A DNA stretch of 29,660 bases from IMG/VR virus record IMGVR_UViG_3300031227_000276, positions 1 to 29,660 of that record. One strand, given 5' to 3'. The notes under the pieces are model-generated. The model was not told the DNA's origin. It saw nothing but the letters and a program-made list of their open reading frames with translations, and did no database searches. Numbering within the stretch: the first letter of the stretch is position 1; each line of letters starts with the position of its first letter. The translations under genes were made by a program, and so were the position numbers. Below are positions 1 through 29,660 of this stretch, piece by piece. The stretch comes from a virus.

Positions 1-81
1 GACGTGGCTTTCGCCCGGCAGGAATCCCCTCTGGAGCTTTAAGTTTTTTAGTTGTTTTTTCATATCACTATCCCATCGCAT
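1..81 (-). CDS. Partial early gene, unknown
   Basis: The 5' end of a leftward gene that leaves the window. Reading starts at the ATG at 81-79 and stays open for 27 codons to base 1. The product begins MRWDSDMKKQLKNLKLQ and is basic. A purine-rich AAGGTGGG lies just upstream of the ATG, with an internal ATG at codon 7 as the alternative start. It is in line with the leftward gene cluster and follows the zinc-ribbon gene after 53 bases. Too little is visible to name it. Confidence 0.5.
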   Translation of the reverse strand, partial: MRWDSDMKKQLKNLKLQRGFLPGESHV

Positions 82-134
82 AATCCCACCTTACCACACC
101 ACGCGAAATTGTCAACAACTATTTTCATCTTTTT

Positions 135-356
135 TTATGCCCAAAGCCCTATGTAAATTATGCCCGACTCGCGGTTGAGCTTTAGCTGATCCAAATTATC
201 CTGCACACAAGCCGCATGGACGGGCTGTGCCTCGCAGTTGCCGTCAACTTCCGTGCCGTCAACAGGCACGAGGAAGCAGGGCTTGTCGTCGGTTGTCCCG
301 CAGATAGGGCAGATGGACTTGCCGTCTTGCGGGAAGTGGTCAAATGTTCTGTTCAT
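135..356 (-). CDS. Small zinc-ribbon-like protein
   Basis: A 73-residue protein with CPICGTTDDKPC near residues 16-27 and a later HAAC, which suggests a small metal-binding knuckle. Its ATG overlaps the TGA of the gene upstream as ATGA (356-353), so translation is probably coupled. The upstream purine tract (AGAAAGAAAAAC) is weak as a ribosome site, which also fits coupling. The function is not recognised; small zinc-ribbon proteins of this kind are common accessory genes in phage early regions. Confidence 0.7.
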   Translation of the reverse strand: MNRTFDHFPQDGKSICPICGTTDDKPCFLVPVDGTEVDGNCEAQPVHAACVQDNLDQLKLNRESGIIYIGLWA

Positions 357-1075
357 GTTTTTCTTTCTGTGGTCGCCAGTTGCTTAAACTCGACACACCA
401 ACACCAGGGATTAACAGACCATCCGTATCCGCGCTTGGCGTTGATGGAGTCCCAAAGATTCGAGAACCAAAAATTTGCCTTATATCCTGCGTTCACGGTT
501 GGAAACAACTCTTGATCTCGCGGCCATCCCTCGGCTTGTGCATCCGTTCCGTTTATTTCCTGCACCCGCTCCACCTTGACGCCGACAACTTCCAGCGTGA
601 TTCTGCTGGCCCAGCGGGGCATGTAAATTGAGGGTCTCCATTTTACATGACCATCCTTAGCCATGTCACCGCCATATCGCGGACCATTCGTAACGATTGT
701 TCGGGCTTCTGGATCACGGCGTCCATTCCATGTGGCGCGATATTCAACGCCTGTTTCGTGTTTTGATGGTTTATCCATCGGGTTGTGACTACTCGACCAT
801 GTTTCCCGCCACGTCTCCCTCACCCACAGCCTGTCGCCGGGAGCGCCAAAAGGACATTTCCATCCACAATCGTTTTTCAGGCCGCCAACATCGTTTCGCA
901 ATTTACCGGTGTCTGAATATCCGATCCAATAACATGGTTGCGCTGAATGTTCTTTTGGATGCCAATTATATGATGGCGGTTGGGGCTTAATCACCCGACG
1001 CGTTTGAGATTTTCTGTTTTTGAGAATGGATCGTATCATCGCGGAATTAAACAATATTGGTTTTTCATTTAACAT
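353..1075 (-). CDS. ASCH-like conserved phage protein
   Basis: A 240-residue protein of a widespread phage family. It has the N-terminal signature KPILFNSAMIRSIL followed by QTRRVIKPQ, then GDRLWVRETW around residues 80-90, WRPSIYMPRWASRI in the middle, and a C-terminal segment with WDSI and NPW. The GD-R-WVRE element resembles ASCH-fold proteins, which are thought to bind RNA or nucleotides; that assignment is inferred from pattern memory. A longer ORF opens at 1105, but a strong AAGGAG at 1090-1085 sits 9 bases before the ATG at 1075, so that start was chosen. The gene overlaps the next one downstream by ATGA. The exact role is unknown. Confidence 0.72.
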   Translation of the reverse strand: MLNEKPILFNSAMIRSILKNRKSQTRRVIKPQPPSYNWHPKEHSAQPCYWIGYSDTGKLRNDVGGLKNDCGWKCPFGAPGDRLWVRETWRETWSSSHNPMDKPSKHETGVEYRATWNGRRDPEARTIVTNGPRYGGDMAKDGHVKWRPSIYMPRWASRITLEVVGVKVERVQEINGTDAQAEGWPRDQELFPTVNAGYKANFWFSNLWDSINAKRGYGWSVNPWCWCVEFKQLATTERKT

Positions 1076-1101
1076 AGGGGTATACTCCTTCATCCTGCCG
1101 G

Positions 1102-1383
1102 TCATTTTCTTTTCTTCTTATTAGTGTGTCCAATGACTTTGTAATTGCGTATCCACGTCGTAGGTATCTTTTGAACGTTGCCGAATTTTTCTTCCTGGTC
1201 GCAACCAGAATCTTCCTGTAGCCATGAGCTACAAATAATCAGCTCTCGCTTAGTCTTTTTAACAAGATATCCCGCCTCGTATGTCCATAAATCAAACTTT
1301 TGTATCAACTGTTTTATTTGATCGTTGTTAAACCATCCGCCTCTACCGTAGGCATCTTTCCATTCAAAGCTAACGATTTTCAT
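1102..1383 (-). CDS. Conserved phage hypothetical protein
   Basis: A 93-residue protein starting MKIVSFEWKDAYGRGGWF. A GYLVKKTKRELIICSSW segment looks beta-rich, and it continues into KIPTTWIRNYKVIG and a lysine-rich tail. The pattern (W-x-DA at the N terminus, a GYLV strand, IP near the end) recalls small beta-barrel-like proteins common in phage early regions, but no function is known to me. The ORF can be opened at 1410, yet AAGGAG lies four bases before the ATG at 1383, and starting there removes the overlap with the preceding gene. Confidence 0.65.
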   Translation of the reverse strand: MKIVSFEWKDAYGRGGWFNNDQIKQLIQKFDLWTYEAGYLVKKTKRELIICSSWLQEDSGCDQEEKFGNVQKIPTTWIRNYKVIGHTNKKKRK

Positions 1384-1396
1384 TTGACTCCTTGTT

Positions 1397-1603
1397 TTAT
1401 CTGTCGTCATACAAACATGCTATCTCTAAGAATTGCTGTAATGACATACACCTCGGCACTTCCAACGTCCCGAACCGTTCAGAGAACATCACTGAATTTG
1501 GTTGGGCGGGATTATCATTTGTATCATAATTATCAAGACCGCAATCCTTGCGATGAACAATAAACGTAGATCGTCGCCGTTTTTTTGGTCTTTTGCTTTT
1601 CAT
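1397..1603 (-). CDS. Small basic hypothetical protein
   Basis: A 68-residue protein with a strongly basic start (MKSKRPKKRRRS) that could bind nucleic acid. It then has a neutral middle and an acidic end (LYDDR). The ATG at 1603 overlaps the TGA that ends the upstream membrane-protein reading frame (ATGA, 1603-1600). This decides the start over the longer ORF opening at 1669, which would run out of frame across the upstream gene. No family is recognised. Confidence 0.6.
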   Translation of the reverse strand: MKSKRPKKRRRSTFIVHRKDCGLDNYDTNDNPAQPNSVMFSERFGTLEVPRCMSLQQFLEIACLYDDR

Positions 1604-1791
1604 CCCCACACCACGAGCGCCACGCCGACCGCTATCCGTATCACGCGGATGTAATGATCGCGCCACCATGTCTGCGCCTTATTGTCAATATAAAGCGAGA
1701 GCTAAAACCATCCATCAGTGATACACCACATTCCCGCCAGCTTAATAAAGCAGTGCATATTCCACGTCTCGGCTATCAGGTCAAAGCTCAT
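1600..1791 (-). pseudogene. Small membrane protein gene with in-frame amber
   Basis: A reading frame of 62 sense codons interrupted by one TAG (1704-1702). It begins MSFDLIAETWNMHCFIKL after an excellent ribosome site (AGGAGG at 1802-1797, 5 bases from the ATG). The first 29 residues run to DGWF and the amber. The same frame then continues as LSLYIDNKAQTWWRDHYIR and a hydrophobic segment, VIRIAVGVALVVWG, ending in a TGA that overlaps the next ATG. Both halves look like one small phage membrane protein with a C-terminal transmembrane helix. The amber may be a loss-of-function mutation, a sequence error or a read-through site. Other genes in the window end in TAG, so general TAG reassignment is unlikely. 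Confidence 0.6.
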
Positions 1792-1880
1792 TTCTGCCTC
1801 CTGTTGTTGTTGTTCACGTGATTTCCTTGCTATTGTTGACTTTTCTGGTTTGGTAACGAAACAGATTTCATTACCAGAAT

Positions 1881-2128
1881 CTATTCCTTCCCCGCGCCGG
1901 CCACGGGTTTATCCGGCCCAACATGCCAGTGTGCTGTTCCCGGATCGTCGCATCCGCATATATCATCTGCGGCAATGTCACGTCGGTAACCTGGTTTGCA
2001 CCGAAGCAAATCACAACATTCATAACCAGGTATCAGATCATCAAGCAACCGCATGGCTCTTGGGTACTATACAGCCCGTCATAGCCGTTCTTCTTGAGAT
2101 AATCCGATACTATGTCTTTAACGTTCAT
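1881..2128 (-). pseudogene. Frameshifted Cys-rich conserved phage protein
   Basis: The ATG at 2128 has GGAGG five bases upstream and overlaps the TGA of the preceding gene (ATGA). The frame reads MNVKDIVSDYLKKNGYDGLY and on to PCGC before stopping at 2033. From about 2042 the -1 frame continues naturally as DDLIPGYECCDLLRCKPGY, then CGCDDPGTAHWHVGPDKP, and ends in TAG at 1881. The joined protein, about 80 residues and Cys-rich with a terminal HWHVGPDK, matches a well-known type of small phage protein. One base appears to be missing after TGC TTG. No slippery heptamer is evident, so this is a frameshift mutation or a sequence error rather than clear programmed frameshifting. Confidence 0.65.
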
Positions 2129-2625
2129 GTTGTCCTCCACGGGTTTGATATTACTTCCCTGATTCTGTTTGCCTGCCATTTGCTCTCGGCTGATGTGTCA
2201 TCGGCGGCATCGGCGGCATTGGCGGCGGCATACGCGGCATGAGCGGCATGAGCGGCATGAGCGGCATGAGCGGCATGAGCGGCATCGGCGGCATACGCGG
2301 CATCGGCGGCATACGCGGCACGCGCGGCGTCATACGCGGTATGGCGAGAATTAGAACTGTTTTTTGCCGCCTCGATAGCTTTGCATGGCCTATCGTCATT
2401 AGGATATCTGCGCTCGAAGATTGGCAATACGCGCTCAGCAAACTCAATAGCTAACAGGCGCTCCTGCTCCAGCTCGATCTTGTTGGCTTTATCCAGCATC
2501 CATATCAGCCAATCTCCGCGCTTGCAGTTATCGTAGACGTCAGCCAGTGTCGCGTATTGCTTGGCCCACTTCGCCCCATCGTCACAAGCTCTGTGTTTTA
2601 TACAGAATTGTTCAACTCCGTTCAT
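2125..2625 (-). CDS. Imm-5-like protein with alanine-rich repeat tail
   Basis: A 166-residue protein starting MNGVEQFCIKHRACDDGAKW. The N-terminal half has the pattern C-x-G-A-x-WA, then D-x-C-x-RGDWLIWML, then AERVLPIFERRYPNDDRPCKAIEAA. I associate this with Imm-5-like putative immunity-protein domains often found in phages. The C-terminal third is low complexity, built from AAH, AAY and AAD triplets encoded by a 9-base tandem repeat. AGGAGG lies before the ATG at 2625, so the much longer ORF opening at 2775 is not used. The stop overlaps the next ATG. The tail probably forms an extended helix; the function is unknown. Confidence 0.65.
   Translation of the reverse strand: MNGVEQFCIKHRACDDGAKWAKQYATLADVYDNCKRGDWLIWMLDKANKIELEQERLLAIEFAERVLPIFERRYPNDDRPCKAIEAAKNSSNSRHTAYDAARAAYAADAAYAADAAHAAHAAHAAHAAHAAYAAANAADAADDTSAESKWQANRIREVISNPWRTT
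2202..2335. repeat. 9-bp tandem repeat coding for Ala-rich tail
   Basis: Tandem 9-base units of the form NNNCGGCAT on the plus strand. Five copies of GAGCGGCAT in 2241-2285 are perfect, flanked by degenerate copies on both sides. On the coding (minus) strand each unit reads Ala-Ala-His, Ala-Ala-Tyr or Ala-Ala-Asp. The unit length is a multiple of three, so changes in copy number keep the gene in frame. Confidence 0.9.
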
Positions 2626-2641
2626 GTTTTTCCTCCTGTTG

Positions 2642-2920
2642 TTATGTTTGCGCGGGTGATTCATGGTTAATCGGCTTGCCATAGATTTCTTCCATTGAGA
2701 GGGTCTGTTGTCCTGGATTAAGCGTCTGATGCAGTATTTTACACAGCATCTCAAGATTCGACACCTTCTGACCATCGGCTACATCCGCCAACACCTTGTC
2801 CAGAAATGGCGGCAGCACATAGCCCCGGATGCTGTTAAACTTGATTCGATGCTCTTTGCAACAGAACTTCTGCCAATCCCGCGTCGGCTTAAACTCGACA
2901 TTGCACCACGGACACTTCAT
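2642..2920 (-). CDS. Zinc-finger phage protein
   Basis: A 92-residue protein beginning MKCPWCNVEF, followed by RDWQKFCCKEHRIKF. This C-x2-C...C-C-x2-H arrangement is a classic small zinc finger that often opens phage accessory proteins. The remainder is helical and acidic (SNLEMLCKILHQTL). An AAGGGGG site lies 8 bases before the ATG at 2920, which is preferred over the ATG at 2953, where the ribosome site would be almost touching the start. It lies between the MNKAQLW gene and the Ala-rich gene in the leftward operon. The partner and role are unknown. Confidence 0.65.
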   Translation of the reverse strand: MKCPWCNVEFKPTRDWQKFCCKEHRIKFNSIRGYVLPPFLDKVLADVADGQKVSNLEMLCKILHQTLNPGQQTLSMEEIYGKPINHESPAQT

Positions 2921-3047
2921 CGCCACTACCCCCTTAAAATGCGTATTACGCATTATCCTTGTTCAAACTGTCTGAAACGTGAAAACATGCCTTTCAACCC
3001 TTTTGACGCGCTGTGCGTCCACACAGACCCCGCCATGATGGCAATTC

Positions 3048-3242
3048 CTACATCCCGAGCGTGCGCCTGACACGATTGGCTGCTTTCTTCTCGCCCCACC
3101 CGAAGAATAGCCTGTATTCTTCCGCCTCGGCGCATGCCAAGTAGAAGAATGTCTTCGTTCTTTTGGGCGATAAATGCGCGCCATTGTTCGCCCATCCGGG
3201 GTGTTCCTTGATAATGTCTTGCCATAGTTGCGCTTTATTCAT
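3048..3242 (-). CDS. Small paralogue B of a tandem pair
   Basis: A 64-residue protein starting MNKAQLWQDIIKEHPGWANNG and ending RRTLGM before TAG. Its first 35 residues align with the gene immediately upstream: LWQDIIKEHPGWA against IWQELIEKHPEWA, then TKTFF against LRMFF. The two are tandem paralogues. The ATG at 3242 overlaps the TGA of the first copy (ATGA). The function is unknown. The 127 bases after this gene (2921-3047) hold only short competing frames, none well supported. Confidence 0.65.
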   Translation of the reverse strand: MNKAQLWQDIIKEHPGWANNGAHLSPKRTKTFFYLACAEAEEYRLFFGWGEKKAANRVRRTLGM

Positions 3243-3385
3243 GTGTCGTCCACCCATATTCCTGTTGCCTCGTCCCATACCAAGTCGAAGAACATTCTAA
3301 GCGTATCAGGCGCGAATCGTGCTCCTTCGGTCGCCCATTCCGGGTGCTTCTCGATGAGTTCCTGCCAAATTTCTTCTTTGCTCAT
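3239..3385 (-). CDS. Small paralogue A of a tandem pair
   Basis: A 48-residue protein, MSKEEIWQELIEKHPEWA at its start and ending in ATGIWVDDT. It is clearly related to the next gene (3048-3242) through the W-Q-(E/D)-(L/I)-I-x-(K/E)-HP-x-WA motif and a downstream MFF/TFF. A purine-rich AAGGGA precedes the ATG by 7 bases. The stop overlaps the start of the second copy. The repeated motif and immediate adjacency indicate a local duplication. No function is known to me; the length and helix-like spacing suggest a small binding module. Confidence 0.65.
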   Translation of the reverse strand: MSKEEIWQELIEKHPEWATEGARFAPDTLRMFFDLVWDEATGIWVDDT

Positions 3386-3408
3386 GTTTTCATCCCTTGC
3401 TCCCCCTC

Positions 3409-3470
3409 ACCCGCCCCGCCCGATACGCTGTCGCCGTTGCGGGGTGGGCTTTCAGGAGGGCAGTCCTGAA
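3409..3470. other. GC-rich intergenic hairpins
   Basis: Between the stop at 3472 and the start at 3385 lie two inverted repeats. TTCAGGA/TCCTGAA (3451-3457 with 3464-3470) forms a 7-bp stem with a 6-base loop. CCCGCCCCGC with GCGGGGTGGG (3410-3419 with 3439-3448) forms a 10-bp stem with one wobble. No T-run follows either, so a normal intrinsic terminator is not evident. They may insulate or process the leftward transcript. Confidence 0.4.
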
Positions 3471-3471
3471 G

Positions 3472-3690
3472 TCACCGCATTGGTGGTGGTTGGTTTACGA
3501 CCGATCCAGTGCCATCGAACCCACCATCTTTCCTAAAAAAGAAGTCGCGGTTCATCTTCGGTTGGGTATCCGGATATTTCAGGTCTGGTAAAGATTCGAT
3601 GTGAAGCACGTCCAGTTTCGTGCCGATCTTTATCTCGAATTTGAGTCCGCTTACCCTATCCTCGATTTTCCACTTGTCATTGATCTGCAT
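3472..3690 (-). CDS. Hypothetical early protein
   Basis: A 72-residue protein, MQINDKWKIEDRVSGLKFEI at its start, with a probable beta-hairpin in the first half and a polar, Pro-rich end (QPPPMR). AAGGAGAATC precedes the ATG. It overlaps the end of the upstream small gene by 14 bases, which is common in this operon. No family is recognised; gene density, ribosome site and orientation support it as real. Confidence 0.55.
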   Translation of the reverse strand: MQINDKWKIEDRVSGLKFEIKIGTKLDVLHIESLPDLKYPDTQPKMNRDFFFRKDGGFDGTGSVVNQPPPMR

Positions 3691-3856
3691 GATTCTCCTT
3701 TTCCTTTATTTTGTTATGGTTCTCCATGATTTCCTTGTGCAGGTCGGCGAACGTCCATGACGGATCTAAATCCCAAACCGTGTTATGATGCAGTTCGTTC
3801 CATTCTGCCCGCACTGCGGCCTTATACATTGCAAGCTCGCTCACGGGGTCATTCAT
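3677..3856 (-). CDS. Small helical protein downstream of recT
   Basis: A 59-residue protein starting MNDPVSELAMYKAAVRAEWN and ending in a lysine- and glutamate-rich helix. Its ATG at 3856 overlaps the TGA of the RecT-like gene (ATGA, 3856-3853), so it is likely to be translationally coupled to it. This overlap selects the start; the ORF itself opens at 3907. The tight coupling suggests a role connected with recombination, but that is inference only. Confidence 0.6.
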   Translation of the reverse strand: MNDPVSELAMYKAAVRAEWNELHHNTVWDLDPSWTFADLHKEIMENHNKIKEKENHADQ

Positions 3857-4938
3857 GGCAACATCTCTGTGATGGTTTCCAGTTCGAGTCCGTATTCCCC
3901 TTGCCATGCCGTTGCCACAACATCAACGTTCTTATGCTTCAACTTGTTGGCTACATCAAATAGCTTTTTATCGAATGTATTGACCCATGTTTCGGTATTG
4001 TCATTGCTTATTATCAGGATTCCAAAACGCATCCCACCTTTCTTCTTCGTTGGCTTCTCGCTGAACGCATGGACCCTGCCGATGATCCTTACGTCCGGCT
4101 CTTTACCGCCATCCTTCGGGATAGGATCTGGTTCCGGTGTTCCCACGGGTTCAGTGCTGGTGTTCGCACTCGCGCCATGCTCTTCCGATTCTGGTGCGGC
4201 TGATGGTCTTTCGGTCAGCTTGGATTCCAATGCCTGAACCCCGCGTTCGGGCGGTGTGTCAGTATAAGTCACATTGATCGGCTCGAACTGGTCGTGATCG
4301 TGTTCCAGTGCGTCCCGATATTCAGGAGAAAGCGGCAACCATTTTGACAGCCTTCTGAATACAGTTTTCTTAGCCATCTCGTTCCAGTCTGTAACCCACG
4401 GCCCATCTTGACCGGCTTTGCTTCGTTTGCGTATCTTTTCGACTTCATCCTTCGTCATAACCGCAGAAGCCTCCGTGCCATCCTTGAACCGGCAAATAGC
4501 ATATACGGCATACATTTCGCCACGCGGCTTTTTGAAGTCAATTTTGTGTGCCTTTACTTCCCCACGGTCGTATTCAAACACATCATTTGCGCATATAATA
4601 TCTGCGTGAATGTTTGATACCTTGCCACTCCGCATAGCCAGATCGCAAATTCCCTTGTAATCCACAATCACCGTGCAGGAGCTACCGTATGGAATCAAAT
4701 GCGCCAGCCTTCCGTCCGGCTCAAGCCCCAACTGGCTCAATGTCAGCAGGGATTGGAAGAAGCTCTCCGGTGTGCAGGCTAACAGCTTCGGCGTTTTGGT
4801 CAACGCCGTCAATGCTATCCTGATGAATCGTTCTGGTGAAAGATGCTTTGGTAGTGCGTTCTTGACTTGTATCTTGAACTCATCTCCGACAAGCAATGAT
4901 TTGATTGATCGTTCCTCTTTTTTCTGAATGTTCGCCAT
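3853..4938 (-). CDS. recT: RecT-family annealing protein with OB-like tail
   Basis: A single-strand annealing protein of the RecT/Bet group, which pairs complementary DNA strands made by a partner exonuclease. Residues 30-225 hold the family core: RFIRIALTALTKTPKLLACT, SFFQSLLTLSQLGLEPDGR (61-77), a YKGICDLAMRSG segment (94-105) and EMAKKTVFRRLSKWLP (187-202). A Pro/Glu-rich linker spans about 228-282. After it comes a beta-rich block (VRIIGRVHAFSE to GLELETI, 283-356) that looks like an OB fold and is not part of ordinary RecT, which is about 270 residues. AGGAGG sits 6 bases before the ATG. It lies 10 bases from the exonuclease gene, the usual pairing. Confidence 0.88.
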   Translation of the reverse strand: MANIQKKEERSIKSLLVGDEFKIQVKNALPKHLSPERFIRIALTALTKTPKLLACTPESFFQSLLTLSQLGLEPDGRLAHLIPYGSSCTVIVDYKGICDLAMRSGKVSNIHADIICANDVFEYDRGEVKAHKIDFKKPRGEMYAVYAICRFKDGTEASAVMTKDEVEKIRKRSKAGQDGPWVTDWNEMAKKTVFRRLSKWLPLSPEYRDALEHDHDQFEPINVTYTDTPPERGVQALESKLTERPSAAPESEEHGASANTSTEPVGTPEPDPIPKDGGKEPDVRIIGRVHAFSEKPTKKKGGMRFGILIISNDNTETWVNTFDKKLFDVANKLKHKNVDVVATAWQGEYGLELETITEMLP

Positions 4939-4948
4939 GATAATCCTC

Positions 4949-5863
4949 CTATGCTTTGAGTAATCGTGCCTTTTTGAACGTCACTCTTGTTGTTTCCGAC
5001 TTCTTTGTGAACTTCTCCGCAATGTCAGGATGCTCGGCTTTCAACGCCTTTGTGTCAAGCCGATTGACCTCAACCTTCTGCACCACGACATTGCCAGCAT
5101 CGCTTTCCCCGATTTCCGCATCGCCCATAGCGGACAGGCAGGCAGCCTTTGCCTCATCCTCTGCTTTCACTGCTTCCTTGCGCTTTGCCTCAAGATCCCG
5201 CCATTTAAGAACAATATCCGCACTGATAGGCAGCGTCAATCCAGGCTCGCGTTTGCGGAGCCGGATGATATTCAGGCTCGGTGTGCCTTCAGGCGGTATG
5301 TCCTTCTGAACATTATCTTCCCAGAACGCCGTTACCTTCTCAAGAATGATTTCGCAGATGGACTCCGACCGCTCAATGCGAAACATCAGTCTGCCCCTGC
5401 CGCCAATCAACGCCGGAACATGCACAAGATCAAGATTGCTGACAAGAGCCTGGTGCTGACACTGAATAATAATATGGCTTGGAACCTGATCTGTGCCATT
5501 ATCACCCCACTCATCCTTTGTAGCAAATGACATGATGCCGGATGTCTTAGCCTCCATACCTTCCATCACATCCACAACCAGCGCGTCATGCGTTGCCGAT
5601 AATATGCCGTTAGTGTGGACTCTAAACTGGTTCTTGAGTATTCTCACGCCCAGTTCTGATGCACCATAATCCAGAAGCCCATCCTCTATCATGTTTCCAA
5701 TGTCGCCGGCCTCTCCAACGCTTGCCGGTGATTCGACCTTGCCCGTCTTGAGCAACCAAACATCATAGGGCGTCTTATACGGCGATAATCCTAAGATTGC
5801 CGCACTCTCTGACGCTCCTATATGCTTCTTCCTAAGCTCTTTTTGTTTGTCCGTTATTGGCAT
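4949..5863 (-). CDS. YqaJ/lambda-type exonuclease
   Basis: A 304-residue nuclease of the PD-(D/E)XK superfamily, YqaJ-like recombinase family. It would degrade one strand of duplex DNA from an end to feed the annealing protein downstream. Visible signatures are the N-terminal IGASESAAILGLSPYKTPYDVW (15-36), GNMIE with acidic residue E60, ATHDALV with D93, the EAK catalytic pair (E104, K106) and the Q-rich IIIQCQHQAL helix (131-140). The C-terminal third is a helical, Lys/Glu-rich extension. GGGAGG precedes the ATG after the CAA-type leader seen elsewhere. The length is usual for the family. Confidence 0.88.
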   Translation of the reverse strand: MPITDKQKELRKKHIGASESAAILGLSPYKTPYDVWLLKTGKVESPASVGEAGDIGNMIEDGLLDYGASELGVRILKNQFRVHTNGILSATHDALVVDVMEGMEAKTSGIMSFATKDEWGDNGTDQVPSHIIIQCQHQALVSNLDLVHVPALIGGRGRLMFRIERSESICEIILEKVTAFWEDNVQKDIPPEGTPSLNIIRLRKREPGLTLPISADIVLKWRDLEAKRKEAVKAEDEAKAACLSAMGDAEIGESDAGNVVVQKVEVNRLDTKALKAEHPDIAEKFTKKSETTRVTFKKARLLKA

Positions 5864-5880
5864 TTCCCCTCCCTGTGTTG

Positions 5881-6090
5881 TTATGGCATATAATACTGTG
5901 CGACGTGCTTGCCGCTCTTCGTCTTAATCATATCCGTGTGGATGATCCAGCCCTCTTTGCGAAGCTCGAATATCCGCGCACCGAGCCGGTCGCAATCAAA
6001 CAGTTTTGATGTCTGGCGCGGTGTCAGCTTGCGTCCCTTTGCGAGATATTTCAGAATCTTCATCGCCTGTGATTTATTGCTGTGCTTCAT
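5881..6090 (-). CDS. HTH_39-type winged helix protein
   Basis: A 69-residue DNA-binding-like protein. KILKYLAKGRKLTPRQTSKLF followed by CDRLGARIFELRKEGWIIHT is the pattern of the small phage helix-turn-helix family Pfam calls HTH_39. A first helix is followed by LTP-x-x-A/T, then the recognition helix RL-x-RI-x-ELR-x-x-G-W, then a wing (KSGKHVAQYYMP). It probably regulates phage transcription or assists replication. The leader is the recurrent AACAACAGGGAGGGCAAC before the ATG. Confidence 0.8.
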   Translation of the reverse strand: MKHSNKSQAMKILKYLAKGRKLTPRQTSKLFDCDRLGARIFELRKEGWIIHTDMIKTKSGKHVAQYYMP

Positions 6091-6115
6091 GTTGCCCTCC
6101 CTGTTGTTATCCCAA

Positions 6116-6331
6116 TCATATTTGAAAATCTTCTGGGTATTTTGTTGTTAAAGGACGATAGTTTTTTGTGGCTTTTTTGCCGCATCCTTTACATTTCATT
6201 TCAGGAATTACCCTTTGATGAAAATTAACATCGTCATATCCGCTACTCGTTTCAGTAGCACCACAATGTTCGCATTCATATATTGCATCAAAATCCCGCC
6301 TGTCTTGACTAATAATTTCTTTGATTCTCAT
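6116..6331 (-). CDS. Zinc-ribbon protein
   Basis: A 71-residue protein with two Cys pairs, CEHCG (residues 20-24) and CKGCGK (47-52). The spacing is typical of a small zinc ribbon; the intervening segment has a TSSGYDD turn. AGGGAGATAAAC precedes the ATG. Similar proteins are frequent in phage early operons next to recombination genes. Whether it binds nucleic acid or a protein partner cannot be told. Confidence 0.75.
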   Translation of the reverse strand: MRIKEIISQDRRDFDAIYECEHCGATETSSGYDDVNFHQRVIPEMKCKGCGKKATKNYRPLTTKYPEDFQI

Positions 6332-6361
6332 GTTTATCTCCCTGTTTGTTTTTGTTGCGTT

Positions 6362-6919
6362 TTATTCCACCCTGCATGACATGACTACCGCTTGCCGCGT
6401 CCACTTCTCACCGTTCTGGATGCGAACTGCCGAAATTGCATCGGCCTGGAAGAAACCGTATTCCGTTGATGGCTCATACATGCAGTCGAGTATGAAGCCC
6501 AGATTGAATAGAGCACCACACAGCCCGTGAATAAACACGGCTATTCTGAAATCTTCCAGGCTTTGATAAGATTTGTTTCCATTGCCTGTTGTAAACTTGG
6601 GCCAGTCCTTATATGGCATATCTGTTGGCGGAATCACTTTCAACCAATCAGGAAACGTCAGACCCGTTTCGCGCTCCACAAGAAACATTCGCTTGGCATT
6701 GCAGGCCTCTATTTTATACAAGCCAGGCTTTATTTTATTTTCCAGCTTTGCGCAATGCAGCCGCCGGCCATCCGTGGCAACGGCAATCGTCCCGTCTTTG
6801 TTCTTTTCAATAGAGATATATTGTATCGCTTCCCGTGCGTTGTCTATGCTGACAGCCTTTCCAACCCATTTTATACTTTCGTAATCTGCCGTCTTGCCAT
6901 TCAACTTCATTGCGTTCAT
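6362..6919 (-). CDS. Compact beta sliding-clamp-like protein
   Basis: A 185-residue protein that carries landmarks of the DNA polymerase III beta clamp in the right order: VATDGRRL at 48-55 (compare the clamp motif VATDGHRL), FPDWLKVIP at 89-97 (compare FPDYxxVLP) and a terminal AVVMSCRV at 177-184 (compare VVMPMR). Bacterial DnaN has about 366 residues in three repeated domains. This protein would be roughly one to one and a half domains, so a ring would need more copies. It could tether a polymerase or act as a decoy partner. The assignment rests on motif order only. The leader is AACAACAACAGGGAGGGCAAG, and the stop-start overlap with the upstream gene is ATGA. Confidence 0.6.
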   Translation of the reverse strand: MNAMKLNGKTADYESIKWVGKAVSIDNAREAIQYISIEKNKDGTIAVATDGRRLHCAKLENKIKPGLYKIEACNAKRMFLVERETGLTFPDWLKVIPPTDMPYKDWPKFTTGNGNKSYQSLEDFRIAVFIHGLCGALFNLGFILDCMYEPSTEYGFFQADAISAVRIQNGEKWTRQAVVMSCRVE

Positions 6920-7398
6920 CTTGCCCTCCCTGTTGTTGTTGGTTCTGGTTTCAGTTTACTGATACAGTCCGCCAGTCGTTCCTGCATTGTCAAGCCGTCT
7001 TTGTAGCATGATACCACCTCCCACGTACCCTCCCAAAGCGGTCCGTTGCTAACCTCAATCATCAACCCGCCGTGGTGCTCATGCAGCGCGACATCATCAT
7101 ACTCACCCCACAGCTTCTCAATCATTTCCTGAATGGTCATCTTGTCCTCTTTTTTATACTTATCGTTTATGAACTCATATACTTTTTTCCCACACAACTT
7201 TATCATAATGTCAAACATTGCCAGCACAGCTTCCGGGCTTAGGCGTATATGTTCTCCATGAATAGTCTTATCTGAACGCAACCGGGTGAAATGAAAAACC
7301 AATGTTCCATCGTGCATTAACCCGCCGCGCACCCGGCGATTATGCAACTTCGCTCTAAATGCTTTTATCGGTTTTGTGGCTCGCATTGCATTACTCAT
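6916..7398 (-). CDS. Two-part hypothetical early protein
   Basis: A 160-residue protein. The first half (1-87) is basic then helical, with LHNRRVRGGLMHDGTLVFHF and LSPEAVLAMFDIMIKL. The second half begins MTIQEMIEKLWGEYDDVALHE and ends with DGLTMQERLADCISKLK. Each half looks like a separate small phage protein. A GAGGACAAG lies just before the internal ATG at codon 88, so an internal start that makes the second half alone is possible. GAGGAGGAAAAAAT precedes the first ATG. The gene overlaps both neighbours by ATGA. The function is unknown. Confidence 0.6.
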   Translation of the reverse strand: MSNAMRATKPIKAFRAKLHNRRVRGGLMHDGTLVFHFTRLRSDKTIHGEHIRLSPEAVLAMFDIMIKLCGKKVYEFINDKYKKEDKMTIQEMIEKLWGEYDDVALHEHHGGLMIEVSNGPLWEGTWEVVSCYKDGLTMQERLADCISKLKPEPTTTGRAR

Positions 7399-7598
7399 AT
7401 TTTTTCCTCCTCAACAAGTTCATAATCGAACGCCACGAGCTGCGCCCGCGTGACGGGATCTCGTATCATCACGGCAGCCTCAGACATCAGCCATATCCCG
7501 TGAACGTCCACCTTTGCCACCTCGACAACCTCGGACGAATCTAAGGCGGGGTTGCCGCACCGGAAGTGCATCTTGGGCAATATGGTTTCGGGTATCAT
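7395..7598 (-). CDS. Hypothetical early protein
   Basis: A 67-residue protein starting MIPETILPKMHFRCGNPALD, beta-rich (VVEVAKVDVHGIWLM) and ending YELVEEEKI. The start at 7598 is chosen because AGGAAGG lies 6 bases upstream and it directly follows the stop of the preceding gene (7602-7600). The longer ORF opening at 7667 would overlap that gene. No family is recognised. Confidence 0.6.
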   Translation of the reverse strand: MIPETILPKMHFRCGNPALDSSEVVEVAKVDVHGIWLMSEAAVMIRDPVTRAQLVAFDYELVEEEKI

Positions 7599-7599
7599 T

Positions 7600-7839
7600 T
7601 TATACCTTCCTGACGATTTTGATTTGGATTTTATATGAACAATCGCCATGGTAAAAACGGCTTTCATTGCTTTTCACATCCATCCTTCTGCCAAATACGA
7701 GCGCGCGGGGAGCCCTAAGAGGTATATGATGCGCGAGAGGACTAAGAGAGAACATCCGTAATAGGTCAAATTTTGTTACATACCCGACTATCGTTCTGCC
7801 GATGTTTGGGTCAGGTGTGGGTTGTATTTCTTTTGTCAT
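7600..7839 (-). CDS. Hypothetical early protein
   Basis: A 79-residue, moderately basic protein, MTKEIQPTPDPNIGRTIVGY at its start and KIQIKIVRKV at its end. AAGGAGAAACT precedes the ATG. It follows the largest gap in the left arm, so it may be the first gene of a sub-operon. No family is recognised. Confidence 0.6.
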   Translation of the reverse strand: MTKEIQPTPDPNIGRTIVGYVTKFDLLRMFSLSPLAHHIPLRAPRALVFGRRMDVKSNESRFYHGDCSYKIQIKIVRKV

Positions 7840-8000
7840 AGTTTCTCCTTATTTCAATTGCACCTTATTAGAGCATCATCCGTGCCAACTTGCCGTGCTT
7901 ATTCATAACTCGTTGATAATCAAGCGAACTTTATTTTCAGCCCCTGTTTTCATGCTTAAAACCGCGTCATATTTGAGAATGTGAGAATATGTTTTCTCGT
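7840..8000 (-). promoter_or_regulatory. Intergenic gap with possible operator
   Basis: This 161-base gap is the longest within the left arm. It contains AATGTGAGAA (7978-7987), also found in the divergent control region at 11767-11776, and an adjacent GAGAA...TTCTC inverted repeat. Only very short frames are open on the minus strand. I cannot define convincing -35/-10 boxes, so a promoter here is a suggestion based on the gap and the shared motif. Confidence 0.3.
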
Positions 8001-8420
8001 TTATGGCAACACTACCTTGACTTTAATCCTGCCTTGATACAAACCAGATGTCCCCGCTAACTCTACCATGGCCTTTTTGCTCAAGTCTACTATAACGCCA
8101 CGTTTGCGCGCACCTTTGCCCGGCCCGTTATCCGTCCACGGACAGGTTATGAATTTACCAGTAGTGGTATCAGTGATTACAACCATCCGTCCATCAGGGC
8201 GCAGAGGCCGCCCATGAGTTCCTACACGCCACAGGGCGCAGGTTGGCTTGGAATCGTCCAACGGCTTGCCGTTCGCCATCAGGATTTCCGCTCCGCCCGT
8301 GCCTTCATGCTTGCAGGATGCGCGAGTGTAATAGGTTGCCCAGCCTGTTTCCGCTTGTGCTGTATAGGCCATTGTAAGGACAAGCAGTGACGCTATTTTT
8401 AGTTTGTCAAGTTTTATCAT
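8001..8420 (-). CDS. Secreted RlpA-like double-psi beta-barrel protein
   Basis: A 139-residue protein with a clear signal peptide (MIKLDKLKIASLLVLTMAYT, then AQA at 21-23). The mature part begins ETGWATYYTRASC and continues with MANGKPLDDSKPTCALW, a G-x-PLRP loop, VITDTTTG, TDNGPGK and VDLSKKAMVELA. This order (WATYY, MANG, CALW, G-L, D-x-GP, DLS-x-x-A) is that of the RlpA-like double-psi barrel, which binds or cleaves cell-wall glycan. AAGGAT lies 8 bases before the ATG at 8420. Starts at 8447 and 8504 are in frame, the latter overlapping the upstream stop, and could add an N-terminal extension. An exported wall-active protein among early genes is unusual; it might act in lysis or in altering the host surface. 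Confidence 0.75.
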   Translation of the reverse strand: MIKLDKLKIASLLVLTMAYTAQAETGWATYYTRASCKHEGTGGAEILMANGKPLDDSKPTCALWRVGTHGRPLRPDGRMVVITDTTTGKFITCPWTDNGPGKGARKRGVIVDLSKKAMVELAGTSGLYQGRIKVKVVLP

Positions 8421-8500
8421 TATGTTTATCCTTGCCGTGCTTTTCATTCCAACGTCCTCTTTCAGCATAAGCTGAAAACCGTTTTCCGTTATCCCGTGCT

Positions 8501-8782
8501 TCATCCCTGCTCGGCGGCGCCGATTTTGTCAATCATCTTTTGCGCTTGCATATCTCCGCGCCTCGCCTGCACATATATATAATCATACATTGTTGGACAT
8601 TCGGCGATCAGGCGTGCGTTGGCAATATCCCAGTTTTCTATTGTTTCGGGGTTGCCGTATGTTATTGTTTGGGCAATATATCGCCCTTTGCTTTCAATAG
8701 TGGGAGCCGTCCTGTTTTCTAATACTAATTCCCACGGCCCCGGCGTATGTTTTCCTCGTTCTGCTGTTTCTTGTGCTGTCAT
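8501..8782 (-). CDS. HTPGPW-family conserved phage protein
   Basis: A 93-residue protein of a type seen in many phages. It has HTPGPWELV near the N terminus (12-20), followed by ANARLIAECPTMYDYI (55-70), and the end is helical and charged. The function has not been defined as far as I know. The leader is rich in CAA repeats and ends in AAAGGAG before the ATG. The stop at 8501 overlaps an in-frame ATG of the RlpA-like ORF. Confidence 0.75.
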   Translation of the reverse strand: MTAQETAERGKHTPGPWELVLENRTAPTIESKGRYIAQTITYGNPETIENWDIANARLIAECPTMYDYIYVQARRGDMQAQKMIDKIGAAEQG

Positions 8783-8816
8783 GTTTCCGATCTCCTTTGT
8801 TGGTTGTTGGTTGTTA

Positions 8817-9260
8817 TTAAATACAGTTCCCTGTTTCCCGCATGCTGGTATGGTTTCCGTTGCCGATGATTACATGATCCAGGAGCTTTATGCCGATGAT
8901 TTCGCCGGCAGACTTGATCTGATGCGTAGTCAATATATCGGCTTCACTCGGGATGATGTTGCCGCTTGGGTGGTTATGAATGAGGATAATGGCTTGCGCC
9001 GCGGCCACGATTGCGGGCCGGAAGACTTCGCGCGGGTGGACGAGGCTGCTATCGTTCAGGCCCAGCGTGACAAGATTATAGCCTTTGATGTGATTCCTTG
9101 CCGATAATAGCAACACGATCACCATTTCCTTCTCGGGATCGTACCAGGCCGCCTTTGTGATTTCAGAATCCCAGAACGCGCGGACTTCCGCCGGGGTTGT
9201 GACGTGATACTCCGGGCCAGTTTCGCGCACTGTCATAATTTTAATCTCGCTGCATTTCAT
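8817..9260 (-). CDS. radC: RadC-like JAB-domain protein
   Basis: A 147-residue protein of the RadC/JAB (MPN) fold. HNHPSGNIIPSEADI at about 95-109 gives the metal site H-x-HPSG...P-S-x-x-D, and E45 in DPEKEMVIVLLLSARN fills the upstream acidic position. It is shorter than bacterial RadC (about 220 residues) because the N-terminal helix-hairpin-helix part is absent, as is common in phage and mobile-element versions. The catalytic role is undetermined; family members sit among repair and antirestriction genes. The start at 9260 follows the AATAACAACAACAACATAGG leader. The ORF opens earlier, at 9371, but with no ribosome site. Confidence 0.88.
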   Translation of the reverse strand: MKCSEIKIMTVRETGPEYHVTTPAEVRAFWDSEITKAAWYDPEKEMVIVLLLSARNHIKGYNLVTLGLNDSSLVHPREVFRPAIVAAAQAIILIHNHPSGNIIPSEADILTTHQIKSAGEIIGIKLLDHVIIGNGNHTSMRETGNCI

Positions 9261-9285
9261 CTTGTGTTTTCCTATGTTGTTGTTG

Positions 9286-9489
9286 TTATTTGAGAATTGC
9301 TCCGCCATCCGGCATTGCATCTGCCATGCTTGGCCGTGCTCCGATACGATCGCCGCATGTGCAGCCATCAATTCCGCACAGCTTATTTTGCAATCGCCGC
9401 ACCTGGCTGGGTGTCAAATAGCCATCCTCATCCACGTATACGCGCGCGATCGTGTTATGAAACTCATTGGTTATTGTGATCTTTTTCAT
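9286..9489 (-). CDS. Conserved small phage protein
   Basis: A 67-residue protein with MKKITITNEFHNTIARVYVD, then GYLTPSQVRRLQNKLCGIDG and CTCGDRIG. The N-terminal hairpin, the LTPSQVRR helix and the C-G-x2-G-C-x-C-G metal-binding-like motif define a recurrent small phage protein of unknown function. Its ribosome site, AGGAGG, lies 6 bases from the ATG and immediately downstream of the hammerhead ribozyme. Self-cleavage would give this mRNA a new 5' end 28 bases before its ATG. Confidence 0.75.
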   Translation of the reverse strand: MKKITITNEFHNTIARVYVDEDGYLTPSQVRRLQNKLCGIDGCTCGDRIGARPSMADAMPDGGAILK

Positions 9490-9511
9490 TTCATCCCTCC
9501 TATTATGTTGT

Positions 9512-9567
9512 TACCTCGACCCCAGTTTAACCGGGGTTTCGTCCCGCAGGACTCGTCAGAAGGTCAA
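9512..9567 (-). ncRNA. Type I hammerhead ribozyme
   Basis: Read on the minus strand, the conserved core CUGANGA is at 9559-9553 (CTGACGA). Stem II is GUCC/GGAC (9552-9549 with 9544-9541), capped by UGCG and starting with the required G10.1-C11.1 pair. GAA is at 9540-9538. Stem III is ACCCC/GGGGU (9537-9533 with 9523-9519), starting with A15.1-U16.1 and extendable by three pairs. C17 is at 9518, giving the preferred GUC cleavage triplet. Stem I is ACCUU/GAGGU (9564-9560 with 9517-9513), possibly extended past a bulged G. Cleavage would fall between 9518 and 9517. The open end at stem I makes it type I. The ribozyme lies between two early genes, and the upstream stop codon is inside the core. 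Confidence 0.9.
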
Positions 9568-9822
9568 TGCTTTTTCCGCGTTCTCCTCCCACCATTTGAT
9601 TACGTCCTCTTCTCCAAGTCCTTCAATAGTATCGGAAAACCGAGGTGAATCCGGATTTTCCAGAAGAAACGCAGTTTGATTCCCGATCATGGACAATTTC
9701 CAACCTAAGTATTGTCCATTATTTTTCTGATGTAGTTCCCGGACTTCCCCGGTCCCGTAAAACTCCATGTTATCGTTTGATAAATCAATCCCGTTTTTCT
9801 CGCAATATTCTTTCAAATTCAT
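9556..9822 (-). CDS. Hypothetical early protein upstream of ribozyme
   Basis: An 88-residue acidic protein, MNLKEYCEKNGIDLSNDNME at its start. It has a W-rich middle (YLGWKLSMIGNQTAFLLE) and ends EEDVIKWWEENAEKALTF. GGAGG lies 8 bases before the ATG, after a hairpin leader (9841-9857). The last codons encode the 5' strand of ribozyme stem I, and the TGA stop forms part of the CUGANGA core. No family is recognised. Confidence 0.65.
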   Translation of the reverse strand: MNLKEYCEKNGIDLSNDNMEFYGTGEVRELHQKNNGQYLGWKLSMIGNQTAFLLENPDSPRFSDTIEGLGEEDVIKWWEENAEKALTF

Positions 9823-9840
9823 CTTCCGTTCCTCCCTTGT

Positions 9841-9857
9841 GCCCGGTTCCGCCGGGC
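9841..9857 (-). other. RBS-adjacent hairpin, copy A
   Basis: On the minus strand, GCCCGG/CCGGGC forms a 6-bp stem with loop CGGAA, placed just before the AAGGGAGG ribosome site of the 9822 gene. The flanks ATAACAA...ACCGCG upstream and CA(A)AAGGGAGG downstream match copy B at 11173-11189. Stem bases differ between the copies but pairing is kept, which supports an RNA structure. Confidence 0.55.
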
Positions 9858-9868
9858 GCGGTCTGTTG

Positions 9869-10063
9869 TTATGGATTGATTATTGACACGTCACTACCAC
9901 AAACGCGAATTTTCGATCTGTCTTCGAAAATCCACGTCGTTGTTTCTTTTTTCCAATTCTGCTTGCTTTCAATTTCAGCTTTATCTAATGCTGACATCAG
10001 TATAGATACGTCTCCTAACTCAATCATTTTTACGATAAACCTCGTTGCTGCCTTCATCTTCAA
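9869..10063 (-). CDS. Hypothetical early protein
   Basis: A 64-residue protein, MKMKAATRFIVKMIELGDVS at its start, then SALDKAEIESKQNW, ending DRSKIRVCGSDVSIINP. An amphipathic helix is followed by probable beta strands. GGAGG lies 8 bases before the ATG in the usual AACAACACAGGAGG leader. No family is recognised. Confidence 0.6.
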   Translation of the reverse strand: MKMKAATRFIVKMIELGDVSILMSALDKAEIESKQNWKKETTTWIFEDRSKIRVCGSDVSIINP

Positions 10064-10084
10064 TCCCTCCTGTGTTGTTTACTC

Positions 10085-10330
10085 TCAATCATAGTCCGGA
10101 ACATCACCGTCGAACTCATCAGCCGACACGCTGCCAACGCATACAGCACCAGGCCAGACCGGGAGTCTTCTATATTTTGCCACGTTGCACAGAAACGCAT
10201 CCTCCGTATTGACCAAGCCGGTAACCTTGCGCCGCACTTCGTCAAGCGTCAATGGCGCACTCTTCAACTCTTCAACGCATTCCCCGGCTTCAAGCTGATA
10301 CTGTGTCATGATGTAATATTCTTTTGTCAT
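10085..10330 (-). CDS. Hypothetical early protein
   Basis: An 81-residue protein, MTKEYYIMTQYQLEAGECVE at its start, with LTLDEVRRKVTGLVNTEDAF in the middle and an acidic end, DEFDGDVPDYD. AAGGAGGTC directly precedes the ATG; an internal ATG at codon 8 lacks a comparable site. The LTLDEVRRKV helix suggests a small helical domain, but no family is recognised. Confidence 0.6.
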   Translation of the reverse strand: MTKEYYIMTQYQLEAGECVEELKSAPLTLDEVRRKVTGLVNTEDAFLCNVAKYRRLPVWPGAVCVGSVSADEFDGDVPDYD

Positions 10331-10354
10331 GACCTCCTTGTTTATATTATCCCG

Positions 10355-11152
10355 TCATTCAAACAATCTGATTATCTTATTCGCGGCTTTAAGTATGCCG
10401 TCAATATTGATGTTCCCGGCGTGATTCTGTGCATAGTTCGCAACATAATCGGCATGCAGTTCATATTTTATGCCAAGCGCACTCATGCACAGATAGGAAA
10501 CGCTTTCCGCCTCGACTTCCTTCAGATTATGAGCTTTCCCAGCTTCGCCCGTTGACTTCAGCAGACAATGGCCAAGCTCGTGAAACATCGTTTTTACCCT
10601 GTCAATGTCGTTTGATGCTTCGTTGATACTGACCGTTGCGCCGTCCGTGCTGCCGCGCGCACCGTCCATATATTTAATTTGCACAGGGAAACCGAGCTTT
10701 TCTGATGCTTGCTTGGCCCTGTCAAATGTAACCGGACTTGCGCCCGCCGTGTTGTGTTCATATTCAAGTGGCTTTCCGTCTGTTTGGGCAATGTCGAAAA
10801 CACTTGATAAAAAGAAACGATCTCCGCTTGTTACCCATGCTTCCTCTTCTTCGCCGTTTTCGTTCGTTTGTTTGACCTTGTGTCCGCTTGGCCTGAATAT
10901 GACAATATTGGCTTTCTCACCCTTGCGCACTTGCCGCCCAGCGTCCTGCCAGCGTTTGTATGAATTACACACCGTCCCGCCCTGGCTCGCAATCATCATG
11001 CTATTATAGAAGCTGTAATGATATAAGCCTTTCATTGTGTAGTGAGCCATTAGCATATCAATCTTCGGCTTGCTTGTCAACGCGTCCCGTATAAACACGT
11101 CAAGATTCGTTTTTAATGCTTGTTTCCGTCCGTTTATTTCATCCTTCGTCAT
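10355..11152 (-). CDS. ardC: ArdC-like antirestriction protein
   Basis: A 265-residue protein with the ArdC layout. The N-terminal domain (about 10-125) has YHYSFYNSMMIASQGG, the RWQDAGRQVRKGEKANIVIF strand set (67-86) and FFLSSVFDIAQTDG, as in the ssDNA-binding ArdC N domain. The C-terminal half is a zinc metallopeptidase-like domain with HELGH at 191-195 and a following EVEAES acidic cluster at 212-217. ArdC homologues protect incoming DNA from host restriction. GGGAGG precedes the ATG behind hairpin copy B. The length is close to that of other phage versions and the zinc motif is intact. Confidence 0.88.
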   Translation of the reverse strand: MTKDEINGRKQALKTNLDVFIRDALTSKPKIDMLMAHYTMKGLYHYSFYNSMMIASQGGTVCNSYKRWQDAGRQVRKGEKANIVIFRPSGHKVKQTNENGEEEEAWVTSGDRFFLSSVFDIAQTDGKPLEYEHNTAGASPVTFDRAKQASEKLGFPVQIKYMDGARGSTDGATVSINEASNDIDRVKTMFHELGHCLLKSTGEAGKAHNLKEVEAESVSYLCMSALGIKYELHADYVANYAQNHAGNINIDGILKAANKIIRLFE

Positions 11153-11172
11153 GGGCCTGCCCTCCCTTGTTT

Positions 11173-11189
11173 GCCGGAGTCCGTCCGGC
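11173..11189 (-). other. RBS-adjacent hairpin, copy B
   Basis: On the minus strand, GCCGGA/TCCGGC forms a 6-bp stem with loop CGGAC. It is followed by AACAAGGGAGG, the ribosome site of the ArdC-like gene. The flanking ATAACAAACCGCG matches copy A at 9841-9857 apart from a short insertion. The compensated stem differences support a shared RNA element. Confidence 0.55.
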
Positions 11190-11197
11190 GCGGTTTG

Positions 11198-11563
11198 TTA
11201 TGCCGCTTCAAACTCTTTCTTCATTTCCCTAATCTGCCAGTCGTTCCAGCGCTTTTCATTGCCCGGCATGGATAATCCCGAACCGCGGCAAACTGGGCAG
11301 TCATACCTGACGACAGTACCATAACGCGCCTTGCCATTGCATATCCGGCAACGCTTCAGCCGCGTTGAAGGCCCGCGCTCCGTCATCTTCTCACCCGTTT
11401 TTGTTTGGCTATACCAAGAAACGATGTTGATATGCTCGAACCGTCTTGCAATTTCAACTTGTTGCGCCATTTCCGCGCGTGACATTGCGTAAAACATACG
11501 TTGCGCGCCGTCAATTCCTGGTTCGCCTAGGCCAACAACATGTATTGTTTGGCTTCTACCCAT
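11198..11563 (-). CDS. DnaJ-type zinc-finger protein
   Basis: A 121-residue protein. The first half (MGRSQTIHVVGLGEPGIDGA, then a helix with AEMAQQVEIARRF) is of unknown fold. The second half has CRICNGKARYG and CPVCRGSG, the C-x2-C-x-G pairs of a DnaJ-like zinc finger, here a single module. It is the first gene of the leftward operon, so it may be expressed early. AAGGAGG lies 8 bases before the ATG at 11563; the ORF opens at 11605 but without a ribosome site. It could bind DNA or act as a recruiting factor. Confidence 0.65.
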   Translation of the reverse strand: MGRSQTIHVVGLGEPGIDGAQRMFYAMSRAEMAQQVEIARRFEHINIVSWYSQTKTGEKMTERGPSTRLKRCRICNGKARYGTVVRYDCPVCRGSGLSMPGNEKRWNDWQIREMKKEFEAA

Positions 11564-11656
11564 TCTCCTGCCCTCCTTGTATTGTGTTGATAACTCTTTC
11601 ATCACCTTTTAATATAAGCATGTCTCATACCAACCATGCCAACATTCGCGCCCTGT

Positions 11657-11685
11657 TTGATACGATTACACATAAGCCATTGCAA
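11657..11685 (-). promoter_or_regulatory. Candidate leftward early promoter
   Basis: On the minus strand, TTGCAA (11685-11680) is followed after exactly 17 bases by TATCAA (11662-11657), a plausible sigma70-type pair. It lies about 95 bases upstream of the first leftward gene, and its -10 box overlaps one TGATACGATT repeat, so that repeat could be an operator. This is pattern-based only. Confidence 0.35.
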
Positions 11686-11905
11686 CTGCACATCATACGC
11701 AACTCAACAATCTTCAATCTATTTTCACCACGCACAAAACACCCCGAAAACCATACCATTATTGCAAATGTGAGAAACCACTCTCGCATTTATGATACGA
11801 TTTGACAGGCAATCTACCAGCATAACCAGCCCATATCAGCCATAAGAGCAAGCATGCCAACGCATAAAGCACTCACAACCCGACCAGCACACGCAGCACA
11901 CAATA

Positions 11906-11943
11906 GCAATATCGTTATACTTTGGCAATATCGTTATACTTTG
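11906..11943. repeat. Two tandem 19-bp repeats
   Basis: The unit GCAATATCGTTATACTTTG occurs twice back to back (11906-11924 and 11925-11943). It contains TATCGTTATA, a near-dyad. Abutting identical units in a divergent promoter region suggest operator sites for a dimeric regulator, or small iterons. Confidence 0.8.
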
Positions 11944-12284
11944 GTTTGTGACTTGGCCATGTTCACATTCACGTTAACTCTCACAACACCCCTGCCTATG
12001 CAAGCCTGTTTTGTGTCCATATTACCATGTTTTGACCGCTCAAACCGTGCCTTGTCATGCGTCCAGTTGCGTAATGCACACACGCGCAACGCCTTGCACA
12101 TACTGGCAAAGGTAACATAAGTTTTATTATACGACGAGCACCCGTATCCTTTTCATACCCCGCACCCTCCCCCCTCCACCCCTCGTTGACGCACGTTAAT
12201 ATATGTCTCACCAAGTGGGGTTAATTTAGGGTATATGGTAAGGCTATTAAGGATGGATGTAGTAGGACTGTATTTAGACAGAGA

Positions 12285-12676
12285 AAGCCCACCCTAATTT
12301 AGGGTGGGCTTGCCTCTGGAAGCGATGGCAAGGGGCTTATGCCCATGAGCTTCACCGGCCTCTGTTATCCATTGCTGCCGTAGTCTACTAACGTGGACTA
12401 AGCTCATCCGTCACAGTGGTTATTAGACCTTCTGTGAACTACGGGTGCTTGTCGCCTTACGGCATTGACGAGCATCCAGCCGGAGAGGTTGCTTACGATG
12501 TTGGGCTATAACGTCCGACGGTTGGTGTATGAAATAGAAGCTCCTACCGTCCACCTTATCTCCTTATCCGGCGCAGAGGTGCGGCTGCACATGCAGTTGC
12601 AGATACGCACATTCACCTACAGGGTCGCTTTATGCGGTGATCCTGTGGCTACACGCCTATGGAACCATTCCATAGG
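12285..12676 (+). ncRNA. Large structured RNA, unknown class
   Basis: Nine successive hairpins occupy this stretch. They lie at 12285-12311 (13-bp stem), 12319-12353, 12381-12400 (8 bp, loop UAAC), 12408-12444, 12443-12477 (11 bp with an inner GCC/GGC), 12476-12525 (CCAGCC/GGTTGG enclosing GATGTT/AACGTC), 12579-12610, 12620-12645 (7 bp) and 12656-12676 (9-bp perfect, CCA loop). Several stems contain G-U pairs when read on the plus strand; on the minus strand these would be A-C mismatches, so the RNA is rightward. No credible ORF or tRNA, tmRNA, RNase P or group I/II core was found. Ends are approximate; it could be a long leader, a stable ncRNA or a packaging-related RNA. Confidence 0.65.
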
Positions 12677-12746
12677 ATTTGAGATAGGTATAACACGAGT
12701 TGAGAAACATGTCAAGTATTTATTTTAATTTTGTTCATTTATTTTG

Positions 12747-12775
12747 TTGACATGATTTATATGATGGTGTAATGG
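12747..12775 (+). promoter_or_regulatory. Candidate rightward promoter
   Basis: A perfect -35 hexamer TTGACA (12747-12752) has a very AT-rich tract upstream (about 12713-12745), like an UP element. Seventeen bases on is TAATGG, a weak -10. It lies 30 bases before the first rightward start codon. The same spacing recurs at 18841. Confidence 0.45.
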
Positions 12776-12804
12776 TATAAAAGTTAGAAGAGGAGAGATA
12801 TAGT

Positions 12805-13338
12805 ATGGCAACGAAGCGGCGCAACTTACCGGAGCCTGCTGAGAGATGCTTACGATGTGGTGAGCGTGCTATACTTGAGCGGTATGTGCGCAAGTATTTT
12901 GGTGGGTTGACGCGTGCGCCGCAATTATGGTTTTATTTACTTTGTGTGAGTTGGATGGAATGGCGTGTTCATGCCGCGCCGGGCGATTGGATAGTTGTGA
13001 GTTCGAGGACATGGGCTAATAATAGTTTTTGTGGTGAAAGCATGGTTCATAATGCTTTTCTTGGGTTAGAGAGGGTGGGTCTAATAGAATATGAGCGTGG
13101 CCGGTTTCCTGACAAGATGATGAGGATACGGCGCAAGACGATAGGTGAATTGAAATTATTTGTTGAGCGTAGGAAGCTGGTGGCGAGGACGGAACACGAA
13201 TCGAAGAAGGACACGCACGGTCATGTGGGGCGCGTTCCTGTATATGCGAATATGAAGGCGCGTGCGTATGGTGATGATGATGGTATGCCAAAAGGCTCGA
13301 TTGTCAAGCGCATGCGTGATTTAGTAGGAGGAGGATAA
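12805..13338 (+). CDS. Winged-helix-like protein, first late gene
   Basis: A 177-residue basic protein. An N-terminal Cys pair (CLRCGE) is followed by a W-rich helix (LWFYLLCVSWMEWRVHAAPG) and then WIVVSSRTWANNSFCGESMV and LGLERVGLIEYERGRF. The S-x-x-x-V-x-x-A-x-x-x-L-x-x-x-G-L-I-x-x-x-R-G layout is that of a winged helix with a wing. It may be a DNA-binding regulator or take part in genome packaging initiation. GAGGAGAGATATAGT precedes the ATG. It is the first protein after the structured RNA and directly precedes the packaging genes. Confidence 0.6.
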   Translation: MATKRRNLPEPAERCLRCGERAILERYVRKYFGGLTRAPQLWFYLLCVSWMEWRVHAAPGDWIVVSSRTWANNSFCGESMVHNAFLGLERVGLIEYERGRFPDKMMRIRRKTIGELKLFVERRKLVARTEHESKKDTHGHVGRVPVYANMKARAYGDDDGMPKGSIVKRMRDLVGGG

Positions 13339-13343
13339 TATTT

Positions 13344-13997
13344 ATGGGATGTTCAATAAATGAGAATACGCGGAAAGCGATGGCTAAGAGAGGTGAGAAG
13401 TCGGTATGCTCGGTAACGAAAGCGCAGACGTTGAAAGTGATAAGGGATTTCCCTGTCGAGATGACCGACCTTGAGGCTTTGGTTCTGATGCTAGCCGTTT
13501 CTTGCACTGCTGATGTTGTGGGATTGAGCATTGATCCACCGATGACAGGCGCGCAGGTACGGGTGATAATAGAGAAGTATCGTCCGTATTACGAGCATTT
13601 GAAGAAGTCGGCAGGCGAGGTGTTAAGAAATATACTTGAAGACAGCACAATGATTGTGCTTGGCAGAGTGCGCTCGGCACTGTGTAGGGTTCCTATTTCA
13701 ACTACTACGGATGTTAAAATTATGCTTGGAGTTCTATTTGAAATGAAACGCATGGCAGAAGCACTGCCTAAGAAGAATGAATTGTCATTGACAGAATCAG
13801 AGGCTGACAGGTTCGAGTTGCTTCAGGAGAAAATTGAAAAAGCAGGTAATTTAGAAAGGAGCAAAGAGAATGCCAACAAGGATACTGAAACTGAAGAAAA
13901 AGGGGCGGTATCGAGTTTTGACTCCATCAGGCATCAAGGCAAGGTCAACTACGCACGAGAAGGCGAAGTCGCAAGCGCGGTTGCTGCGCGCTATTGA
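13344..13997 (+). CDS. Putative terminase small subunit
   Basis: A 217-residue, mostly helical protein, MGCSINENTRKAMAKRGEKS at its start. It has a helical core (DLEALVLMLAVSCTADVVGL, VRVIIEKYRPYYEHLKK) and a charged C-terminal helix (ADRFELLQEKIEKAGNLE). Position just before the large terminase makes a small terminase, or packaging partner, the best guess; sequence alone does not prove it. AGTAGGAGGAGGATAATATTT lies upstream. The last 128 bases overlap a second gene in another frame, so the tail after NLERSKENANK may be poorly conserved. Confidence 0.5.
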   Translation: MGCSINENTRKAMAKRGEKSVCSVTKAQTLKVIRDFPVEMTDLEALVLMLAVSCTADVVGLSIDPPMTGAQVRVIIEKYRPYYEHLKKSAGEVLRNILEDSTMIVLGRVRSALCRVPISTTTDVKIMLGVLFEMKRMAEALPKKNELSLTESEADRFELLQEKIEKAGNLERSKENANKDTETEEKGAVSSFDSIRHQGKVNYAREGEVASAVAARY

Positions 13998-14031
13998 CCA
14001 CGGCTTTGTTCCGACGAAAAAAAGAAAATGA
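13870..14031 (+). CDS. Nested small conserved protein before TerL
   Basis: A 53-residue basic protein, MPTRILKLKKKGRYRVLTPS at its start, then GIKARSTTHEKAKSQARLLR and AIDHGFVPTKKRK. The pattern (KKGRYRV-TP-GIKAR-TT-EKA-SQ-RLL-AIDHGFVP) is that of a short protein often encoded near phage packaging genes, with function unknown. It starts inside the end of the preceding gene in another frame and its TGA overlaps the TerL ATG (ATGA, 14028-14031). AAGGAG lies 8 bases before its ATG. Basic residues suggest nucleic-acid binding. Confidence 0.75.
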   Translation: MPTRILKLKKKGRYRVLTPSGIKARSTTHEKAKSQARLLRAIDHGFVPTKKRK

Positions 14032-15842
14032 GCAGGAAGCAAGACATAGAATATAAAATGCCGTTTAGGGGCAAGTGGCTTACTTGGAGCGATTCCGATA
14101 TTGAAAGATGGCGGAACGGAACGGAATCGAGTCGTAAATACGCTATTGAACTGCGTCGTGTATATCGTATGTTTGTAAGGAATAGACTCTCATTTTTCCT
14201 TCCGCATTGCGAGGGCACCGATTTCATTAACGACAGGACAAATGATCTTGTCATGCTTACGAAGAGCAATCAGATAGGCGGCACATGTCATGGCGCGGTA
14301 TTTAGCCTGTTGCACACAATCAAGTGCGACCCGACATGGATGATATTCACACATCATGGAATAGATTACCACGAATTTGAAGGCCCGAAACGTTGGCTGG
14401 TAGCAACTACTATTTGGGAAATCATGGCTGATAGTGTATGGCCGGAATATTTGAAGTTGCTTCCAAGGTATGAACTCGGTCAGTATGCGCCTGGTTATGG
14501 AGACCCAGACCTGTATCCTGAAGAAGCTAAGACGGGGCTGCCCCCGAAAGAACTGACGTTTAGAGATGGCAGAACGAAACAAATCAAATTACAGTCAAGC
14601 GGAACAATCTTTATTTTTAATGCGTATAGTCAGGCGCAGGCAGTATTCGAGAGTAGACAATACGATGGTGGCCACCTCGATGAACAAATGAAGGAAAAGC
14701 AGTTTGACGGTTATGACGAACGCGGTCGAACAAGAAAGAATTGGCAATCCTGCTTTACGCTTACCGGCCATAAAATCAAGGGTAGACAGGATACCGGCAA
14801 GGGTCAGTGGATGCACAAGAAACTGTTTTTGGGGACTGACACGAAAGGTCATACAATAGGCAGATATAAGTTATGGCCCGAAGGCGTTCCGGAAGCCATA
14901 TTTCCAGAGGAATCAAAGAAGAAAGCATATATCAAGTGGGTGGTGAACCCGAAAAAGAATAATGACATGCGCGCCATGCGCGAGGGCGAAGCGCGCTGGT
15001 TTGGCGGCTGGGAAAGTTCGGATGCAATGGTTCTGTCAAACTGGAATGAGCGGCTCCATCTCGTTCCATCCGATATTCCAATAGAAAAAGACTGGACGAA
15101 ATACCGTGGCATAGATCATGGAATAATACAACCTACAGCAGTTTTATGGCTCGCTATAACACCGTGGGGTGATAAGATATTCTATCGTGAGTATTACGAG
15201 TCAGGACTCGTCATATCGCGACATTGCGAGAATATTATGCGCTTATGTGGAAATAAACGTCTGAAAATTGACTCCTATTTTGACGATGAAATAAAGTCGG
15301 ATATTCAGTTGTATGCCGAGGAGTTTTCAAATGAAGTGTATTTTTCAAGCGTGTTGGATGCGCATAGCTATAATAGTAGGAGTCACGAGCGCCACAAGCT
15401 CCTCGGCCAGCTTTACAATGATTACGGATTATCCTGCACGCCGGCCAAGTCGGAATCGTTCTCATTAGTAATACCGAAGATGCAGGCGTGGCTTGAATAT
15501 GATAAGGATAGGCCACACCTAATGCACGAATTGTGGAAACGAAAACTTATTTCAGACGAAAGATATAAACGCTGGCTCAGTTTGCATGAAAACAATTACA
15601 AAGGAGGTTGCGAATGTTACGTGCTGGATAATCTATTTCACTTACAATCGGAAATTACATCATGGCAGATAAACGAGGAAACTGATAAGCCGATAACTAA
15701 AGACGATCATCTTATGGCTTGTTTCAGATATTTGGTATCTGAACAGCCCGTCTACTTCGGCGATAAATGGAATGAGGTATTTGATGACAATGAATTTACA
15801 AGAGAAGAACGGACAGGAACAAGATACACAGGTTACGGATAA
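14028..15842 (+). CDS. terL: Terminase large subunit
   Basis: A 604-residue packaging motor and nuclease that pumps phage DNA into the procapsid and cuts it. The ATPase part has a divergent Walker A (KSNQIGGTCHGA, 79-90) with Gly where the usual Lys stands, and a Walker B with catalytic Glu (GGHLDEQ, 214-220). The nuclease part begins at KYRGIDHGIIQPTAVLW (359-374), with D363 as the first metal ligand of the RNase H-like fold. Length and domain order are normal for TerL. Its ATG overlaps the stop of the small gene before it. The family resembles podovirus-type terminases, but I would not assign a subgroup. Confidence 0.88.
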   Translation: MSRKQDIEYKMPFRGKWLTWSDSDIERWRNGTESSRKYAIELRRVYRMFVRNRLSFFLPHCEGTDFINDRTNDLVMLTKSNQIGGTCHGAVFSLLHTIKCDPTWMIFTHHGIDYHEFEGPKRWLVATTIWEIMADSVWPEYLKLLPRYELGQYAPGYGDPDLYPEEAKTGLPPKELTFRDGRTKQIKLQSSGTIFIFNAYSQAQAVFESRQYDGGHLDEQMKEKQFDGYDERGRTRKNWQSCFTLTGHKIKGRQDTGKGQWMHKKLFLGTDTKGHTIGRYKLWPEGVPEAIFPEESKKKAYIKWVVNPKKNNDMRAMREGEARWFGGWESSDAMVLSNWNERLHLVPSDIPIEKDWTKYRGIDHGIIQPTAVLWLAITPWGDKIFYREYYESGLVISRHCENIMRLCGNKRLKIDSYFDDEIKSDIQLYAEEFSNEVYFSSVLDAHSYNSRSHERHKLLGQLYNDYGLSCTPAKSESFSLVIPKMQAWLEYDKDRPHLMHELWKRKLISDERYKRWLSLHENNYKGGCECYVLDNLFHLQSEITSWQINEETDKPITKDDHLMACFRYLVSEQPVYFGDKWNEVFDDNEFTREERTGTRYTGYG

Positions 15843-16242
15843 GACAGTAGCGCGGAACGTTGGCGAAGAAGGAAAACATACTCTGCGCGTTCTTGGTCAT
15901 AATCTGTATGTAAGAAAATGCGTAGTACCAGATATAACAGATGAGGCTGGAAAGATTGTTGTCGCATTATGTGAACAGACAAAAGACCGCACCAACTGGG
16001 CGGAAGTAGTGGCTGTTGGACCTAAAGTAGGCCAGCGAAGGAATGGGAACAAGCGCGACCTGAAAGCAAAGGATTTGGCGAGATGGGCGAACATGCAGAT
16101 TAAGCCTGGCGACTTCGTTGTTCTGCCTGAATCTTCAAAGCGTAATATGATGTGGCGCGGCGGACTCGGCGAAGAATCGGAATTAGTAGTTGACGAATCA
16201 GAACTAATAGCAATGATTCCAGCAGAAGAAATAGAGGACTAA
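15784..16242 (+). CDS. GroES-like co-chaperonin
   Basis: A 152-residue protein whose core follows the 10-kDa chaperonin pattern. LRVLGHNLYVRKCV opens the barrel, EVVAVGPKVG matches the conserved GEVVAVG strand, IKPGDFVVLP matches VKVGDxVLF, and a final strand is ESELIAMI. GroES-like phage proteins (T4 gp31 is the known example) partner host GroEL to fold the capsid protein. It is longer than GroES (about 97 residues), with an N-terminal tail of about 35 residues and an insert near RRNGNKRDLKAKDLARW. GAGG lies 6 bases before the ATG at 15784; an ATG at 15772 is the alternative. It overlaps the TerL end by about 59 bases. Confidence 0.75.
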   Translation: MTMNLQEKNGQEQDTQVTDKTVARNVGEEGKHTLRVLGHNLYVRKCVVPDITDEAGKIVVALCEQTKDRTNWAEVVAVGPKVGQRRNGNKRDLKAKDLARWANMQIKPGDFVVLPESSKRNMMWRGGLGEESELVVDESELIAMIPAEEIED

Positions 16243-16243
16243 T

Positions 16244-18508
16244 ATGACAGAAAAAGAACAGACAGCAAGTAATGCAGCATTGGATTTAGAGTCTGAAACC
16301 AATCAACCGTATTCAGCAGCGCCTTCCATTCCAGATTCTGATGCTGCGCCTAAAGCTGAAGAATCAAGGGATTACGTTGACTTGCCGCCAAACCTTGCAG
16401 GCGACGATGATTTATGTGCAACGGTTCTAGACAAGGTAAAAGAATACTTTGTCAAGTTCAGGAATCAAGCGGCGAGAAGTCAACTTGAGACTGATATGAC
16501 ATCGGCTGACCGTATGTTGCGCGTGAGCAAGACACGGAACAGAACAAGCGCAACCGACCAGCAGAAAGACACGCTCTCAAACGTATCGTCAACGAGTTTC
16601 TATAAGGCAATACGAATAATCACCGCCGGTCAGAAAGCGATAATGTTCTACGGCTCGGAACTGCCAGTTAAATATGTAACAATGCCAGGTTCAACCGATT
16701 TTGCCAATGATACCGAAGCGGAGCGCGTAGCTAAAGAACAGAATCTGTTGTTGCGTTATACATTCGATCAGGATAAGCTCGAACAGAAACTGAAGGATTC
16801 GCTCTGGTTCGTAAATAAATATGGACAATTGCCAATCGGAATAGAATGGGATTTCGTTACAGACGAAAAAATAGAAAGGGTTCCAATAGAGTTTGACGAA
16901 GAAGGTAGGCCAATAAGATTTGGATTTGAGAAAAAGCAAAGAACAGTAAAAGATTGGCCAACGCTAAGTGTGTATGATTTGAAGGACTTTCATTTCGATA
17001 CGCAGATAAGTGATATTCAGGATCAAAAATGCGTTCTGCTCAGAACACAAAAAGGAATATCAGATCTTTACAAGAAACAGAAGGATGGTGAATTTCTCAA
17101 TGTAGGCCAGCTTACCGGCGACCAGTATTTCCATAGCGAGAGTGATACAGGCTCCAACGTTCTGGAAGACAGGAAGACCGATTCGGGCGAGAGCGCGGAA
17201 TCGCGTGAGACGGGAAATTTCGAGTTGTGGCCGGTATGGATAAGATTGCCAATAGATGAAAAGAATAAGTGGAATCCGAAAGATACCGTTCCCGAATGGT
17301 TTCAATGCGTCTTCGCTGGTAATATCGAACAGGATGCAGTATGCCTTCAGTTACGCCGTAATCCGTATCATCATGGCTTGCTTCCGTATAAGATTATTTA
17401 TAGTCATCTGGACGATAAAGGCGCAATAAGAATGGGATATGCCACTTTGCTCGAATGTCTGTATGAAGAAGAAACATCTACTATCAATGAAATGATAGAC
17501 AATAAAACGCTCAGAACAAGAAAACCGTGGATAGCGGAAAAGGGCAACCTGCTCAGTCGGAATCTGAAGTTCAGGCAGGGCAATCAGGTGTTCTGGGTCA
17601 AGGGTGGCACAAGCAAAACGGCATTATCAGAAATTGCCATAAGCGATACTACAACTAATACTCTCCTCCATCTCAATGATATAAGAAAGGATTTCAACGA
17701 AACTGCCGGAACAGATAAGGCAATGTCCGGTCAGTTCGCTGGTGCAAGAACGACCAGCACGGAATATCAGGGAGTAATGAATCAGGCCATGAAGCCAGCT
17801 ATTGAGGATGCAGAGTTCATATCTGACCAGTATCTGCCGTGGATTGCCAATATGACAGCATCACTCTGGCGTCAGTTCGGAGATCCTAACCGAGTATTGC
17901 AGATTTCCGAGTCTGGACAGACATATCCTGTCAAACCAACAACATTATATGGTGAGTTCAAGACGAGGGTAGTATCAATAGGTCAGTTCGAGGGTGATGT
18001 GCTGCGTAGACAGGAAGAGAATAACTTCATCTCCGTAGCATATCCGTTCGTAGCCCCAATCATGGGCAGGCGCGGCCAACTTGAATTCTGGCGTGATATA
18101 ATGCGGAGTAGGAAAATGCAGAACCTTGATAAGTATTTCCCGGAGTCCGGCAATAAGGACGCGGAACGACTCGCATGGTATGAGAATATTCTCATTTTTG
18201 AAAAGGGTCAGGAAGTGCTGCCCGAAATGACGGACGACCATGACGTGCATATACCTGTCATAAAGAGTCAGCTTGAGAACTATAAGTTATTGCCGCAGGA
18301 GGAAATTGATCCGAACATAATCAGAATGGCGGAAATGCACATATTACTACATGAACAGTATAAGGCCGCTCAAGCACAGCAGATGCAAGAGGCAATGCAA
18401 ATGGGTCAACCTAGCGGCGGCGGCGCTGAAGTAGGGGCTATGCCGCCACAGTCAACAGGCGAGTTGGCAGGCGAGATGCTTGGTGGAGAGGGTGGAGCAA
18501 CAGCATAA
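16244..18508 (+). CDS. Portal protein
   Basis: A 754-residue protein in the portal position between TerL and the scaffold. Typical portal features include the helical MLRVSKTRNRTSATDQQKD region, HHGLLPYKIIYSHLDDKGAI with LLECLYEEETSTINEMIDN in the stem or wing region, and ARTTSTEYQGVMNQAMKPAI and LPWIANMTASLWRQFGDP in the C-terminal half. The tail is Gln/Met- then Gly-rich (QAQQMQEAMQMGQPSGGGAE). It would form the dodecameric ring for DNA entry and tail attachment. The size suggests the large podovirus-type portals. GAGGACTAAT precedes the ATG, which directly follows the GroES-like stop. Confidence 0.82.
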   Translation: MTEKEQTASNAALDLESETNQPYSAAPSIPDSDAAPKAEESRDYVDLPPNLAGDDDLCATVLDKVKEYFVKFRNQAARSQLETDMTSADRMLRVSKTRNRTSATDQQKDTLSNVSSTSFYKAIRIITAGQKAIMFYGSELPVKYVTMPGSTDFANDTEAERVAKEQNLLLRYTFDQDKLEQKLKDSLWFVNKYGQLPIGIEWDFVTDEKIERVPIEFDEEGRPIRFGFEKKQRTVKDWPTLSVYDLKDFHFDTQISDIQDQKCVLLRTQKGISDLYKKQKDGEFLNVGQLTGDQYFHSESDTGSNVLEDRKTDSGESAESRETGNFELWPVWIRLPIDEKNKWNPKDTVPEWFQCVFAGNIEQDAVCLQLRRNPYHHGLLPYKIIYSHLDDKGAIRMGYATLLECLYEEETSTINEMIDNKTLRTRKPWIAEKGNLLSRNLKFRQGNQVFWVKGGTSKTALSEIAISDTTTNTLLHLNDIRKDFNETAGTDKAMSGQFAGARTTSTEYQGVMNQAMKPAIEDAEFISDQYLPWIANMTASLWRQFGDPNRVLQISESGQTYPVKPTTLYGEFKTRVVSIGQFEGDVLRRQEENNFISVAYPFVAPIMGRRGQLEFWRDIMRSRKMQNLDKYFPESGNKDAERLAWYENILIFEKGQEVLPEMTDDHDVHIPVIKSQLENYKLLPQEEIDPNIIRMAEMHILLHEQYKAAQAQQMQEAMQMGQPSGGGAEVGAMPPQSTGELAGEMLGGEGGATA

Positions 18509-18520
18509 AGGAGGGATAAC

Positions 18521-18820
18521 ATGGCTTCTTCAAATGACGACGAAAAGATTGTGGAAATACTCGAACTTGGAATAAGCGTGAGAATATCTCAAGTTCACGA
18601 TTTGCTCGAACTGTTCGACAGTAAAGGATGGGAGATTCTTCTGAAAATGTGGGAACAGGAAAAAGACGAGGTAATAGATTCAGGCATGTCCCTTTCCGCA
18701 TCTGAGGAAATGCGTAGTATGTCGCGTGGTGCATATCATAAGCTACTTCAGTTAGCAACAATGGAAGGCAATATCCGTCACGCATACGATGTTGCCATAG
18801 GCTTAGTAAAGGAGGACTGA
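18521..18820 (+). CDS. Small acidic helical protein
   Basis: A 99-residue, almost entirely helical acidic protein, MASSNDDEKIVEILELGISV at its start, then LLELFDSKGWEILLKMW and GAYHKLLQLATMEGNIRHAY. AAAGGAGGGATAAC precedes the ATG. Position between portal and scaffold is common for small head-assembly accessory proteins. No family is recognised. Confidence 0.65.
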   Translation: MASSNDDEKIVEILELGISVRISQVHDLLELFDSKGWEILLKMWEQEKDEVIDSGMSLSASEEMRSMSRGAYHKLLQLATMEGNIRHAYDVAIGLVKED

Positions 18821-18840
18821 AAAATATATTTATTTTTTTC

Positions 18841-18869
18841 TTGACATTATTCTCGTTTTTTAGTAAATG
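18841..18869 (+). promoter_or_regulatory. Candidate late promoter with UP-like tract
   Basis: TTGACA (18841-18846), 17 bases, then TAAATG (18864-18869), preceded by an A/T tract at about 18822-18839. TATTCTC and GAGAATA arms flank the -10 region as a possible operator. It sits in the only gap of about 100 bases within the head module, before the scaffold-like gene. Confidence 0.45.
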
Positions 18870-18886
18870 AGAATACAGAAGGATAA

Positions 18887-18904
18887 TCTCTCAAAATTGA
18901 GAGA
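18887..18904. other. Leader inverted repeat before scaffold gene
   Basis: TCTCTCAA and TTGAGAGA arms (8 bp) separated by two A bases lie between the candidate promoter and the AAAGGAGAAGGT ribosome site of the 18928 gene. There is no T-run, so it is not a terminator. It may be an operator or an mRNA 5' hairpin. Confidence 0.5.
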
Positions 18905-18927
18905 CCCAAAAACTCAAAGGAGAAGGT

Positions 18928-19716
18928 ATGAACGTAGATGGTCTTGAAAGCGACAATCCGCTTGACGCGGCCCCAGTAGAGACTGACGAAGGCGCAGATG
19001 TTCAGGACGATAATCCTGATAATCCCGAATCGAAAGAGAAAGAAGCCCCTTCTAGTAAGGAAGATAAGGCTAAGAAAAAGGAACCGTTTCTGATGAACTT
19101 CCCCGACGCGGAAGCAGCAGAAAAGAGTTTCAAGGAAGAGCAGGCCAAAATAACCAAGGTCTCTATGGAGAACGCGGCTTTGAAAGCCAAGCTCGAAGTC
19201 CTTGAACGCATGAACGAGCCTAATTATGAGAATATTACTTCCGAAAATCAGAAGAAACGTGATGAGGAAATAATCGTAAGGCTCGAAGAAGGCGGATCGA
19301 AAGCGGTTCTTGATACTATTCGAGAGGGTTTGATGGATGTTGTTGACCTCAATAAAAAGGAGATTGCGGCTCTTAAATCCGAACTCCAGAAAGCGATCGA
19401 GGAACACGATCCTGACTTCACGCAGAATAAGGAAGAAATAGAAAATCTCAAACAGGAATACAGTTTATCTACCGATAATGCGAGAAAGTTATTGAAGAAT
19501 ATGCAGGATGCTAATAAATTGAACGAACCGCCTCAAAAACGCGCTGGGATTCCAGGCAGAATGAGCGTAACACATTTAGACTCGGATACAGCTCCGAGAG
19601 TGTTAAGGCTGTCTCCGGAAATGGAAGCGTATATTTCAGATAGTGGTTTAGACGAAGAATCCCAAAAACGCATACGAAATTCAGTAACGAAAAGCCTCGT
19701 TAATAAAGGAACATAA
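18928..19716 (+). CDS. Scaffold-like capsid assembly protein
   Basis: A 262-residue, highly charged protein. The acidic N-terminal part (DEGADVQDDNPDNPESKEKE) is followed by long helices with coiled-coil character (KSFKEEQAKITKVSMENAAL, LKAKLEVLERM, EIENLKQEYSLSTDNARKLL) and a C-terminal helix-turn-helix-like block ending SQKRIRNSVTKSLVNKGT, which is basic. Composition, coiled coils, basic C terminus and position before the capsid gene all fit a scaffolding protein, which templates the procapsid and is then lost. AAAGGAGAAGGT precedes the ATG. No protease domain is seen. Confidence 0.7.
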   Translation: MNVDGLESDNPLDAAPVETDEGADVQDDNPDNPESKEKEAPSSKEDKAKKKEPFLMNFPDAEAAEKSFKEEQAKITKVSMENAALKAKLEVLERMNEPNYENITSENQKKRDEEIIVRLEEGGSKAVLDTIREGLMDVVDLNKKEIAALKSELQKAIEEHDPDFTQNKEEIENLKQEYSLSTDNARKLLKNMQDANKLNEPPQKRAGIPGRMSVTHLDSDTAPRVLRLSPEMEAYISDSGLDEESQKRIRNSVTKSLVNKGT

Positions 19717-19719
19717 ACA

Positions 19720-20250
19720 ATGAACAAAATGGAAAATAAACTGGATATTTCTGATTTGGACTCGATAAGGACGGAGCAGTTGGAGCGCGATACCGAGAAG
19801 GCATTGCGCATTCAAAAGCAGATGCGAAAGGACGCGCCAAGGAATGTGCGCGTGGGAGCGCAATATGTTGACCCACGCGAAACGCTTGTGAGGCGGCTCG
19901 TGCCGGCCGCATTCTGGAGTGGAAAACCGACATCGGACAAAGGACAGGGGCGAAAAGGCTCTGTTCCACCCGAAATGTCAACTTTCTTCGACAGAGCGGA
20001 AAGGCACAAAGAAAACATTGCCAAGGGCTATGTTCCCGTTATTGATGAAGGGGAACATGCTCAACATGCTGGAGATTTGTTATACAAACGCCCAATAGAA
20101 TTCCAGAAGCGGGAAATTGAACGTGCATCTCTGGCATCAAGAGAACGGCTAATGGTAATGGACGAACAGGCTAAAGCCGATGGACTGGTCGAAAACGAAA
20201 CGAAAAATGAGTTTGCTATCACTGACGGAAATAGTGATGCAGTTCAATAA
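19720..20250 (+). CDS. Hypothetical head-region protein
   Basis: A 176-residue protein. A helical, charged N-terminal part (SIRTEQLERDTEKALRIQKQ) is followed by VRVGAQYVDPRETLVRRLVP and KGYVPVIDEGEHAQHAGDLL. The GYVPV-x-D-x-GE...GDLLY-x-RP pattern looks like a conserved motif in head-module proteins, but I cannot name its role. The gene starts four bases after the scaffold stop, and AAGGA lies 9 bases before the ATG. It may be a minor capsid or completion protein. Confidence 0.6.
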   Translation: MNKMENKLDISDLDSIRTEQLERDTEKALRIQKQMRKDAPRNVRVGAQYVDPRETLVRRLVPAAFWSGKPTSDKGQGRKGSVPPEMSTFFDRAERHKENIAKGYVPVIDEGEHAQHAGDLLYKRPIEFQKREIERASLASRERLMVMDEQAKADGLVENETKNEFAITDGNSDAVQ

Positions 20251-20762
20251 CAAGGAGAATCAATTATGTCATTTACAGCAGTAAATCCGAAGGTTGTCAA
20301 TTTCGGTGGCAATCGGGTGGGTTTAGAACAGGATACGCTGCCTATTGCCGATTCTCAGACATGGAAAGTAGGAGAGTTCGGTATATTCAGCGGCGGTGAA
20401 TTAACCGTTGCAGGAAGTGGAGCTATCCCCACGCATATATTCCGAAACACGCGCACAGTAGCTGAGAATAGCACTGAAGTTACCGTTGACAGGCTGGAAG
20501 TCGGAACGCAGTTGGAAATGTATTGTTCAGCGGCAGTTGGCGTAGCCAATCTCGCGATCAGTTATGACCTTGTTGTTGCAGCTAACAAGCATGCGGTCAA
20601 TCTGAGCGCCACGGCTGACGCGGAGTTCAAAGTCGTGCGGCTTGCCGCAGATTATGAGCCTGAACGCAACGCCACGGCTGACAATCCAGGCAAGTGCATA
20701 GTTGAGATTCAAAAGTTGGTATAACAAGGAGAATCAATTATGTCATTTACAGCAGTAAATCC
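20247..20762 (+). repeat. Tandem gene duplication with identical leaders
   Basis: A 42-base segment covering stop, ribosome site, ATG and the first eight codons is identical at 20247-20288 and 20721-20762. The offset is 474 bases, the length of one gene unit. The rest of the two genes has diverged at DNA level although the proteins remain alike. Confidence 0.85.
20266..20724 (+). CDS. Capsid-region paralogue 1, possible decoration protein
   Basis: A 152-residue, beta-rich protein, MSFTAVNPKVVNFGGNRVGL at its start. TWKVGEFGIFSGGELTV, VDRLEVGTQLEMYCSAAVG and a closing PGKCIVEIQKLV follow. There are few charged helices and many Gly/Val/Thr strands, consistent with a head decoration or minor capsid protein, and it lies just before the major capsid gene. 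It is a tandem paralogue of the next gene. AAGGAGAATCAATT precedes the ATG. The role is inferred from position and fold character only. Confidence 0.65.
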   Translation: MSFTAVNPKVVNFGGNRVGLEQDTLPIADSQTWKVGEFGIFSGGELTVAGSGAIPTHIFRNTRTVAENSTEVTVDRLEVGTQLEMYCSAAVGVANLAISYDLVVAANKHAVNLSATADAEFKVVRLAADYEPERNATADNPGKCIVEIQKLV

Positions 20763-21201
20763 AAAAGTGGTTAGCTTCGGTAGAAACCGAGTTGGCCTTG
20801 AACGGGATACATTGCCTATTGCTGCTTCGCAAACGTGGAAAGTCGGAGAGTTCGGAATCTTTTCAGGTGGCACACTCAGCGTGTGTGCGTCTACAGAGAT
20901 TCCCACTCATATATTCAGGACGACCCGTGACACGAAAGTTGATGATACGAATGTGGAAGTTGACCGGCTGGCTAAAGGAGTTCAACTTGAGATGTATTGT
21001 ACGGGTGCTGTAGGCATTGCCAATGTAGGCTTGACCTATGACCTTGATGTAAGCACCGCACATACACATATTGTTGATCTCGCTGCCAGCGATGACGATG
21101 TATTCAAAGTCGTCAGGTTAGCGGCTACATACGAACCAGAGAGAAACGCGACAGCAGATGATCCAGGCAAATGTATCGTTGAGATAATGAAAATGGTTTA
21201 A
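20740..21201 (+). CDS. Capsid-region paralogue 2, possible decoration protein
   Basis: A 153-residue protein closely similar to the preceding one: the same MSFTAVNPKVV start, DTLPIAASQTWKVGEFGIFS, and a shared YEPERNATAD-x-PGKCIVEI end. It differs mainly in the central strands (TLSVCAST, STAHTHIVDLAASDDD). Two diverged copies side by side may form a hetero-oligomer or occupy different symmetry positions on the head. The ribosome site is identical to that of copy 1. Confidence 0.65.
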   Translation: MSFTAVNPKVVSFGRNRVGLERDTLPIAASQTWKVGEFGIFSGGTLSVCASTEIPTHIFRTTRDTKVDDTNVEVDRLAKGVQLEMYCTGAVGIANVGLTYDLDVSTAHTHIVDLAASDDDVFKVVRLAATYEPERNATADDPGKCIVEIMKMV

Positions 21202-21222
21202 TTAAAAAATGGAGAACATAAC

Positions 21223-22176
21223 ATGGCAGCTTCAGCAGTAACATTATGGCAGGCGGGTCAAGGCATCATGGATGTCCCGGCTGCGTCTATTCTGTATAAT
21301 CGGACGTTTGACGAAGTGCGAATGATGTCCGATAAGGTTCCAAGACAGGGCAAGCCGTTTTTTGCCGAACGCAAGACGAATCGAGAGAGTTTTAAGGAAG
21401 GGGAAGTGAGTTCCGTCCTTGAGCTTCCGATGAAGAATGCGGATACGGACAGGATTCCGCTTCTGACGCCTGTTGTCGGGCACACCAAGAGCGTTACGAT
21501 TTATCAGTATCGCTCGGCGGTTATCGTGACCAAGACGGCAGTAGAATCGCAGGACCACAGGTATATTACCAAGATGCTTACGGGTCTTCCGAATTCGTCA
21601 TTGCGCAAGGAAGAGTATATGTATGCGAGCCTGTTTAATAGCGGGTTCGACGAGAGCATACTTGCCGGTGATGGGATGGCTATATTTGATAGCGCCCGCC
21701 CGAAAGAAGATCAGGCGGCTGGATCATGGTCAAACCTCGCGGCAAGCCCAGGAACGATTACGAGCGGCTCGTATTTCACGGCGTGGCAGAACTTCCAGAA
21801 CAGGACGGACGAGCGCGGTTTTCCGGCTCCTATGAACTTGTCTGAGATCGTATATCCGCCAGCATTACATGAAGATGTGATGCACGTTCTCAAGAGCCCC
21901 AAAACTCCTGAAAACGCGCTTAACGCGACGAATCCGTTCCAGGGCGATGCTAAACCCACGAAGTATAACTGGCTGACAAGCTCAGATGCTTGGTATGCAA
22001 GAGGCGATCTGCCTTCTCTTTATGAAGGATTCCTGATCGTATGGCGAGTGAAGCCAGAATATGCGTCGATTTCGGATACTATGAATCCGGAACTGATAAT
22101 GGGCAAACGCTTGAGAATGGCATCTGAAGTGATGTGCATTCATTCAAAGAACTGGTATGGCAATCTCGGTGCTTAA
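21223..22176 (+). CDS. Major capsid protein, HK97-type
   Basis: A 317-residue protein at the capsid position after scaffold and decoration-like genes. Features of HK97-fold capsid proteins include an N-terminal helical arm (VPAASILYNRTFDEVRMMSD), an E-loop-like strand pair (FAERKTNRESFKEGEVSSVL), a central helix with KMLTGLPNSSLRKEEYMY and a P-domain region with MNLSEIVYPPALHEDVMHVL. A terminal strand block (MGKRLRMASEVMCIHSKNWY) ends in GNLGA. No protease or delta domain is fused. It assembles the icosahedral shell, possibly helped by the GroES-like protein. The fold assignment is by pattern and synteny. Confidence 0.75.
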   Translation: MAASAVTLWQAGQGIMDVPAASILYNRTFDEVRMMSDKVPRQGKPFFAERKTNRESFKEGEVSSVLELPMKNADTDRIPLLTPVVGHTKSVTIYQYRSAVIVTKTAVESQDHRYITKMLTGLPNSSLRKEEYMYASLFNSGFDESILAGDGMAIFDSARPKEDQAAGSWSNLAASPGTITSGSYFTAWQNFQNRTDERGFPAPMNLSEIVYPPALHEDVMHVLKSPKTPENALNATNPFQGDAKPTKYNWLTSSDAWYARGDLPSLYEGFLIVWRVKPEYASISDTMNPELIMGKRLRMASEVMCIHSKNWYGNLGA

Positions 22177-22202
22177 GAAGATAAAATAACCAAGGCGGAT
22201 AC

Positions 22203-22234
22203 GGAGATGGGGATAATTGAAACTCCCCATCTCC
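22203..22234 (+). terminator. Post-capsid hairpin, terminator-like
   Basis: GGAGATGGGG/CCCCATCTCC forms a perfect 10-bp stem with a 12-base loop, 26 bases after the capsid stop. No T-run follows, so termination would be weak or partial. It may set capsid mRNA level or stability above the downstream genes. Confidence 0.45.
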
Positions 22235-22260
22235 ATCCGCTACCCAAATGGAGAAGGAAT

Positions 22261-24582
22261 ATGACTGAAAAAAAGGATGATATGGATAAGAGAGTGGAGA
22301 GTCTGGAGAAAGGTGTGAAGAATGTAGCCTTTACATTGAGAAAGATAAAAAACTGGCTCGAAAATATTCATGGTGCGGATATTGACGGTGATGGACAAAT
22401 AGGCAAGGCGAGCGAAAAGGGAAGAAGCTCGTTAATCGCTATGCTGGTGTTGTTTCTATTAGGAACAACTTCGGTTTTTGCGGCTTCAGCGTATATTTTA
22501 AATCTGTCGCCAAGTGGAGCAAGGTATCCGTTTTCTGTCGGAGTTAACAAAATCACTTACGTAGAGAACATTACCGTAAGCAATGCTGTTGTTTTTTCCG
22601 GAACTCTGGAGATAACAGGCAAGGCGACGCTCAATGGCGAGTTGGAAGTCAACAATGACGTTGATATTAACCTGACGGCTACCACTCACGAAATAGTCAT
22701 TACGCAGACCAATGCTACAGGCGCGGATGGTGTTCCAATGGCGTCTATAACGGATGCGCGAACTGGCACCTTTGCTGATGCGGCCGCTGAAGCCTCATTG
22801 GTAATTACTGCGGCTGGTGCTTATGGCCTGTCGGTGGCTGATGGTATCGTTAATATCGAAGGTGAGATTGATAGCACTGGAGACATTACGCTTGATCCCG
22901 CTGGTGGTGATGTGATTGTTGACGGTACGGTTGACGCTACGGCTTATACGGCTGCTGCCGGTTCTGGCATTGATGTTAAAACGGCTGGTGCGCTGGATAT
23001 AGGTAACACGACAGCGACGAGTATTGACTATGGTTCAGCAGCGGTAACGGCGCATACGTTTGTTGCTGACGGAACGGGTGACGGCAAGGTTGTGTTGCCA
23101 CTGTTGAGTGTCGGCGATGGCGAAATCAATGATGTATCGGCGGCAAAATTGACAGCGGCCACAGTAGCCACGGCTATAGACATCAACGCAGCCACGAACA
23201 TTGATATGGCGAACTTGGCGGCTGGCACGACAGCGGCAGCGTTCAATGGTTCAGCTATCACAGCATTAGATGCGGCTCACTTGACGGCTGGTTCAGTAGT
23301 AAGTGTTATTGACTTGTCTGCGGGTACGAATATTGCTGGTGGCAACATTGCTTCCGGTAACATTGACATAGCACGCATAGCAGAGGCACTTAAAGCTCCT
23401 GGCACTATTGGCGGAACGACTCCTGGAGATGCTTCATTTGCATCGGCTGCTGCTGATTCGTTGGCCGTTGGTGACAAGTCTGGACAGGCTGGCACGGTTG
23501 CTGTGAGAGATGGAACCATTGACACGTTCACTATCAATGCGGCGGGAATGGTTGACATTGGCGCATGGGGATATACTGGTGAACACGTTGGTCTGGTTGA
23601 TGATGGTTCTGGTAATACCGTTCCTGGATTCGGGCAGTACAACGAGGTCAAAACCGAGATTGCTGGCAGCAAGGTGTTGGCGGCAAAATACACTCGCTTG
23701 CTGTGTAGCTCGAACCAAGTCAATTCCGTTACTATGATAGGTCACGAAAGCCAATTCAGGCTTCGTGGAGCCAACCTCGCAGATGGCGTTCATGTTGGAC
23801 TCTGGGCTTATGCCGAACAGTCCGGTACGTCTGTACTCTCTGACAATGGCACGTTTGACGCTATTTTAGCCACGGTTGAGTCAGAGAATACGTTCACAGT
23901 TGGCGCGACGGAGCAGGTTACAGGAATCACGCTTGATTCTTCGATAGGAGCAAGCGCTTCGATAGCTGGAGCCGCCAATTTCTCTGCGGCATATATCAAG
24001 TCCAATGGTAAAGACTGGTTTAATGGTATTTATATCACCGGATGCAACAATGATATATTGCTCGATGGCGGGGCCACGATAGACCAAAGTGCTGCTGACA
24101 CGCTGACGTTCACAGAAGATAATGTAGGCGTAGCTGGCGCATTCACTGCGACTTCTTATGAAGGAGTGGTGGCTGCTACATTGATTGCTGGCGCGGCTGC
24201 TGGCACCACGGCGGCTCAGCCCGAAGATTGCTTCGGAAGTGCAACGTCGGTTAATGGCGCGATTGCCTCGGCTCAGTTGATTGTGACCAATGCAATCACG
24301 ATGAAGGACGTTGGCGGAACTACCAAGACCGGTTATGCACTGACTCGTGTATGGATGAGCGAGACGGCTTATGGAACGGCAAGCACGAACAACATAGAAA
24401 CCCTCGCGCTGTCTACCGGAACGCAGGTTGAGGAAGTTCTGGCTGCGGCAAACTACTGGTATGTGACGGCAAGCGATGGAACAGCCATAGCAACGATAAC
24501 AGCGACGGCTACAGGAACGAATTATATCAACGTGGCTGTTGGACCAAATGTTACGGCCACTGAGATTATATTCATTCCGTAA
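22261..24582 (+). CDS. Large membrane-anchored Ala/Thr/Gly-rich protein
   Basis: A 773-residue protein. The N-terminal coiled-coil-like segment (DMDKRVESLEKGVKNVAFTL) is followed by DIDGDGQIG at 40-48, a calcium-loop pattern as in EF-hand or dockerin sites. A hydrophobic helix follows at about 57-76 (SLIAMLVLFLLGTTSVFAAS). The rest is low-complexity, beta-prone Ala/Thr/Gly/Asp sequence with repeated motifs (ITALDAAHLTAG, AGTNIAGGNIASG) and a few aromatic blocks, like phage fibre or adhesin stalks. It could be a head or tail fibre, or a protein deposited in the host membrane. GGAGAAGGAAT precedes the ATG at 22261; the ORF opens at 22207 without a site. Confidence 0.6.
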   Translation: MTEKKDDMDKRVESLEKGVKNVAFTLRKIKNWLENIHGADIDGDGQIGKASEKGRSSLIAMLVLFLLGTTSVFAASAYILNLSPSGARYPFSVGVNKITYVENITVSNAVVFSGTLEITGKATLNGELEVNNDVDINLTATTHEIVITQTNATGADGVPMASITDARTGTFADAAAEASLVITAAGAYGLSVADGIVNIEGEIDSTGDITLDPAGGDVIVDGTVDATAYTAAAGSGIDVKTAGALDIGNTTATSIDYGSAAVTAHTFVADGTGDGKVVLPLLSVGDGEINDVSAAKLTAATVATAIDINAATNIDMANLAAGTTAAAFNGSAITALDAAHLTAGSVVSVIDLSAGTNIAGGNIASGNIDIARIAEALKAPGTIGGTTPGDASFASAAADSLAVGDKSGQAGTVAVRDGTIDTFTINAAGMVDIGAWGYTGEHVGLVDDGSGNTVPGFGQYNEVKTEIAGSKVLAAKYTRLLCSSNQVNSVTMIGHESQFRLRGANLADGVHVGLWAYAEQSGTSVLSDNGTFDAILATVESENTFTVGATEQVTGITLDSSIGASASIAGAANFSAAYIKSNGKDWFNGIYITGCNNDILLDGGATIDQSAADTLTFTEDNVGVAGAFTATSYEGVVAATLIAGAAAGTTAAQPEDCFGSATSVNGAIASAQLIVTNAITMKDVGGTTKTGYALTRVWMSETAYGTASTNNIETLALSTGTQVEEVLAAANYWYVTASDGTAIATITATATGTNYINVAVGPNVTATEIIFIP

Positions 24583-24599
24583 CGAGTTGAAAGGTTGAA

Positions 24600-24626
24600 G
24601 GGAGTCCGGTTCTATTCCGGCTCCCC
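24600..24626 (+). terminator. Terminator-like hairpin
   Basis: GGGAG(T)CCGG and CCGGCTCCC pair as a 9-bp stem with one bulge and a 7-base loop, followed by CTCTTTG, a short pyrimidine run. It lies after the large 22261 gene, and the next ribosome site follows closely. A weak or attenuating terminator is likely. Confidence 0.5.
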
Positions 24627-24646
24627 TCTTTGCGGAGAAACAGGCG

Positions 24647-25063
24647 ATGTCCTTAGAATTGCAGGATATTTATTTGGATAAGGTAAGGGAGTTCACTACA
24701 TCAACGCAGAATGAACGATTTGATAAGGACTTTGTTGTATCGGTAAATCACGTTCTTGATGAATTGACTGTTTGCGCCGACCTGGATTCTCCCATACCGC
24801 ATATTGCTGTTCACGATGAAACAATCTCCGAACTCGATCAGAAACATACCCTTATTTTATCGGCTGGCTTAACATATCATCTGCTCAAAATCGGACAACA
24901 GAAAGCTGGCAAAGCGGATCATATTGCCATCGCAAAGATCGACTGGGACGATGCTAAAGGGGATATGCTGATATTAACCCAACGTGAAGACCAGTCGGAA
25001 GTTGACGATAATGATAATCCGTCAAACGATATTATAGGGTTGGGCTATAAGAGCGAGGAGTAA
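24647..25063 (+). CDS. Head-tail connector-like protein
   Basis: A 138-residue protein, MSLELQDIYLDKVREFTTST at its start, then ERFDKDFVVSVNHVLDELTV, HTLILSAGLTYHLLKIGQQK and an acidic C-terminal tail. Helical packing with a YL-x-KVRE start and a DFV-x-SVN-x-VLDEL helix recalls small head-completion or adaptor proteins that bind under the portal. GGAGAAACAGGCG precedes the ATG. Position after the capsid genes and before tail genes supports this, but the family is not certain. Confidence 0.5.
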   Translation: MSLELQDIYLDKVREFTTSTQNERFDKDFVVSVNHVLDELTVCADLDSPIPHIAVHDETISELDQKHTLILSAGLTYHLLKIGQQKAGKADHIAIAKIDWDDAKGDMLILTQREDQSEVDDNDNPSNDIIGLGYKSEE

Positions 25064-25079
25064 ATGAAGGATAAACATA

Positions 25080-26132
25080 ATGGCGTTAGATTCCTCGTAT
25101 TCGTGGGTATTATTAAGCGGTGACTTTCCACCAACGCTTAATACTCGTTCGCCGGTAACTGATCTTGTTTTTCACGAATCTCCGAACTGTTACGGAGTTG
25201 AAGCCGACGTAACCGGCAAATTAACCACAGGCTCATGCCCATCAGGAACTGCGGCTATAGTCAAGACCTATACCATAGGAGAGACCTCCTACGAGTGGCA
25301 TTTTAACAGGCTATGGCGAATTTCAGACAGCCAACTGATTTACGGCGCCCCCGAATACTCAACCGCATATTACGCTCAAAACCTGAGCCACTTGGATTTC
25401 CCCGAAGATGGCAATTCGCTGTTGAAAATGCTTCCTGTAGGCGACTCAATGATAGTGTTCAAGTCAACGGGTGCATATATCATTCCGAGCGCAAGCAACC
25501 ATAATGCGGATTATGTTCATAGCGATATTATTCAAGATGCACTGATAAGCACGGCTACTCATGCTGTTTCACTTGGTGGACTAGCTTATGTGTCTAATGC
25601 AAACGGACTGTTCGCGGTCGCACCGAGCGGTGAGGTAGTGGAGCTAACGCTACCGATAAGGGGTTCGGACTTATTCAAGAGCATGATATTGACCGCAGAT
25701 TACCAAAAGAAATACATAATAGGCACATCAGACGAAACGGCACAATGCTGTTATGACGTTGCCGCAAAGAAGATATTTGATTATTCAACGAGCGGATTCA
25801 TCTACACGTCAAGATCGCTTCGTATGACCGGCAAAGAATTAGAGGGCAATCCGTTCACGATTTCAAGGCTGGCGTTTGAAATTGAGCATACGACAGAGGA
25901 TACTAACGGGCAAATAGTGTTTGCAATCCAAATGGATGCACGAGGCTGGAATGATACTCAGACTATTGATGCCTTATATGACAGAGGCACTACCGAGCGT
26001 GTTCATGCCGATCTTGATGTCCAAGAGAATTGCAGGGCGTTCTCAATCAAAATAACGTCATTGTCGCGCTTGTCAATTCGCAGGATATATGCTTATTCAA
26101 GCGATTTTACTCACAATTCGTTTTCTGAATAG
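25080..26132 (+). CDS. Beta-rich tail/tube protein
   Basis: A 350-residue, beta-dominated protein. Repeated strand blocks with aromatic turns (WHFNRLWRISDSQLIYGAPE, LLKMLPVGDSMIVFKSTGAY, HAVSLGGLAYVSNANGLFAV) look like blades of a propeller. Proteins of this kind (P22 gp10, T7 gp12) form part of the short-tail tube. The final part (FTISRLAFEIEHT to LSIRRIYAYSSDF) is beta sandwich-like. AAGGATAAACATA precedes the ATG. The gene ends with TAG, followed by GGAG and the next ATG in the same frame, so read-through would fuse it to the next protein. Confidence 0.55.
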   Translation: MALDSSYSWVLLSGDFPPTLNTRSPVTDLVFHESPNCYGVEADVTGKLTTGSCPSGTAAIVKTYTIGETSYEWHFNRLWRISDSQLIYGAPEYSTAYYAQNLSHLDFPEDGNSLLKMLPVGDSMIVFKSTGAYIIPSASNHNADYVHSDIIQDALISTATHAVSLGGLAYVSNANGLFAVAPSGEVVELTLPIRGSDLFKSMILTADYQKKYIIGTSDETAQCCYDVAAKKIFDYSTSGFIYTSRSLRMTGKELEGNPFTISRLAFEIEHTTEDTNGQIVFAIQMDARGWNDTQTIDALYDRGTTERVHADLDVQENCRAFSIKITSLSRLSIRRIYAYSSDFTHNSFSE

Positions 26133-26141
26133 GGAGCAATA

Positions 26142-28385
26142 ATGGGATGGAATACCACAGCCACTGACGCAGCAGCTAAACTGCATAGCATCAAATACGA
26201 TGTTGACTTGGGCAACGTGTCAATTATCAGGAAGTGGACGGAAATTGACGCGACACAGCTTAAAACATTATCCGCCGCTAAGGTAGCTGAAGCTGCTGTT
26301 ACTGATCCCAAGGTTGACAATGTGAAATATACAGGCGCGTTTTATTGCAATATCATAGAAGACGATGCCTTGCCCGACAGGTCAACCACTATTTACCAGA
26401 AGCTGACCAAGACGGGCGATGCTAATGAGCTTGTGGCGGTAACCGATATAGATGCGGCGCACCGCGAGACCTCAACTTTTAAGTGGCATATCTCGCTGGC
26501 CGAAGTAACCACGTTCAAAGCCGGCTATGACGAAGGCTCTGCTGGAGTAAGGTATCAGTTCAGGGTAACACGTGATAATTCTGACGGAACATACGATGTA
26601 GTCGGAATAAAGATAGAGGCGATTGAGCAGACGCTGACCGAATACACGGCAAACCAGCAGAGCAGTCAGACGGCTTCCGAATCAAAGGTGCTGAATACTA
26701 CTGACGAAAGCAAATTGCCGATAGGTGATGTTGAGGCTGGCAAGCTGAAAGTAAGAGTTGTTGAACGCAAGCCTGATGATACGAGTGATATTACATTGCG
26801 CAAAGTTTCCGTTACCGACCAAACGGCAATAAGTTATGGCAAGGATGCGGCAAGTTCACAGTTATCAACGTTGCATACGCAAGCCGAATCCGCTCTATCC
26901 AATCCCGAACAAGAGAGTGGCAAGATCAAGAAAAACCAGAGCACGCCTACCGAAGGTGGCAGATACCGGACAGCGGAAGACGTTAAAACTTCGATAGACC
27001 AGACAGAAACAAGTTATGCCGATGGCGCCGCTGAATCTTCCGCAAATGTCCTGCACACCCAGAACGAAACGCCATTGACAGAACCTTCAGCAGCAGCAGG
27101 AACGATTGTTGAAAACACCAATATACCGACAGACTATGATCGAACGCGCACCAACTCAAAGACAAGAACGGCCAAGAATCAGGCTACAACTTCCTACATG
27201 GATTCCGCTGCACGCTCAAGCGCAAGTGTGTCGAACACGCAAGCTGCCGCTCCTATCGGAGAGCCAACAGCGGCTGCTGGCGAAATAAAAAACAGTTCTA
27301 ATAGACCTACAGATTTCGGCAAGACGCACACGGAAGCCGAGACAGTAACCGTAAAGAATCAGACCGAAACCAGTTATGCAGATAATGCGGCTGAATCAAA
27401 AACTTCAGTAATGAATACGGAAGCTGCTGCTCCGCTCGGAGAGCCGAGCGCGGCTGCTGGCGAAATTAAGGCCAACACCAACATTCCTACCGATGCAGGC
27501 AAGACGCGGACAGAAGCAGAAACGAGAACCGTAAAGAATCAGACTGCAACCAGTTATGAAACAACGGCCCGCGAAACAGTTACCGATGCACTTAATACTC
27601 AAGGTGATGCGCTTGCGTCACCGTCTCCTGGTGCAGGCGAAATATTAGAACACGCCAACCGCCCAACGCAAGCTGGAAAGAATGAGACTCATACCAAAAC
27701 CCGAACGGCGGTAAATCAGGAAACAATCAATTACGATAAGACCGCTTCACGCGAGGTCGTAGAAACAACCAATACGGCAGCAGACGCAGCACTTATTGAA
27801 CCGGATGATCCAAGCGCGGGAACGGTTGTATCACGCGAAAACCTTTCTACGCCATATAAGGACAGATGGCAGACGAAGGCAGTGGTAGCAACGTCAAATG
27901 AAGTTGATACAGGCTGGGTTTCATATACCGACAGACATGGCACGTCCTATTACAAGAGCGTCCAAAATGCCGCAAGCGTTGATGTTTCCGATTTTACTAG
28001 CGCGACAAAAAACAGTGTCAGTGCCAAGAAAAACGAATTTCAGAAATTCGATTATACGCTTACCCGCACGGCATACAGTGGCAGCGCAAGCGGAGGAGAT
28101 TGGGATAAGTTTGAAAATACTGACTTGACAATCACAGAGCGTCAGTTTGCCACATTCGGCGGCCTTCGTTATTATTTCGATGTCATAACTACATACGATA
28201 TTCTACAAACGCGCAATGGCGAAAATGCGTATGATTATATTGACCACAATGAAAATGGCGGAATTTATCCGCTTCAAGGTTCCGGCGTCAGGGTAATAGG
28301 AAGTGATTATTATATCGTTAAACGGGTAACGGCTATAGCGTGGCCTACCGTTGCTGGCGACTGGACAGAAGTAGAATTTCCATAG
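26142..28385 (+). CDS. Tail protein with six 60-residue repeats
   Basis: A 747-residue protein. The N-terminal 200 residues are mixed alpha/beta (AKLHSIKYDVDLGNVSIIRK, FKWHISLAEVTTFKAGYDEG). Residues about 226-584 consist of six tandem repeats of nearly 60 residues, each with (D/N)QT-x-TSY at the start, a small-residue helix, NTQ, then PSAAAGEI, P-T-D and a KTRT end. A partial earlier unit may lie at about 170-225. The C-terminal 160 residues are globular and aromatic (DTGWVSYTDRHGTSYYKSVQ, GGLRYYFDVITTYDI). This is a fibre, spike-base or appendage architecture. GGGAGCAATA precedes the ATG. The stop is TAG. Confidence 0.6.
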   Translation: MGWNTTATDAAAKLHSIKYDVDLGNVSIIRKWTEIDATQLKTLSAAKVAEAAVTDPKVDNVKYTGAFYCNIIEDDALPDRSTTIYQKLTKTGDANELVAVTDIDAAHRETSTFKWHISLAEVTTFKAGYDEGSAGVRYQFRVTRDNSDGTYDVVGIKIEAIEQTLTEYTANQQSSQTASESKVLNTTDESKLPIGDVEAGKLKVRVVERKPDDTSDITLRKVSVTDQTAISYGKDAASSQLSTLHTQAESALSNPEQESGKIKKNQSTPTEGGRYRTAEDVKTSIDQTETSYADGAAESSANVLHTQNETPLTEPSAAAGTIVENTNIPTDYDRTRTNSKTRTAKNQATTSYMDSAARSSASVSNTQAAAPIGEPTAAAGEIKNSSNRPTDFGKTHTEAETVTVKNQTETSYADNAAESKTSVMNTEAAAPLGEPSAAAGEIKANTNIPTDAGKTRTEAETRTVKNQTATSYETTARETVTDALNTQGDALASPSPGAGEILEHANRPTQAGKNETHTKTRTAVNQETINYDKTASREVVETTNTAADAALIEPDDPSAGTVVSRENLSTPYKDRWQTKAVVATSNEVDTGWVSYTDRHGTSYYKSVQNAASVDVSDFTSATKNSVSAKKNEFQKFDYTLTRTAYSGSASGGDWDKFENTDLTITERQFATFGGLRYYFDVITTYDILQTRNGENAYDYIDHNENGGIYPLQGSGVRVIGSDYYIVKRVTAIAWPTVAGDWTEVEFP
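26817..27893 (+). repeat. Six in-frame 180-bp repeats
   Basis: Repeat units begin at 26817, 26997, 27177, 27357, 27537 and 27714, so the spacing is exactly 180, 180, 180, 180 and 177 bases. They code for the 60-residue repeats of the tail protein. DNA identity is highest among units 3 to 5, for example GTAAAGAATCAGAC at the last two junctions. Confidence 0.85.
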
Positions 28386-28396
28386 GATTATTGACT

Positions 28397-28750
28397 ATGA
28401 CGAAAGTTGAAGAAAAGCTCGCTGAAATGGAAGATAAGATTCGAGAGCTTGCATCGTTGGTCAATGCGGCTGCTGGCAATGAGTTCCTTCCTACCACAGA
28501 AGGATTTGAGCGGATAATTCCTGATTTGCTTGACGGTGATGCCGGGATGACCACTGACTATTCCTATATCGGAGGCAAACGGCTGACTGTTCCTGCACGC
28601 ACCACGCGGTATTTGAAAAACTATCTTAATGGCACGACAGAGCCTGAATGGGTAGCAGCCATGCCTGAAACAAATCAGGATGCGGATTCAGAGGTAGTTG
28701 ATGTGACGAAAAACCGTTTGCACTTCACTGGTGGGTTTGGGAGAGATTAA
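28397..28750 (+). CDS. Small protein with N-terminal coiled coil
   Basis: A 117-residue protein, MTKVEEKLAEMEDKIRELAS at its start, a strong heptad-like coiled coil, then IIPDLLDGDAGMTTDY and a beta-rich end with RLTVPARTTRYLKNY and TKNRLHFTGGFGRD. The coiled coil suggests a trimeric or dimeric tail accessory or chaperone. The ATG at 28397 follows TAGGATTATTGACT. The ORF opens at 28340 inside the previous gene, but the internal start gives the natural coiled-coil protein. Confidence 0.6.
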   Translation: MTKVEEKLAEMEDKIRELASLVNAAAGNEFLPTTEGFERIIPDLLDGDAGMTTDYSYIGGKRLTVPARTTRYLKNYLNGTTEPEWVAAMPETNQDADSEVVDVTKNRLHFTGGFGRD

Positions 28751-29660
28751 ATGTCATGGGGATTTTCAGACATCAAGTATCGATGGCAAATCGCCACTGG
28801 CATAACACTGGCAACGACAACTATTTTTGTTGCCCTCAATACGCGAGAGCGCGTGAATCAGGTGGATGTGATAGAGATTGCACTTGGCACGATGGAACGG
28901 TGCCTGGCGACCCATTACACTAATAGCGCGAATGGATATTTTGTAGCCCCACCGGAAATAGTGCAAAGCTGGTATAGCAACGCCTATGAGTCCGAGGTGG
29001 TCACGAACGATGATGTGGTAACTACGAACTGGACAGCGGTTCTTTATACGAATGTCTATACAAATGTGATAGGGTTTAGAACGAGTTATCCGATGATGAC
29101 GAATCTGGACAGTAAAATTAAGTATGCCGTTTCCAATTACACGAGTGTAACTGGCTTCCCTTCTGCTGGTCTTGGCTTGCTTACCAACGTCCAATTCACT
29201 AACTGGTCGCATCGTCTCACCAGCACACAACTTGGGTATCGCTATAAGACGCTTTACAGTATGCCCCGCGACTGGCTACCAGCCTATCCGCTCACCCAGC
29301 AGGTCTGGCGCGGTGAAGGTAGGGCAATGATATACTCGACGAACGTGTTCGTGCAGACCCCATCAAATGCGGCGATAGAGGCATACGACGCGGCGGTGAG
29401 CAACTGGTCGTATTACACGAATACCTATACGAATTTTCGGCAGGACGCGCTGGTCAGCTACAACGACGAAGGCTGGATAGTGACGAACTGGTTCACGAAC
29501 CTGTGGGTTGACACGACGAACAACCTTGTCCTTTCGGACACGAATATCTGGTTCTGGAATGAGACGAATTCTGTCATAATTACGAATCTTTATTTCTGGA
29601 ATGAGACGAACTATTATATAACCACCAACATCTATTTCTGGAACGAGACGAATTACGTGT
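28751..29660 (+). CDS. Partial membrane-anchored Asn/Thr-rich repeat protein
   Basis: A frame open from the ATG at 28751 to the window end (303 codons) that is not closed here. GGGAGAGATTAA precedes the ATG. A transmembrane helix at about 13-29 (QIATGITLATTTIFVALN) is followed by an Asn/Thr/Trp/Tyr-rich exterior (VTTNWTAVLYTNVYTNVIG). At the end, three copies of a 14-residue unit, TN-(I/L)-(W/Y)-FWNETN plus four residues, begin, and probably more follow outside. The overall form (short inside, single helix, long repetitive stalk) resembles the 22261 protein. It may be an adsorption or ejection-related fibre. The antisense ORF at 28766-29230 is a shadow. Confidence 0.7.
   Translation, partial: MSWGFSDIKYRWQIATGITLATTTIFVALNTRERVNQVDVIEIALGTMERCLATHYTNSANGYFVAPPEIVQSWYSNAYESEVVTNDDVVTTNWTAVLYTNVYTNVIGFRTSYPMMTNLDSKIKYAVSNYTSVTGFPSAGLGLLTNVQFTNWSHRLTSTQLGYRYKTLYSMPRDWLPAYPLTQQVWRGEGRAMIYSTNVFVQTPSNAAIEAYDAAVSNWSYYTNTYTNFRQDALVSYNDEGWIVTNWFTNLWVDTTNNLVLSDTNIWFWNETNSVIITNLYFWNETNYYITTNIYFWNETNYV
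29540..29660 (+). repeat. 42-bp in-frame repeats, array continues outside
   Basis: Units begin at 29540, 29582 and 29624, each 42 bases, coding for TN-x-(W/Y)-FWNETN and four variable residues. The array is cut by the window end. The nearly invariant TTCTGGAA(T/C)GAGACGAA core shows recent expansion or strong constraint. Confidence 0.8.

Follow-up and report, generated by a model that had tools for sequence, protein, structure and literature searches.

Clusters of hammerhead ribozymes between the genes of prophages, some of them next to ardA, were described by Perreault et al. in 2011 (PMC3088659), who proposed that they cut long phage transcripts into shorter mRNAs; similar clustered prophage hammerheads cleave in vitro, and the A. 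tumefaciens set does so also in E. coli. Bacterial hammerheads are enriched near certain genes, notably those of Mu-like phages, for reasons that are unknown (PMC10085705). The window analysed here is the whole 29,660-nt stretch of an IMG/VR virus record (IMGVR_UViG_3300031227_000276), and its minus strand carries a complete hammerhead motif at a boundary between two leftward genes. Our reading, to which we assign a probability of about 0.8, is that this is a genuine type I hammerhead in a leftward polycistronic transcript of a tailed phage, predicted to cut itself and thereby to uncouple the gene blocks on its two sides. The transcript is probably of the early class.

The genes neighbouring the ribozyme all run leftward. 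Farther upstream of the 88-aa ORF that precedes it lies an ArdC-N-like gene (PF08401), and farther downstream of the RadC-like gene that follows it lie YqaJ and RecT recombination genes. Read directly, the minus-strand RNA from 9564 to 9513 is ACCUU CUGACGA GUCC UGCG GGAC GAA ACCCCGGU UAA ACUGGGGU C GAGGU, and the locus is laid out as follows, in the direction of transcription.

9556-9822, minus strand: upstream ORF of 88 aa, of no known family, whose final codons supply the 5' strand of stem I
9513-9564, minus strand: type I hammerhead ribozyme, from sequence and covariance model R1 (44.2 bits, E 6e-11; match with flanks, 9506-9569)
9564-9560, minus strand: 5' strand of stem I, ACCUU (sequence)
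9559-9553, minus strand: CUGACGA core box, containing the UGA (9558-9556) that is the upstream ORF's stop codon
9541-9552, minus strand: stem II, GUCC (9552-9549) with GGAC (9544-9541) (sequence)
9548-9545, minus strand: loop II, UGCG, giving C(UGCG)G, a UNCG-type tetraloop (sequence)
9540-9538, minus strand: GAA (sequence)
9537-9519, minus strand: stem III, ACCCCGGU (9537-9530) and ACUGGGGU (9526-9519) round the loop UAA (9529-9527), with A15.1-U16.1 closing
9518, minus strand: C17, the last base of GUC (9520-9518)
between 9518 and 9517, minus strand: predicted cleavage site, after C17 and before G1.1, from hammerhead chemistry and the position of GUC
9517-9513, minus strand: 3' strand of stem I, GAGGU (sequence)
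9286-9489, minus strand: downstream ORF of 67 aa, of no known family, with ATG at 9489 and a good ribosome-binding site (RBS), GGAGG at 9500-9496
8817-9371, minus strand: RadC-like JAB domain gene, second after the cut (Pfam PF04002, E 6e-36)

The RadC-like ORF as listed starts at TTG, and a start at 9260 would avoid its overlap with the 67-aa ORF. Within the ribozyme, stems I, II and III comprise 5, 4 and 8 pairs, respectively. The stem I pair adjoining the core (2.1-1.1) is a U-G wobble, the sixth of the eight stem III pairs is G-U, and UUG at 9567-9565 could lengthen stem I by pairing with CAA at 9510-9508, leaving an AA bulge between. Direct reading finds the CUGANGA...GAA core together with G10.1-C11.1 and A15.1-U16.1, and the base at position 17 after U16.1 is H (not G), supplied by the GUC triplet. 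Three stems surround this core in the sequence, in the minimum free energy (MFE) fold of the isolated RNA and in the covariance model alignment, with stem I open and loops closing stems II and III, which is the type I arrangement. The invariant elements, spacing, stems and coordinates reported in a first-pass annotation are borne out letter for letter on the minus strand, and the cut that it placed between 9518 and 9517, 28 bases before the ATG, falls where the anatomy predicts one.

An arrangement of this kind might be a chance resemblance, or a plain pair of intergenic hairpins without ribozyme ancestry. The isolated 76-mer has exactly the hammerhead structure as its MFE fold (-21.6 kcal/mol), with a z-score that is weak, only -1.8, and the latter value would suit such a reading, as would the absence of an Rfam match at gathering score. 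The relaxed core pattern is uninformative by itself, giving 7 matches in the window against 4.7 expected. The complete motif, in contrast, occurred 0 times in 1.99 Gb of Markov sequence having the dinucleotide composition of the window, i.e., fewer than about 1e-4 per window, and the independent covariance model described below scores the site at 44.2 bits. These chance tests and the covariance model have effectively refuted a fortuitous origin, which we regard as extremely improbable.

The silence of Rfam has a simple explanation. Neither the Rfam models at gathering score nor the whole-window E-value scans gave a match in the window. With the region scanned alone, RAGATH-1-hammerhead (RF03152) reached 27.2 bits where its gathering score is 56.3, and Hammerhead_1 (RF00163) reached 17.8 bits where 34 is needed, so that the Rfam search by which the first-pass annotation expected its proposal to stand or fall returns sub-threshold scores only; phage type I hammerheads are a poor fit to the Rfam models. 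In 13 loci, R1 detects 35 hammerheads among the matches listed and Rfam at gathering score detects 1. Since 34 of 35 comparable hammerheads are missed, silence on the window is to be expected and is no refutation, and we rejected it as a sign of absence because model fit accounts for it. Current Rfam thresholds, on these listed matches, overlook most phage type I hammerheads.

R1 was built from 24 other phage hammerheads with the window left out. It finds one site in the window, at 44.2 bits and E ~6e-11 (a rough calibration), and this score falls inside the range of the relatives' own scores. A significant score from a model that does not contain the window places the site among the phage type I hammerheads. 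No second hammerhead was found in the window, the next covariance model score being 8.6 bits with filters off. The hammerhead identity proposed in the first-pass annotation is thus supported by an independent model and by relatives that occupy similar gene-boundary positions.

These relatives were obtained by scanning IMG/VR with CTGANGAGTCCNNNNGGACGAAAC, which specifies one stem II sequence and leaves stems I and III free, and the frequencies given for them are approximate, as they describe the matches listed for that single stem II sequence. At least 107 distinct sites in IMG/VR have the same core and stem II, and in 61 of the 107 listed sites stem III, H17 and stem I are present as well, compared with 1.9 expected from flank shuffles. 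In the 24 relatives, 99.2% of cells are paired, two-sided changes occur in 11 of 15 pairs, and covariation is 0.67 vs 0.14 in shuffles (0 of 500 shuffles as good); these relatives were chosen for complete stems, which tilts the covariation count towards structure, and the flank-shuffle test is free of that bias. Synteny searches by way of the flanking ORFs, RadC and the terminase gave no useful relatives in either IMG/VR or INPHARED, and no close relative of the window turned up in them.

The gene-boundary position is likewise typical. The 110 distinct, complete type I hammerheads listed from IMG/VR lie mostly at sense gene boundaries, and in 56 of the 110 an RBS-led start follows within 60 nt of the cut, compared with 6 on the antisense control, the gene calls in these context statistics being heuristic (an open frame plus an RBS-like match). 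The position of a hammerhead cut follows from established hammerhead chemistry. Once the polymerase passes about 9513, the RNA would fold and cut itself between 9518 and 9517 while transcription continues. The upstream message would then end just past its stop codon, with the ribozyme in its folded form and a terminal 2',3'-cyclic phosphate, and the downstream message, encoding the 67-aa ORF, the RadC-like protein and onwards, would have a 5'-hydroxyl at its start, followed by a 28-nt leader containing the RBS. Ends with a 5'-hydroxyl are poor substrates for decay that depends on a 5'-monophosphate. The likely purpose would be to uncouple the stability, and hence the expression, of the two flanking gene blocks, whose relative stability would change. 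The locus thereby adds a clean case of a predicted ribozyme-cut phage mRNA beside a RadC-like gene.

How fast the ribozyme cuts may depend on loop II. In fast extended hammerheads, the tertiary contact between loop II and stem I usually needs an A in loop II. Among the matches listed, 68 flank-clustered cases have a 4-nt loop, with A at loop position 3 in 58 and UNCG in 3; the loop of the window, UGCG, has no A, and the usual position-3 A is missing. At low Mg2+, contacts between loop II and stem I make hammerheads several orders of magnitude more active (Perreault et al., PMC3088659). The usual contact, on which rapid cutting at physiological Mg2+ depends, may be missing here and the ribozyme possibly slow, and the AA bulge and the UUG/CAA extension of stem I could leave room for an alternative contact.

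The first-pass annotation had considered a UNCG-like loop on a short stem II to be common. In the phage type I group it is rare, being found in 3 of the 110 distinct complete hammerheads listed, that of the window included, and even this fraction overstates its frequency since two of the three, L122 and L123, came from a scan targeted at UNCG. That scan, of IMG/VR for 4-pair stems II closed on UNCG, gave these 2 sites besides the window, both of them complete hammerheads. A UNCG-loop pattern run over 84,980 prokaryote genomes gave 5 matches, which were rejected as chance, none having stems I and III and none being detected by the covariance model. The U-G wobble at 2.1-1.1 occurs only in the window among the 110 listed.

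One could accordingly regard the site as a hammerhead of genuine ancestry that has become weak or is in decay, its UNCG loop and U-G pair having cost it the tertiary contact, so that it scarcely cleaves at cellular Mg2+. Its singular wobble, its membership in a set of three UNCG loops among the 110 listed, the mere 2 further sites from the IMG/VR scan and a stem I of just 5 pairs vs the usual 6 (among the matches listed) are all consistent with decay. Yet all catalytic core positions are intact, and the variant recurs: both other UNCG-loop hammerheads, those of L122 and L123, are complete and lie at gene boundaries, and in L123 the loop and stem II are identical to those of the window. If formed, the AA bulge and the UUG/CAA extension could also supply another contact. 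We consider decay unlikely and retain the reading of a self-cutting type I hammerhead.

The upstream ORF overlaps the ribozyme in a specific manner. Its UGA stop codon (9558-9556) is U4-G5-A6 of the catalytic core, and the overlap has counterparts elsewhere. Among the matches listed, an upstream gene is recognisable in 62 flank-clustered cases; in 46 of them it ends within or beside the 5' strand of the ribozyme (stop at -12 to +10 relative to the start of the core), and in 11 of the 62 the CUGA core provides its UGA stop codon, as in the window. Because the upstream stop lies in or near the core start, a terminating ribosome would cover the core, and gene packing can explain the overlap. When more of the flanking RNA is included, secondary-structure prediction pairs 9590-9585 with 9563-9558 in a hairpin that comes out about 5 kcal/mol more favourable than stem I. 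It is therefore conceivable that translation gates the ribozyme, with a ribosome ending at the core UGA, or the melting of this competing hairpin by translation, deciding whether cleavage occurs. On a broader version of the same idea, phage hammerheads would routinely overlap the 3' end of the preceding coding sequence, its stop codon falling in the catalytic core or in stem I, and termination would compete with self-cleavage, so that the ribozyme would be a translation-sensing switch and not a constitutive cutter; cleavage would then serve as a readout of translation of the upstream gene.

We think gating rather improbable for the window, and hold the broader version to be equally doubtful. 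The stop overlap in the window and among the 62 listed cases, and the predicted hairpin, are what such a switch would call for, but tight phage gene packing and the presence of UGA within CUGA suffice to produce the overlap, and a low stem I probability in context is widespread among the relatives. Most relatives, folded in their own contexts, have a low stem I probability (median 0.08), and the competing hairpin therefore does not discriminate. The misfold in context was for this reason rejected both as a sign of inactivity and as a sign of a switch, the relatives behaving alike. Sequestration of the RBS by the stem I strand, another candidate switch, is predicted only without the upstream RNA and so is not favoured. 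A hammerhead that cuts the transcript as it is made continues to be our preferred reading.

Several other elements of the window may be recorded. One gene boundary earlier in this operon, the leader of the 88-aa ORF contains a GCCCGG-CGGAA-CCGGGC hairpin (9837-9861, minus strand), located a few bases upstream of the RBS of that ORF. Just past the RBS of the 67-aa ORF, ATGAAATGA (9494-9486, minus strand) forms a two-codon ORF (ATG AAA TGA) that overlaps the ATG of that ORF. A 216-aa ORF at 2125-2775 (minus strand) has an Ala/His tandem repeat (AAHAAHAAHAA...). On the plus strand, the adjacent and clearly paralogous ORFs at 20266-20724 and 20740-21201, of 152 and 153 aa, both begin MSFTAVNPKVV and adjoin a probable major head protein gene. 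Between the leftward and rightward operons, the sign of the GC skew switches in a gene-poor stretch at ~11800-12800, a probable control region.

Compared with described families, RAGATH-1-hammerhead (RF03152) is the best Rfam match, its core and stem III aligning over model positions 26-77 in a similar phage gene context, whereas its first 25 model positions are unmatched and its stem II loop and lengths are unlike those of the window. Hammerhead_1 (RF00163) has a core and a stem II (GUCC/GGAC) identical to those of the window, but the stem I and stem III pairs of the window fit it poorly. The hammerhead of L123 (IMGVR_UViG_2721755317_000002, 7317-7377) shares 24 identical nucleotides, CTGACGAGTCCTGCGGGACGAAAC, covering the core, stem II, the UGCG loop and GAAAC, and its cut likewise comes shortly before an RBS; it differs in its stem III sequence, in a stem I of 4 pairs and in flanking genes that are unrelated, with no homology between the downstream ORFs of the two. 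The window's contig has a single hammerhead copy, whereas many phage and prophage relatives have several. Loci L068, L057, L096, L103 and L098 each have 4-6 type I hammerheads per 8-14 kb of a single phage contig, on one strand per locus. In another phage contig, L045, a Twister-P5 ribozyme (1390-1444, minus strand, 47.1 bits) lies less than 1 kb from a same-strand hammerhead (524-591), forming a mixed ribozyme cluster.

Phage type I hammerheads between genes are already known, and that of the window is a further example. It has the same core, the same type I topology and the same place on the coding strand between phage genes as the phage and prophage hammerheads described earlier (PMC3088659), and the same kind of neighbours, anti-restriction and early genes. 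It differs from them by its UNCG loop II and the U-G wobble at 2.1-1.1, and this variant, the size of the Rfam blind spot and the statistics of stop-codon overlap are mildly new.
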